Made by a program: the position numbers and the translations under genes. A stretch of 64,000 bases of DNA from Phycisphaerae bacterium RAS1 (GTDB taxonomy: Bacteria > Planctomycetota > Phycisphaerae > UBA1845 > Fen-1342): positions 922,942 to 986,941 of the forward strand of contig SMLU01000002.1 in assembly GCA_007859745.1 (NCBI GenBank), given 5' to 3'. Below are positions 1-64,000 of the stretch, piece by piece (positions within the stretch are counted from its first letter, which is position 1; each line of letters opens with the position of its first letter). The notes under the pieces are model-generated. The model saw nothing but the letters and a program-made list of their open reading frames with translations. It was not told where the DNA came from and did no database searches.

Positions 1-3000
1 GGCGGGTCTCTCCGCCGGCTTGGCCGCGGGTTTTTCGGTCGGCTGGGCCGGGACGGCGTCAGTGCGCCGCGGGCGCGGGGCGGCCGGGCGCGACTGGGCG
101 CCGCGATCCTGCTCGGCTTCGGTCGCGGGTTCTTCGTTCATCACGAAGCGCGTACGATGCGTCTTGGCTCGCGCCTCGCCTCGCAAGGCGTAGACGACCG
201 GCGAAATCGGCGATTCGTCAAGAAGCGGCCGCAACCACGTCGTCGGAACGCGCGGCATACCAGAGGTCGACGGCGACGAAAGCCGCAGCGCCGACTCGTG
301 CGTGGCCGCGCGGACGACGGGGTGATGCCCGATCAATGAGATCGGCCGCGGGCCGTCGATTAGCTCGTCCACGGCGTCCTGCATGACGCCGCCGGCCAGC
401 GCGGGCATGAGCGGCATCAGCGCGATCACGCTTCCGGCGAGCGCGCGTAGCGTCGGACCTCCGCGTCCGACGGTGTGCCGCGAGCTGCGATCCGCCGTCG
501 GACACAGAGGTCCGACGCTAGAGGCGTCGGCGGTCGCCGTCGGACACAGAGGTCCGACGCTACGGTCGTGTTCCCGCAGCCAATCGATGGAAGCCCCGCC
601 ACCGCCGGGTTGTGGGCGCGGGTTGCCGCCGGGGCGGTTGCCACCGCCGGTGGGGCGATTCCCGCCGCCGCGGTTGCCGCCCGGCTGAGCGGGCTGGCGC
701 TGCGGCGAGCGCGGGGGATTGACCGCGGGCGTGGAGCGCGGGCTGCTGCTGCGCGGCGCGCCGCTGGTGGGAATCGCGCCGCGCGAGCCGGAGGAGCCGC
801 TGCTTCCCTTGCGGCGCATGAGCGCGTCGATCGCCTCCTGCGCGTCCTGCGAATTCAGGTTCTTGAGCTGAAGGATCCGTGTGACCATCGTGTCCGTGCG
901 CACTTCCTTGAGCTGGTTCACGACCGCCTCCACTGTGCCGAACATGGCCGGCTCGGCGTACACCATCAATGCGTTCGCATATTCATCCGCGCCGATCGCC
1001 ACCTGCCGCATCGGCCGGCCGGTGGTCTCCGCGATGTTCCGCTCGCCCGCATTGACGAGCCGCTCGACCGTCTGCGCGAGCGTGAGCGCATCCTGCGCCC
1101 GCGGAACCGGAATAATCTTGACCTGCGCCGCCGCATAATCGGGGCTGTCGAACTGCTGCACAAGCGCCTCGACCTCGGCAATCTGCGAGCGCGAGCCGCG
1201 GACGATAATCGTGTTGCCGGCGTCGTTGGGGATCAGTTGCGGTCCCTTGCGCTCGGCGCCGATGCTGCGGCCGCCGGCGCCGGGCCGAGACTCGCCGCCC
1301 GTGTCGCTGACGAACTGCGAGATGAAGCTGACCACCTGCGACGGCTCGACGTTCTGCACCGGCACCGTCGCGATCTGCCGAGAGGCGTTGATGCTGCCTT
1401 CAAGCTGGTCGATCACGGCGGTCTCGATCGTCTCAATGTCGCGCGGCCGCCCAAACACCATGACCGAATTCGTCGCCGGATCGGCCGAGGCCGAGATGTT
1501 CATGACGCGGCTGCCGCTCGTGCCCGGCGCGCCCGGGAAGCCCATCATTCCGAACCCGCGACGCCCGCCGACCCCGCCGCCGCCCTGCGGCTGGCCGCGC
1601 GTCGCCGACGCCGCGGACGGACCGGCCGCAAAGTTGTTGATCGCGTCCGCAACGGTCTGCGCGTCCGCCTTGTCCAAGACGAAGATGCGAAACTCGTTCT
1701 GCTGGTCCGCCGGAGTCTCCACGTCCCAGACGTTGAGAATCGACTCTACGAACACGAATGACTCCTGCGAACCGACCACGGTCACGCTGTTGGTCCGCGG
1801 ATCGGCCACCGCCACCGGCGGATCAAACGTCAGCCCGCCGCCCCCGCCTCCGCCCCCCTGCCCGACGCCGCGTCCAACGCCGAGCATCGACCGCGTCGCA
1901 ATGTACTGCTGCATCGCCTCCGCGACCTTCGCGACAATCTCCTCGGCGTTCGCGTACTTCACATCGAAGCGCTTGATCATCAGGTCCTTGCTCGGCTGAT
2001 CCAGCGCGACAACCAGGTCCTCGATCTGTTCGTACATCGCCTCGGGCGAACGAACCAGCAGCTTCTTGGCCGCGTCGTCGCCGATGATCACGACGCGGTT
2101 CGAGCTCGTCGAACCGCCCACGCCACGCCGTCCGCCGCCGCCGGGCATGCCGCCGCCAGCCGCCGCGCTCGTGCCGCCAAAGACCGCGTTGAGCCGATCG
2201 GCCAGATCTTCAGCCTTCGCGAACCGCACGCTGATCTCGCGGAACTCGCGCTTGTTCAGCATGTCCAGTTCCGAAACCTTCGCCAGCACAAGCTGCCGCT
2301 TGTCCGGCGGGCCATAAACAATGATGGTGTTCGTCGCCGGCTCGGCGGTGATCTTGATCTGCTGACTCTGCGACGCTTCGCCGCCGCCGCGCGGACCGGC
2401 GGCCCGGCCGACTGGTCCGCCGCTGCCGTAAATGTCATTTACCGCGGAGGCGATGCCGTTGGCGTCGCCGTACTGGCACACGTAGGTCTCGGCCTCGGCG
2501 ATGGCGCCCTCGATGTCGAGAGTGCGAATCTGGGCCGTGACCTTCTCCACGTCCTTGTTCTCGCAAGTGAAAATGACCGTGTTGGCGCGCGGATCGCCGC
2601 TGATCGTGACCGGCCCCATCGCCGCGGGCGATGCCCCGCCGCCGCGCGGTCCGCCGCGGCCGCCCCCGCCGCCCGTTCCGCCGAAGATTTCCTGAAGGAG
2701 CGGCAGCACGTCATCGACGCGCGCTTTTTCGAGCGCGAAGTGGTGAATGCCGACCACGTCACGGCTTTCCAGCCCTTCAAGCTCGGTGATGACCGTTTCG
2801 ATCAGCTTCATCACGTCCGGCGGCGCCGAAACAAGAATGGAATTGGTGATGGCGTTCGGCACGACCTCGACCGACTCGACCTTCGCGCCGCCCTCGACGC
2901 CCGGCACCGAAATCGCCTGCTGCTGCAGCATCTCCATAAGCTGCGCCTGCTGCGGGTTGCCGGGCTGCGGGCGCTGGCCGCCGCCGGTGCGGCGCTGCTG

Positions 3001-6000
3001 GACCTTGTTGATGCCCAGGATCGCCTTGATGTTCTCGGAGGTTTCCTGCGCCGCCAGGTTCTTGAGCTGGAACACGCGCACATCGACCTCGCCCGGCGGG
3101 ATGTCGAGTTCCTTAAGGAGCGTGACGATCTCGGGCAGGTCGGATTCGTCGCACTTGATGATGAGGTAGTCATGTCCGGGGTCGGTGGCGATGCGCAGCC
3201 GCTGGCCTTGCTGCTGCTGCTGGCGGCCGCCGCGGCCCTGCTGCTGCTGCGCGCCGGTCATCTGGCGAATTTGCTCCATCAGCCCGCCGCCCTGCTCGCC
3301 GTCGCGGGCGTTGCGCCCGCCGCGCTGCTGCTGCTGTTGCTGCTGCTGCATTTGCTGCTGCATCTGCTGCATCTGTTGCGGCGTCATGCCGCCGGGCATG
3401 CGGATTTCCCGCTCGTTGAACATGATGTTCAGCACTTCGGCCGCAGCGCTGACGTCGCCATAGCGGAAATGGAAGATGCGGATCACCTGCCCGAGCGTGA
3501 GGTCCTCTTCGAGCGTGTCAATCACATTGTTGATGTCGTCCACGTCCTTCTGCGGCCCGACGATGATCACGCTGCCGTCGGGACGGATGACGATGCGCGT
3601 CTGCTCCGCAGCGGGCGCCTCGACCGGCTTCGCCGGCTCGGCGGGCGGCGCAGAAGCGGACTTGGCCGCTCCCGCTGGCGGATCGGCGAGGACGTTGTCC
3701 ACATTGTTGTCGTCGTCAGCCGGTCGCAGATTGCGCGGCCTGGGCCGCGGACCGGGCTGCGCGGCTTTGGGCGCGCCCTGCGGCGCGCCGTCGTCCGCAT
3801 CACTCGCTTGCGCGTCGTGCTCAGTCAAGGTCCCCGCGCCCTGCGCCCCGCGCCCTGCGCCCTTTTCCTCCGCCATCGCCGCCAGCCGCCGCTCCAGCGC
3901 CCCAAACGCCGCCAGAGTCGCATCGGCGTCCGCCAGTTCATACTTCTGAATTCCCGGATTGCTCACCGGCTTGGTCCTGGCGCGCTTCTCCTTCAACGTT
4001 CGCGGCTCCTCGCCTTCCTTCCACAACTCGATAATGAGCGAGCTGTCCGTGGGCTGATCGGTCGAGTGCTCGATCGCGATGTTCTTCTTGCGCGCCTGCA
4101 GGTAACCCAGCACCTGCTCGGCGTTGCCCTTCAGCTTTCGAACCGCGACCTGCTGCTCGACCTTTGCGGTCGCCTCCACCTGGCGGATCAACGCCTCGAC
4201 CCGCGCAAACTCATCCGGCCGGCAGCGGACCTTGATGAACTCGCCGTCAAAGTCGGCGTCCAGCTCCGGGCCCCCCTTGGGCGGAAGCATGTCCTCGACA
4301 TCCAAAGCAATGTCCCACGCGTCGCCGCGCGTGATGTTCACGATGTAGAGCCGGCGGCCGGTCGGGTCGGCCAGCGGGTCGCCACTATCCGGCGGAGCCG
4401 CGTCGAGGATTTCAAGATACGCCTCAACCTGCTTCATCCGCCGCTTGTTGGTCGTGACGAGCAGACGTGAGAGGTAGTCGTCGGTCGTGATCGTCACGGC
4501 GTCAAAGGGGTTCTTCGACTCGCCCAGCAGCTCCCCAAGCTGCTTAGCTACGTCCTCCGGACTGTTGTGTTTCAACTGGAAGACGCGCAATTCAGGAATG
4601 CGCTCGCTGTTGCCCTCCAGGTCCTTGATGTAAGACTCCACCGCCGCCACGTCCTTGGGCAGCCCCTTCACCAGGATCGAATTGCTCGACGCATCCGCCG
4701 CGACGATCGCGGCCGAGGCGCTGCCCTTGCCCTGCTTGCCGCTCACCATCTCCTTGATGGTGTTGGCCATTTCCTTGGCGTCGCCCTTTTCGAGCGGAAT
4801 GATGCGGACCAGCTCTCCCGCCTCGCTCTCGGCGTCCACCAGCGTCACCAGCTCCTGCACCAGCGGCTGGTAGTCTTCCGGCGCAAGCACCAGCAGCCGG
4901 TTCAGCGCAGGATCGGAGTTGACGGTGACTGCGATTCGCTTCTGCGCGACGCCTTCGCGCTCGGTGACTTTCGCCTTCAGCATGGCCTCCAGCGGCTGGC
5001 GCACCGTGTCCGCGGCGGCGTTCTTCAACGTGTAGGCCTTCGCGACCGACGGCTTGGCCGCATCGCTCTCGATCTTGGCGATCATCGCCTCAACCTGCGG
5101 AAACGCATCCTCGGGCGCGATGATCACCAGCGTGTTCGTGGTCGGCTCGGCAAAGGCGCTGGGCTGAAGCTCGCCGCGTTTGGTGTTGCCCTGCTTGCTG
5201 CGCAGGAAGAGCTGCACCTGGGCCGCAACCAACGTCGCGTCCATCACCTTCAGCGGATACATCTTCGTCTGCAGTTCGTCCCCGCCGGGCTGGTCGACCT
5301 GCTCGACGAACGCCTTGATCTGGGCCAGCTTTTTGGCGGGCGCCTTGACGATGATCTGCCCGTTGCCGACGCTGACAAGCACATCCTGCTTGGCATTGGC
5401 TCCGCCCGCGCCGCCCTTCTTGGGGGCGAACATCTGCGTAATCATCGTCTGAAGCTGGTTCAGGTCGTGGAATTCAACGTCGATCGCGACCGGGGCGTCG
5501 CTTTCGCCCTGTGCGTTCAGCTCCAGCGCCGCGATCAGCTTGTCAATGGCCTCCTGCTTTTCCGCTGGCGCGCGGACGAGAATGTCCGTTCCGCCGACGA
5601 CCTCGAAGGTGATTTCGCGGCCCGGCGGCTGGCTGGCGCCCCGGCCGGTCTGCGGCGTGAACTGGTTGCGCAGAATCGTCACGACTTCCGTCGCGTCGGC
5701 GTTTTTGAGCGGCACGATGCGCGGGGCGCTGCCGCCCTGGTCGGTCACGTCGAGCTGTGCGATCAGCTCTTCCGCCAGCGGCATCACCATTTTGGGCGCG
5801 CTGAGCACGATCTGGTTCAGCCGCGAATCGACGACCACCGCCAGCCGGTCCGCCACCGCCTGCCCCTGCTTGCGGGCGATCTGGGCGGGAAGAATCTGCT
5901 TGAGCTGCTCGGCGATGTAGGTCGCCTCGGCATTGTTGACCGGGATGAACTTCTGCTCGACGACGAGCTGCTCGGTCTCGGATGAGAAACGCTCCACCAG

Positions 6001-9000
6001 CCCCTTCACTTCGTCGAGCGTGTCTTTCGGAATGGTGTAGATCAGCATCTCGGTCAGGCGGTTGGCGGCGAACTTGAAGCGCTGCTTGTCCGACCGCGCC
6101 GGGCGTGTGTCGAAGACCGCCTGCAACTGCTGCGCCAACGCCTCCACGTCCATTCCTGGCAGCTTCAGCATCTCGGTCACGAACGGACTTTGGGCGGTGT
6201 GATACAGATCCTCATATTCCTTCATCAGGCGATCCGCCTCTTCGAGCAGATCACGCGTGCAGGTGACGAGGATGGTCTCGGTGTTCGGGTCAGGGTCAAA
6301 CTTGCATGCGCTGTTCTGACTGGTGCGCGGCCGGGAGGCGAACGCGGCGGTCAGGCGCGTGGCGATGGCCTGCACGTCGGCCCCCGGCAGCTTCACGTTC
6401 TTCATCACGACTTCGGCCCCGCCGGCGGTGTCGGCCTGGGCGATGAATTCGTCAATCTGGGTGATCTTCTCGGCGGGCGCTTCCACCGCGAGCTGGTTGC
6501 CCACCGGAGCCGCCTTGATCTGGGTGCCGCTGGGCGCGCCGCGGAAGCTGGCGCCGCCTCCGCCACCGCTGCTGAAAAACTGCGTCAGCGCCGTCGCGAC
6601 CGCGGTCGGCTGGGCGTTCTTGAGCGTGTAGAACTTCTTGACCGGCTGTTTCTCGCCGATGCTGGCGTCGTAGTCGCGCGCGAATTTCTCGATCTTGGCC
6701 AGCGTGGCGGGCTCGGCCTGAATGATGAGTGAGTTTGTCGCCGGCTCGGGGTTGATCACCACCTGTGAGCCGCCGCCCTGGACACCGCGCTGGGCGCGCC
6801 CGCCGCCGCCGCCGAACATCTGCTGCGCCTGCCCCGCCACGTTGGCAGCGTCGGCGTACTTGAGCGCCAGGATGACGATGCGGTCAGTGTCTTCGATATC
6901 CAACGAGCCGATCAGCCCGTCGATCTCGTCGAGCGCCGGCTTGACGCCCTGCACGTAGATATTGTTCCCCTCGGGCATCACCAGCACGGCCTGCTGACCC
7001 AGCGTCGGGTGCTTGTAGCGCTGGTACATCTGCGTCAAGAGGTTCGCGATCGACGCCGCGTTGCCGCGCTCGATGGTGTAGGTCTTGAAGACCGGCGTGT
7101 CGGTAAGGGCCCGCTCGTCCCAAGTGCGGATGGTCTCCTCGACCTTTTGCCACTTCTCGTCGGAGCAGATCACGATCAGAAGCTGCGCCTCGTCGAGCGG
7201 GATGATCTGGGCGCTGCCCGCCTGCATCGCTCCGGAACGCGCCGCCCCGCCGCCGCGCGGCCCGCGCGGCCGCGGCCCCGCCGGCGACCCCGCCGGCGAC
7301 TGGTCGTTGAGCATCGACGAGATCGTCTGGGCGACGACGCTGGGCTGAATGTTCTTCAACTCAATCACGTGCCGCGTGCCTTCGTCGAAAGTCACGTCCA
7401 GCCGCTCGATGATCTCGGCCAGGTTCACCATGTCCTCGCGCTCCGCCATGACGTGCAGGACGTTGTGCGTGTCGTCCGGCACGACGGTCGGCCGCCGCGC
7501 GGCGGGCGTGGCCCCGGCGGTGCTCAGGTTCTGGGCGATCAGGTTGACCTGCTCGTAGATGTCGCTGACCTGCGCGTTCTTCAGCCCGAACGTGCGGAAG
7601 TTGACCGGCACCGGGCGGTCGATGTCTTCCAGCATCTTCTTTATGCGATCCTGACCTTCGGCGTTGGCATACACGATCAGCGAATTGGTGCGCGAGTCCG
7701 CCGCCAGACGGATCACTTTCTTGGCCTGCTCGAAGACGCCTTCGGCCAGGATTTCCTCCGGCGACGGCTGGCCGCCGGGCGCGATCGGAGTCCCCGGCGG
7801 AACCGTTCCGGGCGGCGGGTTGGGTTGCCCCGGGACGGGCCGGGGTCGGGGCGTGAAGCGCGTCTGCTGCAGCGCCTGCTGGCCCTTTTCCTGCGCCAGA
7901 ATCTGGTCGATGGTGTTCTTCACATCGACGGCGTTGGCGTTCTGCACGACGTAGACGGCCGTCTTGAACTCGCCGATCTCCGGCCGCTTGTCGAAGTCCT
8001 TGATGAACTCCTCGACTTCCGTCAGCTTGTCCTTGGTGGCCTTGACGATCAGCGTGTTGGTGCGGACGTCGGCTTTGACGTAGGCCGAGTCATCCTCGGC
8101 GCCTGCCGCCATCTGCGTCACCGTGCCGGTGCGCGGGTCGCGCACCACGCGCGGCTGCGCAAAACCGGCCCCGCCGCCAATGCCCAGCACTTCCTTAACG
8201 AGCGACTCGATCTGCAGGGCGTTCGTCTGGATCGGGAAGACCTTGGTTTCGCGCGGGTCTTTCGCGTCGAGGTTGATCACGTCGACCAGGTGCAGGAACT
8301 TCTTCACGTCCTTCACCAGCGCCGAAAGCTGCAGCATGTTCGTGTTGCCGACCACGCTCATGCGCGTGTAGTCGGGGATGCGCGTGCCGAAGGTGTCGAT
8401 CAGCTTCTGCGCCGGCACGTCCTTGATGTGCACGTAGACCGTGATGTAGTCCATCTCGCGCAGCGTGGCCTGCTCGAACTTCTCGCGCGACTCGAAGACG
8501 TGTTTCACATCCACGTAGCGCGGCAGCTCCGTCAGCGGCAGCACGAAGATGTGGTTCTCCGTTTCGACGAAGCGATAGCCCTGCTCATGCATCAGGAAGT
8601 TCAGCTCGTCCAGCGCCTCTTCCTTCGTGAAGCGCTTCGGATTCACGTAGGTCAGCGTGCCGGGAACCGTTACGTCCGTCACCAGCAGCGGCTTGCCCAG
8701 CCTTTCGGCGAACTGCTTAATCACGTCCTCCCACTCGGCGTCAGCGAAATTGAACCACTCCGTCTTCCCATCTTCCGCGGGCGGAACCTTCGCCGTCGTC
8801 TTCGGCTTCGGACCGCGCGACGGCGCAGCGCCGCCCGGTTGAGCCTCGCCGCCGGCGCCCTCGGGCGTCGCAGTGGTCTCAGTCGTGTTGCCATTCGGCG
8901 TCGCGGGCGGCGCGCTCGACTTCGGTCGCGGCTTCAGATACGCCGGCGGCCCGACGAATTCCTCACGCCGCGGACGCGGACGCCCCGGCTGGGCGGACGC

Positions 9001-9444
9001 CGCCGGCGCTGGGTTGACCGCCGGAGGCGCGGCCGGATCGCTCATGCCCGTGGCCGGGCGGTCGATCGGTGGAATCTCCGCGGGCTGATTCCCCGGCTGC
9101 GGATTCGTCGGCGGATTGGCGCCGACCGGCGGATTCACTGCGGGCGGCGGATTCTCCACGGGCGCCTGACCACTACCCGCGTCGGCGGGTGCGGGGTTCA
9201 CCTTTTCGTCGCGCTTCACGCGCTCCTGCAGCTCCTGAATCTTCTTCATGACCTCCTGCGAGGTCGGGTTCATTTCGCCCGGCGTCACCGGCGCAGGATG
9301 GGGCTGTTCCTTGCCCGGCGGGGCAGACGGCGGAGCGAGGCGGGTACGTTGTCCGGGGCGCATCGGAGCGTTCTGCGAGAACGCCGTCGCCGAAAGCGCC
9401 AGGCCCAAACCGATGCCTGCCAGACTGAAGTGTCGCCGCGCCAT
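1..9444 (-). CDS. Giant secretin N-domain repeat protein (3' end beyond window)
   Basis: A single minus-strand frame stays open for 3148 codons from the ATG at 9444 to the left edge; I checked the frame at several points and met no stop. GAGGTGAGG just upstream serves as ribosome site. Residues 1-24 are a signal peptide (MARRHFSLAGIGLGLALSA). A Pro-rich stretch of about 200 residues follows, then an N0/STN-like segment near residue 230 (NFADAEWEDVIKQFAERLGK). From about 330 to 2875 there are some 28-30 repeats of one pattern: LKNAxAxxVAxxL, a Gly- or Gln-rich loop, then RTNxLIVxAxxxxxxxIxxLIxxLD. This is the secretin N1/N2/N3 (NolW, Secretin_N) fold. Ordinary GspD or PilQ secretins have two to four such domains plus a C-terminal barrel; no barrel is visible here. 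The tail is Pro/Gly-rich and low complexity. It is probably a periplasmic or cell-surface structural protein; function unknown. Confidence 0.85.
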   Translation of the reverse strand, partial: MARRHFSLAGIGLGLALSATAFSQNAPMRPGQRTRLAPPSAPPGKEQPHPAPVTPGEMNPTSQEVMKKIQELQERVKRDEKVNPAPADAGSGQAPVENPPPAVNPPVGANPPTNPQPGNQPAEIPPIDRPATGMSDPAAPPAVNPAPAASAQPGRPRPRREEFVGPPAYLKPRPKSSAPPATPNGNTTETTATPEGAGGEAQPGGAAPSRGPKPKTTAKVPPAEDGKTEWFNFADAEWEDVIKQFAERLGKPLLVTDVTVPGTLTYVNPKRFTKEEALDELNFLMHEQGYRFVETENHIFVLPLTELPRYVDVKHVFESREKFEQATLREMDYITVYVHIKDVPAQKLIDTFGTRIPDYTRMSVVGNTNMLQLSALVKDVKKFLHLVDVINLDAKDPRETKVFPIQTNALQIESLVKEVLGIGGGAGFAQPRVVRDPRTGTVTQMAAGAEDDSAYVKADVRTNTLIVKATKDKLTEVEEFIKDFDKRPEIGEFKTAVYVVQNANAVDVKNTIDQILAQEKGQQALQQTRFTPRPRPVPGQPNPPPGTVPPGTPIAPGGQPSPEEILAEGVFEQAKKVIRLAADSRTNSLIVYANAEGQDRIKKMLEDIDRPVPVNFRTFGLKNAQVSDIYEQVNLIAQNLSTAGATPAARRPTVVPDDTHNVLHVMAEREDMVNLAEIIERLDVTFDEGTRHVIELKNIQPSVVAQTISSMLNDQSPAGSPAGPRPRGPRGGGAARSGAMQAGSAQIIPLDEAQLLIVICSDEKWQKVEETIRTWDERALTDTPVFKTYTIERGNAASIANLLTQMYQRYKHPTLGQQAVLVMPEGNNIYVQGVKPALDEIDGLIGSLDIEDTDRIVILALKYADAANVAGQAQQMFGGGGGRAQRGVQGGGSQVVINPEPATNSLIIQAEPATLAKIEKFARDYDASIGEKQPVKKFYTLKNAQPTAVATALTQFFSSGGGGGASFRGAPSGTQIKAAPVGNQLAVEAPAEKITQIDEFIAQADTAGGAEVVMKNVKLPGADVQAIATRLTAAFASRPRTSQNSACKFDPDPNTETILVTCTRDLLEEADRLMKEYEDLYHTAQSPFVTEMLKLPGMDVEALAQQLQAVFDTRPARSDKQRFKFAANRLTEMLIYTIPKDTLDEVKGLVERFSSETEQLVVEQKFIPVNNAEATYIAEQLKQILPAQIARKQGQAVADRLAVVVDSRLNQIVLSAPKMVMPLAEELIAQLDVTDQGGSAPRIVPLKNADATEVVTILRNQFTPQTGRGASQPPGREITFEVVGGTDILVRAPAEKQEAIDKLIAALELNAQGESDAPVAIDVEFHDLNQLQTMITQMFAPKKGGAGGANAKQDVLVSVGNGQIIVKAPAKKLAQIKAFVEQVDQPGGDELQTKMYPLKVMDATLVAAQVQLFLRSKQGNTKRGELQPSAFAEPTTNTLVIIAPEDAFPQVEAMIAKIESDAAKPSVAKAYTLKNAAADTVRQPLEAMLKAKVTEREGVAQKRIAVTVNSDPALNRLLVLAPEDYQPLVQELVTLVDAESEAGELVRIIPLEKGDAKEMANTIKEMVSGKQGKGSASAAIVAADASSNSILVKGLPKDVAAVESYIKDLEGNSERIPELRVFQLKHNSPEDVAKQLGELLGESKNPFDAVTITTDDYLSRLLVTTNKRRMKQVEAYLEILDAAPPDSGDPLADPTGRRLYIVNITRGDAWDIALDVEDMLPPKGGPELDADFDGEFIKVRCRPDEFARVEALIRQVEATAKVEQQVAVRKLKGNAEQVLGYLQARKKNIAIEHSTDQPTDSSLIIELWKEGEEPRTLKEKRARTKPVSNPGIQKYELADADATLAAFGALERRLAAMAEEKGAGRGAQGAGTLTEHDAQASDADDGAPQGAPKAAQPGPRPRPRNLRPADDDNNVDNVLADPPAGAAKSASAPPAEPAKPVEAPAAEQTRIVIRPDGSVIIVGPQKDVDDINNVIDTLEEDLTLGQVIRIFHFRYGDVSAAAEVLNIMFNEREIRMPGGMTPQQMQQMQQQMQQQQQQQQRGGRNARDGEQGGGLMEQIRQMTGAQQQQGRGGRQQQQQGQRLRIATDPGHDYLIIKCDESDLPEIVTLLKELDIPPGEVDVRVFQLKNLAAQETSENIKAILGINKVQQRRTGGGQRPQPGNPQQAQLMEMLQQQAISVPGVEGGAKVESVEVVPNAITNSILVSAPPDVMKLIETVITELEGLESRDVVGIHHFALEKARVDDVLPLLQEIFGGTGGGGGRGGPRGGGASPAAMGPVTISGDPRANTVIFTCENKDVEKVTAQIRTLDIEGAIAEAETYVCQYGDANGIASAVNDIYGSGGPVGRAAGPRGGGEASQSQQIKITAEPATNTIIVYGPPDKRQLVLAKVSELDMLNKREFREISVRFAKAEDLADRLNAVFGGTSAAAGGGMPGGGGRRGVGGSTSSNRVVIIGDDAAKKLLVRSPEAMYEQIEDLVVALDQPSKDLMIKRFDVKYANAEEIVAKVAEAMQQYIATRSMLGVGRGVGQGGGGGGGGLTFDPPVAVADPRTNSVTVVGSQESFVFVESILNVWDVETPADQQNEFRIFVLDKADAQTVADAINNFAAGPSAASATRGQPQGGGGVGGRRGFGMMGFPGAPGTSGSRVMNISASADPATNSVMVFGRPRDIETIETAVIDQLEGSINASRQIATVPVQNVEPSQVVSFISQFVSDTGGESRPGAGGRSIGAERKGPQLIPNDAGNTIIVRGSRSQIAEVEALVQQFDSPDYAAAQVKIIPVPRAQDALTLAQTVERLVNAGERNIAETTGRPMRQVAIGADEYANALMVYAEPAMFGTVEAVVNQLKEVRTDTMVTRILQLKNLNSQDAQEAIDALMRRKGSSGSSGSRGAIPTSGAPRSSSPRSTPAVNPPRSPQRQPAQPGGNRGGGNRPTGGGNRPGGNPRPQPGGGGASIDWLREHDRSVGPLCPTATADASSVGPLCPTADRSSRHTVGRGGPTLRALAGSVIALMPLMPALAGGVMQDAVDELIDGPRPISLIGHHPVVRAATHESALRLSSPSTSGMPRVPTTWLRPLLDESPISPVVYALRGEARAKTHRTRFVMNEEPATEAEQDRGAQSRPAAPRPRRTDAVPAQPTEKPAAKPAERPA

Positions 9445-9949
9445 ACCTCACCTCTCGAATAAGCCCGCCGAACTGCTCGCGGGAACATCCTGCGAAATCG
9501 CGTGTGCGGTCAGCCGGAACCGCTTGACGCGGCTCCGCGCGGGGCGAAATCCCCCGGCACGTTCGCGCACGCGATCTGAGTCGCTCCGTTATACCCGCAA
9601 TGTTACCGCAGGTGGCAGGCCGCCGCGCCCACTTTCGACGGCCGCAACATGTCATGCAGCCTTGAGTTATGTCAGCCCAACTCGACCACGGGGCGGCCGG
9701 CCCCCGACCGGTCTCGTGGCGCCGTCGACACAAACGCACCAGTCCCTGTTCGCCGGTGCTGGTCAGGTTTGGGTGCCGTGCCGACGACCCTTGCGGCGGC
9801 GTGGCGCCGGCCGCCGATGTCGGCCCGCCGCTTGTCGCGCCGGGTTCGGAAAGTGCGAACCCCCCGCGTGAGCTAAGCCGATCGAGTCGCCTGCGTTTCT
9901 GCATTTGCCGGGACTACGCGTCGCGACCAGCGACCAAGGAGATCGCAAG
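9445..9949. other. 505-bp divergent intergenic region
   Basis: This separates the minus-strand giant gene from a small plus-strand gene. Short open frames here have no convincing start signals or composition. I see no tRNA, terminator or clear promoter, so I treat it as the shared upstream region of the two divergent genes. Confidence 0.5.
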
Positions 9950-10114
9950 ATGTGGACGAGCCTTCGGAAGAGACTTCAGAAGCGGGTGTTCGCGTTCACC
10001 ATGCTCGGCGCCGGGCTGCTGGGCCTCAGCGACGCCGACTGCCAGTTCATCGCCGAGAATTTCCAGACAGGCTACGCACTGGGTCAGGCGTACGCGGGCG
10101 CGGTTGGGTACTGA
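9950..10114 (+). CDS. Small secreted hypothetical protein (54 aa)
   Basis: The ATG at 9950 follows a good ribosome site (AAGGAG at 9936-9941). This makes it a better start than the in-frame ATG at 9905, which has none. The protein opens with basic residues (MWTSLRKRLQKR) and a short hydrophobic stretch (VFAFTMLGAGLLGLS), then a polar tail with one Cys, ending GQAYAGAVGY. It resembles a short exported or membrane-anchored peptide. It stands alone, divergent from the giant secretin-domain gene, with a palindromic repeat just downstream. I do not recognise a family. Confidence 0.6.
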   Translation: MWTSLRKRLQKRVFAFTMLGAGLLGLSDADCQFIAENFQTGYALGQAYAGAVGY

Positions 10115-10146
10115 GAACGGCGCCGCCGCGGTCGGTGCTGCCCGGT

Positions 10147-10176
10147 CACGGACAAGCGGAGTACCGCTTGTCCGTG
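10147..10176. repeat. Dispersed palindrome, CGGACAAGCGG family (copy 1)
   Basis: A 13-bp perfect stem (CACGGACAAGCGG and its complement) closes a 4-nt loop. Two further copies lie at 56092-56121 and 56165-56194. No T-run follows, so it is a repeat rather than a clear terminator. Confidence 0.85.
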
Positions 10177-10283
10177 GCACCCGCCGCTTTCCGGCGCCTG
10201 CACGCTTGTCCGTGGCACCCGCGCGGAGGCACAAGAACCGCTTGCTTACGCGCGCGGCTCGGACTATGCGCCCCGCGGCCCGC

Positions 10284-12704
10284 TCAGCCGCCGATCAGCA
10301 GTGCCACAAATGGATTGATGTCCAGCACGTTCGTCTGCCCGTCGCCGTCAATATCGCCGTTGAGGATGTTGCAGGTTGGGAACATCGCGGCGTAGCCGGT
10401 CGGGTCGATCAGCGCCAGCACAAACGCATTGATGTCGAGCACGTTCGCTTCGCCGTCGCAGTTCATGTCACCCGTGACCATGCCGTTCTGCTGCTGCCAG
10501 TAGTCCAGCAGCTCGCGCAGTGCGAGCGGCGGATTCGCCGGCGGCAACTGGCCGGCCTGGTCGTACTGGCTCAGCCCGTGGCAGGAGGTGCACACGCGGA
10601 TTTCACCGGCGCCAAACGAGAGCCAGTTGCGCTCGCGGACCACCGGCGTTCCGGATGGATCGAGCAACTGCCAGCTCAAGGCGCGGCCGGCCGGCACAAA
10701 CGCAGCCAGTGAACCGTCAGCGGCGACGCGCACCGTCGCGGGCGGCTCGCCCGGTGTCGCCGGCAGATTGGCGGCCAGGGCGTTCTCGTCGTGCAGATAC
10801 TGTGCGAGCACGCGCCGTCCGGGCCGCGGCTGATTGTTGTAGGACAGGCCGCGAATCTGATCGCCCTGGACAATCTGAAGACTTTCCACGTCGTAGATCG
10901 CGCCCGGGGCGCCGACCGTCTGCGCTCCGCCGCCGGCGACCCGCAGGTTGAACGGCTGCTGAAGATCGAAGTCGTCGCGCGTCGTGACATTGCGCGACAC
11001 GATCAGCGCCAGCTCATTCGCGACCAGGTAGTCCTGCAGGGCTGCGACGCCCACGCCTGCCTCGGCGAAGACCTGCGCTTCGACCGACGGCAGCGGCGTG
11101 ACTCGGCGCTGCGGGCGCGGCCGCGGGCGGACTTCCACGGCCTGCCACTGCCAGAGCGGGCCGGAGTAGCTCACGAGCACATCGGGGTCCCAGTAGCTGA
11201 GCGTCTTGTTGATGGCCGGCGTAAGCGGCGCCAGCGCGCCCCAGTACCCGTTGCCCAGCGGCCCGACCGACTTCAGGCGCAGGTCGTAGCGTGACCCGGG
11301 ATTGGGACGGCCGCCGGTGTTGGCGTCGGCGCGGGTCTCGGGGGTGTGCGAGGCGATCAGCATGCCGTTCGACAGCATCAGCGGATCGCGGTACAGGCCG
11401 GAGTGATTCGGGCCGGGGGTGTCGTCGGGTTGCGACGTATCGCGGTGCGTCACGTACGTGATGCTGATGTGATCGGCGTCGAGCGTGGGCGGCGCGTCGA
11501 TGCGGACGATCTGCCCGCACGAGTGCGTCTGAAACTCGGGCGCATCAATCGCGAAGAATCGCCCGCCGACGGCCGGGTCTTCCTTCGGCTGGAGCATGTT
11601 GATGATCGGTTGCGTGTTGAAGCGCGGCAACTGGCCGTAGAAGTCGATGATGTTGGGGTCGTCATTGAACGCGGCCGGGATATAGCCGTGCAGCTCGTGC
11701 CGTCCGAGGTGGTTCAGAATCTCCAGGTCGCTGCCGTCCTCGTTCATCTGCCAGATGAAGAAGTGATTGAACGAGTGCCCGTTCAGGTTGGTGCCGGCCA
11801 GCAGGTCCTGGCGGGCGGCGCGCGGCTCGGGGAAGACTTCCGTCCGATTGCCGAAGAGCGGAACCGAGTCCGCGGCTTCGCTGGTCCAGTTGAACGTGCC
11901 GTAGGGCAGCGGATTGCCCGGCGGTGTGAGCGCGTCGCTGTCGGCCTGCTGATCGCGCTGCAGATGGTCCCACTGCGTAAAGATCACGCGACCGAAGCTG
12001 TCCACGATGGGCGAGAAATCGCCCGACGGCGCGTGGTTGAGCAGCGTCAGGCCTTCCGTCGGGTGCAGCCGCCACAGACCGGTGGTCGTCGGCGCCTCCT
12101 CGTACTCATCGAGCTGCGGATAGAGGTGCGCCGAGCCGTCCCGCGGCCGGTCGCTGGTGAAGATGATCGCGTCATCCGTGCCGTAGACCGGGCTGACGTT
12201 GTTGGACGCGGCGGGCTGACTTGAGACGCGCGTGATGATCGGCGTATCGGAGGGTCCCAGCCCGGTGATCTCGTAGATCTGCCAATAGAACTCGCTGTAG
12301 TCGTACTGCTGCGTCGCCCCGCCTACGACCATGCTGAATACCGCCCGCTGCCCGTCCCAGTGCACGCACGGTTCCCGCACGGCGATGGCGCCGGCGCCCT
12401 GGAAACCGCTCACGCCGTAGCCCGCGGCCTGGGTCAGGTTGCGGAGCGTTCCGTCGGGATAGCGAATCCACAAATCGCCGCCGCGGCCGGTCGGCGCCAT
12501 GTCGCCGCGGTGGTTTCCGAAAACCGAACCGATGGTGATAAAGTCGCCGGGGATCGGCACCTGCGTCACGAAGAGGATCGGGTTTGAGGTCTGAATCTCG
12601 CCCGCCGGCGCCGGCATTCCGGTGGCGGAGAGCAAGATCGCAGCCAGCGCGATCGGGTGAATGAAACGCCGTGACGGTGTGGACGAGCGGGTTGTGTGTG
12701 TCAT
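10284..12704 (-). CDS. Hydrazine-synthase-alpha-like propeller with CxxCH and dockerin tail
   Basis: 806 aa. The ATG at 12704 has GGGAG upstream and begins a signal peptide (HPIALAAILLSATGMPAPAG). The N-terminal segment ILFVTQVPIPGDF and the following WD40/PD40-like blades (IIFTSDRPRDG, VIFTQWDH) resemble the hydrazine synthase alpha middle-domain family. That family is widespread in planctomycetes that do not perform anammox, so anammox activity should not be inferred. Near residue 703 a CTSCHG motif could bind one c-type haem. The last 60 residues hold two dockerin-type calcium loops (DMNCDGEANVLDIN and DIDGDGQTNVLDIN) ending FVALLIGG. It is probably an exported, surface-attached haem protein. 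The family call is by motif resemblance only. Confidence 0.65.
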   Translation of the reverse strand: MTHTTRSSTPSRRFIHPIALAAILLSATGMPAPAGEIQTSNPILFVTQVPIPGDFITIGSVFGNHRGDMAPTGRGGDLWIRYPDGTLRNLTQAAGYGVSGFQGAGAIAVREPCVHWDGQRAVFSMVVGGATQQYDYSEFYWQIYEITGLGPSDTPIITRVSSQPAASNNVSPVYGTDDAIIFTSDRPRDGSAHLYPQLDEYEEAPTTTGLWRLHPTEGLTLLNHAPSGDFSPIVDSFGRVIFTQWDHLQRDQQADSDALTPPGNPLPYGTFNWTSEAADSVPLFGNRTEVFPEPRAARQDLLAGTNLNGHSFNHFFIWQMNEDGSDLEILNHLGRHELHGYIPAAFNDDPNIIDFYGQLPRFNTQPIINMLQPKEDPAVGGRFFAIDAPEFQTHSCGQIVRIDAPPTLDADHISITYVTHRDTSQPDDTPGPNHSGLYRDPLMLSNGMLIASHTPETRADANTGGRPNPGSRYDLRLKSVGPLGNGYWGALAPLTPAINKTLSYWDPDVLVSYSGPLWQWQAVEVRPRPRPQRRVTPLPSVEAQVFAEAGVGVAALQDYLVANELALIVSRNVTTRDDFDLQQPFNLRVAGGGAQTVGAPGAIYDVESLQIVQGDQIRGLSYNNQPRPGRRVLAQYLHDENALAANLPATPGEPPATVRVAADGSLAAFVPAGRALSWQLLDPSGTPVVRERNWLSFGAGEIRVCTSCHGLSQYDQAGQLPPANPPLALRELLDYWQQQNGMVTGDMNCDGEANVLDINAFVLALIDPTGYAAMFPTCNILNGDIDGDGQTNVLDINPFVALLIGG

Positions 12705-12775
12705 GATGCTCCCAAAGCGAGAGATCAGACACAAAGTTCACGCGGAATTCTAAACAAAGGTGACGGGCAGCGACG

Positions 12776-13372
12776 CTACCCGCCGGCGATGTGCGACACG
12801 AAGGGATCGACATCCTGGTCGTCGATCTGTCCGTCGCAGTTGCTGTCGTTGCTGCACAGCAGGTCGCAATCGGGGAATGAGGTCTTGAAGGCATCCGGGC
12901 AGCACAGGGCCAGCGCCAGCGCGGCGATGTCTGTGCGATCAACCACGCCGTCGCAATTGGCGTCGTAAGGCGTGCAGGTGCGCTCGTGCGCGTGCACGAG
13001 CGGGAAGGTCGGGACGATGGCGGCCGTCATCGGTCGCCGGTCGCGCGGCCGCAGGTGCGACGGCGGGGACCAGAATAGCATCGCGAGGACCGCGGCGGCC
13101 GCGGCGGTGGTGGCAAGTCGGGCGAGCGTGCGCTGCACCCGGGCGGCGGTTGGGCGCGTCGGCCCGAGGGCGCGACTACGTGCGGCGCACAGCGAGCAAG
13201 TTGCCAGATGGAACCGCTCGCTGAGCGACGCACCACGTGTTGAAGCGGAGAGGCTTACGAGCCTGGGCATGGAAAGGCAGCGCGGCGATCGAGCCTCGCC
13301 GGCCCGCGCGTCGTCAAGGCTGTCTGCCTCGGCGAGCGAGCGGATCAGGTGATCGAGGGTTCGGTCGTCCAT
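12776..13372 (-). CDS. Anti-sigma-like membrane protein with dockerin-type C-terminus
   Basis: 198 aa. The N-terminal part contains HLATCSLC, exactly the H-x3-C-x2-C zinc motif of ZAS anti-sigma factors, preceded by another Cys near residue 32. A single membrane span follows (LATTAAAAAVLAMLFW). The outer part carries two dockerin-type loops (DANCDGVVDRTDIAALAL and DSNCDGQIDDQDVDPFVS) and ends HIAGG. This topology would place the zinc motif in the cytoplasm and the calcium loops outside. No sigma factor gene adjoins it. It lies 71 bp upstream of the HZS-alpha-like gene on the same strand and may be co-transcribed with it. The start is not supported by a close ribosome site. Confidence 0.55.
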   Translation of the reverse strand: MDDRTLDHLIRSLAEADSLDDARAGEARSPRCLSMPRLVSLSASTRGASLSERFHLATCSLCAARSRALGPTRPTAARVQRTLARLATTAAAAAVLAMLFWSPPSHLRPRDRRPMTAAIVPTFPLVHAHERTCTPYDANCDGVVDRTDIAALALALCCPDAFKTSFPDCDLLCSNDSNCDGQIDDQDVDPFVSHIAGG

Positions 13373-13483
13373 GCGTATTCCAGCCCAGTCAGGGTTCTAC
13401 CTCCTCTTATTCGCGGCGGTGCCGCCCGCGCTCGGCAAATCCGGCGGCGAATGTCCGATATTCCCTGGCTGGGCGGTTCCTGA

Positions 13484-13560
13484 CATCGCGGGACGGGCGA
13501 CATCCGTCCCACCCGACGGGCGAGACGCCCGCCTCACCCGACCAGGGTGCAAACAGCGTG
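13484..13560. repeat. Dispersed GACGGGCG inverted-repeat cluster
   Basis: The stretch holds GGGACGGGCGACATCCGTCC and a neighbouring CGGGCGAGACGCCCG palindrome. Related units occur at 61371-61435 and 62472-62527. It lies between two same-strand genes and could fold in RNA, but no T-run follows. Confidence 0.6.
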
Positions 13561-13561
13561 G

Positions 13562-14923
13562 CTAGCTGCGGCAGCCGGATGCTTCGCTGCGATCCACGCA
13601 GGCGGCGATGGTCAGGTCGCCGGCCACGTTCACCGTGGTGCGGCACATGTCGAGAATCCGATCGGCGCCGAGGATGACGCCGATGCCCTCAACCGGCACG
13701 TTGACTTGCTGTAGCAAGATTGCGACCAGGGGCAGCGAGCCGCCGGGCACGCCGGCGGTTCCAATGCCGGCCACAATCGCCATGAATGCGACCGTGACCT
13801 GCTGTTCCATGGAAAGAGACACACCGAATAGCTGCGCCAGAAAAAGCACGGTGACGCCTTCGAAGAGGGCGGTGCCGTTCTGGTTGGCGGTGGCGCCGAC
13901 GGTCAGGACGAATCGCGCGGTTTGCGGGCGGATGCGCAGGCGCGTTTCGGCGACGCGCAGCGCGGTCGGCAGGGCCGCGTTCGACGAGCTGGTGGCGAAG
14001 GCCGTCAGAATCGCCTCGCTGGCCTGCATGAAGAAGGCAAACGGGCTGCGGCGGGCGAGCGCCGCGAGCGTGACGCCGTACACCACGAGCATTTGAAGCG
14101 CCAGGCCGATGACCACCGTCAGCATGTAGGCCAGCAGCGTGCGCAGCACGTCCAGCCCCAGAACGGCCGCGAGGTTGAAGACCAGGGCCGCCACGCCGAG
14201 CGGGGCGAGCCGCATGGCCAATGCGATCAGCGTCAGGCAAACGTCGAGCAGCCCTTGCAAAACGTTGATGAGCGGAGCGGCGCGATCGGGTGGGATGAGC
14301 GTCAGCGCGGCGCCGAAGATCAGGGCGAAGAACATCACCGCGATCATGCCGCCGCCGGGCGAGCTGCCGTCGATGGCGCCGACCATCTCCTGAAGCGGAT
14401 TTTTCGGGATGAAGTCGAGCAGGCTGTCGCGGATCGTCCGGGCTTTGCCGGCCTGCTCGACTGTTTTGGACGTGCCGGCGGCGAACTGGCTGCGGAGCTC
14501 GTCGCGTTTTTCCGCCGTGAGGCTCGCGCCGGGACGGATCGAGTTGACCAGGGTGATGCCGATGCCAACCGAAATGGTCGACAAGACCAGCGTCAGCAAC
14601 AGCGTGCGCAGACCGACGCGCCCCAGCCGCCGCATGTCGCCCATTTCCGCGACGCCCAGCACCAGCGCGGCGAAAACCAGCGGGACGACCACCATGAATA
14701 TCAGCCGGAGGAAGACCTGGCCGATGGGGTACGCGACGTAGTCGGCGATCCACGCCAGAGTGGGGTTGGTTCCACCATCGGCAGCTCGCGGCGCGGCGAG
14801 ATTTGCTGTCAGGCCGCCGCCGATGCCCAGCAGAAGGGCGATCAGAATTTTCCAATGCAAGGCGATGCGCCGGGGCGCGGCGCTTGGACCGGAATCAGAC
14901 CGCGGCAGTGGATGGGATGACAT
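13562..14923 (-). CDS. Dicarboxylate/amino acid:cation symporter (DAACS family)
   Basis: 453 aa, the usual length for GltP/DctA-type carriers. Multiple hydrophobic spans begin with WKILIALLLGIGGGL. The re-entrant loop signature appears as SSSNAALPTALRVAE (classically SSST-LP), and the TM7 motif appears as NQNGTALFEG (classically NMDGTAL). The C-terminal ILGADRILDMCRTTVNVAGD matches the conserved TM8 region with the substrate-binding Asp/Arg/Asn. It probably imports glutamate, aspartate or C4-dicarboxylates with Na+ or H+; the substrate cannot be fixed from sequence. It is flanked by repeat-bearing spacers and looks like a stand-alone gene. Confidence 0.9.
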   Translation of the reverse strand: MSSHPLPRSDSGPSAAPRRIALHWKILIALLLGIGGGLTANLAAPRAADGGTNPTLAWIADYVAYPIGQVFLRLIFMVVVPLVFAALVLGVAEMGDMRRLGRVGLRTLLLTLVLSTISVGIGITLVNSIRPGASLTAEKRDELRSQFAAGTSKTVEQAGKARTIRDSLLDFIPKNPLQEMVGAIDGSSPGGGMIAVMFFALIFGAALTLIPPDRAAPLINVLQGLLDVCLTLIALAMRLAPLGVAALVFNLAAVLGLDVLRTLLAYMLTVVIGLALQMLVVYGVTLAALARRSPFAFFMQASEAILTAFATSSSNAALPTALRVAETRLRIRPQTARFVLTVGATANQNGTALFEGVTVLFLAQLFGVSLSMEQQVTVAFMAIVAGIGTAGVPGGSLPLVAILLQQVNVPVEGIGVILGADRILDMCRTTVNVAGDLTIAACVDRSEASGCRS

Positions 14924-14948
14924 GCGGCCAGAGTAATCGACCTTCCAG

Positions 14949-15004
14949 AACCCCGCACGGGAGTGCGGGGCAAGCCTGCCGCGCCACTTCCGTGGGCGGG
15001 TCCT
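14949..15004. repeat. Dispersed double-hairpin repeat GAACCCCGCACGG (copy 1)
   Basis: A CCCCGCAC/GTGCGGGG hairpin is followed by a second GC-rich inverted repeat. A closely similar copy, with the same two-hairpin layout, sits at 42221-42277. Confidence 0.75.
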
Positions 15005-15013
15005 GCCCTCGCG

Positions 15014-15751
15014 CTAAGGGCGACTCGCAGCGGACGCGGGCGCGGACGCCGGTTGGGGCGGGCGGGGGTCAGTGAAGCCTGGCAAAGCGGCGACGCCGGC
15101 GGCGAGTCGCATCAGTTGGACGCGCGTTTCGGCCGCGTCGCGGCGCGCCGGCGATGGCCGCTCCAGGTCGGAGTCATGCTCCAGCCGGGCGGCGAGGATC
15201 GCGGCGAGGAGGCCGGCGTCATCCACGAGGGAGCGAGAAGCGTCGGTCAGCCCGGCGTACTGCTCGGGCGCGGCCGCCCAGTCGACAAGCGTTCGTCCGT
15301 CGAAGCGGCGCGCGCGGAGCTCGCCCTCCGCCGATTGCAGAAGCGCGACCAGCGCGTCGCGCTCCACGGGCGTGACGATTCGCAACCTGAAGCCGCGGTG
15401 GGCGTGGTAGGCGCTGGTCGCTTCCCGCAGGCGGGTTTGGGCGATCAACTCGGCCAAGCTGATGCCGCGAGACCGGCGGGTCAGGTCCGAGAGAGCCGCG
15501 AGAGCGGGCACGTCGGCGGCCGCGACGGCCCGTTGAAGGGCGCGCAGAGCGGCGGGGAGGTCGTCGTCGTTGATAAGCTCGAACGCTTCGCGGAGCATTT
15601 GTTCGCGCTGCTCGTCCGTCGTCGCCGGGCGAGTTGTCAGCGCCGCGGACGAAGGCTGAGACTCCGCGGGTTGAGGCGGGCAGTGGCGTGTCGCGGCGGG
15701 GAACGCGAGAATGCCCGCCGGCCCGGCGACGAGGATCAGGAAGATTGCCAC
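15014..15751 (-). CDS. Hypothetical exported protein
   Basis: About 245 aa if translation begins at the GTG at 15751, the only reasonable start in frame; no ribosome site is evident. The N-terminus is hydrophobic (AIFLILVAGPAGILAFPAA) and is followed by RHC, which may be signal-peptide or weak lipobox sequence. The rest is Ala- and Arg-rich and predicted helical, with a repeat-like segment around LREAFELINDDDLPAALRALQRAV reminiscent of TPR helices. The C-terminus is Pro/Ala-rich. I recognise no family. It is divergent from the Gfo/Idh-like gene that starts 62 bp away. Confidence 0.5.
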   Translation of the reverse strand: MAIFLILVAGPAGILAFPAATRHCPPQPAESQPSSAALTTRPATTDEQREQMLREAFELINDDDLPAALRALQRAVAAADVPALAALSDLTRRSRGISLAELIAQTRLREATSAYHAHRGFRLRIVTPVERDALVALLQSAEGELRARRFDGRTLVDWAAAPEQYAGLTDASRSLVDDAGLLAAILAARLEHDSDLERPSPARRDAAETRVQLMRLAAGVAALPGFTDPRPPQPASAPASAASRP

Positions 15752-15813
15752 ACGGCCATTGTAGTAGCCGGCGGCTGCCGCGGCGCCGAAACGTGCACTG
15801 AGTTGAGTGATTC

Positions 15814-16845
15814 GTGGCGAACCAGCGTGTGAATTTGCAGAAGCGCTTGCGCGTCGGGTTGATCGCGACGCCCGATCTGGCGGCCCCTCTGGCCGAGGCG
15901 GTGCAGGCGGTCGAGAGGTTTGAGCTTGCGGCGCAGGCGGGCGTTGCGCGCGGCGAGGCGCTGCCGCACGTTGAGCACTTCGACGACACGCGCGTGATGA
16001 TCGCACAGGCGAGCATCGACGCGGTGATCGTCGCGGCGGGGACGCGTGTGGCGGTGGAACTGGCGGAAGTCGCCGCCGCGAAGGGCTTGCATGTCTGGCG
16101 CACACCGCCCTTGGCGCGGACCTTCGCCGAGGCAGTCGAGATTCTGAAGCGGCAGGCGCCGCGGCCGACGGCGTATCGACTGAGCTCATGGTGGGAATCG
16201 GTCTCGACGCCGATCGTGGATGCGATTGCCAGACTCGACGGCTTCAAGCCGCTTTTCTCGGAAATTCAGGTGGCCAGCGAGGGGCCGACGCTGCAATCAT
16301 GGAAGGCCAGCGCGGTGGACGCCGCGGGCGGCACGCTGGCGGAAGCAGCGTACGCGATGCTGGAGACGCTGGTCGGGCTGCGCGGCCTCCCGGAGAGCGT
16401 GAGCGGCGCGGTGGCGCGCTCGCGCCGCAGACCGGCCGCCCAGGGGCGCGAAACCGAAGACACGGCGGCGGCGATTCTGCGCTACCAGGGAGGCGGCGTG
16501 GCGCTCGTTCGCAGCACCTGGGATATTCCGCCGTTCGCGGCGCGGACGCTGCATCACGGCGCCGAATGCAGCGTGGAGCTGACGCCGGATGCGCTGCGCG
16601 TGCTCGATGCGGGCGGCGGCGAGCAGGTCGTGACGGCGCTGCCGGGGCATGACTGGGCGGAGGAGATGCAGCGATTTTCAGAAGCCTGCCAGGCGCCGCC
16701 GGGCAACGGAGCCCGGCCGGACCTTGAGCATCATCTCTGTGTGCTGGCGCTGATTGAAGCGGTTTACTTGTCGGCCCGGACGGGGCACCCGGAGTCGCCG
16801 CGGAAATTCTACGAGGTGCAGGGGCGGCCCGAGCCGCCGGCATGA
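15814..16845 (+). CDS. Degenerate Gfo/Idh/MocA-like protein
   Basis: 343 aa, starting at GTG 15814. The N-terminal half keeps the Rossmann order of the Gfo/Idh/MocA oxidoreductases (LRVGLIATPDLAAPLAEAV, then DAVIVAAGTRVAVELAEVAAAKGLHVW). The glycine-rich GxGxxG loop and the catalytic Glu-Lys-Pro motif, expected where VWRTPPLA stands, are absent. The C-terminal half has the family's alpha/beta sheet domain features. It may therefore no longer bind NAD(P) or catalyse a redox step. Its stop overlaps the start of the DUF4091 lipoprotein gene by 4 bp (ATGA), implying translational coupling. Confidence 0.6.
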   Translation: MANQRVNLQKRLRVGLIATPDLAAPLAEAVQAVERFELAAQAGVARGEALPHVEHFDDTRVMIAQASIDAVIVAAGTRVAVELAEVAAAKGLHVWRTPPLARTFAEAVEILKRQAPRPTAYRLSSWWESVSTPIVDAIARLDGFKPLFSEIQVASEGPTLQSWKASAVDAAGGTLAEAAYAMLETLVGLRGLPESVSGAVARSRRRPAAQGRETEDTAAAILRYQGGGVALVRSTWDIPPFAARTLHHGAECSVELTPDALRVLDAGGGEQVVTALPGHDWAEEMQRFSEACQAPPGNGARPDLEHHLCVLALIEAVYLSARTGHPESPRKFYEVQGRPEPPA

Positions 16846-19694
16846 CGGGCGAGTTTCGGGCGATCCGCGGTGTGTTGGTTGCAGCGACGATGCTCAGCGC
16901 GTGCGCGGGGTGCCTGCCGCCTCTTTCGGCCGGTCCGAGCGTCTGGATTGTGGATGGACGCGAGGATGCGTCCGGCGACGTGCAGCCGTCATTTGAGAAC
17001 AGCATTTACTCGGCGACGCGCGGCGAGATTCGGCTGGCCGCCGCGGTCAACGAGACGGTGGCGTTCCAGATTGCGATCAGTTCGACTACCACGGGCGAGG
17101 CGCCGTTAGAGCTGACGTTCAGCGACCTGGTGGGTGACGGCGGGCGACTGTCGGCGGCGAGCGCCATTCACGCTTACCGCGTGCAGAGCGTCCGCGTGCG
17201 GCGCTTTCCGGCGTGGTATCCGCAACACACGGGGCGCGCGGCGTGGCCGGCATCATTTCCCGACATTCTGGTCCCGTGGAACTCTCCGCGCGGAGGCGGG
17301 CCGATCCGGCTCGGCAGCGGGCAGCGCGAACTCGTGTGGATCGATGTGTGTGCGCCGCCGACCACGCCGCCGGGCGAATACAGCGCCAGCGTCGAGCTGC
17401 GCGGCGACGCCGCGGTGTTTCGCGGTCTGCTGAAGCTGCGCGTTCTGCCAATCGCGCTGCCGGGCGAGCCAAGCCTGACGGTCGTCACGCGCGTGGATCC
17501 ACGGGATCTCTTGTCGGCGCACCTGCGCTGGCCGCTGGAACCGGCCGAGCAGACGCGGCTGCTGCCTTCGGCGCCGAGTCACCAGGCGGCGATCCAGCTT
17601 GTATCCGCGTCAATGCGGCTGCTGCACGAACATCGCATGTCGCCGGTCCTTTGGGCTGCGTTTCCGAAGTACCGCCCGACCGGCGATCGGCAGGTCGAAA
17701 TCGCGTGGGAAGAGTATGACGCCCTCGTCAGCGGATTCGTCGACGGGCGCGCCTACGCCGACCGCGCTCGCCCCGGACTTTGGCCGATTCCGGCGAGCAT
17801 CAATTATCCGCCCGCCGCGGCCAACGGCGGAATCGAAGCGCCGCGCTACGCCGCACTGCTGGGTTCATACCTCGCCGAGTGCCGACGGCACTTCGCCGAC
17901 CGCGGCTGGCTGGAGCAGGCAGTCTTCCGTCCGCTGCCGCCGGGAGCTGTTTCGACTGCCGCGGTAGGGCGAATGGCGCGCTTGGGGGCGATTGTCCGGC
18001 AGAGCGAGGCGGATGTGCCGATCCTGGCGCACCTGCCGCCGGCTTCGTTGCGCGTGCTTGGCGATCAGTCGTCGCCGGCGATCGACCTTCCGGACGTGGA
18101 CCTGTGGGCGATGCGGGGCATGTGGTTTCAACCGGAAGTGGTCAGGCAACAGCAGCAACTGGGGAAGCAGGCGTGGCTTTTGCCCGACCAGCCCCCGTAC
18201 AGCCCGAGCCTGAGCGTGGCCGGGTTGCCGGTCGACGCCGAGGCGCTCGGCTGGCTGGCGTGGCGCTATGGTCTGGACGGGTTGTGGATCGAGGACGCGG
18301 CGGAATTCGGCGGCGGCGGCTGGAAGCCGGAGAATGAGGCAAACGCCGAGTCGTCCGCGCTGATCTACCCCGGCGAACCGTTCGGACTCTTCGACCAACC
18401 GGTGCCGTCGATTCGGCTGAAGCGGCTGCGCAGCGCGGTGCAGGCGTATGAGCTGCTCCGGCTTCTGGATCGGGCGGGAAAAGAGCTGATGGCGCGGACG
18501 CTGGCAGAGCAAGCGGTGAGCTGGGCGGGCACGGATGCCTGCGTGGATCACCTGCTTCACACGCGCGAGGCCGGCTGGCCGGCGGATGCATCGGCGCTGG
18601 CGCTGGCGCGCGAGCTGGTCGTGCAGGAGCTCACGAGCACCTTCGGCGGCGACAGCGCGGATTCACGGCAGATTTCAAACCTGACGCGCTGGGCCCTGAC
18701 AATGAACCGCGCGCAGCGCGTGCGGGCCGAGGTGCGCGGCGTGCGGCTGCAAAGCGGCGGCGGCGGCGAGATGCGCGCCGTGGCGTTCTGCGACGTGACG
18801 AATCTGACCAGCCGGCTGATCTCCGGGAAGTGGACGCTGCCGTCGCCGCCGCTCGGCTGGCGGATGCTGCGCGAGCCGGTTGTCTCTGTTCCGGCGGGCG
18901 GGCGGCGCGCGACGGCGGTCGAGTTTTCGCTGGCTGGGTTAAGTGCGAACATCGACGGCGTGTTTGACGTGGAGCTCGTGTTCGAGGCGGACGGGGGGAG
19001 CGGCGCCGGGCTGTTTCCGGCCCCGGCGCGGCTGGCGCTGGCCTTGTGTCCGCGGAGCGGCGCCGCGCCGCGCATCGACGGCGACCTAGCGGATTGGGGG
19101 CTGGCGTCGAGCAATGCAGCGGGTGATTTTCGGCTGGTTCGCGGACGCCGCGGGGCGGCGCTGGCCGGGCGCGGCGCGCCGACGCGCGCGTCGCGGGCGT
19201 TTTTCTCAATGGACGCGGATTCGCTGCACGTGGCGGTGCGCTGCGAGCTGGCGGCGGGCGAGAAGCCGGTCTGGAGCGCGAGCAACACCGTGCCGATCGA
19301 CGGCGCGATACCGTGGGGGCAGGACGTCGTCGAAATCCTGCTCTGTCCGCGCGCCGCGGCGCAGGGCTCGTCAAGCGAGATCTACTGCCTGCAGGTCAAG
19401 CCCAGCGGATTGCTCTGCGCGCGGCGCGGCTGCCGGACGGAGCCGCCGATCGGGGCGTCCGAGCCGTGGCTGTGCAATGCGACGGTGGCGGTGACGGTGC
19501 AGCCGACCGTGTGGACGGTCGAGCTGTCGCTGCCGCTGTCGGCGCTGGATGGGTCGGCGTGGAGCACGCGCGTCTGGGGCTGCAATGTCACCCGGCTCGA
19601 CGCGGCGCGCGGGGAGTATTCGTCATGGTCGGGGGCGCAGGGGGACTGCTATCGGCCGGAGCTCCTGGGGAATCTGGTGGTCTCGCCGCCGTGA
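16842..19694 (+). CDS. DUF4091 / GH123-like lipoprotein with C-terminal sugar-binding-like domain
   Basis: 950 aa. The N-terminus carries a lipoprotein signal (VLVAATMLSAC, Cys at about residue 21). The following region resembles the beta-sandwich of GH123-like proteins. The central domain ends with YPGEPFGLFDQPVPSIRLKR and AVQAYELLRLL, the pattern that closes DUF4091 domains, a TIM-barrel family related to GH123 hexosaminidases. From about residue 740 a segment beginning PRIDGDLADWG with DADSLHVAVRCEL matches the CBM9/DOMON-like fold. It is probably an outer-surface glycan-processing lipoprotein. It overlaps the preceding gene by 4 bp, so the two form an operon. Catalytic residues cannot be assigned with confidence. 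Confidence 0.7.
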   Translation: MTGEFRAIRGVLVAATMLSACAGCLPPLSAGPSVWIVDGREDASGDVQPSFENSIYSATRGEIRLAAAVNETVAFQIAISSTTTGEAPLELTFSDLVGDGGRLSAASAIHAYRVQSVRVRRFPAWYPQHTGRAAWPASFPDILVPWNSPRGGGPIRLGSGQRELVWIDVCAPPTTPPGEYSASVELRGDAAVFRGLLKLRVLPIALPGEPSLTVVTRVDPRDLLSAHLRWPLEPAEQTRLLPSAPSHQAAIQLVSASMRLLHEHRMSPVLWAAFPKYRPTGDRQVEIAWEEYDALVSGFVDGRAYADRARPGLWPIPASINYPPAAANGGIEAPRYAALLGSYLAECRRHFADRGWLEQAVFRPLPPGAVSTAAVGRMARLGAIVRQSEADVPILAHLPPASLRVLGDQSSPAIDLPDVDLWAMRGMWFQPEVVRQQQQLGKQAWLLPDQPPYSPSLSVAGLPVDAEALGWLAWRYGLDGLWIEDAAEFGGGGWKPENEANAESSALIYPGEPFGLFDQPVPSIRLKRLRSAVQAYELLRLLDRAGKELMARTLAEQAVSWAGTDACVDHLLHTREAGWPADASALALARELVVQELTSTFGGDSADSRQISNLTRWALTMNRAQRVRAEVRGVRLQSGGGGEMRAVAFCDVTNLTSRLISGKWTLPSPPLGWRMLREPVVSVPAGGRRATAVEFSLAGLSANIDGVFDVELVFEADGGSGAGLFPAPARLALALCPRSGAAPRIDGDLADWGLASSNAAGDFRLVRGRRGAALAGRGAPTRASRAFFSMDADSLHVAVRCELAAGEKPVWSASNTVPIDGAIPWGQDVVEILLCPRAAAQGSSSEIYCLQVKPSGLLCARRGCRTEPPIGASEPWLCNATVAVTVQPTVWTVELSLPLSALDGSAWSTRVWGCNVTRLDAARGEYSSWSGAQGDCYRPELLGNLVVSPP

Positions 19695-19704
19695 GGCGCG
19701 CCGA

Positions 19705-20556
19705 TCAGGAAAATACTTCCGCGGCGAGGCCCAGCTCGCGTACGCGAGCCGCGATGAGTTCCAGCTCAGGCTCCGCGAGCGGCGATGCGCGCGGCGATGC
19801 AACGCGGCGCGCGACGGTGTACACCTGCACCAACCGAATCGACGCGCCGGCGGCGAGCAGATCGCGCAGGCGGCTGACGTAGGCCTCGATCTCCGCGCGG
19901 CCCGGACCGGCCCCGTCCAGCATCATGAAGAGCGACTGAATCACGATTGGCCGAATTCGGGCGGCCGCCAGGATATTGTCGAGGACGTGTTGCAGCGTCG
20001 TGTTGGGTCGATTGACTTCGCGAAAATACGCTTCGGTGCCGGCGTCAAGCTTGGCCCAGACTTCGCCACAGTGGTCATCGAGAAACGCCAGCGTCGCCGC
20101 CACCGCGGGGCGGGTCAGATAGCACGCATCGGTGATAACGACGATCTTCACGTCCGGCAGCCGGGCGTCCGAGAGGCGCTTCGCCACGAGCCGGGCAGCG
20201 GCGTTGAAGAGCGGAGATGCGGTCGGTTCGCCGTCGCCTGAGAACGCCACATCGTTCAGCCGCCGATACGCGGCCGGAACGCCGCGAAACTCCGGTTCAT
20301 CGAAGAGCGCCTCCCGGCGGTCGAGCAACCAACGAAGCTCGGTGTCCAGTCGCTCGAGATCGACGTCGCCAACCGGGGGAGTGATGGTTCGGTCGACCGA
20401 GCAGTAGAGGCAATCGAAGTTGCACGCGCCGTCTGGATTGAGGTTTATACCGATGCTTAAGCCCTTGCTGCGGCGCGAGATAACCGGATAGGCATAGAAA
20501 AAGTCGCGCCAACGACGCGGGTGAAAGGCAAACGCAACCTGGAGGGGATTTGGCAT
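19705..20556 (-). CDS. Radical SAM protein
   Basis: 283 aa from the ATG at 20556; the frame extends upstream to 20742 but that extension is unlike protein. The 4Fe-4S cluster motif is GACNFDCLYCSV (C-x3-C-x2-C), preceded by the conserved lead-in GLSIGINLNPD. FSGDGEPTASP is the GGE-like SAM-binding strand. The C-terminal half retains the barrel pattern (VVITDACYLTRP, EVWAKLDAGTEAYFREVNRP), which resembles the stand-alone YfkA/MoaA-like radical SAM proteins that carry one cluster. No partner gene sits beside it and its substrate is unknown. It converges with the preceding plus-strand operon, leaving only 10 bp. Confidence 0.85.
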   Translation of the reverse strand: MPNPLQVAFAFHPRRWRDFFYAYPVISRRSKGLSIGINLNPDGACNFDCLYCSVDRTITPPVGDVDLERLDTELRWLLDRREALFDEPEFRGVPAAYRRLNDVAFSGDGEPTASPLFNAAARLVAKRLSDARLPDVKIVVITDACYLTRPAVAATLAFLDDHCGEVWAKLDAGTEAYFREVNRPNTTLQHVLDNILAAARIRPIVIQSLFMMLDGAGPGRAEIEAYVSRLRDLLAAGASIRLVQVYTVARRVASPRASPLAEPELELIAARVRELGLAAEVFS

Positions 20557-20677
20557 CGTCTCGGGCCTTGGCCGCCGATGGAACGCTGACGACCGTCGCC
20601 ACATGCGGCAGATTACCCGATTTTTTTTCGACCGGGGAATAGGCCGCCGAGCGTCTGGGTTTGCGTATGGTGATAAG

Positions 20678-20781
20678 CTCCTCCATGTGGTGTGGAGAGG
20701 GGCTGGCAAGATGATGTTCGGCTCGCCCTTCTTGCCAGTCAAAACCGGCTCGCCCCCCGAAACGGGGGCGAGCTTTTTTTT
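20678..20781 (+). ncRNA. Candidate structured RNA with intrinsic terminator
   Basis: Three consecutive hairpins lie in the 356-bp gap (20557-20912) between two minus-strand genes. They are a bulged stem at 20678-20699, a 9-bp stem CTGGCAAGA/TCTTGCCAG at 20703-20738, and a 10-bp terminator stem at 20748-20773 followed by eight Ts (20774-20781). GGCTCGCC occurs both in the loop of the second hairpin and in the left arm of the third, so the third stem's right arm could pair with either. No plus-strand gene lies near, which suggests an independent small RNA rather than an attenuator. I could not identify a promoter. Confidence 0.45.
20748..20781 (+). terminator. Rho-independent terminator
   Basis: A perfect 10-bp stem (GCTCGCCCCC with its complement, loop CGAAAC) is followed at once by eight Ts on the plus strand. 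It is the strongest plus-strand terminator in the window, and it follows no annotated protein gene. Confidence 0.85.
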
Positions 20782-20912
20782 GTCGTCCTCACCCGTTGTG
20801 TCTCGCCCGTTGTTGAGGGGAGCATCGGCGTCCCGCCGGTGCGCACCTGCGGCGGGCGCTCGGTCGCGCTTCGCGTTCTCAAATGTGGCACCGACTCGCG
20901 CAGGTAGCTGAA

Positions 20913-22100
20913 TTAGCGAAGCGTCTGCGCCTCAACCGACAGCACCGCCGGCAGATCGCGCACGATTGCCATCCATGTCTCGCCCCCATCCGCTGACGCA
21001 TAAACCTGCCCGCCGGTGGTTCCAAAGTAGACGCCGCACTCGTCGAGTGTGTCCACCGACATCGCGCCGCGCAGAATGTTCACATAGCAGTCTCCCTGCG
21101 GCAGGCCGCGCGTCATCGGCTCCCACTCGTTGCCGCCGACGCGGCTGCGATAGACGCGCAGCTTTCCATCCGGCGGGTAGTGCAGCGAGTCGCTGAGAAT
21201 CGGCACGACGTAGACCGTCTCCGGCTGGTGTGCGTGCACCGCAATCGGAAATCCAAAATCGCTCGGCAGATTGCCGCTGATTTTCCGCCAGTTCTCACCC
21301 GCGTCATCACTGCGGCAGACGTTCCAGTGAAGCTGCATGAAGAGCGTTTCGGGCCGGGCCGGGTTCATCGCGATGCGGTGGACGCAGAAGCCGACCTCCG
21401 GCGTCGGCTCGGGCAGGTATTTTGATGAAAGCCCGCGGTTGATCGGCCGCCAGGTTCTGCCGGCGTCGTCCGTGCGGAAGACGCCGGCGGCGGAAATAGC
21501 GACGTACATACGGCCGGGGTTCTTCGGGTCCTGCACGATCGTGTGAACGCCCATTCCGCCGGCCCCCGGCTGCCAGCGCGGGCCGGACTCATGACCGCGC
21601 AGTCCGGCCAGCTCGTGCCAGGATTTCCCCCCGTCCGTCGAGCGAAAAATGGCTGCGTCCTCCACGCCGGCGTAGACCGTGTTCGGGTCAGACAGTGACG
21701 GCTCGACGTGCCAGACTCGCTTGAACTCCCACGGATGCTGAGTTCCGTCGTACCACTGGTGCGTCCCGACCGGCTTGCCGGTGGCGGGGCTGTCGTCATA
21801 CACGAACTTGTTGCTTTCACCCATGGGCATGCCGTCCGGCGTGGTGGTCGGCGCGCCCGGCGGCGTGCCGGGCTGTTCCCATGTCTTTCCGCCGTCGCGG
21901 GAACGCTGGATGATCTGGCCGAACCAGCCGCTTGTCTGCGAGGCGTAGACGCGGTTGGGATCGGCGGCCGAACCCTTGATGTGATAAATCTCCCAGCCGG
22001 CGAAGTGCGGCCCGCTTACTGACCAGCGTTTTCGCTGACCGTCCGACGTCAGAATGAAGGCGCCTTTCTTCGTGCCGACGAGGACACGGACGCTGCTCAT
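20913..22100 (-). CDS. BNR/Asp-box repeat beta-propeller protein (sialidase-like fold)
   Basis: 395 aa with no signal peptide, so probably cytoplasmic. Five Asp-box motifs recur along the chain: [40 protein letters not shown] and [10 protein letters not shown]. They alternate with blade segments such as [15 protein letters not shown] and [15 protein letters not shown]. This is the layout of exo-alpha-sialidase-like and photosystem-assembly-like propellers, often annotated as glycosyl hydrolase. The sialidase arginine triad cannot be identified, so enzymatic sialidase function is not supported. It stands alone. The nearby sialic-type biosynthesis cluster is about 34 kb away and not obviously linked. 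Confidence 0.75.
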
Positions 22101-22234
22101 GGCGTGCTCCTGGATGTCAAGAGTCTGCTCGGCCCGAACGAGTGTTCACCGGAAATAATAGAATGGCCCGACAAGACGCGCCATCGGGATGAGCTGTTCA
22201 TCGGGTGCGTGAAAGTTCTGGCGCGGGCGCAATC

Positions 22235-22317
22235 CGAGCCCCAAGCGCAAGCGCGCGGGCCTTTGTGCGAGAGTCGTCCAACTCTGGAAATGCCCACGCG
22301 CTTGCGCTTGGGGCTCG
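22235..22317. repeat. Dispersed inverted repeat (CGAGCCCCAAGCGCAAGCG)
   Basis: The arms at 22235-22255 and 22297-22317 are perfect 21-bp complements around a 41-nt spacer. In translation this repeat gives the SPKRKRVG string seen in many planctomycete ORF predictions. It occupies the gap between two minus-strand genes. Confidence 0.85.
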
Positions 22318-22361
22318 TTTCCCAGTGGGCCGCGTAGTCGATTCGACTACGCGGCGGGATT

Positions 22362-23150
22362 TCATGGCCCGTCAAGCGTGAAGACGATCGCGTCCATCCG
22401 CCCGAAGCTCCCCTCGCCGGTCGCGACATACGCCAGCACCATCGCGATGTCCGCGCCGCTGCTGCTGATGATCATCTGCTCGGCTTCGCCCGGTCCCTTG
22501 GGCTGCGTGACATATTCTCCGATCTTCTCGCCGGCCGAATCGTACGCCTCCATCCGCCCGGTTTCCTCCGTCCCGAAACTCCCGCCGGCGAACATGATGC
22601 TCACTTCTCGCGCCGGCGTGACAAAATCGAGCCGCAGCCGGCGGTCGTTGTTGAAAAAGTACACGTTTGCGTGGCCGAAGACTTTGTCGCCGGTCGGGGC
22701 GCGGTCCAGTCCGTCGTCATTGGCGGTGACCACGAACAACTCGGCGATCGCGTTGTCATCCAGCGCCGTGCTCAGCACGACGTGCGGGCTGATGTCCGTC
22801 AGCTCCGTGCCTTCGGCGTAGGAATCGGGCTCGATGGTGAAGGTACTGCCGTCGTCGACGCTGTTGTCGTTCGTGTTGTCGTTGTCGCTCGTGCCGCCCG
22901 CGTCGTCGCCGCTGTCGCTGTCGCCCGCGCTGCCGTCATTGGTCACCGTGCCGTCCCAAATCGGCAGGTCGTCGCCGTCGCCGGCGGTCGCGCCGCTGAC
23001 CTGGTCGCCGCCGGTTGCCTCATCATTCACGGCGTCAGCCGCCGCGCTCTGATCAGCGGTCGCTGCATCGCCTGCACCGCCTGCGGGGCAGCCGCCGCAA
23101 AGCGAGGCCAGGCAAAACGGAATTGCAAGAACCAGCAGAAGTCGGCGCAT
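22362..23150 (-). CDS. Lipoprotein with Asp/Asn-rich linker
   Basis: 262 aa from the ATG at 23150, which has GGGAGC upstream; the longer frame start at 23201 is unsupported. The N-terminus RRLLLVLAIPFCLASLCGGC gives a lipoprotein signal with Cys around residue 17-20. A low-complexity acidic linker of about 80 residues follows, dominated by Asp, Gly, Asn and Ser. The C-terminal domain of roughly 150 residues includes VYFFNNDRRLRLDF and VSIMFAGGSFGTEETGRM, a probable beta-sandwich that may sense or bind ligands at the surface. No specific family was recognised. It is minus-strand, downstream of glpX, but separated from it by an inverted repeat. Confidence 0.65.
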   Translation of the reverse strand: MRRLLLVLAIPFCLASLCGGCPAGGAGDAATADQSAAADAVNDEATGGDQVSGATAGDGDDLPIWDGTVTNDGSAGDSDSGDDAGGTSDNDNTNDNSVDDGSTFTIEPDSYAEGTELTDISPHVVLSTALDDNAIAELFVVTANDDGLDRAPTGDKVFGHANVYFFNNDRRLRLDFVTPAREVSIMFAGGSFGTEETGRMEAYDSAGEKIGEYVTQPKGPGEAEQMIISSSGADIAMVLAYVATGEGSFGRMDAIVFTLDGP

Positions 23151-23281
23151 GGCCCGCTCCCTTCGGTGTTCTTCAAGTAAGCAGGAGGCATCCCCGCGCA
23201 CGGCAGCGCGTGGCTACCGGAAGGATACAATTCGTGTGTCGGAACGGCGCTGGCCGTTATCGGGCTGTCAGAACGCGAAGG

Positions 23282-23366
23282 TCAGAACGCGAAGCGCAAG
23301 CGAGCTCGGCCGTCGGAAACGCCTGGGCCTTCCAGCCGACGCGCTCGCTCGCGCTTCGCGTTCTGA
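23282..23366. repeat. Dispersed inverted repeat (GAACGCGAAGCGCAAGCGAGC, copy 1)
   Basis: Arms of about 26 bp (23282-23307 and 23341-23366) pair almost completely. Sister copies lie at 41123-41207 and 53607-53670. Here it sits directly after the glpX stop and could act as a transcript-end stem, although no T-run follows. Confidence 0.8.
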
Positions 23367-23367
23367 A

Positions 23368-24420
23368 TCAGAGCCTCGTCTCCTGCGGCTCCGACGCCAG
23401 CCGAATCGTCTTGCGCGTCAGATCATGAAACGCCTTGATGTAGCGCACGGTGCGCGAACGGGCGCGCATCACGATCGAGTGCGTCGTCGCGATGTGGCCG
23501 TTCACCGTCACTCCCCGCAACATCGCGTTGTCCGTGATGCCCGTGGCGACGAAGACGATTCCGTCGCCCACCGCCAGATCGGTGGTTGAATAGACCCGGC
23601 GCATGGCGTCGCTGTAGCCCTGGGACTCCAGCGTCTTACGCTCATTTTCGTCGCGCGGCCACATCCGGGCCAGGATTTCGCCGCCGAGGCACTTGATGGC
23701 CGCCGCGGCCAGCACGGCTTCGGGCGAGCCGCCCGTGCCCATGTAGACGTCGATCGGGCTGTCCGGCATGCACGGGCCGATGGCGCCGGCTACGTCGCCG
23801 TCGCCGATCAGGCGAATCGACGCGCCGGTGCGGCGGATGTCGTTGACCAGCTTCTCATGCCGCGGACGATCGAGCGTGCAGACGACTAGGTCGCGGACGC
23901 GCTTCCCGAGCTTGAGCGCGATCAGCTCCAGATTCTGATCGACGGGGGCGTCGAGCCGGATGGTTCCGGTGCCCTCGCGCACCTTCGGTCCCACCGCGAT
24001 CTTCTCCATGTACACGCTGGGCACCGCGAGCAGCGCCCGATCTTCGGTCCGTTCCGTCTGGGCCGCGGCCAGCACGCTCAGCGCGCCGGGCAGACCCTTC
24101 GACGTGAGCGTCGTGCCGTCGATCGGATCCACGGCGATGCTCAGCGCCGGCGAGCCTTCCTTCCACGTGCCGAGCTGCTCGCCGACAAAAATGCCGGGCG
24201 CCTCGTCCTTGATGCCCTCCCCGATCGTGCACGTGCCGCACATGTCCACCAGGTTCAGCATGCCGCGGATGGCGTCGGTCGCCGCGGCGTCAGCCGAAAT
24301 CTTGTCTCCCTTGCCGATCCAGCGAAACACGTTCAGCGCCGCCGCCTCAGAGGCGCGAACCAGTTCCAGCCCCATCAGTCGTTCCGGCTCCAGGTCCTCG
24401 ATTGACAGCTTGACCGACAT
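23368..24420 (-). CDS. glpX: Class II fructose-1,6-bisphosphatase
   Basis: 350 aa. The ATG at 24420 has AAGGAA upstream and gives the standard GlpX N-terminus (LEPERLMGLELVRASEAAALN). The enzyme hydrolyses fructose 1,6-bisphosphate to fructose 6-phosphate in gluconeogenesis, and in some bacteria sedoheptulose bisphosphate as well. Family hallmarks are all visible: WIGKGDKISADAAATDAIR, the metal-binding AVDPIDGTTL, GDGDVAGAI, and the phosphate-binding YMGTGGSPEAVLAAAAIKCLGG. It is full length and intact. An unused upstream extension of the frame (to 24609) is coded by a palindromic repeat and is not part of the gene. Confidence 0.95.
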   Translation of the reverse strand: MSVKLSIEDLEPERLMGLELVRASEAAALNVFRWIGKGDKISADAAATDAIRGMLNLVDMCGTCTIGEGIKDEAPGIFVGEQLGTWKEGSPALSIAVDPIDGTTLTSKGLPGALSVLAAAQTERTEDRALLAVPSVYMEKIAVGPKVREGTGTIRLDAPVDQNLELIALKLGKRVRDLVVCTLDRPRHEKLVNDIRRTGASIRLIGDGDVAGAIGPCMPDSPIDVYMGTGGSPEAVLAAAAIKCLGGEILARMWPRDENERKTLESQGYSDAMRRVYSTTDLAVGDGIVFVATGITDNAMLRGVTVNGHIATTHSIVMRARSRTVRYIKAFHDLTRKTIRLASEPQETRL

Positions 24421-24596
24421 GGCGGATTCCTTCGAGAGTTGGCGACGCGACCGTCGCACGGGCTGCTCTTGTTTCTTCATGCCGGTCCGCAGCATACCGC
24501 GCCGGGCGGCGAGGGCGAACCCGGCGCGGCCGCGTTTCGTGAAGAGGGAGTGGCCGATGTTGTTCGCAGACGCCGGGGCCGGGCCGTCTTTCCGAA

Positions 24597-24682
24597 CCCG
24601 CCGCGCCAAGCGGCGGGGTGACGACCGGCAGCGAGCGGCGCCTATGAGCCGGGGACGTCACCCCGCCGCTTGGCGCGGCGGG
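24597..24682. repeat. Composite REP-like element (copy A)
   Basis: Two inverted copies of the 21-bp palindrome CCCGCCGC-TTGGC-GCGGCGGG (24597-24617 and 24662-24682) flank about 44 bp of spacer. The spacer contains GCGAGCGGCGC, then TATGAGCC and GGGGACGTCAC. Similar composites occur at 26992-27099 and 48515-48601. It fills most of the 356-bp gap between glpX and the membrane protein gene, where I see nothing else. Confidence 0.85.
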
Positions 24683-24776
24683 TTCGGACGGAAAAAGCCA
24701 GCGGACAGAGAAGCTCCCGGACGGAGAAGCCCGCGGACGGATCTGCCGGCCGAACCTGCCGAAACAGTGGGCGGCG

Positions 24777-26780
24777 CTATTCCACCGTGATGCGCGGAGG
24801 CCCCGGGCGGGAAATCGGCGGGAGCGGAACGCTGCTCGCGCTGGTCGTTCCTGCCGCCGGCGCGTCCGCCACTCCGCCGTGGGCGGCCAGTGCGCCGAGG
24901 ATGATCGGCAGCAGCCAGGCCCAGTGATCAGCGACGCCGGCTTGCGTCGCCAGTGCACCCAGGCAGGCGACCGCGATCGCGCCGCCCACCAATTCGCGCG
25001 ACGTGCCGCGGCCGGTTGCGAGCATGAGCGTCGCGAGGCACGTGACCAGCGCGCTTAGAACGCCCAGCGCCAGCGGGCCGTAGTCCAGGTACTTGTCGTA
25101 GTTCGCCGCGGAGTTCCGCCATGCGCTCCACGGCGGCTGCCGCGCCGGTTCGGATGCGGCAATGGGCCAGACGAGTTGCTCCAGCATCGTGCGCAGATTC
25201 ACGCGCAGCCGGCCCGCCGGCGGGAGCTCGCGCAGTGCATCGCGATACGCCGCGTTCAGCAAGCGCCGCGCGTCGGCAGCGGCGCGGATCTGGCGGAAGG
25301 GAATGCTCCCGGCGTCCACACCATTGGGAACGACGACGCCGGGTGCAGCGCCGTCCCGGTCACCCACGCTCACCATTTCGGCGTCGAACAGCCCGCGCCA
25401 CAGGCGCGAGAGCATTGTCGCCGGCGGCGCCGCAGCGGTGTCAAGGCGATCGAGCGTTACCAGCGAGCGGTCGCTACTGCGGGCCGCGAAAGTCGGCGCG
25501 AAACCGGCGGCGTTCATTGCGGCATCGGCCCGCGGAAGGGACGGCTGCACGAGGTAATACACCATCGCCAGTTGACCCGCGGCGCCGAGCAGCAGACCCG
25601 TCACGCAGCCGACCGTGTGCCAGCCGCGCCGCAGGGCGCTGCCCATCAGAACGGGGATCAGCAGCCACGCCGTCGGCCAGCAGCCGCCGGCGGTCACCGC
25701 CGTCGCCGCCGCCATCAGCGGCCCGAGCCGGCCCATGGTCGCGAAAAGCAGCGCCCACGTGCTGAGCACGGCAGGCAGCATGACGTCCGGCCGGGCGAAT
25801 GTCTCCGCAGCGGCCGGGAAAAGGCAGAAGAGCGTCGCCACGGTGAGGCCGATGGCCGCGGAGTGCAGTCTCCGTCCGAGCAGGTAGAGACCGATGAACT
25901 CCAGCACAAAGAGCAGCCCGTTCACGCCGCGAATCGGCCGCTCGTCTTCATACGCCCAATCGGGCGTCGCGGTGACCGATCGCGCCTGTTGCGGCGCATT
26001 CGGGAAGACGCGCAGCGCACCAGCGTGAACGGCGTAGAGCAGAGGGGCGCGGCCGTCGGCGCCTTCGATCTCGCCGTAGGGCAGTTTTCCAGTGTCGAGA
26101 AGCGTCAAGCCGCCGATCACACCGTCCTCGGACGCCGCGGACACCGGCGCGGTTGCGATTCGCTGAAACCCGAAAACCAGGCCGACCAGAACCAGCACGA
26201 GCATTCCGCCGGCGGCGACGTTGCATTCGTGCGGCTCGACGAAACGCGAGCGCAGCAGCGAGAAGCCGCGCAGCATCCAGTACGCGCACGCGATCGAAAG
26301 CAGGAGGTAGGCCCAGGGTTGCCACACCTGCCCCTCCACCGGTCCGGTCACGGTGTTGTCGCGAAGCGGGATGAGCAGGCACATGCCCGCCAGCACCAGC
26401 GCGTCGAGATTGCGAATGGTGCGCCACGGCGACGTGCGCAGCAGCAGGACGAGCGCGGCAATCGCCGCCAGCCAGGTTGCCGCCGGGCCGTCAAGATTGA
26501 AGGCGAGCAGCGATCCGTCGCGCCGCCCTTCGGGCGACACAGGTGGAGAAGCGGGCAATCCCAACGGAGGATCCGCAGCCGGCAGATTCGCCGGCGGCTG
26601 GGCGGTCGCTGGCGCGGCCGGCGGTGGCTCTGCATGCGGCGCGGGTTTCGCAGCCGCAGAAGCGGGCGCGGTGGCCGCCGGCGCCGATGAAGGTGCGTCG
26701 CCGGAATCCTGGCCGAAGGCCGGGATTGCCATCAACGGCAGGAGTACCAGCAATACTCGGAGCATCAGGGGCGCCACCAT
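24777..26780 (-). CDS. Polytopic membrane protein, possibly GT-C-type glycosyltransferase
   Basis: 667 aa from the ATG at 26780, preceded by AAGGGAG; longer in-frame starts would overlap that site. A signal-like first helix (LRVLLVLLPLMAIPAFG) leads to an Ala/Pro-rich linker. About ten or more transmembrane helices then follow, including LLLSIACAYWMLRGF, VLVLVGLVFGFQRIA and FVLEFIGLYLLGRRL. The segment LLDTGKLPYGEIEGADGRAPLLYAVHA resembles the first-loop pattern of GT39/GT83/GT87-like enzymes (short acidic motif, GxxPY, then PLLY). That would suggest a lipid-linked sugar transferase, but the acidic catalytic loop is not clear. It stands alone. Confidence 0.55.
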   Translation of the reverse strand: MVAPLMLRVLLVLLPLMAIPAFGQDSGDAPSSAPAATAPASAAAKPAPHAEPPPAAPATAQPPANLPAADPPLGLPASPPVSPEGRRDGSLLAFNLDGPAATWLAAIAALVLLLRTSPWRTIRNLDALVLAGMCLLIPLRDNTVTGPVEGQVWQPWAYLLLSIACAYWMLRGFSLLRSRFVEPHECNVAAGGMLVLVLVGLVFGFQRIATAPVSAASEDGVIGGLTLLDTGKLPYGEIEGADGRAPLLYAVHAGALRVFPNAPQQARSVTATPDWAYEDERPIRGVNGLLFVLEFIGLYLLGRRLHSAAIGLTVATLFCLFPAAAETFARPDVMLPAVLSTWALLFATMGRLGPLMAAATAVTAGGCWPTAWLLIPVLMGSALRRGWHTVGCVTGLLLGAAGQLAMVYYLVQPSLPRADAAMNAAGFAPTFAARSSDRSLVTLDRLDTAAAPPATMLSRLWRGLFDAEMVSVGDRDGAAPGVVVPNGVDAGSIPFRQIRAAADARRLLNAAYRDALRELPPAGRLRVNLRTMLEQLVWPIAASEPARQPPWSAWRNSAANYDKYLDYGPLALGVLSALVTCLATLMLATGRGTSRELVGGAIAVACLGALATQAGVADHWAWLLPIILGALAAHGGVADAPAAGTTSASSVPLPPISRPGPPRITVE

Positions 26781-26991
26781 CGGGTCTTCTCCCTTGTACG
26801 CCTGCATCGCCGGCCGGTGGCACCGTCGCGAATTCGCACAGCGGCAGCGGCCGCCCGCCGCCGGCGCATCGTAACGTTGGGCCGCGTCACAGACATCTGG
26901 TCCCGAATGGAATTCGCTCAAAGCGGCTCGATGTTCGCGAGTTTCAACGAAGCTGCCGCGTTTTTCCGGGCGGGCGGCTTTTCTGTCCGAA

Positions 26992-27099
26992 CCCGCCGCG
27001 CCAAGCGGCCGGTTGAGGTGCTAGCGGTGCTCGGAGTCAGTCTTCCACGCGCCGCCGCAAACGCGCCTCGGACGTCACCCCGCCGCTTGGCGCGGCGGG
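26992..27099. repeat. Composite REP-like element (copy B)
   Basis: Inverted palindrome units lie at 26992-27012 (one mismatch in the right arm) and 27079-27099. They are separated by a spacer ending CTCGGACGTCAC, as in the other composites. It occupies the 457-bp gap (26781-27237) between the divergent membrane-protein and dockerin genes. I found no confident promoter there; TTTTTT at 27168 and TACACT at 27191 with 17-bp spacing is only suggestive. Confidence 0.8.
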
Positions 27100-27237
27100 T
27101 TCGGACAAACCAGCCGGCTTGCTCGGGTTTCTGGGCAGACCCGCTCGCGGAATGGCACTCAATTTTGTTTTTTCGTCGGGCGCGCCGGTGTACACTTGCA
27201 GGGAGTCAGCGGGCCGCCCCTTATTTCTGAGGTTATT

Positions 27238-27933
27238 ATGCGATGTGTTCACCCAATTCGCGCGTGCGCTCTTGCCGTCGTCGCCGGGTTTGCGGTCGGT
27301 TCGTCCAGCGCGCACCAGGAGATTCTCGTCGGCCAATCCGCCGCCGGTCAGCTTCGCGTTGAGCCGCCGCACGTGCAGCCGATCCGTCTGCCGCCCTCCA
27401 AGATCCCCGGCTTCGACGGTTACGCCACCGGCGAGGTCGGTTTCTCATCCGTCATCACCGACGAGCCGGACGAGGACCTCTACGCGCTGACGACCGGCGA
27501 CATCGAATTCGTGCTGGTCGACATCGACGCTGGACTGCAGGTGCTCAACGACACCGGCACGGCGTTCATGACCATCGGTGAGGATTTCCACCTCGGTACG
27601 CCCTTCTTCGACAGCCACGCCCTGTGGAACGTGCCCGTCGGCGCGCCGGCACAACGATTCGGCGCGAGCGTGTACGTGCGCGACCGGCTCGGAATTCACG
27701 CCGACAGCGAGATCGTCCAAATGCTCCTGGCGCCGTTCGTCGCGGGCGACATGAACTGCGACACCGAAGTCAACGTGCTGGACATCAACGCGTTCGTGCT
27801 GGCGCTCTTCGATCCGGCGGCGTACGCACTCGCGTACCCGGAGTGCGACTCCCAGCACGCGGATGTGAATGATGACTTTGAGATCAACGTTCTCGACATC
27901 AATCCGTTCGTCGCGCTCCTGACCGCACCGTAG
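27238..27933 (+). CDS. Secreted dockerin-type protein
   Basis: 231 aa. The ATG at 27238 follows GAGG at 27229. The N-terminus is a signal peptide (RACALAVVAGFAVGSSSAHQE). The middle 130 residues are beta-rich with no family I recognise (GDIEFVLVDIDAGLQVLND). The C-terminus holds two dockerin-type loops, DMNCDTEVNVLDINAFVLAL and DVNDDFEINVLDINPFVALL, separated by the usual YPEC segment. It is probably exported and attached through the C-terminal module. It is the first of several unrelated secreted proteins in this region that share the same tail. Confidence 0.75.
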   Translation: MRCVHPIRACALAVVAGFAVGSSSAHQEILVGQSAAGQLRVEPPHVQPIRLPPSKIPGFDGYATGEVGFSSVITDEPDEDLYALTTGDIEFVLVDIDAGLQVLNDTGTAFMTIGEDFHLGTPFFDSHALWNVPVGAPAQRFGASVYVRDRLGIHADSEIVQMLLAPFVAGDMNCDTEVNVLDINAFVLALFDPAAYALAYPECDSQHADVNDDFEINVLDINPFVALLTAP

Positions 27934-28197
27934 CAGTCTGGCGTGCGGCCTTCGGGGCTCGGCAAAAGAAGCCGCGTCAAGCCTACGCGCCCGACGGCAT
28001 CCCGACCCGGGACTCGCCGTCGTGCACGTCGAAGGGCCGGAGGCCGGTCCCTCAGATTGAGACACTGCCGGCTTCCGGTCGTTTTGGGATTCGCGGTGAG
28101 CGTTGGCGCATACTCACTAATATCAGGTTGTGCAGTTCACGTGGAAGGCACCGAATCGCAGCGGTTTGGGGTGTAAGGCGCAGATCAAGAGGCGAGC

Positions 28198-29291
28198 ATG
28201 GCTAGTGTTCGGAAGATATTGGTCGCCATCGTCCTGGGCTGGGTCGGCTGCGCCTCGGCGGTGTGGGCCGACACGATCGGGCATGGCGGGTGCGGCTGCG
28301 CATCGACCGAGATCGGCGGAGCCAGCCGGGACTTTACCGGGTTCGTTCCGGGGCGCGTCTACGTGACGCACGCCGGGCCGCCCAAGCAGTGCACCAACTT
28401 CTGGGGCCACGACGCGATCTGGGAAATGGACCCGGTCAGCGGCAGCGTGACGCGGCTGATCGATCTGGGGGATTGTCGTAGCATGGGCGGCGGCGCGTTC
28501 CGTCCGGACGGCGGCGGCCTGCGCGTGGTCCGCGGCCTGAACAACCAGGTCTTGGAGTTCGGGAACGATGGCCAACTAAGCCCGGTGTACGGTTTCAGCG
28601 ACGGCCTCGTGTATCCGCAGGACGTCGCGTACGACCGCGACGGCAATTTCTTTGTCATGAACTTCACGACGCGCCAAATACTGAAGTTCGCCGACGACAA
28701 CGGGCCAAGTCAGCATTTTGCGATCGCGGACGGGCCGGGACATCTCACGTTTGCGGCCAGCGGCAACCTCTTTTTCGCTGGCACGAACGAACTCCCGGGC
28801 CCGCGCGGGATCATCCGGCGCTATCGGTCGGACGGTTCGTCCGAGGTGTTCGACACGTTCAGCAGTTCTGGGTCGCGGCGATTACGGCGGATTCGTCCGG
28901 GAATATCTTCGCGCTCACTGCTGATAATACGGGCACCATCTACAAGTACTCAGCCGAAGACCCAACCACAAGGAACGTGCTGGTGACCGGCCTTGGGAGC
29001 TTTTCGGCCGGAGATCTTGCCATGTCACCGGATGGTCTTACGCTCTACCACGGCGCGGGCGGACGACTTTGGGGAATCAACCCGAACACCGGCGCACGTA
29101 GCGTTCTCGCGCAGCATCCGGATCCCAACCTGAATATCAGCGGGTTGGCCGTCTACGTACCAGAGCCTGACACACTCGCACCATTGGCATTCGCGTTCGC
29201 CGTGGTCTTACACGTCAAGCGACGAAAGGAGGTATTACCCGCAGAACCGCTGAACCGGCCTGCACCGGGATGTAGACAGCGTCTCGGTTAA
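28198..29291 (+). pseudogene. NHL/SMP-30-like propeller protein with PEP-CTERM, frameshifted
   Basis: The ATG at 28198 opens a signal peptide (ILVAIVLGWVGCASAVWA) and propeller-like repeats (VYPQDVAYDRDGNFFVMNF, GHLTFAASGNLFFAG). The frame is lost at about 28869-28872 (TTCTGGGTCG). Reading on in the third frame restores sensible protein: VAAITADSSGNIFALTADN, then LAMSPDGLTLYHG. That frame ends in a PEP-CTERM tail: VPEPD, a hydrophobic helix, then KRRK. Loss of one G in the GGG run explains the break. Restored, the protein is about 364 aa. It could be a real mutation, a -1 frameshift event or a sequencing error. The family suggests an exported, sorted beta-propeller. Confidence 0.7.
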
Positions 29292-29362
29292 GCGGAGCGT
29301 TCAGCGAATCGTCGCGATCGTAAACTCTGGTCTCACACAAACACACGCAGGAGGCTCTGTTC

Positions 29363-30762
29363 ATGTCACCGATGAATCACACATACTTGATTGGTGTTGC
29401 CGCGAGTGCCGTCGTGGCGGTGACGGTTGCGGCGGCGCAGACTTGTTCGCCGGCGACGCAGCCATCTGGCAACGCCAGCCAGATTGGCGAGTGGACAACG
29501 AACCAACTCCTCAAGGTTACCGATCCGGAAGAAGGCGATCCGACCTACCAGTGCCAGGGGATTCATGCAGTATTGCTACGATCGGGCAAGGTCTTGATCG
29601 GATCCTTGATGGCTAGCCAGATCGACGTTGTGCCCGACGTGGTCATATACGATCCGGTCACGGACGTCGTTAAGAACGTCGGTTGGCCGACGACGGACCA
29701 CAAGTGGTTTTGTGGATCGCATATCCAGCTCGGAGATGGAACGATCCTGATAACGGGCGGCGGCAGCGATACGGGCGGACGCGACTGCCCCGGCACGTAC
29801 CAGAACACAATCTACGATCCGGCCGGCACTGAAAGCGACCAGTACGGCGACTTCGGCGTCGGAAGCTGGGTCACAGGGCCGAACGAGGTGTGGCGCATGG
29901 ACCCGACGGTCGAGGAAAGTACGTGGATCACGCGCCGCTGGTATCCAACAACTGTCTACATGGGCTCAAATAAGGTCGCCGTCATCGATGGTGTCTGCGA
30001 GTGCGTCAACTGTGGCGCCAACAACCCGATCAATTGTCTCGACGTTCCAAATGTGGATTGGCCCACGGATCACTTTCCATTCTGCAACGGCAACCCGCGC
30101 ATCCCGGTGATTCTCGACGTGTCCGATCCCGACCCGCTCGACTGGACATGGACGCCGCTCTACGACGCGCACTATTGTCTACCCACCGACGCCGCAACCT
30201 GCCCCGTCGGTCCGGAGGGTACGACGGACAACCCGTACGGCTGGTATCCGCCGTCGCCCTGTCCGGAGGGGCTGAGCAACAACTTCGACCTGAAGTATTA
30301 CCCGTTCGCCTTCTACCTCAGTTCCGGGCGGCTGGCCATTCCGTCTTCACCCTACGGCGATCAGGACGATCGCCAGGCTCGCCTGCTGCGTCCGTCGCTC
30401 GGGGATTGGCTCGTGGACGAAGACGAATTGCCCACGCCGCCAATCATAGGTGGAACCGCCGTGATGGTCGGAAAGGACAAGATCATGCTCGCCGGTGGGG
30501 CCACCGGAAGCTGCGCGGAGAACTGCGGCGAAGAGAGCTCGCCCGAGACGATCAGCAAGGCTGCATACCTGCTGGACGCCGGCGCGGCGAACCCGACGTG
30601 GACCCAACTGGCCGATATGGAATTTCGCGCGCTGGCACTTCTACCTCGTTCCGCTGCCTTCCGGCCAGAGATATCGAACTGCCGGCCGGTTCGTCGGGTG
30701 TCACCGCGGTCCGCCTGATCCGACCCGGCTCGGGCCCGAATATCGCCCCGCCGGGAACGTAA
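29363..30762 (+). pseudogene. Galactose/glyoxal oxidase-like (kelch) protein, damaged 3' end
   Basis: The ATG at 29363 has CAGGAGG upstream and starts a signal peptide (GVAASAVVAVTVAAAQT). The frame is open to 30718 with features of the glyoxal oxidase/kelch superfamily: GIHAVLLRSGKVLIGS, GDGTILITGGGSDTGG, TTWITRRWYPTTVYMGS-like and GGTAVMVGKDKIMLAGG. After about 30615 the frame breaks. The neighbouring frames continue ARWHFYLVPLPSG and then IELPAGSSGVTAVRLIRPGS, the opening of the DUF1929 C-terminal domain, which stops at 30762. At least two frameshifts and loss of most of the C-terminal domain imply a decayed gene. Copper ligands cannot be confirmed. Confidence 0.65.
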
Positions 30763-30800
30763 CCGCTGCGCTTCGCGCAACGGCATCGTCGAACATAAGC

Positions 30801-30841
30801 AAAAAAACAACGGCCGGCGGCGCGGGATTCCGCGCCGCCGG
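30801..30841 (-). terminator. Rho-independent terminator of the downstream-reading minus gene
   Basis: On the minus strand a perfect 12-bp stem (CCGGCGGCGCGG and its complement, 4-nt loop) at 30814-30841 is followed within five bases by a run of seven Ts (30801-30807). It lies 56 bp past the stop of the dockerin gene ending at 30897. Short tandem repeats (ACTCGCT) fill 30855-30893. Confidence 0.8.
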
Positions 30842-30896
30842 CGCGTCATTCTGAACTCGCGATTCGCGATTCGCTACTCGCTACTCGCTACTCGCT

Positions 30897-31733
30897 TCAT
30901 CCGCCCGCGAGCAGGGCCACGAACGGATTAATGTCCAGCACCGTGACCATCTGGTCGCCGTCGATGTCGTTGCTGACCAGGTAGTCGCACGCCGGGCTTC
31001 CGCCGTGCAGGGCGATCCAGGCCGATTCGCCGGTGATCGCCGCCACGAAGAAGTTGATGTCGAGCACGTTGACGTCGCCGTCGCAGTTCGAGTCGCCGAC
31101 GATTCCAGCCGGGATGTCGAACGTGATCGATCCGTTGGTCGAATCGACCGTCGCTTCTTCCACCACGGAGAACTGCGGGGCGGGGTTGACCAGAACCAAC
31201 GTGTTGGCGCGGATGTTCGCCAGGCTGTAGGTGTACGTGCCGGCGGCCGCCGGCGCGGTGAAGGAGCCGGAGGCGAGCGTCACCACGCCGCTATGGCCGA
31301 TGAGGCTGCTCACATTGATGTCGGTGCCGATGCTCGCGCCCAGGGCATAGCCGAACGTGTTCTGGCTGCCGCCGATCTGTGCGAGGTTCCGCTCGCCGGC
31401 GGTTCCGACCTGCGTTCCCGAGTAACCGGTGCCGGGGTTCGAGATGCCCAGCGGCCGGGCAAACTCAGCCATCGGGGCAGGCGCGGCGCCGGCCACCGGC
31501 AGGTCGAACAGGTCGGGATTGGCCCCGGCCTGCACCAGGTCGGCCGACAGCAGCGCCAACCCCTGGTTGTCGCCGGTCGAGACGCTGAAGTTGATCGTCC
31601 AGTTGACCGTGGCGCCCGGCGAGAGCGTCTGGCCGTCCTGCGGCGACTCGAGCGAAACCGTCACCGTCGCAGCCGCGGCGATCGCCGTCGTCAGAATCGC
31701 GGCCGACGTTTTGAAGAGCAGTTGCTTCGTCAT
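30897..31733 (-). CDS. Secreted dockerin-type protein
   Basis: 278 aa. Start chosen at the ATG at 31733 because AAAGGAG lies 8 nt upstream; the earlier ATGs are too close to or overlap that site. A signal peptide (KTSAAILTTAIAAAATVTV) is followed by a beta-sandwich-like domain (SLESPQDGQTLSPGATVNW, then GTYTYSLANIRANTLVLVN) of the type often seen in cohesin-like or Ig-like exported proteins. The C-terminus has two dockerin-type loops, DSNCDGDVNVLDINFFVAAI and DIDGDQMVTVLDINPFVALL. It lies 28 bp downstream of the three-module protein gene, so the two are probably co-transcribed and end at the terminator at 30801-30841. Confidence 0.7.
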   Translation of the reverse strand: MTKQLLFKTSAAILTTAIAAAATVTVSLESPQDGQTLSPGATVNWTINFSVSTGDNQGLALLSADLVQAGANPDLFDLPVAGAAPAPMAEFARPLGISNPGTGYSGTQVGTAGERNLAQIGGSQNTFGYALGASIGTDINVSSLIGHSGVVTLASGSFTAPAAAGTYTYSLANIRANTLVLVNPAPQFSVVEEATVDSTNGSITFDIPAGIVGDSNCDGDVNVLDINFFVAAITGESAWIALHGGSPACDYLVSNDIDGDQMVTVLDINPFVALLAGG

Positions 31734-31761
31734 TTGCATATCTCCTTTCAAAACGCGCCGC

Positions 31762-33576
31762 CTAGTTGGGCCCGTTGAAATTGTTCAGGAAAATCGTCAC
31801 ATCCGACGCATCCACGTCGAAATCCTCGTCGTGGTCAAACGTGAACAGGTTCCACGGCAAAAACACCGGACCCGGAGTTCCAGTATACACGCGCTGGAGC
31901 TCGGCGAAGTCCAGCAAGTCCTCGTTCCCGTCGCCGTCCACGTCCGAGCCGGTAAACAGGTTCGTCACGACCGCCTCGAAATCCTCGAAGTAGACCGCGG
32001 CGTCCGTCGCGCCGTTCTTGGCGAGAATGATCGTCGTGCGCACGCGAGCCGCAGAGCCCGGCGGCATCGTGAAGTCGATCCACAGCCGCTTCCAAGTGTC
32101 CGCCGGCGTGTTGCCCGAGTTCGCGGTGTTGTTCGGAGCGCCGTTGATGTCAATCTGCCCCGGCACGCCGCCGGCGCGCCACTCGATCTTCGGGCCGGCC
32201 ACCGCGTTGGGATCGGCGTACGGCAGGTCCGAGCGCGAGTAGCAGTAAACCGTGAACGTAAGCATCTCGCCCGGCACGACCGTAATGTCCTGCGTCAGGC
32301 CGGCGGTCTGGCCGGTGTATTTCACGACCGAACCGGCGATCGACGGCGGGTCGAACGCGGTGATCTCAAAGCTGTTCTTGGCCGCCCGCGACCCGATCCC
32401 GCGGAACTCGGTCCAATTGGTCAGGCCGTTGATTCCCGAACCGCCGGACTCGAAGCTACGGTTCAGGAGCTGGTTCGTGCCCGGCTGGCTGCTGCGCTCC
32501 GCGGTGGCGTAATCCATGTACACGGGGCCGTTCACGTCAGACGTGTCGAAGTTGATCAGCGTGCAGCGTGCCTGCGTGATCCCGGTCGGGACCGTCGCGC
32601 TCACCGTCACGAGTGTCCATGTATTCGTCGGAGAGGTGTCGTCAAAAGCCAGGTTCTCGACCGGCGGCGGAATCACCAGTCCGCCCGCCGGCGAAAACTC
32701 CAGCTTGATCGCCGCCGCCGCAGTAGACGACAGCCCGCCCGTCGCCGGATGCCGAACATAGCAGCTCGTGTAAATCCGGTCTCCAGCTTCCAGGTCAGCC
32801 GTGTCCTGGTAAAGACCGGAATACTCCGCATTCGTGTCTCCGCCCACGCGGATCTTGGCGCCAAATCCGCCCGTCCGCATCTGCTCGGTGGACTTCTCCT
32901 GCCATCCGAAGCCCAGCCAGTTGTCAATGCCGGTCGGATTCACGCCCGTGCTTGTGCCGGGAATCTCAAAATCGGGATTCAGAAGCAGGTTCGCCCCGCC
33001 GTTGATCGTCAGCGAGCACGCGTCCCAATAGGCCGAACCCATGCCGGTGGTGGTGAAGGTCCAGACGCACGTCATGCGCGCCTTCGCGGCGCCCGGGGGC
33101 GCCGCGGTTGGCCCAATCGATCCTGGCGTCCACGTATCCGCTGTCGACAAGTCGTTCAGCACCGTCACTTCCGTCGCGGTCCCCACCGGCATGTCGCCGG
33201 AGTCGTAGAACTCGATCTTGATTTTCGCCTCGGCGTCGCCGGTGATGCGATCGGTTCCAAGAGTGAAAAGCTGCGCGCTGATGGTGACATTCTGGCCTTC
33301 CGCGCACGCGACGTCCTGAAACGCGCCGACGGTCGTCTCGCCGCCGAACACCTTCAGCGACCAGCCGCCGCCCGAGGTGAAATTGGCCTGGTTGCTTCGC
33401 TCGACGGACGTACCGCCGAAAAAGGTCCAGTCCTCGGCCAAACCCTGATTCACCCCGCCGGGGCCGGGTCCGCGCTCGTAGCTTCCGTTCTTGACGATGT
33501 TCTGCCGCGCGTACAGCGCGGGCGTGCACGCCGCCAGCAGCAGGGCGACGGCCATCATTCTGCAGTCTCGCTTCAT
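31762..33576 (-). CDS. Secreted protein with three CBM-like jelly-roll modules and EF-hand/dockerin tail
   Basis: 604 aa. The ATG at 33576 is preceded by GGGAAAGG. After a signal peptide (MMAVALLLAACTPALYA) there are three tandem modules of about 170 residues. Each begins with a similar phrase: NIVKNGSYERGPG, NLLLNPDFEIPG and NQLLNRSFESGG. Each continues with W-x-F/W and TPDTW-like strands, typical of carbohydrate-binding CBM4/9/22-like jelly rolls. The C-terminus DVDGDGNEDLLDFAELQRVY plus DHDEDFDVDASDVTIFLNNF is a divergent dockerin pair lacking the DINPF signature of its neighbours. It probably binds polysaccharide outside the cell. It is first in a short operon with the dockerin gene 28 bp downstream. 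Confidence 0.7.
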   Translation of the reverse strand: MKRDCRMMAVALLLAACTPALYARQNIVKNGSYERGPGPGGVNQGLAEDWTFFGGTSVERSNQANFTSGGGWSLKVFGGETTVGAFQDVACAEGQNVTISAQLFTLGTDRITGDAEAKIKIEFYDSGDMPVGTATEVTVLNDLSTADTWTPGSIGPTAAPPGAAKARMTCVWTFTTTGMGSAYWDACSLTINGGANLLLNPDFEIPGTSTGVNPTGIDNWLGFGWQEKSTEQMRTGGFGAKIRVGGDTNAEYSGLYQDTADLEAGDRIYTSCYVRHPATGGLSSTAAAAIKLEFSPAGGLVIPPPVENLAFDDTSPTNTWTLVTVSATVPTGITQARCTLINFDTSDVNGPVYMDYATAERSSQPGTNQLLNRSFESGGSGINGLTNWTEFRGIGSRAAKNSFEITAFDPPSIAGSVVKYTGQTAGLTQDITVVPGEMLTFTVYCYSRSDLPYADPNAVAGPKIEWRAGGVPGQIDINGAPNNTANSGNTPADTWKRLWIDFTMPPGSAARVRTTIILAKNGATDAAVYFEDFEAVVTNLFTGSDVDGDGNEDLLDFAELQRVYTGTPGPVFLPWNLFTFDHDEDFDVDASDVTIFLNNFNGPN

Positions 33577-33680
33577 ACGCCTTTCCCTTCTCAATGGTAG
33601 TTTGGGGAGCGGGCGTCCCGCCCGCTCTCCGACTCACGGGGCGCCAAACGCACGCCCCATTCGATGCGCGCGAGCGAGTT

Positions 33681-34538
33681 CTACCGCTGTCCGCTGAACC
33701 CTTCGCGCGTCAATCCCCACGAATAAAACGGTCGGTTGCCGAACGCATCGTAGTCGCGCTTCGGCGCATTTTGCGGCGTCAGATTGTCCAGGTAGCGCTC
33801 TCGCTGATAACCATCCACGTGCGCATCAGCAAACGCCAGGTGTGTCTTCTTGCTATGCCGCGGCGTCTTGGTTTCCCAGACGCCGTCACTGATGGTCACA
33901 ACCAGGTGCGGCAGCGGCAGCTTGCTCAGCAGTCCGCCGCTGATGGCCGGCACGGGTCGCCCGAGATCGTCGCGAGCGCACATGCCCCAGTCGTTGAACC
34001 AGTATTCGGTGTAGAGCGAGTCAATCGTTTCACCCGGGAACGTGGTCGGGTTGATTAGCGGCCACCACTGCTCGGACCACGCCTGGATGTAGCGCTCATC
34101 CGATTTGAGCACGGTGTAGTAGCTCGCGTTGGGATTGCCGCTGATGCTGGTCGGGTCGCCGTAGCTCTTGACCGACGTCGCATCCCGCGCGCTGGGGCAG
34201 ATGTACACTTTCATCTGCTTCAGGTAAGGCCAGAAGAGAAAAATCTGATGAAACTGATAATACGGGGCGCGCTCAGGCCGGCGGCAATTCGGGGCGCCGG
34301 GGTCGGGCGTGCCGGGGATGTAGGGCAGGTAATCCGTGTTATCGTGGGCGTAGTACGTAGCGGCGAACGCGAGCTGGTGCAGGTTCGATTTGCAAACCGA
34401 GTTCTTGCCCTGCTGGCGGGCGTTGTTGAGCGCCGGCAGCAGGATCGAGATCAACAACGCGATGATGGCGACGACGACGAGTAGCTCAATCAGCGTGAAG
34501 CCGGTCCGCCGGTGCGATCTTTGATCTGCCATGATCAT
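33681..34538 (-). CDS. Type II prepilin-like secreted protein (DUF1559-related)
   Basis: 285 aa. The ATG at 34538 is preceded by AAGGAG at 8 nt. Residues near the start form a type IV prepilin-type leader: basic HRRTG, then [20 protein letters not shown], with cleavage by prepilin peptidase expected between G and F. The remainder contains [23 protein letters not shown], the head-domain signature of the large planctomycete prepilin-like families, and ends with [12 protein letters not shown], equivalent to the H-x-DG motif. Such proteins occur in dozens of copies per planctomycete genome; individual roles are unknown. The gene precedes the three-module secreted protein on the same strand. Confidence 0.85.
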
Positions 34539-34680
34539 GTGGTTTTCTCCTTGGTCCAGCTCGCATCGCGGCCCGATGGATACGGCACTCCCGGCGCTGG
34601 GGACCGTGGGTTCCCCGTCGCCGGGCGATCGCGGGCCGGCAGCCATCGCCGACGGCCCGCGGAACGCCCTCACAGATTGT

Positions 34681-35424
34681 TTATCGACGGCGCAGCGCGA
34701 CAAGTCCTGCAATCAGCAGCAGGGCGCTGGCCGGCTCCGGGGCGGCAATCTGAACGCCCGAAACCTGAAGGAAGCCGAACTCCTGCGGGTTGCTGTCATC
34801 AACCGCGAACTGGCCGTAGAACGCCAGCTCCGAATTCGGCAGCAGGCCGTTGTCAATGGGGTTGAACGCCTTCTGACCGCTGGAGTTGCCGTTCAGGAGG
34901 TATTCCATCGTCGACTCGCCCGGGAAGACGCTGGGGCGATAGATCATGCGCATCGTGACGGTCGAGCCCAGCGCGTAGGCGCTGTTGCCGAACGTGTGGA
35001 ACGGCAGCGACGCGCCGAATGCCGCAACTTCACCGTCCGACGTGAGGATGAAAAGACCGTCGTTGCCGGCGTGAGGTCCGGTGCCGTTGAAGCGAATTCC
35101 CGCTTCCTTGCGGGGCGCGATGGAACCCGCGTCCAGCATGATGTTGACCGAAATGTCAAACCCTTCGAGCACCGGGATCTGGTAGCCGGTTGTGCCGCCA
35201 TCCGTTGACAGAACGAGATCATGACGGTTGGCCCAGCCGCCGGCCCCGTACTGCTGCTCGGTGATCGTCGCGTTCGGGTAGGCGGTCACGATGCTCAGAT
35301 TCGACCCCGGATAGTCATTGAAGACGCGCGGGTTCACCTTGTATCCGTTCGCGTCCTGCAGCGAGGCGAGCGCCGGCCCCGCGATACACACGAGGGCGCC
35401 GACATAAAGGCATTTACGGAACAT
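34681..35424 (-). CDS. PEP-CTERM sorted secreted protein
   Basis: 247 aa. The ATG at 35424 is preceded by TAGGAGGAG. A signal peptide ([16 protein letters not shown]) is followed by a beta-rich, lectin-like domain ([39 protein letters not shown]). The C-terminus is a textbook [27 protein letters not shown]. This marks it for exosortase processing, although no exosortase gene is present in the window. It is divergent from the GH1 gene, with the LacI-type operator between them. It might therefore share sugar regulation and bind glycan, but that is inference. Confidence 0.75.
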
Positions 35425-35540
35425 TCTGCTCCTCCTAACAAAAAGAACTGTTCTTTCCCTAGGCCTCGAAATGGCACACACACGGCGAGGCGCTGCCCAC
35501 GCAGAACCTCACTTAAGAATTTACTACCGCCGAATCAGGA

Positions 35541-35556
35541 TTGCAAGCGTTTTCAA
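35541..35556. promoter_or_regulatory. LacI-family/cre-like operator
   Basis: TTGCAAGCGTTTTCAA matches the LacI-family consensus TGNAANCGNTTNCA at every fixed position and is extended by one more symmetric pair. It lies between a divergent PEP-CTERM gene (117 bp upstream of its start) and the GH1 gene (89 bp upstream). A further inverted pair, TTTTCAATA at 35550-35558 and TATTGAAAA at 35626-35634, brackets the promoter area of the GH1 gene. A sugar-responsive repressor is the obvious candidate; none is encoded in the window. Confidence 0.65.
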
Positions 35557-35644
35557 TAGACGCTAATATTTTCTCGTACGCTCGGAGTTGCGTCCACGCG
35601 CGGCCGTCGCCGTAGACCTGTAATATATTGAAAAGAAAAGGCTT

Positions 35645-37069
35645 ATGAGCATCACGGAGCAAGCCCTGGACACGCGGCGCTACCCGCCGATCGCCGCTCC
35701 GGCCGATTTTCTCTGGGGCGCGGCCACCGCTGCCTATCAAATCGAGGGCGCGGCCGATCTTTACGGGCGCGGTCCGAGTATCTGGGACCGCTTCTGCCAT
35801 ACGCCCGGAGCGACCGATGCGGGAGAGACCGGCGACGTCGCCTGCGACAGCTACCACCTGTGGCGCCAGGACGTCGACTTGATGCGCCAGCTTCGGCTGC
35901 GAGCCTACCGATTCAGCGTCGCCTGGCCACGCGTGATTCCGGCCGGTCGCGGCGAGATCAACGCCGTCGGCATCGCATTCTACGATCGACTCGTCGACGC
36001 CCTGTGCGCCGCCGGCATCGAGCCGATGGTGACGCTTTATCACTGGGATTTGCCCGCGACGCTTCAGGACCAGCTCGGCGGATGGACCCATTCCGACTTG
36101 CCCCACGTCTTTGCGGATTACGCGGAAGCGATCTTCAATCGTCTGGGCGACCGCGTCCGCTACTGGATCACCATCAACGAGCCGTGGGTCGTTGTTGACG
36201 CCGGCTATTTCCACGGCGTGCACCCGCCGGCCGTGAAAGACCGCGCGGCAGGCTACCGAGCGGGGCACAATCTTCTGCGGGCGCATGCCTACGCCGTGGC
36301 GCGATTCCGGGCCTCGCGCTGCGCCGGGCAGATCGGGCTTGCGCTGAACAGCAGCTTCAGTTTCCCGCAGTCGCGCTCGGTGGAGGACGCGGCCGCGGCG
36401 CAGCGCGCGCTCGAAAACTTTGCCGGCTGGTTCGGCGACCCGCTCTACTTCGGCGACTATCCGACCGTGATGCGCGCCCGACTCGGGTCGCTCCTGCCCG
36501 AATTCACGCCGTCAGACGCCGGGCTGCTGGCGCGCAGCACGGACTTCATCGCGCTGAACTACTACACGAGCGAGGTCGTGCGGCACGCACCCGGCGTCGG
36601 CGCCATGGAATATGAAGTCGTGCCGCAGCCCGACGCGCCGCACACGCAGATGAATTGGCCCGTGCGGCCCGACGGGTTCTACGAACTGCTGAAATGGCTC
36701 GACCGCCGCTACCCCGGCTTGCCCTTCTACATCACTGAAAACGGCGCCGCGATGCACGACCATCCGGATGAGGGCGGACAGGTGCAGGACGCGGATCGTA
36801 TCGCGTATCTCCGCGACCACATCGCTGCCGCGTTTCGCGCTCGCCGCGAAGGCGTCGACCTCCGCGGTTATTTCGTCTGGTCGCTGCTGGATAATCTGGA
36901 ATGGGCGGCCGGTTTCTCGAAACGCTTCGGCCTGATTCGCTGCGATCACGCCACCCAGAGGCGTACAATAAAAGCAAGCGGGCATTGGTACGCCCGACTG
37001 ATCGAATCGGGGCGGCTGGATGGCGAAGCAGAGGCTCTCGCAGAGGCGCAGAGCCCGCAGGGAATTTGA
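35645..37069 (+). CDS. GH1 beta-glucosidase
   Basis: 474 aa with no signal peptide, so cytoplasmic. All GH1 landmarks are present: FLWGAATAAYQIEGA at the N-terminus, YRFSVAWPRVIP, the acid/base Glu in TINEPW (around residue 178), NYYTSEVV, the nucleophile in FYITENGA (around 365), and WSLLDNLEWAAGFSKRFGL near the end. It would hydrolyse beta-linked gluco-oligosaccharides after import. AAAAGG lies just before the ATG. The last 12 residues are a repeat-like Ala/Glu extension beyond the normal family end. The GH144-like gene begins 10 bp later, so they are an operon, probably controlled from the LacI-type operator upstream. Confidence 0.92.
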   Translation: MSITEQALDTRRYPPIAAPADFLWGAATAAYQIEGAADLYGRGPSIWDRFCHTPGATDAGETGDVACDSYHLWRQDVDLMRQLRLRAYRFSVAWPRVIPAGRGEINAVGIAFYDRLVDALCAAGIEPMVTLYHWDLPATLQDQLGGWTHSDLPHVFADYAEAIFNRLGDRVRYWITINEPWVVVDAGYFHGVHPPAVKDRAAGYRAGHNLLRAHAYAVARFRASRCAGQIGLALNSSFSFPQSRSVEDAAAAQRALENFAGWFGDPLYFGDYPTVMRARLGSLLPEFTPSDAGLLARSTDFIALNYYTSEVVRHAPGVGAMEYEVVPQPDAPHTQMNWPVRPDGFYELLKWLDRRYPGLPFYITENGAAMHDHPDEGGQVQDADRIAYLRDHIAAAFRARREGVDLRGYFVWSLLDNLEWAAGFSKRFGLIRCDHATQRRTIKASGHWYARLIESGRLDGEAEALAEAQSPQGI

Positions 37070-37079
37070 GGAGCTCAAG

Positions 37080-39092
37080 ATGCCTGATTCAGTAACCTCT
37101 CTGCGCCCGCCGCGCCTCTGCGAGAAACGCCTTATCTTCGCGGTGGCGCTGGCGCTCCTCCCCTGCCTCGCCGTCGCCGGCACGAGCATCTTCCAAGTCA
37201 CGAATTTCGCCAACCCGCCTTCGTCCCTGACGTATTTCTCCGGTTTCTCGGGCACGGTGGGCAGCACGCCGACGTGGCCGGCCGAAATGGGCTGGCAAGG
37301 CGACACGATCGACCTGGCCTTCAATCTCCCGACCGGCGTGCCCGCCGGCGCAGAGCATTTCCGCTTCCGCATCGTCATCACGCAACGCTTCACGCAACAG
37401 TTCACGCTGAAGGTCTTCGCCGGCCCGTCGCTCGTGAATATGCTGGAGCAGAAGGCCGAATTCATCGACACCGCTCGCGTTTACGCCGCCACGATACCCC
37501 TCTCACGCTTCACGCCCGGTCAGACGAACTACATTCGCATTCAGGGCGTCGGCGTCGCCGTCGGCAACGGCCAGCCTTCCGGAATCCAGTGGAGCCGCTG
37601 GTCGCTGACGCGCACCGACCTGCCGCTCGATGAGCCGGGCCTCGACGGCATCCGCTCGGGCCAGATCGCCCGCGGCGCCTACTACGTCTCCGAAGCGATT
37701 CAGCCCAGCGGCCTCGTCCGCGACTCAATCACATTGAATTCCGCCGACGCGCCCTTCCACCCCGCCACGCCCGACGCCGCTGGCTTCGCCCTCGCCGGCC
37801 TCTGCGTGGCTGATCACTTCGTTCCTGACCTAACCGCTGCTGACAAGGCCATCGCCATCCTCTCCGCCTACACCGGCCACACCCCCGGCGTCACCCCCAC
37901 GCGCAACACCGAGGGCCACTGGTGGCACTGGATGAACGTCAACACCGGCCTGCCGGAGCCCGGCTGGAACGACAACTACACCACCATCGGTTCCGCCATC
38001 TTCGTCGCGGGTGCGCTGCTCGCCAAAAACCATTTCGCCGATAACGCGACCATCACGGCGCTGGCCAACGAGGCCTACGCCACCTGCGACTTCGAAGCCA
38101 TGATCCACCCCTCCGTCGACGGTCGCATCTACCTCGCGACGAACGCCAGCGGCGGCGAGCTTGGCTCGCTCCGCCCCTGGAACGAATACATGCTGATCGA
38201 GACGCTCGCCCTGCGCCAGCCGGTACACCCGCGCGCGACCGCCATCGCTCCCTTCTGGCTCAACACAGCCAACATTCTCAAACGCAACTACCGCGGTATC
38301 TCGACGCTGACCGACAACGTCGCCTCGTTTGCGCCCGCGTTCTGGGTGCACCAGATGCACTTCCTGAGCACCGACTTCGCGACCAGCGCCAGTTTCGAAA
38401 CCTACTTCCAGAATCACCAGCGAGCCGACGCGCTCTACTGTGCGGCCGACCTCGGCCAGCAATACCGCTACGGTCTAACCGCCGGCGTCAGCCCTGCCGG
38501 CTACACCGTTGACAAAATCTTCGCCCATCAAAACGTCTACGCACCCGAAGCCGTCGGCGGCTGGGGCGACGTGGACACGATCCTCGAGTTCGCTCAGGAT
38601 CGCCCGCCGCTTTCGAACGTGCGCTATCGCTTCGGACTGACGCGCGTTTCGACCGTGCAGCCCACCTGGATTCCGTTCGACGCCGGACTGGTCGATCACA
38701 CGTTTCTGATGCTCGGCCTGGCCGAGAGCATCGACCCGCTGTTCTTCAAGCGCCGGTTGCCCTTCCAAACCGACGTTGACGCCGACGGCATCGCCGATGC
38801 GTACGACAACTGCACCAGCCGCTGGAACCGGCTGCAATCGGACGGCGACGCCGACGGCATCGGCGACGCCTGTGACTGCGGCACGCCGCCGGCAGACACC
38901 GACGGCGACAACGACATTGACTTGCACGACATCGCGAAGTGGCAAGCGATTCTCTACACCGGCGGCCCGCTGCCGGAGGCGGGCTACTGCGTCGATTCAA
39001 ACGCGAATCGGCAGATTGAGGCGACTGAGGTGATGTCCATCATCACCTGCCTGAACAGCAGCGGCCCAGGCGCGCCGGCAAGTTGCCCGTAG
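37080..39092 (+). CDS. Secreted GH144-like glucanase with thrombospondin type 3/dockerin-like tail
   Basis: 670 aa. The ATG at 37080 has GAGGAG upstream and starts a signal peptide (LIFAVALALLPCLAVAG). An N-terminal beta-sandwich of about 150 residues precedes the catalytic-like region from about residue 190. That region contains GLVRDSITL, AAGFALAGLCVADHFV, HWWHWMNVNTG, DNYTTIGSAIFVAGALLAKN and RPWNEYMLIETLAL. This order matches the glycoamylase-like (alpha/alpha)6 fold of GH144/GH162, whose characterised members are endo-beta-1,2-glucanases. The tail has thrombospondin type 3 calcium repeats (DVDADGIADAYDNC, DGDADGIGDACDCG) and a dockerin-like pair. It likely cleaves glucan outside the cell to feed the importer and GH1 enzyme encoded alongside. 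Confidence 0.6.
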   Translation: MPDSVTSLRPPRLCEKRLIFAVALALLPCLAVAGTSIFQVTNFANPPSSLTYFSGFSGTVGSTPTWPAEMGWQGDTIDLAFNLPTGVPAGAEHFRFRIVITQRFTQQFTLKVFAGPSLVNMLEQKAEFIDTARVYAATIPLSRFTPGQTNYIRIQGVGVAVGNGQPSGIQWSRWSLTRTDLPLDEPGLDGIRSGQIARGAYYVSEAIQPSGLVRDSITLNSADAPFHPATPDAAGFALAGLCVADHFVPDLTAADKAIAILSAYTGHTPGVTPTRNTEGHWWHWMNVNTGLPEPGWNDNYTTIGSAIFVAGALLAKNHFADNATITALANEAYATCDFEAMIHPSVDGRIYLATNASGGELGSLRPWNEYMLIETLALRQPVHPRATAIAPFWLNTANILKRNYRGISTLTDNVASFAPAFWVHQMHFLSTDFATSASFETYFQNHQRADALYCAADLGQQYRYGLTAGVSPAGYTVDKIFAHQNVYAPEAVGGWGDVDTILEFAQDRPPLSNVRYRFGLTRVSTVQPTWIPFDAGLVDHTFLMLGLAESIDPLFFKRRLPFQTDVDADGIADAYDNCTSRWNRLQSDGDADGIGDACDCGTPPADTDGDNDIDLHDIAKWQAILYTGGPLPEAGYCVDSNANRQIEATEVMSIITCLNSSGPGAPASCP

Positions 39093-39205
39093 CGTCGCCC
39101 CGACGCCTGTAGCCCGGCCGCCCTCGGCCGGTTCGCCGCGCTTGCCTTCCGTGGTGGAGGGCGAACGGTGGGCAATGCCCACCCGACAATTCGGCGAACC
39201 CGACA

Positions 39206-40534
39206 TTGAACGCACGCACGCTCACGTTGTCGCTGCTGCTCGGCCTGCCGGCTGTCGGCTTGCTCGCTTTCGGTCCGCGCGGCCAGACCTACGTCCCGCC
39301 CGGCCGCACCGTCGTGCGCTACTGGGAAAAATGGACCGGCGTCGAAGGCGCAGCCATTCAGCGCCTCGTCAACAAATTCAATGACACCGCCGGCAAAGAC
39401 ACCGGCATTTTCGTGGATTACCACGCCGTCAGCGACGTTGAGAAACGCATGCTCATCTCCACCGCCGGCGGCGACCCGCCGGACGTGGCCGGATTGTTCG
39501 ATCACATCGTCCCGCAATTCGCCGATCAAAATGCACTGCTTCCACTGGACGAACTTGTTCGCGAGCACGGCATTGATCTTGGCGTTTTCAAGCCGATCTG
39601 GATCGAAGTCTGCCGGTTCAAGTCGACGCTCTTCGCGCTGCCCAGCACGCCCTACACGATCGGCCTCTACTACAACCGCGCCGCGTATCGCGACGCGGGA
39701 CTCGACCCGGACAAACCGCCGCAGACGATCGCCGAACTGACTGACTACGCAAAGCGCCTGACGCGCCGCGGCCAGGATGGCCGCCTGACGCGCATCGGCT
39801 TTTCCGTCTCGCCCCAGATGCTCGGCTGGTGGCATTGGATCTGGCCTTTCTTCTTCGACCACCGCCCGTGGGCCGGCGACCGGTATCTGGTGGACAGCCC
39901 GGCCTCGCTGGCGGCGTACAACTGGATTCACGACTCGCGCGCCGAAATCGGAAACGCCGACCTGCTCCAGTTCGAGTCCGTCTGCGTCATCGAAGGGCCG
40001 CAGAATCCCTTTCTCGACGGCCGGCTGGCCATGGTCTTTCAGGGTCCGTGGATGACCAACTGGATTCGTACCTACGCGCCGAATCTCGACTACGGCGTGG
40101 CCCGCTTCCCGTCCGTGACGCGCGAGCGGAGAAACTGCTTCGCCAGCACCGATGTCTTCGTGATTCCGCGCGGCAGCAAGCACGTCCGCGAGGCGATGAT
40201 CTTCCTCAAGTTCATCATGGCGCAGGAGAATCACGAACAGCTCTGCCGCGAACACTGCAAGGTCTCGGCGTTCAAATCGCCGCGGCCGGAGTTCTTCGAG
40301 ACTCATCCGAACCCGCACATCCGCACGTTTGACGCGCTGGCTTCGTCCGCGGACGCCTTCGGATACCCGCAGATGCCAATGTGGTCCGAGGCCTGGACTG
40401 AGGCGCTCTACCTGCTGGAGACGGTGCTGCGCGACTCGCGCCCGGTGAAAGAGGCCGCCGCCCTCACCCAGCGAAAACTCGACAGCGTCATCCGCGACTA
40501 TCGACGGCTGGCCGAATTGAGGCGCACGCGGTGA
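39206..40534 (+). CDS. Sugar ABC transporter substrate-binding protein
   Basis: 442 aa, starting at TTG 39206, with a signal sequence (LTLSLLLGLPAVGLLAFGP). Typical family-1 solute-binding features are VRYWEKWTGVEGAAIQRLVNKFN, the lip YTIGLYYNRAAYRDAGLDP, GRLAMVFQGPWMTNWI, and VFVIPRGSKHVREAMIFLKF. It would capture oligosaccharides in the periplasm and deliver them to the two permeases encoded downstream. It follows the GH144-like gene by 113 bp. No lipobox is evident. The cognate ATPase is not in the window, which is usual for importers that share an MsmX-type ATPase. Confidence 0.9.
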   Translation: MNARTLTLSLLLGLPAVGLLAFGPRGQTYVPPGRTVVRYWEKWTGVEGAAIQRLVNKFNDTAGKDTGIFVDYHAVSDVEKRMLISTAGGDPPDVAGLFDHIVPQFADQNALLPLDELVREHGIDLGVFKPIWIEVCRFKSTLFALPSTPYTIGLYYNRAAYRDAGLDPDKPPQTIAELTDYAKRLTRRGQDGRLTRIGFSVSPQMLGWWHWIWPFFFDHRPWAGDRYLVDSPASLAAYNWIHDSRAEIGNADLLQFESVCVIEGPQNPFLDGRLAMVFQGPWMTNWIRTYAPNLDYGVARFPSVTRERRNCFASTDVFVIPRGSKHVREAMIFLKFIMAQENHEQLCREHCKVSAFKSPRPEFFETHPNPHIRTFDALASSADAFGYPQMPMWSEAWTEALYLLETVLRDSRPVKEAAALTQRKLDSVIRDYRRLAELRRTR

Positions 40535-40549
40535 GCAAACAGACGGTGG

Positions 40550-40852
40550 TCAGCGCAATCGGTCTTTCCAATAGCCGGGCCGCCGGCTGGCGTGGGCCAG
40601 CGCGACGATCTGGATGTCATTCGCGCGTTCTCGATACACCATCAGGAATGGGAACGAGTGAAGCAGAATCCGGCGGGTTCCGTTCAGATAACGCCGAGCG
40701 CGTTGCGGATGCTCGGCCGCCTCGCTGCGTGCCGCACCAATCTCGTCAGCAAGGCGGTTGGCCAGTCCCCGCTCGATGGCCAGATACCACGTCAGGGCCT
40801 CAGCGATCTCGGAATCGGCGTCCGGATGAACCTCAATCAGCCGCGGGCTCAT
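40550..40852 (-). CDS. RelE/ParE-family toxin
   Basis: 100 aa. LIEVHPDADSEIAEALTWY at the N-terminus and RRILLHSFPFLMVYRERAND followed by VALAHASRRPGYWKDR at the C-terminus are the standard RelE/ParE fold signatures. It would inhibit translation or gyrase, depending on the subgroup. It is encoded on the minus strand, overlapping the end of its antitoxin gene by 20 bp, as usual for this module. The pair sits between the binding protein and the first permease of the sugar importer. Confidence 0.85.
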   Translation of the reverse strand: MSPRLIEVHPDADSEIAEALTWYLAIERGLANRLADEIGAARSEAAEHPQRARRYLNGTRRILLHSFPFLMVYRERANDIQIVALAHASRRPGYWKDRLR

Positions 40853-41081
40853 CGAGGATTTTCCGCATGTGGCGTTCGACCTCTTCCCACGGCACGGGCT
40901 TCACCTTCCCGCTGTCCAGCTCGCCCAGCCGCTTCTTGATTTCCGCGCTCCAGGCTTCTTCGTATCCCGGATCAGTCGCGCCAGGCGCCAGGCCGGAGAG
41001 GATTTCCTCCGCCAGCCAGGCGCGCTCTTTCTCGTCCAGCGTCAGCGCCTCTTTCAGCAGTCGGCGGGCTTTGGTGCTCAT
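40833..41081 (-). CDS. Addiction-module antitoxin (PF09720-type)
   Basis: 82 aa from the ATG at 41081. LTLDEKERAWLAEEILSGL, then WSAEIKKRLGELDSGKVKPV and WEEVERHMRKIL, match the small putative addiction-module component family that partners RelE/ParE toxins. The frame continues far upstream (to 42296) without stop, but that part overlaps the permease gene in antisense and is not coding. The gene precedes and overlaps the toxin gene. An inverted repeat of the GAACGCGAAGCG family lies just upstream at 41123-41207, where the promoter should be. Confidence 0.85.
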   Translation of the reverse strand: MSTKARRLLKEALTLDEKERAWLAEEILSGLAPGATDPGYEEAWSAEIKKRLGELDSGKVKPVPWEEVERHMRKILDEPAAD

Positions 41082-41122
41082 GCCCGAATTGTACCATGCT
41101 GGCCGTGCCGCCGCCGTCCGAA

Positions 41123-41207
41123 TCAGAACGCGAAGCGCAAGCGAGCGCGGCAGTGCACAGGTCTCGTCTCTTCTTGCCGCCGCGCGTGCTTGCGCTTCGC
41201 GTTCCGA
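41123..41207. repeat. Dispersed inverted repeat (GAACGCGAAGCGCAAGCGAGC, copy 2)
   Basis: Arms at 41123-41150 and about 41182-41207 are near-complementary. The copy separates the antitoxin start from the first permease gene. Confidence 0.8.
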
Positions 41208-41297
41208 TATCGGCCGCCGCTGCGATATCGACCGCGGCTGCGAGTCGCTCCCGCAATCTGTCGATCGCCGCCATAATGCGGACCAGCGAAGAGCCGC

Positions 41298-42179
41298 ATG
41301 ACCCAATCCCGCTCCCTGCTCGCCGGCCTGATCTGGACCAGCCCCTGGTGGCTCGGCTTCCTCATCTTCCTCCTCGCGCCGATGGCCTTCTCGCTCTACA
41401 TCAGCTTCTGCAACTACTCGATGCTCCAGCCACCGGTCTATGTCGGAATGGCGAATTACAGCGAGCTGCTGCGCGACGAAGTCTTTCACAAGGTCGTCGC
41501 CAATACGTTCCTCTTCGCAGCGATCATCATCCCCGCCTCGACCGTGCTCTCGATACTGCTGGCGGTGCTCCTGAATCAACCCGTTCGCGGCCAGGCCATC
41601 TTCCGCGCCTGCATCTTCGTGCCGACCATCGTTCCGCTGGTCGCCGCCGGCGTGGTCTGGATGTGGATGCTCAATCCGCAGTACGGCCTCGTGAACCAGC
41701 TCATCCGCACCGCCGGTCTTGAAGGACCGGTCTGGCTCGAATCGCCCCAGTGGGCCATGTCCGCGCTGGTGCTCGTCAGCCTCTGGCTGATTGGATCGCC
41801 GGTCGTGATCTATCTCGCCGGCTTGCAGGAAATCCCGCAACAACTGTACGAGGCGGCGGAACTGGACGGCGCCGGGCCGGTCGGCCGATTCCGCCACGTG
41901 ACGCTGCCCAGCCTCAGCCCGGTGATTCTGTTCAACGTCATCATCGGCCTGATCGGCGCGCTGCAGGTATTCGCCGTGCCGTTCCTGATGTGGCGGACAC
42001 GGGCCGGTCCGGACCGTGCGGTCTATTTCTATACGATGTACCTGTACGACAATGCGTTTCGCTATCTGAAAATGGGTTACGCCAGCGCCATGGCGTGGAT
42101 CCAGCTCGCGCTGATCCTCGCGCTGACCGGCCTGATTTTCTGGGCCAGCCGCCGCGCCGTTCACTACAGCCGCACCTGA
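41298..42179 (+). CDS. Sugar ABC transporter permease, MalF type
   Basis: 293 aa with six predicted membrane helices (FLIFLLAPMAFSLYISF, FLFAAIIIPASTVLSILLAV and others). The cytoplasmic EAA loop that docks the ATPase reads EAAELDGAGPVGRFRHVTLP. This is the first of the two importer permeases. It is separated from the binding-protein gene by the toxin-antitoxin insertion, yet keeps the same orientation. Expression probably needs read-through from the GH1 promoter or a local promoter in the 216-bp gap before it. Confidence 0.92.
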   Translation: MTQSRSLLAGLIWTSPWWLGFLIFLLAPMAFSLYISFCNYSMLQPPVYVGMANYSELLRDEVFHKVVANTFLFAAIIIPASTVLSILLAVLLNQPVRGQAIFRACIFVPTIVPLVAAGVVWMWMLNPQYGLVNQLIRTAGLEGPVWLESPQWAMSALVLVSLWLIGSPVVIYLAGLQEIPQQLYEAAELDGAGPVGRFRHVTLPSLSPVILFNVIIGLIGALQVFAVPFLMWRTRAGPDRAVYFYTMYLYDNAFRYLKMGYASAMAWIQLALILALTGLIFWASRRAVHYSRT

Positions 42180-42220
42180 GGAGTTCGTGCCATGCGGCCA
42201 TTGCTCTTCGGCGCTGATCA

Positions 42221-42277
42221 GAACCCCGCACGGCAGTGCGGGGCCTGCTCGCCCGCCACTTCCGTGGCGGGTTCTGT
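42221..42277. repeat. Dispersed double-hairpin repeat GAACCCCGCACGG (copy 2)
   Basis: Hairpins CCCCGCAC/GTGCGGGG (42224-42243) and CCCGCCAC/GTGGCGGG (42252-42271) are enclosed by GAACCC and GGGTTC. It lies between the two permease genes. The first copy is at 14949-15004. Confidence 0.85.
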
Positions 42278-42304
42278 TAGACGCTGATAAGGACATATCG
42301 CACC

Positions 42305-43147
42305 TTGAACCGCGCGCGCTCTCCCATCGCCGTCGCCGCCACGTACGCCGCGCTGATCGGCGTGTCGGCTGCGTTCATCGTGCCGCTGATCTGGATGCTG
42401 TGCGTCAGTTTGAAGCCGGACGCCGAAGTCATGGCCTTTCCGCCGACGTTTTTCCCGCAGTCGCCGACGATCCAGCCGTATCGCGACGTGGCGGCGTCGG
42501 AGAGCTTTGATTTTTCGCTGTACGCGCGCAACACGCTCATCATCACGCTGCTGTCGCTGGTGGGAATGGTGCTGTCGAGCGCGATCGCGGCGTACGGCTT
42601 TGCGCGGATCGACTTTCCGGGGCGCGGGCTGATGTTCGCCGTCTGCCTGGCGACGATGATGATCCCGTTCCCGGTCATCATGGTTCCGACGTACATGCTC
42701 TTTAAGTGGCTGGGATGGATCGGCACGTTCAAGCCGCTCTGGATTCCGGCCTGGTTCGGCAGCGCGTTCAACATTTTTCTGTTGCGGCAGTTCTTCATGG
42801 GGATTCCGAAGGAGCTGGAAGAATCGGCGATGCTCGACGGCTGCTCGCGCTGGGGCTGCTTCTGGCGGGTGATTCTGCCGCTGGCGCGCCCGGCGATCGC
42901 GGTGGTGGCGCTCTTCCACATTCTGGCGGTGTGGAACGACCTGGTCGGCCCGCTGGTGTTCCTGTCGCACCAGGAGCAGTTCACGCTGGCGCTGGGCTTG
43001 CAGTTCCTGCAAAGCAAGCCGGGCGACACGCCATGGAACCAACTTCTGGCGGCGTCGACGATGATCTGCGTGCCGGTGTTGGTGTTGTTCGTGATGGCGC
43101 AGGAGACGTTCATTCGCGGGATTGCGACGACGGGGCTGAAGGGCTGA
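42305..43147 (+). CDS. Sugar ABC transporter permease, MalG type
   Basis: 280 aa, starting at TTG 42305 with AAGGA 11 nt upstream. The N-terminal helix and the segment MLCVSLKPDAEVMAFPPTFFP are typical of MalG-like permeases. The EAA motif reads EESAMLDGCSRWGCFWRVILP, and the C-terminus ETFIRGIATTGLKG has the terminal GxxxGAVKG-like ending. It completes the importer with the preceding permease and binding protein. It ends 58 bp before the convergent ATPase gene, with an imperfect hairpin in the gap. Confidence 0.92.
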   Translation: MNRARSPIAVAATYAALIGVSAAFIVPLIWMLCVSLKPDAEVMAFPPTFFPQSPTIQPYRDVAASESFDFSLYARNTLIITLLSLVGMVLSSAIAAYGFARIDFPGRGLMFAVCLATMMIPFPVIMVPTYMLFKWLGWIGTFKPLWIPAWFGSAFNIFLLRQFFMGIPKELEESAMLDGCSRWGCFWRVILPLARPAIAVVALFHILAVWNDLVGPLVFLSHQEQFTLALGLQFLQSKPGDTPWNQLLAASTMICVPVLVLFVMAQETFIRGIATTGLKG

Positions 43148-43183
43148 ATGCGGAGTGGCGAAGGTCGAACGTGGAAGGTCCGA

Positions 43184-43243
43184 ATAACAAAGGTGCGCAG
43201 GGTGCTCACGATTGACGCACTCCCCCTTGAGCATCTTTGTTAT
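43184..43243. terminator. Hairpin between convergent genes (weak bidirectional terminator)
   Basis: ATAACAAAGGTGCGCAGGG at 43184-43202 pairs imperfectly with the sequence ending CATCTTTGTTAT at 43243. It spans the ends of the MalG permease and the ATPase gene, and the right arm encodes the last residues of the ATPase. There is no clear T-run, so termination is only a possibility. Confidence 0.4.
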
Positions 43244-44255
43244 AGGGCATTATGGACCAAAGCCAAGGGGAATCGTGAGCGGGTCGGGTAGAGCGAACGC
43301 ACAAGGCACGCTTGGCGCGGCGGAGCGTGGCGAGAGAGATTCCGAGTTGGCGGGCTTCGGTGAGCAGGTCGCGCACCGGGCGAGGGCCGGAGGCGAGAGC
43401 GTGGGCGAGCCACTCGCGGGCTTCGACGAGTGCGGAGCGGGCGTCGGGGGAGAGGTCGAGGAGGTCCAGCGGGAGGCCGGACACGCCGGAGGCGATGAGG
43501 GTGTCGGCGGGGAGCCATTCGACGCGCGGGCCGTCGATGATGCGGAAGGCGAGCGCGGGCGGCGGGACGCAGTAGGAGGACTTGACGGTGGTGAGGACTC
43601 GGCGGGCGGGGTCGGCCGGGTCTGGGGTGAGGAGGAGGACGGAGCGGGCGGCGGCGACGGCAGCGAGGGGGCCGCCGAGGCGGTAGAGGGGGCCGCGGGC
43701 GGGGGATTTGCGCGGGTGAGCGACGATGAGGATGGTGAGGCCGGTTTCTGCGGCGATGTCGGCGAGGGGGAGGATGGCGAGGGCGGGGTTGGCGTTTGCG
43801 GCGGGTGAGAGGAAGGCGGAGAGGGGGTCGAGGACGAGGAGGCCGGGGATCGGACGGGAACGGGCGAGGTAGCGGACGGCTTCGACGTGGTCGGGGAGGA
43901 CAAGCGGGGTGTATGGGGCGAGGGCGTCTTCGGGGAGCCTTAAACCGAAGAGGCAATCGATGCGGGCGAGGTCGGCGCCGGCGGCCGCGAGACGGGGGAG
44001 GATGCAGGTCTGGGGCTCGTCGTCGGTTACGGAGAGGGTTGCGGGGAGCGGGGGGAGTCTGGCGGGTGCGTCGGGCCAGGGGAGGGCGGCGGAGAGTCGT
44101 GCGGCGAGGTCGAGGGCGAGGAGGGATTTTCCGACGCCGGGGTCGCCGAGGAGGAGGGTGATTTTTCCGGTGGGGATGCGGGCAGGCCAGAGCCAGGGGT
44201 GTGGGGAGGGTTTGAGGGGCTGGGCGGGGAGCAGGGCGGGGCGGAGGGGAGACAT
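43206..44255 (-). CDS. RepA-like AAA ATPase (RecA-fold, AAA_25 type)
   Basis: 349 aa. Walker A is LLLGDPGVGKSLLALDLAA near residue 40. Walker B is PGLLVLDPLSAFL, followed by the sensor region TILIVAHPRK. This arrangement is that of the hexameric RepA/RSF1010-type replicative helicase-like ATPases found on plasmids, prophages and integrated elements. The C-terminal 80 residues resemble a small winged-helix DNA-binding tail (PVRDLLTEARQLGISLATLRRAKRAL), common in such proteins. Codon choice is extremely GC-biased. The ATG is only 7 bp from a good -10 element, so it may be translated leaderless. It is divergent from the methyltransferase-nuclease gene. Confidence 0.75.
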   Translation of the reverse strand: MSPLRPALLPAQPLKPSPHPWLWPARIPTGKITLLLGDPGVGKSLLALDLAARLSAALPWPDAPARLPPLPATLSVTDDEPQTCILPRLAAAGADLARIDCLFGLRLPEDALAPYTPLVLPDHVEAVRYLARSRPIPGLLVLDPLSAFLSPAANANPALAILPLADIAAETGLTILIVAHPRKSPARGPLYRLGGPLAAVAAARSVLLLTPDPADPARRVLTTVKSSYCVPPPALAFRIIDGPRVEWLPADTLIASGVSGLPLDLLDLSPDARSALVEAREWLAHALASGPRPVRDLLTEARQLGISLATLRRAKRALCVRSTRPAHDSPWLWSIMPYNKDAQGGVRQS

Positions 44256-44262
44256 TGTATAT

Positions 44263-44290
44263 AGTATAGATTATCTAGGAAGAAGGTCAA
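44263..44290 (-). promoter_or_regulatory. Sigma-70-type promoter for the RepA-like gene (leaderless)
   Basis: Reading leftward, TTGACC (44285-44290), a 16-bp spacer and TATACT (44263-44268) form a near-consensus promoter in an AT-rich island. The -10 ends only 7 bp before the ATG at 44255. Transcription would therefore begin at or beside the start codon, leaving no room for a ribosome site. Confidence 0.65.
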
Positions 44291-44313
44291 GGGCGCGGGG
44301 CGGAGGGGGAGGC

Positions 44314-44369
44314 AGAAGTCAGAAGTCAGAAGTTGGAAGTCAGAAGTTGGAAGTCAGAAATCAGAAGTA
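44314..44369. repeat. Heptamer tandem repeat (AGAAGTC x8)
   Basis: Eight consecutive 7-bp units (AGAAGTC, AGAAGTT or GGAAGTC variants) lie between the divergent ATPase and methyltransferase-nuclease genes. The length suits slippage-driven copy-number change close to the methyltransferase gene start. Confidence 0.85.
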
Positions 44370-44416
44370 AGATTGGGCGTTGACGGGGGGCGGGCGGTGC
44401 GAGATAGTCACGCGGT

Positions 44417-45961
44417 ATGGCGAAACGCACGAGCCGTACTAAGCCCGAACAGGCAGCGCCGACCACCGGCCGGCCGTCGGCGCTGGTTGATACGCGCATC
44501 ATCTACTGCGGTGATTGCCTGGACCAGCTTCGGAAGCTGCCGGAGGGGTGCGTGGACCTGGTCTACATCGACCCGCCGTTCAACTCGAACCGCAATTACG
44601 AGGTGTTCTGGGGCGAGACGAAGGAGAAGCGGGCGTTCGAGGACCGGCACGCGAGCACGCAGGCGTACATCGACTACATGCGGCCGCGGTGCAAGGAGCT
44701 GGCGCGCGTAGTGAAGCGGACGGGGAGTTTCTACTATCACTGCGACTGGCACGCGAGCCATTACGTCAAGGTGATGCTGGACCAAATCCTCGGCGAAAGC
44801 AGTTTTCAGAACGAAATTGTCTGGAAACGAAGCAGCGCGCACAGCGACACGAAGCAGGGTATGGCCCGCTACGGGCGCGTGTGCGATTACATCTTCTTCT
44901 ACACGCGCGGCAATGAATGGACCTGGAACGCCGAGTTTCTGCCGTATGACGAGTCCTACGTCGCCGCGTTCTACCGGCACGTCGAGCCGGAGACGGGCCG
45001 GCGCTTCCGACTGAGCGACCTGACGGCCTCGAAGCCCGGCGGCGATACGCGCTACGAGTGGGAGACTCCCGACCGGAAGAAAGTCAAGCCGTACAAAGGT
45101 CGCTACTGGGCGTATTCCAAGGCGAAGATGAAGAAGTTTGAGCGGGAGGGCCGGCTGTACTACTCCAAGAAGACGGGAATGCCTGCGTATCGGCGCTACC
45201 TTGACGAAATGCCGGGCGTGCCGCTGCAAGACTTGTGGATTGACATCGGTCCAATCGGCTCAGGGGCGGACGAGCGACTCGGCTATCCGACTCAGAAGCC
45301 GCTGACGCTTCTGGAACGGATCATCAAGGCGTCGTCGAATCCGAACGAGATTGTGCTCGACGCTTTCTGCGGCTGCGGCACGGCCCTGGTCGCGGCGCAG
45401 AATCTCGGGCGGCAGTGGATCGGTATTGACATTTCGCCGACGGCCTGCCGTGTCATGGCCAAGCGGCTGCGCGATGTCTGCCACCTGCACGAGGATGAAT
45501 CGCTGTGGCGGAGCGGGCGCGGGTTCATCGTGCGCGACCTGCCGTGGACGGAGGAGAAGCTGCGGCAGATTCCGGCGTTCGAATTTGAGAACTGGGCGGT
45601 CATTGCGCTGGGGGGCGTCCCCAACAAGGCGCAGGTCGGCGATCGCGGGATTGACGGGCGCATTTTCCCCGTGGCTGCGGCGCCGAAGAAGCGGGGCGCG
45701 GCCAGCGGGGAACTGGATTTCATGGATCAGTGGTATCCGATTCAGGTGAAACAGAAGGACCGCGTCGGGCGGCCGGACATTGACGCCTTTGAGGCGGTGA
45801 TGACGCGCGAGGAGCGTACGAAGGGGTTTTTCGTGGCGTTCGATTACTCGGCGGACGCATTGAAGGAGGTCGATGCGTTTTTTCGGAGGTCGGGGAGGGT
45901 GATTGTGGCGTTGACGGTGAGGGAGATTTTGGAAGAGGAGATTGCGAAGCGGCTGGCTTGA
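44417..45961 (+). CDS. DNA methyltransferase fused to Mrr-like nuclease domain
   Basis: 514 aa. The amino-methyltransferase part is beta class: motif IV DPPF (residues 52-55, VYIDPPFN) precedes motif I (DAFCGCGTALVAA, about 315), as in type III Mod-like N6-adenine/N4-cytosine enzymes. PTQKPLTLLERIIKASSNP is the conserved link before motif I. After about residue 395, NWAVIALGGVPNKAQVGDRG then IDGRIFP and YPIQVKQKD fit the PD-(D/E)xK pattern of Mrr-type endonucleases (Gly-Asp-Gly-Ile-Asp, then QxK). One chain could thus both modify and cut DNA, or recognise methylated sites. The next gene starts 22 bp downstream. I infer a restriction-modification-like function from motifs alone. Confidence 0.8.
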   Translation: MAKRTSRTKPEQAAPTTGRPSALVDTRIIYCGDCLDQLRKLPEGCVDLVYIDPPFNSNRNYEVFWGETKEKRAFEDRHASTQAYIDYMRPRCKELARVVKRTGSFYYHCDWHASHYVKVMLDQILGESSFQNEIVWKRSSAHSDTKQGMARYGRVCDYIFFYTRGNEWTWNAEFLPYDESYVAAFYRHVEPETGRRFRLSDLTASKPGGDTRYEWETPDRKKVKPYKGRYWAYSKAKMKKFEREGRLYYSKKTGMPAYRRYLDEMPGVPLQDLWIDIGPIGSGADERLGYPTQKPLTLLERIIKASSNPNEIVLDAFCGCGTALVAAQNLGRQWIGIDISPTACRVMAKRLRDVCHLHEDESLWRSGRGFIVRDLPWTEEKLRQIPAFEFENWAVIALGGVPNKAQVGDRGIDGRIFPVAAAPKKRGAASGELDFMDQWYPIQVKQKDRVGRPDIDAFEAVMTREERTKGFFVAFDYSADALKEVDAFFRRSGRVIVALTVREILEEEIAKRLA

Positions 45962-45983
45962 ACCGCACACGGAAGTGCATTCA

Positions 45984-46739
45984 ATGGCATGGACGTCTTT
46001 CATCAAATTCGTCGCACCCGTCGAAGTCGTCAATGCGCTGCGCGCCGCCTGCGGTCATTGCGAATACTGGAAGGCCCTCCCAGACAACGACGACACTCTC
46101 GCGGTCGGCATGGAGGCGTGCCTGGCGGCTGATTACTCCGGGCCGGGGTTCACCGGACGCGAGCTTGGCATTTGTGTGTGCGCCTGGCCGGATCACACCG
46201 ACCGAGTTTTCGTAACGATGCACGCCGTTCGCTGGGAGAACGATCGGTCGCTCCCGTCCAACGAAGAGTATGCGCGCGCGGAGGATCTGGCGGGACCGTT
46301 GCTGGCGTCGGCGGGGAGGTTGCTCGGCCGACGGCTGCGGCTCTCGCGCCCGCCCGCGGATCGGGTACGACCGCTTCGCGGGAGGCTCGCCGCTGCGCTG
46401 CGTCGCGTGACATCGAAGTATCAACGAACCTCGCATCCCATGCTGAAGGTTCGGGGGCTGCATCCGAGCGATCACGAACGATTCTGGCGCTTTATCCGTG
46501 TCGCGCATCAGCATTCGAGCACGCAACGACCATGCGACGTGCGGTTTCACCTGACGGCAGCCGGCTTTCACTCGGAACTCGTCGCGAAGCTTGAGCGCGA
46601 GTATGAGGTCGGTCGTCAGGTACTGGCCGTCCACGAATACCCGTGGGACTTGCGCCGGATCCGAAAGGAGAAACGTGAACGACGGCAAGCCGAGCGCGAG
46701 GCAGAACGTGCCCGATGCAAGATGTCCAGGAGTCGCTAG
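45984..46739 (+). CDS. Hypothetical protein, companion of the methyltransferase-nuclease
   Basis: 251 aa from the ATG at 45984; an upstream in-frame ATG at 45942 overlaps the preceding gene. It begins MAWTSFIKFVAPVEVVNAL and has scattered Cys and His, with several aromatic clusters (WRFIRVAHQHSS). The final 25 residues are strongly basic and charged (RRIRKEKRERRQAEREAER), suggesting a helical nucleic-acid-contacting tail. I do not recognise a family. It directly follows the methyltransferase-nuclease gene, so it may be a specificity or accessory subunit, but there is no motif evidence. Confidence 0.55.
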   Translation: MAWTSFIKFVAPVEVVNALRAACGHCEYWKALPDNDDTLAVGMEACLAADYSGPGFTGRELGICVCAWPDHTDRVFVTMHAVRWENDRSLPSNEEYARAEDLAGPLLASAGRLLGRRLRLSRPPADRVRPLRGRLAAALRRVTSKYQRTSHPMLKVRGLHPSDHERFWRFIRVAHQHSSTQRPCDVRFHLTAAGFHSELVAKLEREYEVGRQVLAVHEYPWDLRRIRKEKRERRQAEREAERARCKMSRSR

Positions 46740-46782
46740 CTTGATCGCTAGGCGCTGCGCGGCCATTGTCTCGGCTGCTGGC

Positions 46783-46876
46783 ATCGGGCTGGAAGCCCGA
46801 AACACAGCCGGACGGGCTGGAAGCCCATACCACAGAATACCCCCAGAGTGCCGGCGCGGCGGGTGTGGGTCGCGGG
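46783..46876. repeat. GGGCTGGAAGCCC-type dispersed element (copy 1)
   Basis: GGGCTGGAAGCCCGAAACACAG followed by a second GGCTGGAAGCCC unit and AGAGTGCCGGCGCG recurs almost verbatim at about 47189-47282. The two copies bracket the truncated gene. The remaining gap sequence up to the cyclophilin gene at 47557 is further tandem palindromic filler. Confidence 0.8.
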
Positions 46877-47082
46877 CTGACGTAGTCGCCCGTGCCGCGA
46901 ATGCTGTGTTCGCTGGTCAGTTCGGCGTACTTGTCGTAGCCGAAGACTTCGCTGAGCAAGTCTTTCACCAGCGTGACGGTATCGGCTTCGGAGATGTCGC
47001 GGGCCTTTTGTTGCTGGAGGATTGCTTGAAATGCCTTCAATCCGCCCGCGATGCGTTCGACGGCGCGCTTGGGCACCGCCAT
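46877..47082 (-). pseudogene. Truncated HsdR-N-like (type I restriction enzyme R N-terminal) gene
   Basis: The ATG at 47082 begins MAVPKRAVERIAGGLKAFQ and continues with SEADTVTLVKDLLSEVFGYD then KYAELTSEHSIRGT. This matches the N-terminus of a widespread conserved protein with the restriction-enzyme type I R N-terminal fold, whose next residues normally form the catalytic core. Here after about 68 residues the frame runs into a dispersed repeat (46783-46876), giving nonsense coding. The gene is thus cut off by the element, and a fragment of only about 70 residues remains. Confidence 0.65.
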
Positions 47083-47188
47083 GTTCACTCCCTTCCCGTT
47101 GATCGGATGATCGGAGCATATTGCGCGGCGGAGGCCCTGTCCACGGGTGATTGCCGGTGATGCACGAGCTGCGCTGCTCCCGGTGCGG

Positions 47189-47415
47189 CGGGCTGGAAGC
47201 CGGAAAGACAGCGGGAGGGGCTGGAAGTCCATACTACAGAATACTTCCAGAGTGCCGGCGCGGGGGGTGTGGGTCACGGGCTGGCGCGGCGCGGGTCGCA
47301 CGGGTTGGAAACCCGTGCAAACAGACACCGGTTGGAAACCGGTGCCACACGGGCCAGCGGACAGCGGGTGGTGTTTTTCCACGGTAGCTCACGCCGTCGG
47401 ACACGGAGGTCCGAC
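47189..47415. repeat. GGGCTGGAAGCC element (copy 2), paired-palindrome block and GTCGGACAC copy
   Basis: It contains the second copy of the element at 46783, palindromes (GGGTTGGAAACCCG, CCGGTTGGAAACCGG) and a GTCGGACACGGAGGTCCGAC palindrome at 47396-47415. No gene is visible between 47083 and 47556. Confidence 0.75.
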
Positions 47416-47556
47416 GCTACAGGCGGTCGGGTAGGCCGCGGGCGGGACGCCGATGCTCCCCGCTCCCGGCCGCGGGCGGGACGCCGATGCTCCCCACTCC
47501 TGCACGCGGGCGGGACGCCCGCACTCCCTGGCCAGCCGCGCGGGGTGTGCGTTTGC

Positions 47557-48348
47557 TCAGTTCAGCGCGGCGGCGCGGCGGGCGAGGCGGATGGTGGGCG
47601 GGGTGACCGGCTGCGTGCGTTCGCCGGGCATTTGCGGGTTGCGGCGGGTTTCAATGGATTTCATGCGCTCGATGACGTCCCAGCCTTCGACGACCTTGCC
47701 GAAGACGCAGTAGCCCCAGTTGTCGAAGCTGGGGTAGTCGAGCCGGTCGTTGTCGACGACGTTGATGAAGAACTGCGTCGTGGCGGAGTGGGGCTGGCGC
47801 GTGCGGGCCATGGCGACCGTTCGCGTGGAGTTTTTCAGACCGTTCTTGGCTTCATTCTGGATCGGCTCGTGCACGCCGTCGGTTTTCGGCTGTTCGACGG
47901 CGGAGTATCCGCCGCCCTGGATGAGGAATTCGGGGTCGATGCGGTGGAAGATGGTTCCGTTGTAGTAGCCGTCGTCGACGTAGCGCAGGAAGTTGCGGAC
48001 GGTTTCGGGGGCCTTGGATTCGTAGAGCTCGATGATGAAGGTGCCCCAGGCGTCGTCGCCGACGGTGATTTCGAAGGCGACTCGCGGGCGGTTGCCTTCG
48101 ATCTCGGGCTGGGTGGCGATCGGTTGGGACACTGGCGGCGCCGGCTGCGTCGCGGAAGCGGGCGGCTGGTTCGAGGCGGGCGCGCCGGCGGGCACGGTGG
48201 GTGCGGGGGCCGTTGAAGCGGGCGTTGCTTCGGCGGGGGGCGGCGAGTCGGGCGGTGCGGGGCGATTTTCCTGGGCCGGTGCGACGGCCGCCAACGCGAT
48301 GGCGACGAGGAGAGTTCCCACGGATCGACGGGCAGAGAAACCGGGCAT
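47557..48348 (-). CDS. Peptidyl-prolyl cis-trans isomerase, cyclophilin type
   Basis: 263 aa. The ATG at 48348 has AGGAG 8 nt upstream. A signal peptide (VGTLLVAIALAAVAPAQ) is followed by a long Pro/Ala-rich linker and then a cyclophilin domain from about residue 105. Its hallmarks are GTFIIELYESKAPETVRNFL, GYYNGTIFHRI, EFLIQGGGY, ATTQFFINVVDND and FGKVVEGWDVIERM. It would assist proline isomerisation in exported proteins. The linker suggests envelope attachment or spacing. It is intact and not in a clear operon. Confidence 0.92.
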   Translation of the reverse strand: MPGFSARRSVGTLLVAIALAAVAPAQENRPAPPDSPPPAEATPASTAPAPTVPAGAPASNQPPASATQPAPPVSQPIATQPEIEGNRPRVAFEITVGDDAWGTFIIELYESKAPETVRNFLRYVDDGYYNGTIFHRIDPEFLIQGGGYSAVEQPKTDGVHEPIQNEAKNGLKNSTRTVAMARTRQPHSATTQFFINVVDNDRLDYPSFDNWGYCVFGKVVEGWDVIERMKSIETRRNPQMPGERTQPVTPPTIRLARRAAALN

Positions 48349-48514
48349 GCGGCGACTCCTACGTTGCACCCCGCGCGTCCCGGGCTTGTACCGATGGCCT
48401 GCGGCGGCGGTTGCGGGAAGTTGGAGCATATCGCGGGCGAGGGCTGGGGACGAGCGTGGACCGGGGAGTGCGGGCCGGCGACATCCCGATAGCGATGGGC
48501 GGCGTCTTTCCGAA

Positions 48515-48749
48515 CCCGCCGCGCCAAGCGGCGGGTTGACGGTCGTCTGCGAGCGGCGCGTCATAGGCTGAGGACGTCACCCCGCCGCTTGGCGCGGCGG
48601 GTTCGGTCGGAGGGAGGTTACCCCGCCGCTTGGCGCGGCGGGTTGACGGTCGTCTGCGAGCGGCGCGTCATAGGCTGAGGACGTCACCCCGCCGCTTGGC
48701 GCGGCGGGTTCGGTCGGAGGGAGGTTACCCCGCCGCTTGGCGCGGCGGG
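48515..48749. repeat. REP-like palindrome array with 107-bp tandem duplication
   Basis: Five copies of CCCGCCGC-TTGGC-GCGGCGGG (either strand) lie at 48515-48535, 48581-48601, 48622-48642, 48688-48708 and 48729-48749. The block 48536-48642 is repeated exactly as 48643-48749, a 107-bp direct duplication. This fills most of the 442-bp gap (48349-48790) between the cyclophilin and permease genes; I see no gene there. Confidence 0.9.
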
Positions 48750-48790
48750 TTCGGACGGAGCGCGGGGCGGCGTGTCGATGCTCGCGACCG

Positions 48791-50302
48791 TCAGGTGGGG
48801 CGGCGGCTGAGGGAGAACAGGGCGTGGAGCGTGAACGCGACGGCGAAGGAGATGAACCAGGCGTAGTCGTAGAGTCGCATCCAGAGCGGATCGACGGAGA
48901 GCAGACCGATCGTTCCGAGGAATCCGGGGGCGCAGGGTGCGATGCCGGCCGCGGTCGCGATCAAGGCGCGGAGATTGACGCCGCCCAGATACCAGTACGC
49001 GCCGCCGGCGACGTAAAGCCCCGGAAGATCGAGCCTGGTGCGGCGGATGGCAAAGTAGTCGGCGATGAGCACGCCGCCGACGGAGCCGAGCAGCGCGGAA
49101 TAGGCGATGAGCCACTTGAAGATGTATCCGCTGGGGTCGGCGACGAGTTTCCAGGGCATCATCGCCACGCCGATGACGGCGGTGATCAGGCCGCCGGTGC
49201 GAAAGCTGATTCGCCGCGGCCAGACGTGGGCGAAGTCGTTGGCGGGGCTGACGACGTTGGCGGCGAGATTGGTCGCGAGCGTGGCGAGGGTGAGCGAGAG
49301 CATGGCGACGACCAGCACGACGTGATTGTCGAATTTCGCGAGCAGGACCACCGGGTCCCAGATGGGGGCGCCGTAGATGACGACCGTGGCGGACGTGACG
49401 GCGACGCCGATGAAGGAGTAGAGCGCCATTGTGGTCGGCAGCCCGAGGGCCTGGCCGACGATCTGGTCGCGCTGCGAGTAGGCGTAGCGCGAGAAATCCG
49501 GGATGTTCAGGGAAAGCGTCGCCCAGAAGCCGATGTTGGCCGTTAGCGCGGGAAAGAAGAACAGCCAGAACTTGCCCGCTTTTTCGCCGCCTTCGCCGAA
49601 TTTCGACGGCTGCGAGAGGATCGGTCCGAACCCGCCGGCCTTCTGATAGGCCCAGTAGAGCAGCAGCAGCCCGAGCGCGACCAGCAGCGGCGCCTTGATG
49701 TTCAGCAGGAATCGGATGGTCTCAATGCCGCGCCAGATGACGATGACGTTGATCAGCCAGAACAGCATGAAGCAGCCGACCTGAGCGGCGTTGATGTCCA
49801 GCACGGGAAGCGCCGGCAGATCGCGCCACGCCGGCTGCCAGACGGTCGCGATGAGGTAAATCGCCGCCCCGCCATACCACGTCTGAATTCCGAACCACCC
49901 GCAGGCCACCAGCGCTCGGAGGAGGGCGGGGATGTTGGCGCCGCGCAGGCCGTAGGCGGCGCGGCAGTAGACCGGGAAGGGGATGCCGTACTTGGTTCCG
50001 GCGTGGGCGTTGAGGACCATGGGGATGAGGACGATGGCGTTGCCCAGGAAGATGGTGAGCACCGCCTGCCACCAGTTCATGCCTTCGCTGATGAGCGACG
50101 AGGCCAGCGTGTAGGTGGGGATGCAGGCCGCCATGGAAATCCACAGGGCGGCGATGTCGCGCGTGGCCCACTTGCGCTCGGCCAGCGAGGTGGGGGCCAT
50201 GTCGGCGCTGTGGAAGTCGGAGTAGGAGACGTCGCAGTTGATTTCGTGAATGCCGTTGGTGACGCGGACGGCGGGCGGAGCGGCGGCGCGGGCGTGGGAC
50301 AT
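48791..50302 (-). CDS. NCS1-family nucleobase/hydantoin:cation symporter
   Basis: 503 aa. The ATG at 50302 fits the family N-terminus. About twelve membrane helices are present. Conserved features include WISMAACIPTYTLASSLI, the stretch GTKYGIPFPVYCRAAYGLRG, AGWF-like GWFGIQTWYGG, and TLSLNIPDFSRYAYSQRDQI. These place it with the Mhp1/PucI/allantoin and uracil permeases. The substrate is uncertain, because no purine or pyrimidine catabolic gene adjoins it. It likely imports nucleobases or hydantoins with Na+ or H+. Confidence 0.9.
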   Translation of the reverse strand: MSHARAAAPPAVRVTNGIHEINCDVSYSDFHSADMAPTSLAERKWATRDIAALWISMAACIPTYTLASSLISEGMNWWQAVLTIFLGNAIVLIPMVLNAHAGTKYGIPFPVYCRAAYGLRGANIPALLRALVACGWFGIQTWYGGAAIYLIATVWQPAWRDLPALPVLDINAAQVGCFMLFWLINVIVIWRGIETIRFLLNIKAPLLVALGLLLLYWAYQKAGGFGPILSQPSKFGEGGEKAGKFWLFFFPALTANIGFWATLSLNIPDFSRYAYSQRDQIVGQALGLPTTMALYSFIGVAVTSATVVIYGAPIWDPVVLLAKFDNHVVLVVAMLSLTLATLATNLAANVVSPANDFAHVWPRRISFRTGGLITAVIGVAMMPWKLVADPSGYIFKWLIAYSALLGSVGGVLIADYFAIRRTRLDLPGLYVAGGAYWYLGGVNLRALIATAAGIAPCAPGFLGTIGLLSVDPLWMRLYDYAWFISFAVAFTLHALFSLSRRPT

Positions 50303-50450
50303 GCTGGCTCTCGTTCGAGGCGACCTCAAGGCACGCGATGAGCGGGCGCGACGGGGCGGATTCTATACTGCTGGACGCCGGCGGGAAGCCGAGTTTCGGA
50401 GCGCGACGCGCGTGGTTCCGCGCCGCGGTCTGAACGCGGGGCGCAAGTCT

Positions 50451-50508
50451 GGTAGGGTCCGCTGTGCGGACCATCAAGCGGGGGATGGTCCGCACAGCGG
50501 ACCCTACC
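50451..50508. repeat. Perfect 22-bp inverted repeat
   Basis: GGTAGGGTCCGCTGTGCGGA plus two further bases at 50451-50472 is exactly complementary to 50487-50508, with a 14-nt loop. It lies just past the 3' end (50512) of the dockerin gene, so it may form the transcript-end stem on the minus strand. No T-run is present. Confidence 0.9.
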
Positions 50509-50511
50509 GGA

Positions 50512-51546
50512 CTACGTGCCGCTCAAGAGCGCCACGAACGGGTTGATATCCAGCACATCGACGTTCCCATCCCCGTTGACGTCGCCATTGGCGATCTCGC
50601 AGGTTGGATACGCCGCGGCGTAGGCCGCCGGATCGCTCAGCGCCAGAATGAACGGGTTGATGTCGAGAACATTGACAGCGCCGTCGCAATTCGTGTCACC
50701 GACAATGGCACACGGGGGCGGAATCGGCGGCATTGCGGGCGGGCCAGTCCAATGAGCACGGAATGAAACCCAGTCGTCACAGTCCGTGTCGCCGTCTGCG
50801 TCAAAATCCGCAAAGCGGCAGCCGGGGCCGCTGGGAACCCCCTCCCCGAGCAGACATTCGACAAAAAACGACAGATCAAATTCGTCGACGCTCCCGTCGC
50901 TGTTGTAATCGCCGCTGGCGTCAATCGGAAGCGTGCCGTAGCGGATGTAGTCCCAGCGCGTCGTATTCGGAAAGTAGGCCGATCGACCGGTCCAGCTAAT
51001 CTCCGCATTCCCAAGAGGAAACGAGGCGACGGGAACCCCGACATCGGCAACGAGTCCATCAATGTACCAGGCGTATTGCGCCGACCCAAATACCTCCAGT
51101 CGATAGGTGTGGGGGGCGTCGGTCGCGATGTCCACGATGATAATTGGCAGCCAATTCGCGCGAATCAGCTTCGCCTGGTTCGACGTGACGTAGAAGCTGT
51201 ACGCGGACATCTCATCGGCCGCAGCCAGTATCGCCCCTCCGCCCCAGACAATCTCGGAGCGGGGCGCATCTGTTTGCACGCGCCATTCGACGAAAAACGC
51301 GGGTGCGCCCACGAAATCTGCGAGGCCACGCCGATAGCTCGCCGTCTGACCATTTGGTGGCGGGTACCCGGGGCAGAGTTCAAGGCGCTGGTTGAACCAG
51401 CTCGCTTCGACCCACTGGGCTGGATCACACCAAACCTGGATGACATCCCAGCCGGCTGCGACAGGGGGTTCCGCGCACTCGTACAAAAAGACCTGTTCCA
51501 GCGCCTGGCTGGACACCGCCAACGCCAAAATCATGCCGTGAAACAT
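50512..51546 (-). CDS. Secreted lectin-like protein with two dockerin-type modules
   Basis: 344 aa. The signal sequence is short (MILALAVSSQALEQVF); the start at 51546 or the ATG at 51534 would both serve. Residues 30-200 look like a concanavalin/LamG-type sandwich (FFVEWRVQTDAPRSEIVWGG, APHTYRLEVFGSAQYAWYID). A first pair of calcium loops follows (DYNSDGSVDEFDLSFFVECL, DFDADGDTDCDDWVSF), then the standard C-terminal pair (DTNCDGAVNVLDINPFILAL, DVNGDGNVDVLDINPFVALL). The last 173 bp of this gene are nearly identical to the end of the gene at 53706. It is divergent from the frameshifted gene at 51643. Confidence 0.75.
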   Translation of the reverse strand: MFHGMILALAVSSQALEQVFLYECAEPPVAAGWDVIQVWCDPAQWVEASWFNQRLELCPGYPPPNGQTASYRRGLADFVGAPAFFVEWRVQTDAPRSEIVWGGGAILAAADEMSAYSFYVTSNQAKLIRANWLPIIIVDIATDAPHTYRLEVFGSAQYAWYIDGLVADVGVPVASFPLGNAEISWTGRSAYFPNTTRWDYIRYGTLPIDASGDYNSDGSVDEFDLSFFVECLLGEGVPSGPGCRFADFDADGDTDCDDWVSFRAHWTGPPAMPPIPPPCAIVGDTNCDGAVNVLDINPFILALSDPAAYAAAYPTCEIANGDVNGDGNVDVLDINPFVALLSGT

Positions 51547-51642
51547 CGGTTGGCACGCCGTTTGCTCGCTCTTTCAGTGTGCTCGGGCGCGCCGGCGGTC
51601 GGCGCGCCACGACCCTCAATACTGTAGCCAAAGGAGCCGAGC

Positions 51643-53506
51643 ATGGCAACGAATTCTGGAAAGCCGACGCTTCTGTTGAGGAATCTGGCGCTTGCTTGCG
51701 TGATTTCACACACCGCCGCCGCGTGGGCTGGCGGCTCAGCCTGCGTGGATGGAACAGGCGTGCGGGCTTGCGTGACGTGGAGCCTTCAGGTGAATCCGGT
51801 CCCGAATCAGAACTTTCGCATCACGTTCGATGCCACTGGCGAGCCGAACATCGAACTGCGGACTGGCGACGCTGGTTGGGAGGTCTACGCCGTCGAAGTC
51901 GTCGACGGCCAGGCGACGAACACCGTCGTCAACATCGCGTCTCTGACGATCGACCCGAGCTCGCCGTCGCAGAGCTTCACCGTCTCAATCAAGAAAGGCA
52001 GTGGCCCCGGCGCGGCGAACGTCGGCACCGTCAACCTCGACGCCGCAAGCTGGACCGGGCATTCGTCGATCGGGACGGGCTCGCACATCACCGGCGACCT
52101 GACCGGCCCGCTGACGATCAAGAGCGACGGCAACGGCGACGGCGGGGAGCTCTGGCTCATCGTCAACGGTGACGTTACATCCCCCTCGGCCATCAGCGTT
52201 CCAATTGTGAAGTACCTGCGCGTCAGCGGTGATATCGCGGGCGACCTCGACGTCACGGCGCAGCTCGACGGAATTCTGGAGTTCTACGGCAACGTTGGTG
52301 CCGATTCGGTGATCGTCGTGGAGGACTTCGGCGAAGGCGCGACGCTGATCGGAAACGACAAAAACTACACGTTCTCCGGGCGGCTGGAGCTCCCGAACGG
52401 AGTGCCGGCCGATGCCGGCGGCGTTGCGATTGGACAGGATATCGCCGGGACGATCGACCTGATGGACGCTGACATCCACGCGACGCTGAACTGTTTCTCG
52501 GTGACGTCGACCGGGCGCATCATCAATGGCGGAATCATCCGGTCGCCGGCGACAGTGGGAATCGGCGACACGGGGCATACGACCGCAACTCTGGCCGGCG
52601 AGGCGACATTCGCGGGAGTCGAATCGGGGGCGAACGTGTTCTTTGAGTGCAGCCACCTGGATGGGACGTTGACAATCGCGAGTGACGTGGCCGGCAATGT
52701 CCTCTTTGGCAGCGCTGGCATAGGCGCAAGCGGAGTCGTGCTCGTTGGCGGAGACGTCACTGCGACGGGAAAAAATCTGGTTGGAAGTCGACGGTCGCTG
52801 TCCGGATGACAGCAGCCTCGCGGGCTCGATCGTGATCATCGGCGAACTGGCGGGGCGAATCGGCATTTCCGGTTCTTTTTTCGACGGCGCCTCAATCGAA
52901 GTCGGCGCCATGGGTGAAAACGCCGCCGTAACGATCGACTATGACGGCTGGCATGACGGCGACGATTGGGAGGATGGCGCGGTGATCGTCATCGGCGAGA
53001 TCGCGTACGAGAATGACACGGAAGGCGTCAACACGCTCGACACGCGCCTGTGGGAAGTCAGCCCCTGCGTGGCCGACATGAACAATGATCATGCAATTGA
53101 CATTCTGGACATCAACCCGTTCATTCTCGCCGTCGCCGGTGGAACGGACTACGAAGAGGCGTGGCCCGGACTGGGACACTGGAACGGCGACGACGATTTT
53201 GTCGCCAACGCGCTCTTTCATGCTGACGTAAACTGCGACGGCCACGTCAACATCTCTGACGTCAACCCCTTCGCCGACCGGGTGAGCGCGGGTTGCTGCC
53301 AGCCGACATGCGGGGAATGCCCCGGCGACGGCTCGTCCGGCGGACCCGGCGAAGACGCCGAAGCGATCGCAGTTTGGTGGCTGGACAACGTGGCGACGGA
53401 AAACGAGGCCGCGCTACGCGCCGTCGCGGCGGCGATGGTGGATTACTACCAGGATCAGCCGGAGGCGGAGGCGTGGATGTTGATTCTGGAGGCGCTTTCT
53501 GAGTGA
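51643..53506 (+). pseudogene. Secreted beta-repeat protein with dockerin modules, frameshifted at A6
   Basis: The ATG at 51643 has AAGGAG 8 nt upstream and starts a signal peptide (LALACVISHTAAAWAGG). The 5' frame encodes a long beta-rich region with recurring short units (GDLTGPLTIKSDGNGDGGEL, VSGDIAGDLDVTAQLDG), ending prematurely at 52809. The +1 frame takes over after the six-A run at 52770-52775 (GGAAAAAATC) and continues EVDGRCPDDSSLAGSIVIIG. Two dockerin-type loops follow (DMNNDHAIDILDINPFILAV, DVNCDGHVNISDVNPFADRV), then a Cys-rich linker and an acidic helical tail to 53506. One extra A explains the break: mutation, slippage or sequencing error. The whole would be about 620 aa. Confidence 0.7.
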
Positions 53507-53606
53507 CGCGGCCGACAGGCCGCAGACCACGGCGCTGCGCGCGGAATGCGACGGGCGGGGCGCGCCCCGGCGATTCCTATGCAGTTCGATGCGAGCTGGG
53601 CACGTG

Positions 53607-53670
53607 TCAGAACGCGACGCGCCAGCGAGCGCGTGCCGCGGTTTGCGCTCGCTGGCGCTTCGCGTTCTGA
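53607..53670. repeat. Dispersed inverted repeat (GAACGCG..CGAGCGCG, copy 3)
   Basis: Arms at 53607-53633 and 53644-53670 pair with few mismatches and a 10-nt loop. It lies between convergent genes ending at 53506 and 53706, where it may also act as a transcript-end stem. Confidence 0.85.
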
Positions 53671-53705
53671 AGGGACGCGCACCCGACTTTCATTCCTGTG
53701 CAGGC

Positions 53706-54140
53706 TTATCCGCCGCTCAGGAGCGCCACGAACGGGTTGATATCCAGCACATCGACGTTCCCATCCCCGTTGACGTCGCCATTGGCGATCTCGCAGGTTG
53801 GATACGCCGCGGCGTAGGCCGCCGGATCGCTCAGCGCCAGAATGAACGGGTTGATGTCGAGAACGTTGACGGCGCCGTCGCAGTTCAGGTCGCCGAGCGC
53901 GAACGCCGGCGAAGCGACGACCCAGAATCCGCCGGTCAGTGCGAACGAGCCGCCGGTCATCTGGTCGGCGCTTGCGTCGGGTTGGCCGGACGTGCCGCCC
54001 AGCTCGAACGCTGCGCCCAGACCGAACATCAGGCCGCCGCCGTCGATCGAATGCCACGACAGGTCGAACGGTTGTGCGGCCGCCGTGGTGGACAGGGCCA
54101 GCACGGAGAGAAGTGCAGTGTAGAGAGACAATCGGAACAT
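53706..54140 (-). CDS. Small secreted dockerin-type protein
   Basis: 144 aa. The ATG at 54140 is preceded by AAAGGAG. A signal peptide (LYTALLSVLALSTTAAAQ) is followed by a short domain, WHSIDGGGLMFGLGAAFELG then GGSFALTGGFWVV. This is the IDGGG...YxLxGGFW repeat common in planctomycete secreted proteins. The rest is the two-loop dockerin module ending DINPFVALLSGG. It is one of the shortest carriers of this tail, essentially signal, small domain and module. The dockerin portion is almost identical in DNA to that of the gene ending at 50512. Confidence 0.8.
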   Translation of the reverse strand: MFRLSLYTALLSVLALSTTAAAQPFDLSWHSIDGGGLMFGLGAAFELGGTSGQPDASADQMTGGSFALTGGFWVVASPAFALGDLNCDGAVNVLDINPFILALSDPAAYAAAYPTCEIANGDVNGDGNVDVLDINPFVALLSGG

Positions 54141-54230
54141 TGTTCATTCTCCTTTTTTTGTGTCGCGTGGCCGTATTGCTTGCGATGCAGCGGGGTGGGC
54201 GTTTCTGCCCGTGCCGCACTGGTGGGCAAG

Positions 54231-54264
54231 CCGCCAGTGGCACCCAGCCGCCAGTGGCACCCAG
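54231..54264. repeat. 17-bp tandem duplication
   Basis: CCGCCAGTGGCACCCAG occurs twice head to tail, just past the 3' end of the gene that ends at 54268. Confidence 0.9.
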
Positions 54265-54267
54265 CGG

Positions 54268-55998
54268 CTACTTCGTCGCTTGCTCCACCGGCAATGGCTC
54301 AATGTCCGCCACACCGGCCGCGTCCGGCGACATTCCCGGCGGGGCGGGGTTGATGATCACGTAGTGGACCCAGAAGGGCTCGCTCGGCGGAACGCATCCG
54401 GCTGCGACGTCTACGCCCATGCGTGAGACGCGAATCGTGCAGCCGCCGGCGGCCTTGCTGTGAATCTGGACGTACCACGACGTGCAGGGCGGCGGCGGGA
54501 ATTCGGTCTCGACTGTGACCTGAATGATGCTGCCAACGGTCGGCGGGCAACCGCCGGCGATGATGAGCGGGTTTGCCAGCGGGAAGTCCGCGTACCAGCC
54601 GATGATGTGGGTGTGCGGATACGGGTCACCTGAAACGCACGACTCGATCGGCTCCCAACCGATCGGGGGCGGCGGACAGACGGTGCCCGCCGGCCGAACC
54701 GGACCGCTGACGCGGATCGCGCCGTTCGAAACTTCAAGGGCGGCCGCGTTCGGCGCGCCGGGGCCGGCCACGCCGTTGCCCTGGCACAGCACGCCCGCGG
54801 CCGCGTCCAGCGTCGAGTTGTTCTGTCCACGCACGCCGTAAATCTGAACGGGCGTCGGGTTATTGCCGAGACCATACACGCCGGACGCATAGGGCCCGCC
54901 GGAGTTGGTCTGTCCCTGCACGCCGTAGGTCCGAACGACCAGCGCGCTGCTCGCAAAACCCAGCGCGCCGCGCACGACGTCCAGCCCGCCGACGTTCTGG
55001 GCGCGCAGCCCGTAGGTGGGTCCGGCCGGGGCCGCGTTGCTGGCATCCGCGCGAATGGCGGCGGATGCGGCCGTCCCGGAGGCGTTTTGACCCAGTACGC
55101 CATACGTGACGCCCGTCGCGGCCAGCGCCTGTCCGAACACGCCGGCGGCGATGTCCGTTGAGGAAGCAGTCGTGCCCCAGACGCCGTTTGTAGCGCCCGT
55201 TGCCGCGCTGGCCAGGCCGCGAACGCCGCTGGCGTTCAGCGTCGTAGAAAGCGTCTCGCCGCGAACGCCATACGTTTGCCCGGCGGCGTTGGTGGCCTCG
55301 CCGCGCAGGCCGGCGGCGTCGAAGGCGCCCGATCCGGTCGAGCCGATGACGGTGCCGATGCCGAGCAGGGCGATGCCGTTGCCGGGGCTGGTGGCCTGGA
55401 TTGCGACGCCGCCGCTGCTGGCGGCGTCAATGGCGCGGCCGGCGCCGGTGTTCGTGATTGAAAAGAGCGTGCCGGCGTCGGCCTGGCTGGCGGCATAGGG
55501 CAGCACAAGCCCGCCGACATTGTCGATCCCGTCGGCGAAACCGGCGGGCATGCCGAGCAGTCCGGCCCAGGGCGCGTGAAGCGCGTAGATGGAATAGGGC
55601 GCCGGCGAGAGCGGCTGGCGCGGTGAGAGCGTGGCGTAGGCGCCGACGCCGGCCGGTCGGACGGCGATCTCAAGCCAGCGTGCGTCGCCGGCAAAGGGGG
55701 ATTCGCTGAAGTCCAGGGAGACCGTGAACAAGCCGTCGTTGACGGCTACGGCAGTGAGGCTGACGGTTGAGCCGATGGGGCTTCCGGCGGTTGCGGCATC
55801 GAAGAGCGTGAACTGGAAGTCATAGCTGCCGTCGGCGGGGCTGCCGTCGTCGACCAGGCGTCCCTGGTAAAGGAACGCGGGGCTGAGCGGGACCGCCGCG
55901 CGGGCCGAGGGGGCGGATGCGATCAGGATTGCCGCGAGCAGGGCCAACCGCTGTGCGGCGCGCGCCGCGCCCGCGAACGAGGCGATGTGTGCGGACAT
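54268..55998 (-). CDS. Secreted Gly/Val-rich beta-helix repeat protein
   Basis: 576 aa. The ATG at 55998 has AAGGAG upstream. A signal peptide (RLALLAAILIASAPSARA) leads to an N-terminal beta-sandwich with FLYQGRLVDDGSPADGSYDF, a pattern frequent at the start of planctomycete and myxobacterial tail-like surface proteins. Residues about 200-430 contain regular repeats of the form YGVRGETLSTTLNASGVRG, NGVWGTTASSTDIAAGVFG and YGVLGQNASG. The roughly 20-30 residue spacing suggests a stacked beta-helix or trimeric fibre. The C-terminal domain is Cys-containing (CPPPPIGWEPIESCVSGDPY). It is probably an extracellular adhesin or structural fibre; function unknown. Confidence 0.65.
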   Translation of the reverse strand: MSAHIASFAGAARAAQRLALLAAILIASAPSARAAVPLSPAFLYQGRLVDDGSPADGSYDFQFTLFDAATAGSPIGSTVSLTAVAVNDGLFTVSLDFSESPFAGDARWLEIAVRPAGVGAYATLSPRQPLSPAPYSIYALHAPWAGLLGMPAGFADGIDNVGGLVLPYAASQADAGTLFSITNTGAGRAIDAASSGGVAIQATSPGNGIALLGIGTVIGSTGSGAFDAAGLRGEATNAAGQTYGVRGETLSTTLNASGVRGLASAATGATNGVWGTTASSTDIAAGVFGQALAATGVTYGVLGQNASGTAASAAIRADASNAAPAGPTYGLRAQNVGGLDVVRGALGFASSALVVRTYGVQGQTNSGGPYASGVYGLGNNPTPVQIYGVRGQNNSTLDAAAGVLCQGNGVAGPGAPNAAALEVSNGAIRVSGPVRPAGTVCPPPPIGWEPIESCVSGDPYPHTHIIGWYADFPLANPLIIAGGCPPTVGSIIQVTVETEFPPPPCTSWYVQIHSKAAGGCTIRVSRMGVDVAAGCVPPSEPFWVHYVIINPAPPGMSPDAAGVADIEPLPVEQATK

Positions 55999-56091
55999 GT
56001 CGGGCTCCTTGGTGATTGCGGCACAGAGCGGATGTGCGGGATAGCAGGAAGACGTGCGAGCAGGGCGGTCGGCTGTTGCGGGTCGGAGGAA

Positions 56092-56194
56092 CACGGACAA
56101 GCGGAGCACCGCTTGTCCGTGGCACCCGGCGCGGGTGAGATTGGGTCACGCCGGGTCGGAGGAACACGGACAAGCGGAGTACCGCTTGTCCGTG
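56092..56194. repeat. CGGACAAGCGG palindromes (copies 2 and 3)
   Basis: Two 30-bp hairpins at 56092-56121 and 56165-56194 are each formed by a 13-bp stem and 4-nt loop. A GTCGGAC palindrome copy follows at 56252-56271. These sit between the neuB end and the beta-helix gene start. Confidence 0.85.
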
Positions 56195-56272
56195 GCACCC
56201 GGCGGATCCGTGTTCGCACCGGCCAGAGGCCGATGCTCCCCTTCCGGTGGCGTCGGACGCGGAGGTCCGACG

Positions 56273-57286
56273 CTACGGAATTGCTGCGGGGATCGGCTCG
56301 TCGGCGGCGACGGACTGCGCCAGCGTTTGGCCGAGCAGACGGCCGGCTTCGTGAGGCCGCAAACCGCTGCCCGGCCGCTTGAACGCCAGGTGTTCCGGCC
56401 GCAAGACCGTTCCCTTGGGCAGGTCCGACGCGGCGACGATGCTGCGGCCGATTCGCCCTTCGCAAGCAAGCAGGCGTTTTGTTTCCTCGCCGAGCATCGC
56501 CTCGACTCGCCGGACGCCACGCACGAGAGCGGCGAAGGCCGCTGGATCGGCGGAGGCGGCGTGGTCCGGCCCTTCGGCGGCGCAGTCGAGCGTCAGGTGT
56601 TTCTCGATGATGCAGGCGCCCAGGGATACCGCCGCGAGAGCCGCTTCGGCGCCGAGCGTGTGATCCGAGAATCCGATCGGGCAGGAGGGATAGCGGCGTG
56701 CGAGGGCCGGAATGATCCGCAGGTTCAGCTCGTCGTCCGGCGGAGGATAGGCGGAGACGCAGTGGAGCAGGCTCAGCGCCTGGCAACCGCCGCCGCGAAG
56801 CGTGGCGACGGCGCGGTCCACGTCGGTCAGCGTGCAGCCGCCGGTGCTCAGAATGGCGGGCCGGCCGGTGCGGGCGATGGCCGACAGGAATGGCGTGTGC
56901 GTCACTTCGCCGGAAGCGATCTTGATAAGCGGGATGTTCAGGTGCAGCAGCAGGGAGAGGCTGGGCGGGTCGAAGGGGGTGGCGAAGAGTGGCAGGCCGA
57001 TGCGGGCGGCCTCGGCGACGATGGCGGCGTGCTGGTCGTCGGCGAGGCGCAGGGGCTCGAGCATCGCGATTTCGTCGGCGCGATGGACGCGGCTGCATAG
57101 CTCGCCCGGCACGAAGAGCTGTAGCTTGGCTGCGTCGGCGCCGGCGTCTCGCGCTGCGTGCAGGAGCTGCAGCGCGGTCTGGGCGCAGCCGTTGTGGTTG
57201 ACGCCCAGCTCGGCGATGAGGACGCAGCGCCGCGGACGGCGGCCCTCGATCAGCTCTCGGATCGCCTGGCACATGCCTGCCACCAT
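56273..57286 (-). CDS. neuB: N-acetylneuraminate/nonulosonic acid synthase (NeuB family)
   Basis: About 337 aa from the ATG at 57286; 57274 is an alternative start. Family marks are VLIAELGVNHNG, KLQLFVPGELCSRVHR, KIASGEVTHTPFL, PIGFSDHTLG and CIIEKHLTLD. The C-terminal SAF (antifreeze-like) domain contains GRSIVAASDLPKGTVLRPEHL. The enzyme condenses an N-acetylated hexosamine-derived sugar with phosphoenolpyruvate to give a nine-carbon ulosonic acid. Its start overlaps the methyltransferase gene by about 37 bp, placing it last in the neuC-neuA-methyltransferase-neuB run. Whether the product is sialic, legionaminic or another acid cannot be told from the sequence. Confidence 0.88.
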   Translation of the reverse strand: MVAGMCQAIRELIEGRRPRRCVLIAELGVNHNGCAQTALQLLHAARDAGADAAKLQLFVPGELCSRVHRADEIAMLEPLRLADDQHAAIVAEAARIGLPLFATPFDPPSLSLLLHLNIPLIKIASGEVTHTPFLSAIARTGRPAILSTGGCTLTDVDRAVATLRGGGCQALSLLHCVSAYPPPDDELNLRIIPALARRYPSCPIGFSDHTLGAEAALAAVSLGACIIEKHLTLDCAAEGPDHAASADPAAFAALVRGVRRVEAMLGEETKRLLACEGRIGRSIVAASDLPKGTVLRPEHLAFKRPGSGLRPHEAGRLLGQTLAQSVAADEPIPAAIP

Positions 57287-57978
57287 GAGTAACGGGCGTC
57301 GTAGGTCAGATCGTGGATTTCCTCGCGCTGCATGTCGGCAACGGAGAATCCAGCGACGCGCAGGGCGTCCGTGACGGCCGGACGATCCCAGAACGAGTAG
57401 TGCATTCCGGCGAGGTTCAGCGGGGCGGCGGCGGTGAGCTCGAAGGTGTGCGGATCGAGCTGCAGGCCGGCCCATTTTCGCAGGTGGTCGGTCGAGGTGC
57501 GCCAGTCGCAGACGAGCACGCCGCCGGGCCGCAGGACGCGGGCGAGCTCGCCCAGCGCGGCGGCGACGTTGGACTCCGGCCCGACCACGTAGAGGACGCC
57601 CCAGCAGACGGCGACGTCGACGCTGGCGTCCGGGACGGGGAGCGCCGGGAGGGCGGCGACGTGCGTGCGGATCTCGTAGCCGGTGCGGCGCGTTCGCTGC
57701 ACGGCGGCGGCGATCAACTCGGCGGAGGGGTCGACGGCGATCACGGGCGCGAAGCCCATCTCGCACAGCGCCTGCGTGTTGCGACCGTTGCCGCAGCCGA
57801 TGTCGAGGGCTGTTAAACCGGCGCGGTCTTCGGCGGGAATGGCGCGGCACAGCAGGCGGATCATCTGCTCGCTGGGCCAGTTGCGGGCGGTGGCGCCGGG
57901 GCATTCGTGCCAGGAGCGCGTCGGCGGCGCGGTGCGCATTTCATACGTGGAGTGCTTGCTGAATGACGCATTCGGCAT
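57250..57978 (-). CDS. Class I SAM-dependent methyltransferase
   Basis: 242 aa. The SAM-binding motif I is LDIGCGNGRNTQALCEMGF (residues about 58-76), followed by VIAVDPSAELIAAAVQR and ARVLRPGGVLVCDWRTS. The rest shows the class I methyltransferase fold. It sits between neuA and neuB, overlapping both by about 38 bp, so it is translationally coupled. This position suggests it methylates the nonulosonic acid, its precursor or the glycan carrying it, but no substrate residues are identifiable. Confidence 0.85.
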   Translation of the reverse strand: MPNASFSKHSTYEMRTAPPTRSWHECPGATARNWPSEQMIRLLCRAIPAEDRAGLTALDIGCGNGRNTQALCEMGFAPVIAVDPSAELIAAAVQRTRRTGYEIRTHVAALPALPVPDASVDVAVCWGVLYVVGPESNVAAALGELARVLRPGGVLVCDWRTSTDHLRKWAGLQLDPHTFELTAAAPLNLAGMHYSFWDRPAVTDALRVAGFSVADMQREEIHDLTYDARYSWWQACARRSES

Positions 57979-58597
57979 GTTGCAGGTCCTCCGGCGTGTC
58001 GATGTCCACGCCGCGGGCGGCGGGCATGGCGTAAACCAGGGTGCGCGGCGGCTGCGCGCCGCCGCGGTAGTCGATGCACGAATAGAGATAGATGGCGCCG
58101 TTCAGGCGGTAGATCACGTCTTCGCCGTCGAGACGTTCGAGGCGGCCGTCGCGTCCGACGCGGCCGAGCCAGCCGGCGGGTCCGACGGGCGACATGGAGA
58201 CGACGGCGCAGGGGCGGTTGGCTTCGTAGAGGGCGACGGCGGCGCTGATGTCGTGGGGGGTACGGAACGGCGACGTGGGCTGGAGCACCATGACGGCGTC
58301 GTAGCATTCGCCGCGGCGCTGCAGGAAGTCGAGCAGGAAGATGTTGGCGTCGCGCGTCGGCGTGTCGTCGCGGGCGAGCGCTTCGGGGCGCAGCACGGGG
58401 GAGCTGATGCCGTGGGACTCGGCGACGTCGGCGATTTCGCGGCTGTCGGTGTTTACATAGATCGCGTCGAGGGCGCCGCTGGCGAGGGCGGCGTCGCAGG
58501 TGTAGCGGATCAGGGGCTGGCCGCCGAGGGGCGCCAGGTTCTTTCCGGGGAGCCGTTTGGAGCCGCTGCGCGCGGGGATGATGCCGACGATCGTCAT
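57941..58597 (-). CDS. neuA: Acylneuraminate cytidylyltransferase (CMP-sialic-type synthetase)
   Basis: 218 aa from the ATG at 58597, with GGAGG 9 nt upstream. The nucleotide-binding motif IIPARSGSKRLPGKN is diagnostic, with VNTDSREIADVAESHG and MVLQPTSPFRTPHDI also present. The enzyme activates the nonulosonic acid with CTP to its CMP form for transfer. It begins 4 bp inside the end of neuC (ATGA overlap) and runs into the methyltransferase gene by 38 bp. The longer upstream frame is coded by the palindromic element at 58645-58665 and is rejected. Confidence 0.92.
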   Translation of the reverse strand: MTIVGIIPARSGSKRLPGKNLAPLGGQPLIRYTCDAALASGALDAIYVNTDSREIADVAESHGISSPVLRPEALARDDTPTRDANIFLLDFLQRRGECYDAVMVLQPTSPFRTPHDISAAVALYEANRPCAVVSMSPVGPAGWLGRVGRDGRLERLDGEDVIYRLNGAIYLYSCIDYRGGAQPPRTLVYAMPAARGVDIDTPEDLQHAECVIQQALHV

Positions 58598-59862
58598 GGC
58601 GGGGCCTCCGCGGGCAGACGGCGCGGATGGCGGGTGGAGGTCACCCCGCCGCTTGGCGCGGCGGGTTCGGAAAGACGGCACGGGGCGGACGTGGCGTCGG
58701 TCGGTCGGGAGTCGGGCGCGTCGGCTTCGCAGGACAGGCGTTTGGTCAGCAGGTCGGGGCGGCTGCGGAGGCGGCAGAGTGTTTCGAGCACTCGGGCGGC
58801 GGCCGTGCCGTCGCCGTAGGGGGACTCGACGTCGAAGCGACCGTGTGCGATCTGGCGGCGAATGGCCTGAAGCAACGCGGCGGCGGTGGGTTGCTCCAGG
58901 GCGAGCGTGTTGGCCGCGACCAGGCGGCCCTGCTGACGCAGGCCGACGATGACGGCGGGCGTGCCGAAGACCGGCGACTCAATCACGCCGCTGGAGCTGT
59001 TGCCGACGTAGCAGCAGCACTCGGCCAGCGCGGTCGCGTAGAGCTCGGGGGGCAGCGAATGGACGACGGTTGCATCACGGCGGCCGTCGGCCCAGCGGCG
59101 GATGCGGGCGTCATGCTCATCGGCGTGCGCGTCGGCGTTGGAGAGTAGGCACAGCTTGTGCTGGGCGATGTGGTCGAGCGCGTCGAGCATCAGGTCGAGG
59201 TGCTTGAATGACTCGTCGGGCCGGAGCGTGACGGGCAGAAAACTGGCGAGGAGAAAATCGCCGGAGGCCGGGAGGCCGATGGGCGCAAGCTGGGTGCGCG
59301 GGCGGCGGCGCGTTTTAAGCGCGTCGAGCGACGGAAGGCCGACGGCGTGAATTCGCCAGGTTTCCTCGCCCAGCGCGCGGATGCGCTGCGCTGCGGCGGT
59401 GTTGGCGACGAAGTGCAGATGCGCGAGCTTGGTGATGGCGTTGCGCAGGCTGCCGTCCTGATTCGTAGCCACATCGGTTTCACCGCCGCCGACGTGCGCG
59501 AGGGGCTGCCCGAGCATGGTGGCGGCGACGGCGGCGGCGAAGGACTCGTAGCGATCGCCGGCGACGACGACCCAGTGCGGCGCGAGCTCCTGCAGCGCGT
59601 CGGCGGCGAGCGAGACGGCCCGGCCGGTGGATCGTGCGGCGGCCAGGGGTGAGTCGTCGATTTCGAGGATTTCGAGACGCCGGGCGGGCTGCCACCCGGC
59701 GGCCAGGATGACGTCCAGCGTGTGGCCGTGGCGGCGGCTGAGGTGGGTTCCGGTGACGATCAGGTGCGCGTCGACAGCTTGACGGCGTGCGGCGTCGAGC
59801 AGCGGCTCGATCAGCGGCCAGTCGGAGCGTGCGCCGGAGATGAGACAGATTTTCGTCTGCAT
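58594..59862 (-). CDS. neuC: UDP-N-acetylglucosamine 2-epimerase (hydrolysing), NeuC-like
   Basis: 422 aa. The N-terminal ICLISGARSDWPLIEPLLDA and VVVAGDRYESFAAAVAATML match NeuC-type hydrolysing epimerases. So do HVGGGETDVATNQDGSLRNA and NSSSGVIESPVFGTPAVIVG near the C-terminal nucleotide site. It would yield the N-acetylated manno-configured sugar used by NeuB. It heads a four-gene minus-strand run. Its last 30 or so residues (LSEPAAPSGGVTS and following) are encoded by the REP-like palindrome at 58645-58665 and so extend the normal family end. The extended stop overlaps the neuA start codon. Confidence 0.87.
   Translation of the reverse strand: MQTKICLISGARSDWPLIEPLLDAARRQAVDAHLIVTGTHLSRRHGHTLDVILAAGWQPARRLEILEIDDSPLAAARSTGRAVSLAADALQELAPHWVVVAGDRYESFAAAVAATMLGQPLAHVGGGETDVATNQDGSLRNAITKLAHLHFVANTAAAQRIRALGEETWRIHAVGLPSLDALKTRRRPRTQLAPIGLPASGDFLLASFLPVTLRPDESFKHLDLMLDALDHIAQHKLCLLSNADAHADEHDARIRRWADGRRDATVVHSLPPELYATALAECCCYVGNSSSGVIESPVFGTPAVIVGLRQQGRLVAANTLALEQPTAAALLQAIRRQIAHGRFDVESPYGDGTAAARVLETLCRLRSRPDLLTKRLSCEADAPDSRPTDATSAPCRLSEPAAPSGGVTSTRHPRRLPAEAPP
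58645..58665. repeat. REP-like palindrome inside the 3' end of neuC
   Basis: CCCGCCGC-TTGGC-GCGGCGGG, the same palindrome as at 24597 and 48515, lies in frame at the end of neuC. It codes for the C-terminal LSEPAAPSGGV string. Confidence 0.9.
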
Positions 59863-59953
59863 GCGAATGTTCGCGCAGGTCTTGCGCGGAGCGGGCTACG
59901 CTCGTAACGAAGCGGCGTTTGCCGGAACCGCTCCCTCACGGTCGCGGCTCGGA

Positions 59954-61273
59954 TTACGGGCGCGGCTCGGATGGGTCGCGGCTCTGATCAACCGGACTGG
60001 CGGCGATGATCCACACGGGGGCGATTCGCCCGAGCAGCATGGCCAGCATCAGCCACGCCATTCCGTATTGATATACATCGACGCGTTGCTGGATGCCGCT
60101 GGAGAGGTTGCGGCTGGTGACGGCGGCGGAGACGCCGGACGTGAGTCCGCCGCCGGCGACGGCGGATGAGGCGTCGAGGAAGGCGTCGGCGAAAGTGGGG
60201 GGCGGCTGGTAGGCGGTGGCGGTGAAATGCTCGATCACCAAAAGGCCCAGGGCGGTGAGCAGCACGAGCGCCAGCAGCGTGACGGCGAGCCGGACGGCGA
60301 TTGCGAAGGCGCGTTCGTCGCGCGTGCGGCCGGCAAATGCGCCGATGAGCAGAGCGGCGGCTAGGGGCCAGCCGAGGCCGCCGAGCGGCGATCCAGGGAA
60401 GCCGCCGACCAGCATGACGGCGGCCAGCACGACTTTGGTTCCGTCGGAAGCGGAGCGTTCGGAAAGGGCCTCGGTCTGCACGCCGGCGCCGGCGGCGCTG
60501 AAGACCTGAAGCGCGCAGCGCGAGAGACGCTCGCCCGAATGACGGGCGGCGAGCGAGTCGGGGACGGCGCCGCTCTCGCGCCCGCCGCGCGGCGATTCAA
60601 ACGCGGCCAGCAGCGCGGCGGCCAGGATCAGGAACAGGATCCACGATCCGAAGGTCACGCCTGTCGCGGCGGCGGATTGCAGGCAGCGTCGGCGCCAGGC
60701 GGCGAAGGGCATGATCCAAAGCGTCCAACCGGCGGCCGTCAGCAGGCCCAGCACGGCGATGAGCCACGCGAGCGCGCCGGCGGGGCGCTGCGGCAGCCAA
60801 CCGAACGAGAGGACGCCGGTGCTCAACGATTGTGTTGCATCAAGATGGGAAAGGGGGGCGGCTACGATCGCCAGGAGCAAGCATGCGGCTTGGCTGGTGA
60901 ATAGCGTGACAAGCACGAAGACGATTGCCAACAATGCTGGATGCGGCGCCGCGCGGAGATTCAGCAACGGCAGGCGATCTCGAAGCGCGGCGAGAATGGT
61001 GGAGATGTAGGCGATTGCTCCGGCCAGGCTCAGTGCGACGAGCACGGACCGCCCGGCGTCGGTGTAGGCGCGTTCCGCGGGATGGGTCATCAGGCCGCAG
61101 CCGACGACGGCGCTGATCGAATCGAAGGTGGATTGCCAGTAGTGACGCGCCCAGAAGAACTGCCAGTCGCGCGGATCGGTGAGCGTTGCCCACGGCTGAG
61201 CCAGGAGGAACGCACCCGCCCCGGTCAGCACGACGAGAACGCAGAAAAACAGGGCAGCGGGTCGGGAGAACAT
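59954..61273 (-). CDS. Divergent TrkH-type cation transporter
   Basis: 439 aa with about ten membrane helices. Pore-loop-like segments are FDSISAVVGCGLMTHP near residue 50 and FLDASSAVAGGGLTSGVS near 385; the latter keeps the filter-type GGL-x-S-G. The family motif GGxPGSTAGG appears as GGFPGSPLGGLG, and a C-terminal LMLAMLLGRIAPVWI matches the end of TrkH/KtrB proteins. Several filter glycines are replaced, so potassium specificity is uncertain. No TrkA/KtrA regulator adjoins it. It lies 91 bp upstream of neuC on the same strand and could be co-transcribed with it. Confidence 0.65.
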   Translation of the reverse strand: MFSRPAALFFCVLVVLTGAGAFLLAQPWATLTDPRDWQFFWARHYWQSTFDSISAVVGCGLMTHPAERAYTDAGRSVLVALSLAGAIAYISTILAALRDRLPLLNLRAAPHPALLAIVFVLVTLFTSQAACLLLAIVAAPLSHLDATQSLSTGVLSFGWLPQRPAGALAWLIAVLGLLTAAGWTLWIMPFAAWRRRCLQSAAATGVTFGSWILFLILAAALLAAFESPRGGRESGAVPDSLAARHSGERLSRCALQVFSAAGAGVQTEALSERSASDGTKVVLAAVMLVGGFPGSPLGGLGWPLAAALLIGAFAGRTRDERAFAIAVRLAVTLLALVLLTALGLLVIEHFTATAYQPPPTFADAFLDASSAVAGGGLTSGVSAAVTSRNLSSGIQQRVDVYQYGMAWLMLAMLLGRIAPVWIIAASPVDQSRDPSEPRP

Positions 61274-61330
61274 TCCAGGCCTCTCGGCGAGCGACCGGGG
61301 ATGTTAGCCGTCTTCTGCCCTGGAAGGGCG

Positions 61331-61359
61331 AAAAAAAAAGCCCCGGGCGAAGCCCGGGG
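61331..61359 (-). terminator. Rho-independent terminator for the PEP-CTERM gene
   Basis: On the minus strand an 8-bp stem (CCCCGGGC, loop of three bases, GCCCGGGG) at 61341-61359 is followed by a run of nine Ts (61331-61339). It ends transcription from the gene at 61436-62329. Repeat palindromes (GGGACGGGCG and others) lie between the two. Confidence 0.85.
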
Positions 61360-61435
61360 TGAATTGGGTGGGACGGGCGTCTCGCCCGTCCCGGCCACAT
61401 CAAGAACGGGCAACATGCCCGTTCCACCCGAGACG

Positions 61436-62329
61436 CTAGCGCCTGCGGCGCAGGGCGACGAGCATCATCGCCAGGGTCGCCAGCCCGGTTGAGGGCTCGG
61501 GGGTGATCGTGAACAATCCGAGCTGGCCCTGGACGTACTCGAAAGATCCGTCATGTTCGAAGGATCCCCAGCCGCTCAGCGACTGATCACCGACGTCACC
61601 ACTGCCATCGTACTGGATCGTTCCGCCAGTCAGGCGGACGCCGGCATTCGGGTCGGTCTGGAGGTTTGACATGACGTGAATACTGATCGTCGAGCCATCC
61701 GGGCTGAGCGTGCTTGAGCCCAGTTCCAGGCCGTCGCCGACGGCATCCACCGCGGGGGACTGCGTCCAGTTGAACCCGCCCGGCAGCGAAAACACGAGAA
61801 AGCTGTCCGCGGTGTACCAGCCCGGCCCCTGCGCGTTGAGCAGCGCGGCGCCGTTCTGGCGAATTTCTACTGTTTCACCCGGCAGCGTGGCGGGCACACC
61901 GGCAGCGACCGTCGTGACGTTCGGGTTGTTGCTGTCGGCGTTGTTCTGCGCGACGGTGTAATTCGAGGTGGATCCGTTGTTGAACACGACTCGCGTGGGC
62001 GTGCCGCGATTGGGATTGGAGATTCCGCCGGCGGTGTCCCAAAGGCGGACGCTTGCGCCGCCGGCGGCGTCCGCGGTGCCGCTGTAGCGCGTGTTCCACA
62101 CGCCTTGGCGGTAGTACTGGAAAGAGTAGGGTGTGTTGGCTTTTCCGCCGGTGATGGTGAGCCTTCCGCTCCAGGTGCCGGGCACGAACGTGTGGGTGCC
62201 GCCGGTGGGTGCGAAAGCGGATTGCACGCCGAGCGTCGTCAGCGCCAAGGCGCCGATCGTCCGCGCGGCGCGTGATCCAATTCCAGCCAAAGCGCTCCGC
62301 AGCCAGTTACGTCCGATTTTCGTGAACAT
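61436..62329 (-). CDS. PEP-CTERM sorted secreted protein
   Basis: 297 aa. The ATG at 62329 has AGGAGA upstream. The N-terminal region IGALALTTLGVQSAFAPTGG is a signal peptide. The middle is Asn/Thr/Gly-rich and beta-structured (GVWNTRYSGTADAAGGAS, GWYTADSFLVFSLPGGF). The C-terminus TPEPSTGLATLAMMLVALRR plus two basic residues is a clear PEP-CTERM. It is transcribed leftward from the region that also holds the sigma-54-driven small locus reading rightward. Confidence 0.8.
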   Translation of the reverse strand: MFTKIGRNWLRSALAGIGSRAARTIGALALTTLGVQSAFAPTGGTHTFVPGTWSGRLTITGGKANTPYSFQYYRQGVWNTRYSGTADAAGGASVRLWDTAGGISNPNRGTPTRVVFNNGSTSNYTVAQNNADSNNPNVTTVAAGVPATLPGETVEIRQNGAALLNAQGPGWYTADSFLVFSLPGGFNWTQSPAVDAVGDGLELGSSTLSPDGSTISIHVMSNLQTDPNAGVRLTGGTIQYDGSGDVGDQSLSGWGSFEHDGSFEYVQGQLGLFTITPEPSTGLATLAMMLVALRRRR

Positions 62330-62594
62330 GTCGCCTGTCTCCTGCGTTGGATTCTGCCCAGTCGCGGCGGACGCCGGTGTCCGCCTCACGGGGGAAAGCG
62401 AAGTTCTCGGGTGAATTGGGCGGGACGGCGAGCAACGGCATGGTCTGACTTGGACAAACGGTGCAGCATAGGTGTGACGGGCGTCTCGCCCGACAGTGCG
62501 GTGTCACAAACTGGCGACATGCCCGTTCAATCCTCCGCGCCGCTCCGATTGCCAGCCACATCCGATAATTTCTGGCCCGAATTGCACGAACACG

Positions 62595-62658
62595 GTGGGG
62601 AACGAACACCCAACTCTTTTCCCCACTTTCGGTAACTGCGTTCCCCACTTTTCCCCAT
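62595..62658. promoter_or_regulatory. Repeated GTGGGGAA/TTCCCCAC sites upstream of the sigma-54 promoter
   Basis: Copies lie at 62595-62602 (GTGGGGAA), 62619-62626 and 62641-62648 (TTCCCCAC), with a one-mismatch copy at 62651-62658 (TTCCCCAT). Spacing between the first three is 22-24 bp, about two helical turns. They lie 40-103 bp upstream of the -24 element, where enhancer-binding proteins act. They also lie between this promoter and the divergent PEP-CTERM gene. Confidence 0.55.
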
Positions 62659-62697
62659 GCAAGCGCTTTTTTCGAGCGCCACACGAGAAATGCAGTC

Positions 62698-62712
62698 TGG
62701 CACGCCCTTTGC
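62698..62712 (+). promoter_or_regulatory. Sigma-54 (RpoN) promoter
   Basis: TGGCACGCCCTTTGC matches the -24/-12 consensus TGGCAC(G/A)NNNNTTGC with correct spacing of the GG and GC elements. Transcription should start near 62724, about 55 nt before the small ORF at 62779. Confidence 0.75.
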
Positions 62713-62778
62713 CTTATGAGTCCCACATCCGGCGGCAGCCACACGAGGCCCGCACGAGGAAGCAAAAGGAGACGCGAC

Positions 62779-62940
62779 ATGCTTGAGTGGTTGAAACAGA
62801 TGATCGGGTTGCGAAACACCCGCGGCGAACGCGACGGCCCGCAATCGAACGCCCGCGTGCGATTCTGTGCGGTCGCCGTCCCGGCCCGACCGACGCGACG
62901 CCGCCCCGTCACGCTGATGATTCGCGAGGGCCGTGTATGA
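62779..62940 (+). CDS. Small protein driven by the sigma-54 promoter (53 aa)
   Basis: The ATG at 62779 has a strong AAAAGGAG 7 nt upstream, the best ribosome site in the region, which argues for real translation. The product begins MLEWLKQMIGLRNTRGERDG and is basic in its second half (PARPTRRRPVTLMIREGRV). The N-terminal 11 residues could be an amphipathic helix. No family was recognised. The stop overlaps the ATG of the next small frame (ATGA at 62937). The gene stands between the promoter at 62698 and the terminator at 63146. Confidence 0.6.
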   Translation: MLEWLKQMIGLRNTRGERDGPQSNARVRFCAVAVPARPTRRRPVTLMIREGRV

Positions 62941-63065
62941 CAGATGCGACAGCTCCCGCCGGGAGCACGAGTCTCCCGGGCGCGGCGGCGCCCGGCAGGC
63001 CCGTGCTCCTGGCACGGGGTTCAATCTTCCCGATGGCGGCAGTGCCTCCGAGCGCGGGGCGATAA
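62937..63065 (+). CDS. Possible second small coupled ORF (42 aa)
   Basis: ATG 62937 overlaps the preceding stop in an ATGA arrangement, typical of translational coupling. The product is Ala/Pro-rich and short (MTDATAPAGSTSLPGAAAP...). It stops inside the loop of a perfect 11-bp hairpin (GAGCGCGGGGC) at about 63053-63079. It could be a genuine micro-ORF or simply untranslated leader of a small RNA; evidence is only positional. Confidence 0.35.
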   Translation: MTDATAPAGSTSLPGAAAPGRPVLLARGSIFPMAAVPPSAGR

Positions 63066-63145
63066 GCCCCGCGCTCCGCCGCCGGGAAGTACGACCGGTC
63101 CGAAACGAGACGCGAAGACCCCCGAAGCTCTCTCACTCTCTCCAA

Positions 63146-63194
63146 GCCGCGCAGACCGACGCCCCCGGCTGCGCGGCGTCTCTTTTTTCTTTCC
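63146..63194 (+). terminator. Rho-independent terminator of the sigma-54 transcript
   Basis: GCCGCGCAG at 63146-63154 pairs with CTGCGCGGC at 63169-63177 (9-bp stem, 14-nt loop), followed by GTCTCTTTTTTCTTTC. With the start near 62724 this gives a transcript of about 470 nt. The 63195-63382 remainder shows only a weak 48-codon frame from 63289. Confidence 0.75.
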
Positions 63195-63382
63195 GAGCGG
63201 CGCGCGTCAGGTAGCGGTTTTCAAGTCTCCGCTCCTTCACGGTCGCGCCGCGGAAAGAGCGCTGCGACAGGTTCTTTTGAGAAGATCAATGACAGGCGCC
63301 AATCAGGCGATGTCACCGGCCGGCGGCGCGATGGGAAGGGTGGATCGATTGGAACAAGCGATTCGGGAAGGGGTGGCGCGCG

Positions 63383-63991
63383 CTACGGATACACCACCGG
63401 CCCGAACCCGCACGCCGTCGGATTCGGATCCGTAAACGGCCCTCTCCCGTCGATTTTGATCCCCTCCGACGTCGCCGCATGCAGGTGCCGTTCGCTGCAC
63501 GCATGCGGCTCAGCCACGTGCCCGTTCGTGATCCGCGTCAGCGCGATGTGCGTGCCGGCGGGAAAGTTACCCACGGCCTTGTCCAGCACGACTTCCTGCG
63601 GCGCATAGCGGACGCTCACGCTGGCCCCCGCGCTGCGCCCCGCCGCGTCATACGCCCGAACGATGATCTCGTTGTTTCCTTCGCGCAGCCCGGCCACCGT
63701 GAATTCGACGAGGTACTGGTCGCCGGCGCTGCCGGTCGACTCGATCGGTGCATTCGCATCAACTTCCGGCCCGCCATTGAGGAGGTAGACCACGCGTGTC
63801 ACGCGGTCCGGCGCCGCTTCCATCGCGGCCTCAATGTGCACCATCGGGAACGGCACGGTGCTCACCGGGCCCGGAAAGGCAATGGTCAGTTCGAAGTTTA
63901 CGCCCAACTGGTTCTGCATGTCGCAGGTCAGCCCCAGGTTGGCGAGTAACAGCAGGAACCCGCCGGCGCACCGTAGTCGTGCACAGCACAT
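63383..63991 (-). CDS. Lipoprotein-like protein (5' end possibly beyond window)
   Basis: 202 aa from the ATG at 63991. The upstream codons are open to the edge of the window, so the true start could lie outside. The N-terminus GFLLLLANLGLTC fits a lipoprotein signal with Cys near residue 23. The middle resembles an Ig-like beta-sandwich (RVVYLLNGGPEVDANAP, LREGNNEIIVRAYDAAGRSA), a pattern seen in bacterial Ig domains that describe changes to an object. The C-terminus is His/Cys-containing (HACSERHLHAATSEGI). It is probably envelope-attached; function unknown. Confidence 0.6.
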   Translation of the reverse strand: MCCARLRCAGGFLLLLANLGLTCDMQNQLGVNFELTIAFPGPVSTVPFPMVHIEAAMEAAPDRVTRVVYLLNGGPEVDANAPIESTGSAGDQYLVEFTVAGLREGNNEIIVRAYDAAGRSAGASVSVRYAPQEVVLDKAVGNFPAGTHIALTRITNGHVAEPHACSERHLHAATSEGIKIDGRGPFTDPNPTACGFGPVVYP

Positions 63992-64000
63992 TACAAAGCT

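Follow-up and report, generated by a model that had tools for sequence, protein, structure and literature searches.

The 993-bp (approximately 1-kb) intergenic region between the genes at 61436–62389 and 63383–63991 hosts a sigma-54 promoter match, an array of repeated sites upstream of it, two small ORFs, large hairpins, and a terminator-like end. We interpret this region, with moderate confidence, as a self-contained, activator-controlled sigma-54 unit that would produce a structured RNA of ~470 nt with a possible 53-residue peptide. The window analyzed here is the full 64-kb stretch of DNA from Phycisphaerae bacterium RAS1. All of the elements that an initial annotation had placed in the locus were recovered where it had placed them by sequence, repeat, and pattern checks.

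The region is flanked on the left by a PEP-CTERM-like secreted protein gene (61436–62389; TIGR02595 score of 15.5 bits against a cut-off of 16) and, farther out, a TrkH-like transporter gene (59954–61273), both on the minus strand. On the right lies a minus-strand gene whose function is not known (63383–63991), beyond which are rpoD and dnaG, also on the minus strand and named from their translations. A related palindromic intergenic sequence (GACGGGCGTCTCGCCCG ... ACATGCCCGTTC) appears twice on the left side, at 61363–61430 and at 62405–62530, and looks like a dispersed repeat of the lineage.

An exact sigma-54 promoter match in a genome that encodes RpoN

The plus-strand match TGGCACGCCCTTTGC at 62698–62712 had been described as a near-perfect RpoN promoter; it is in fact exact (TGGCACG-N4-TTGC), with the −24 GG and −12 GC elements at the right spacing (TGGCAC-N5-TTGC). 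Local dinucleotide shuffling of the 993-bp intergenic sequence yields a perfect plus-strand match in 0.045% of cases. Because C62712 is taken as position −12, the start of transcription is predicted near 62724. The initial annotation had made its reading depend on the presence of RpoN, and the genome encodes both RpoN (E value of 6.7e-53) and seven full-length sigma-54 activators, and hence at least one AAA+ activator to serve such a promoter.

Across the 5.5-Mb genome, the perfect sequence occurs 15 times, compared with ~4 expected by our own estimate from base composition, and about half of these sites precede gene starts; the promoter class therefore looks used in this genome. Many of the sites lie ~45–80 nt upstream of a ribosome site and gene, just as the one at 62698–62712 does. 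Perfect sites stand directly upstream of GroEL (L016), HypC (L011), and a possible pterin dehydratase (L009), as well as before the gene that succeeds an RtcR-like activator (L004), all of these names coming from our reading of the translations; in these four loci, the site falls around positions 1500–1515. The GroEL and HypC neighbors are in line with a published comparison of sigma-54 regulons, in which hydrogenase maturation and, in Planctomycetota as well as other groups, chaperones are among the enriched targets (PMC12316311). Two further sites, at L008 and L014, lie upstream of paralogous secreted proteins. The latter is the second perfect site of the window, TGGCACGCCGTTTGC at 51551–51565, ~80 nt before a secreted-looking protein encoded at 51643–52809, and the arrangement at L008 is paralogous to it. 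When up to one mismatch is allowed, 132 matches are found against 122 in a reversed control, hardly any excess, so that only the perfect sites carry weight.

The match at 62698–62712 could also be accidental, or a relic, in a long intergenic region that holds no active unit. The ~4 chance matches expected among the 15, one observed site lying within a gene (L002), and the lack of conservation described below would all fit such an origin. We nonetheless judge it unlikely, given that a perfect promoter, a unique array, a ribosome site, a contrast in folding, and a terminator follow one another in a single order within 600 bp.

An array of repeated sites upstream of the promoter

The initial annotation described three or four sites spaced 22–24 bp apart where first repeated, and we find three exact copies of TTCCCCAC and one partial copy. 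Site 1 is inverted (62595–62602, minus strand, reading GTGGGGAA on the plus strand), sites 2 (62619–62626, within AACTCTTTTCCCCACTTT) and 3 (62641–62648, within AACTGCGTTCCCCACTTT) are on the plus strand, and site 4, also on the plus strand, is a 7/8 copy, TTCCCCA(T), at 62651–62657. The start-to-start steps are thus 24, 22, and 10 bp, and the array sits 40–105 bp upstream of the −24 element. These three are the only exact copies of TTCCCCAC in the 64-kb window, where 1.6 would be expected, and none of 20,000 dinucleotide shuffles of the intergenic region placed three of them within 60 bp. In 6.4% of the shuffles, however, one 8-mer or another appears three times inside 60 bp, and repetition of an 8-mer is therefore in itself less unusual than the TTCCCCAC trio. 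The repetition of sites upstream of the promoter therefore exceeds chance.

A sigma-54 promoter with upstream activator sites is a well-supported reading of this arrangement as judged from sequence. The claim that the sites are those expected for an enhancer-binding protein holds as to distance, which is normal for an enhancer, and as to their excess over chance; from these we infer a link to an activator, one for which an MraZ-type regulator is an alternative. Most NtrC-type activators bind a close palindrome, and the half-sites of the array are direct and inverted monomers. To our knowledge, TTCCCCAC matches no described activator site. The genome-wide search for such clusters that the initial annotation had proposed returned no other TTCCCCAC cluster upstream of a TGGCAC element, whether here or in the 113 further genomes of the order. 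Activator sites usually, though not necessarily, recur before other targets or the activator gene; in this genome, no second cluster precedes a sigma-54 site, and TTCCCCA was not found near any of the seven activator genes.

On the minus strand, the array reads TGGGGAAAAGTGGGGA...AAAGTGGGGA, which raises the alternative that its repeats are bound by MraZ, or by another regulator of the direct-repeat type, acting on either the sigma-54 promoter or the divergent PEP-CTERM-like gene. For Mollicutes, (AAAGTGKN3)3 has been published as the MraZ core (PMC5282649). Sites 2 and 3 each contain an exact AAAGTGG (AAAGTGGGG on the minus strand), the TGGGG of sites 3 and 4 are spaced 10 bp apart, and the genome has an mraZ gene. 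GTGG boxes 10 bp apart, moreover, precede mraZ in most of the 24 cases viewed, including the gene of this genome. Upstream of the family's mraZ genes (L140–L162 and L115), such boxes are mostly present close to the −10 region and ahead of the start codon, which amounts to a conserved arrangement of MraZ boxes. Set against three direct AAAGTGK/TGGGN repeats at 10-bp intervals, our locus has two AAAGTGG cores 22 bp apart and one TGGGG 10 bp off; the 22-bp step between sites 2 and 3 and the inversion of site 1 speak against this reading, as both break the period. The genome's own mraZ boxes are GTGGCA rather than GTGGGG, and we estimate that TGGGG-N5-TGGGG spacing would arise ~40 times in the genome by chance. 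We consider an MraZ-type array rather improbable.

A predicted transcript with an open 5′ half and a folded 3′ half

The transcript predicted to extend from the promoter divides into two parts. Its 5′ half (62724–62940) is less folded than shuffled sequences (z of +2.07), and the segment that follows the stop codon of the 53-aa ORF (62941–63100) is far more folded (z of −6.25). The latter contains two plus-strand hairpins, one at 62958–63013, absent from the initial annotation, with 26-nt arms that are 85% complementary and an adjoining one at 63026–63089. The 11-bp hairpin of the initial annotation is real (63050–63060 paired perfectly with 63066–63076) but is merely the tip of the second, larger structure. 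The clear terminator claimed for the locus is borne out by a terminator-like plus-strand stem at 63146–63177 followed by the U-rich tail GTCTCTTTTTTCTTT (63146–63191 in all; z of −3.2 for the stem), which gives the predicted length of ~470 nt. A simple terminator scan skipped this stem because a 5-nt gap precedes the T run.

The 5′ half carries a ribosome-binding site, AAAAGGAG (GGAG; 62764–62771), 7 nt before the ATG at 62779 that opens a 53-aa ORF (62779–62940, MLEWLKQMIGLRN...IREGRV), a candidate peptide. A 42-aa ORF (62937–63065) overlaps it by 4 nt (ATGA), with all three features on the plus strand. The ribosome site, the 53-codon ORF, and the overlap are thus as originally described. The 42-codon ORF does not look like a gene: its codon score is negative, it falls in the hairpin region, and it is probably not one. 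The coding status of the 53-aa ORF is ambiguous. Its GC content by codon position (0.68/0.55/0.77) resembles that of real genes of the window. Its codon score, a measure that separates genes from off-frame windows poorly here, is matched or undercut by 6.6% of true gene windows and matched or exceeded by 14.5% of open off-frame windows. No credible homologue of the peptide was found in 114 genomes of the order, 392 of the phylum, GTDB contigs, or viral contigs, the searches giving Arg-rich chance matches or nothing. We also observed that the sequence around the ribosome site, AAAAGGAGACGC (62760–62775), is complementary at 14 of 16 positions to the 3′ end of the transcript, GCGTCTCTTTTTT (63176–63191), which could mask the start or could be chance.

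These features bear on whether the RNA itself is the product, that is, whether the locus encodes a small regulatory RNA under sigma-54 control comparable to Qrr, GlmY, or CrcZ, with its ORFs present by chance. The strong structure and terminator would suit such an RNA, as would a peptide that has no homologue, and the sigma-54 promoters that drive known sRNAs are laid out like the one at 62698–62712. We regard it as a possible but doubtful alternative, however, since a strong ribosome site is correctly spaced before the ATG, the ORF half is under-structured as in an mRNA, and the locus has no match in Rfam at either the strict (gathering score) or a relaxed threshold. That both products coexist, in a dual-function RNA switched by sigma-54 through a dedicated, single-target activator and combining a lineage-specific basic 53-residue peptide with a structured hairpin tail, appears very improbable.

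Distribution of the locus

The initial annotation looked to relatives for conservation of the ORFs and sites, and neither is conserved at family, order, or phylum distance, the distances compared. Among 60 relatives, the DNA of the locus matched only as fragments of 28–39 bp, and neither a sigma-54 site nor an array adjoins the one fragment match that was inspected (L033); the hairpin region, searched for as a dispersed repeat, gave short weak matches only. The neighboring gene at 63383–63991 served as a synteny anchor in a single relative of the order (G027), where the examined flanks of its homologue contain neither TGGCACG nor TTCCCCAC. The absence of the locus and array at family distance is weak evidence.

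The array pattern has eight matches in other species, three of them with plausible sigma-54 promoters, all in Proteobacteria, and two of those three are palindromic. None of the matches in viral contigs carries the −12 part. The palindromic TGGGGAAWWTTCCCCA-type sites lie before sigma-54 promoters in Methylomonas (L084, 566–666) and Aromatoleum (L090, 1104–1214) and may be where an as yet unassigned activator binds.

Proposed model and relation to known systems

In the model that we favor, an NtrC-type activator, one of the seven encoded in the genome, would bind the TTCCCCAC array ~65–130 bp upstream of the start and remodel RpoN–RNA polymerase at 62698–62712, giving a transcript of ~470 nt from ~62724 to ~63190. 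The open 5′ half would present the strong ribosome site and possibly a basic 53-residue peptide, and the two large hairpins and the terminator of the 3′ half would stabilize the RNA. Counting against this unit are the lack of a peptide or DNA homologue in the collections searched and the presence of monomer sites instead of a close palindrome. Because the searches turned up no counterpart of the peptide, we see a believable but unremarkable regulatory unit restricted to the species, probably a sigma-54 unit whose array is specific to the locus and whose product, be it peptide or RNA, is an orphan. Its mechanism is classical and known; its content is putative. If the locus is transcribed as predicted, the sigma-54 regulon of this planctomycete-like group, so far little studied, would gain an orphan peptide or small RNA, and the single-target promoter could serve to find the binding site of one activator.

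Sigma-54 promoters with NtrC-type enhancers resemble the locus in their perfect −24/−12 elements, repeated upstream sites, and a genome that encodes both RpoN and activators, and differ from it in that their sites form a tight palindrome rather than an array of monomers. For the PrsK/PrsR–RpoN control of PEP-CTERM genes, a published motif search reported TTTACA, and in Proteobacteria only (Haft 2006, PMC1569441). The locus shares with that system an adjoining PEP-CTERM-like gene (61436–62389) and an upstream motif ahead of a sigma-54 promoter, but its promoter is directed away from the adjoining gene. Its motif is also not the published one, and all seven activators score below the PrsR cut-off (TIGR02915; best score of 391 bits against 502.6), which argues against such control. 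In Methylomonas, Azoarcus, and Aromatoleum (L084, L088, and L090), TTCCCCA half-sites precede TGGCAC-N5-TTGC as they do here; L084 and L090 carry the palindromes and L088 direct runs, and the downstream genes are unrelated, so these sites likely belong to another regulator. The Qrr, GlmY/GlmZ, and CrcZ sRNAs share with the locus a stand-alone intergenic sigma-54 unit, a structured RNA, and a terminator-like end (on sigma-54-dependent sRNAs, see PMC10162802, PMC7073468, and PMC6296734), whereas the RNA predicted here is longer, at about 470 nt, belongs to no sequence family, and carries a ribosome site and an ORF.
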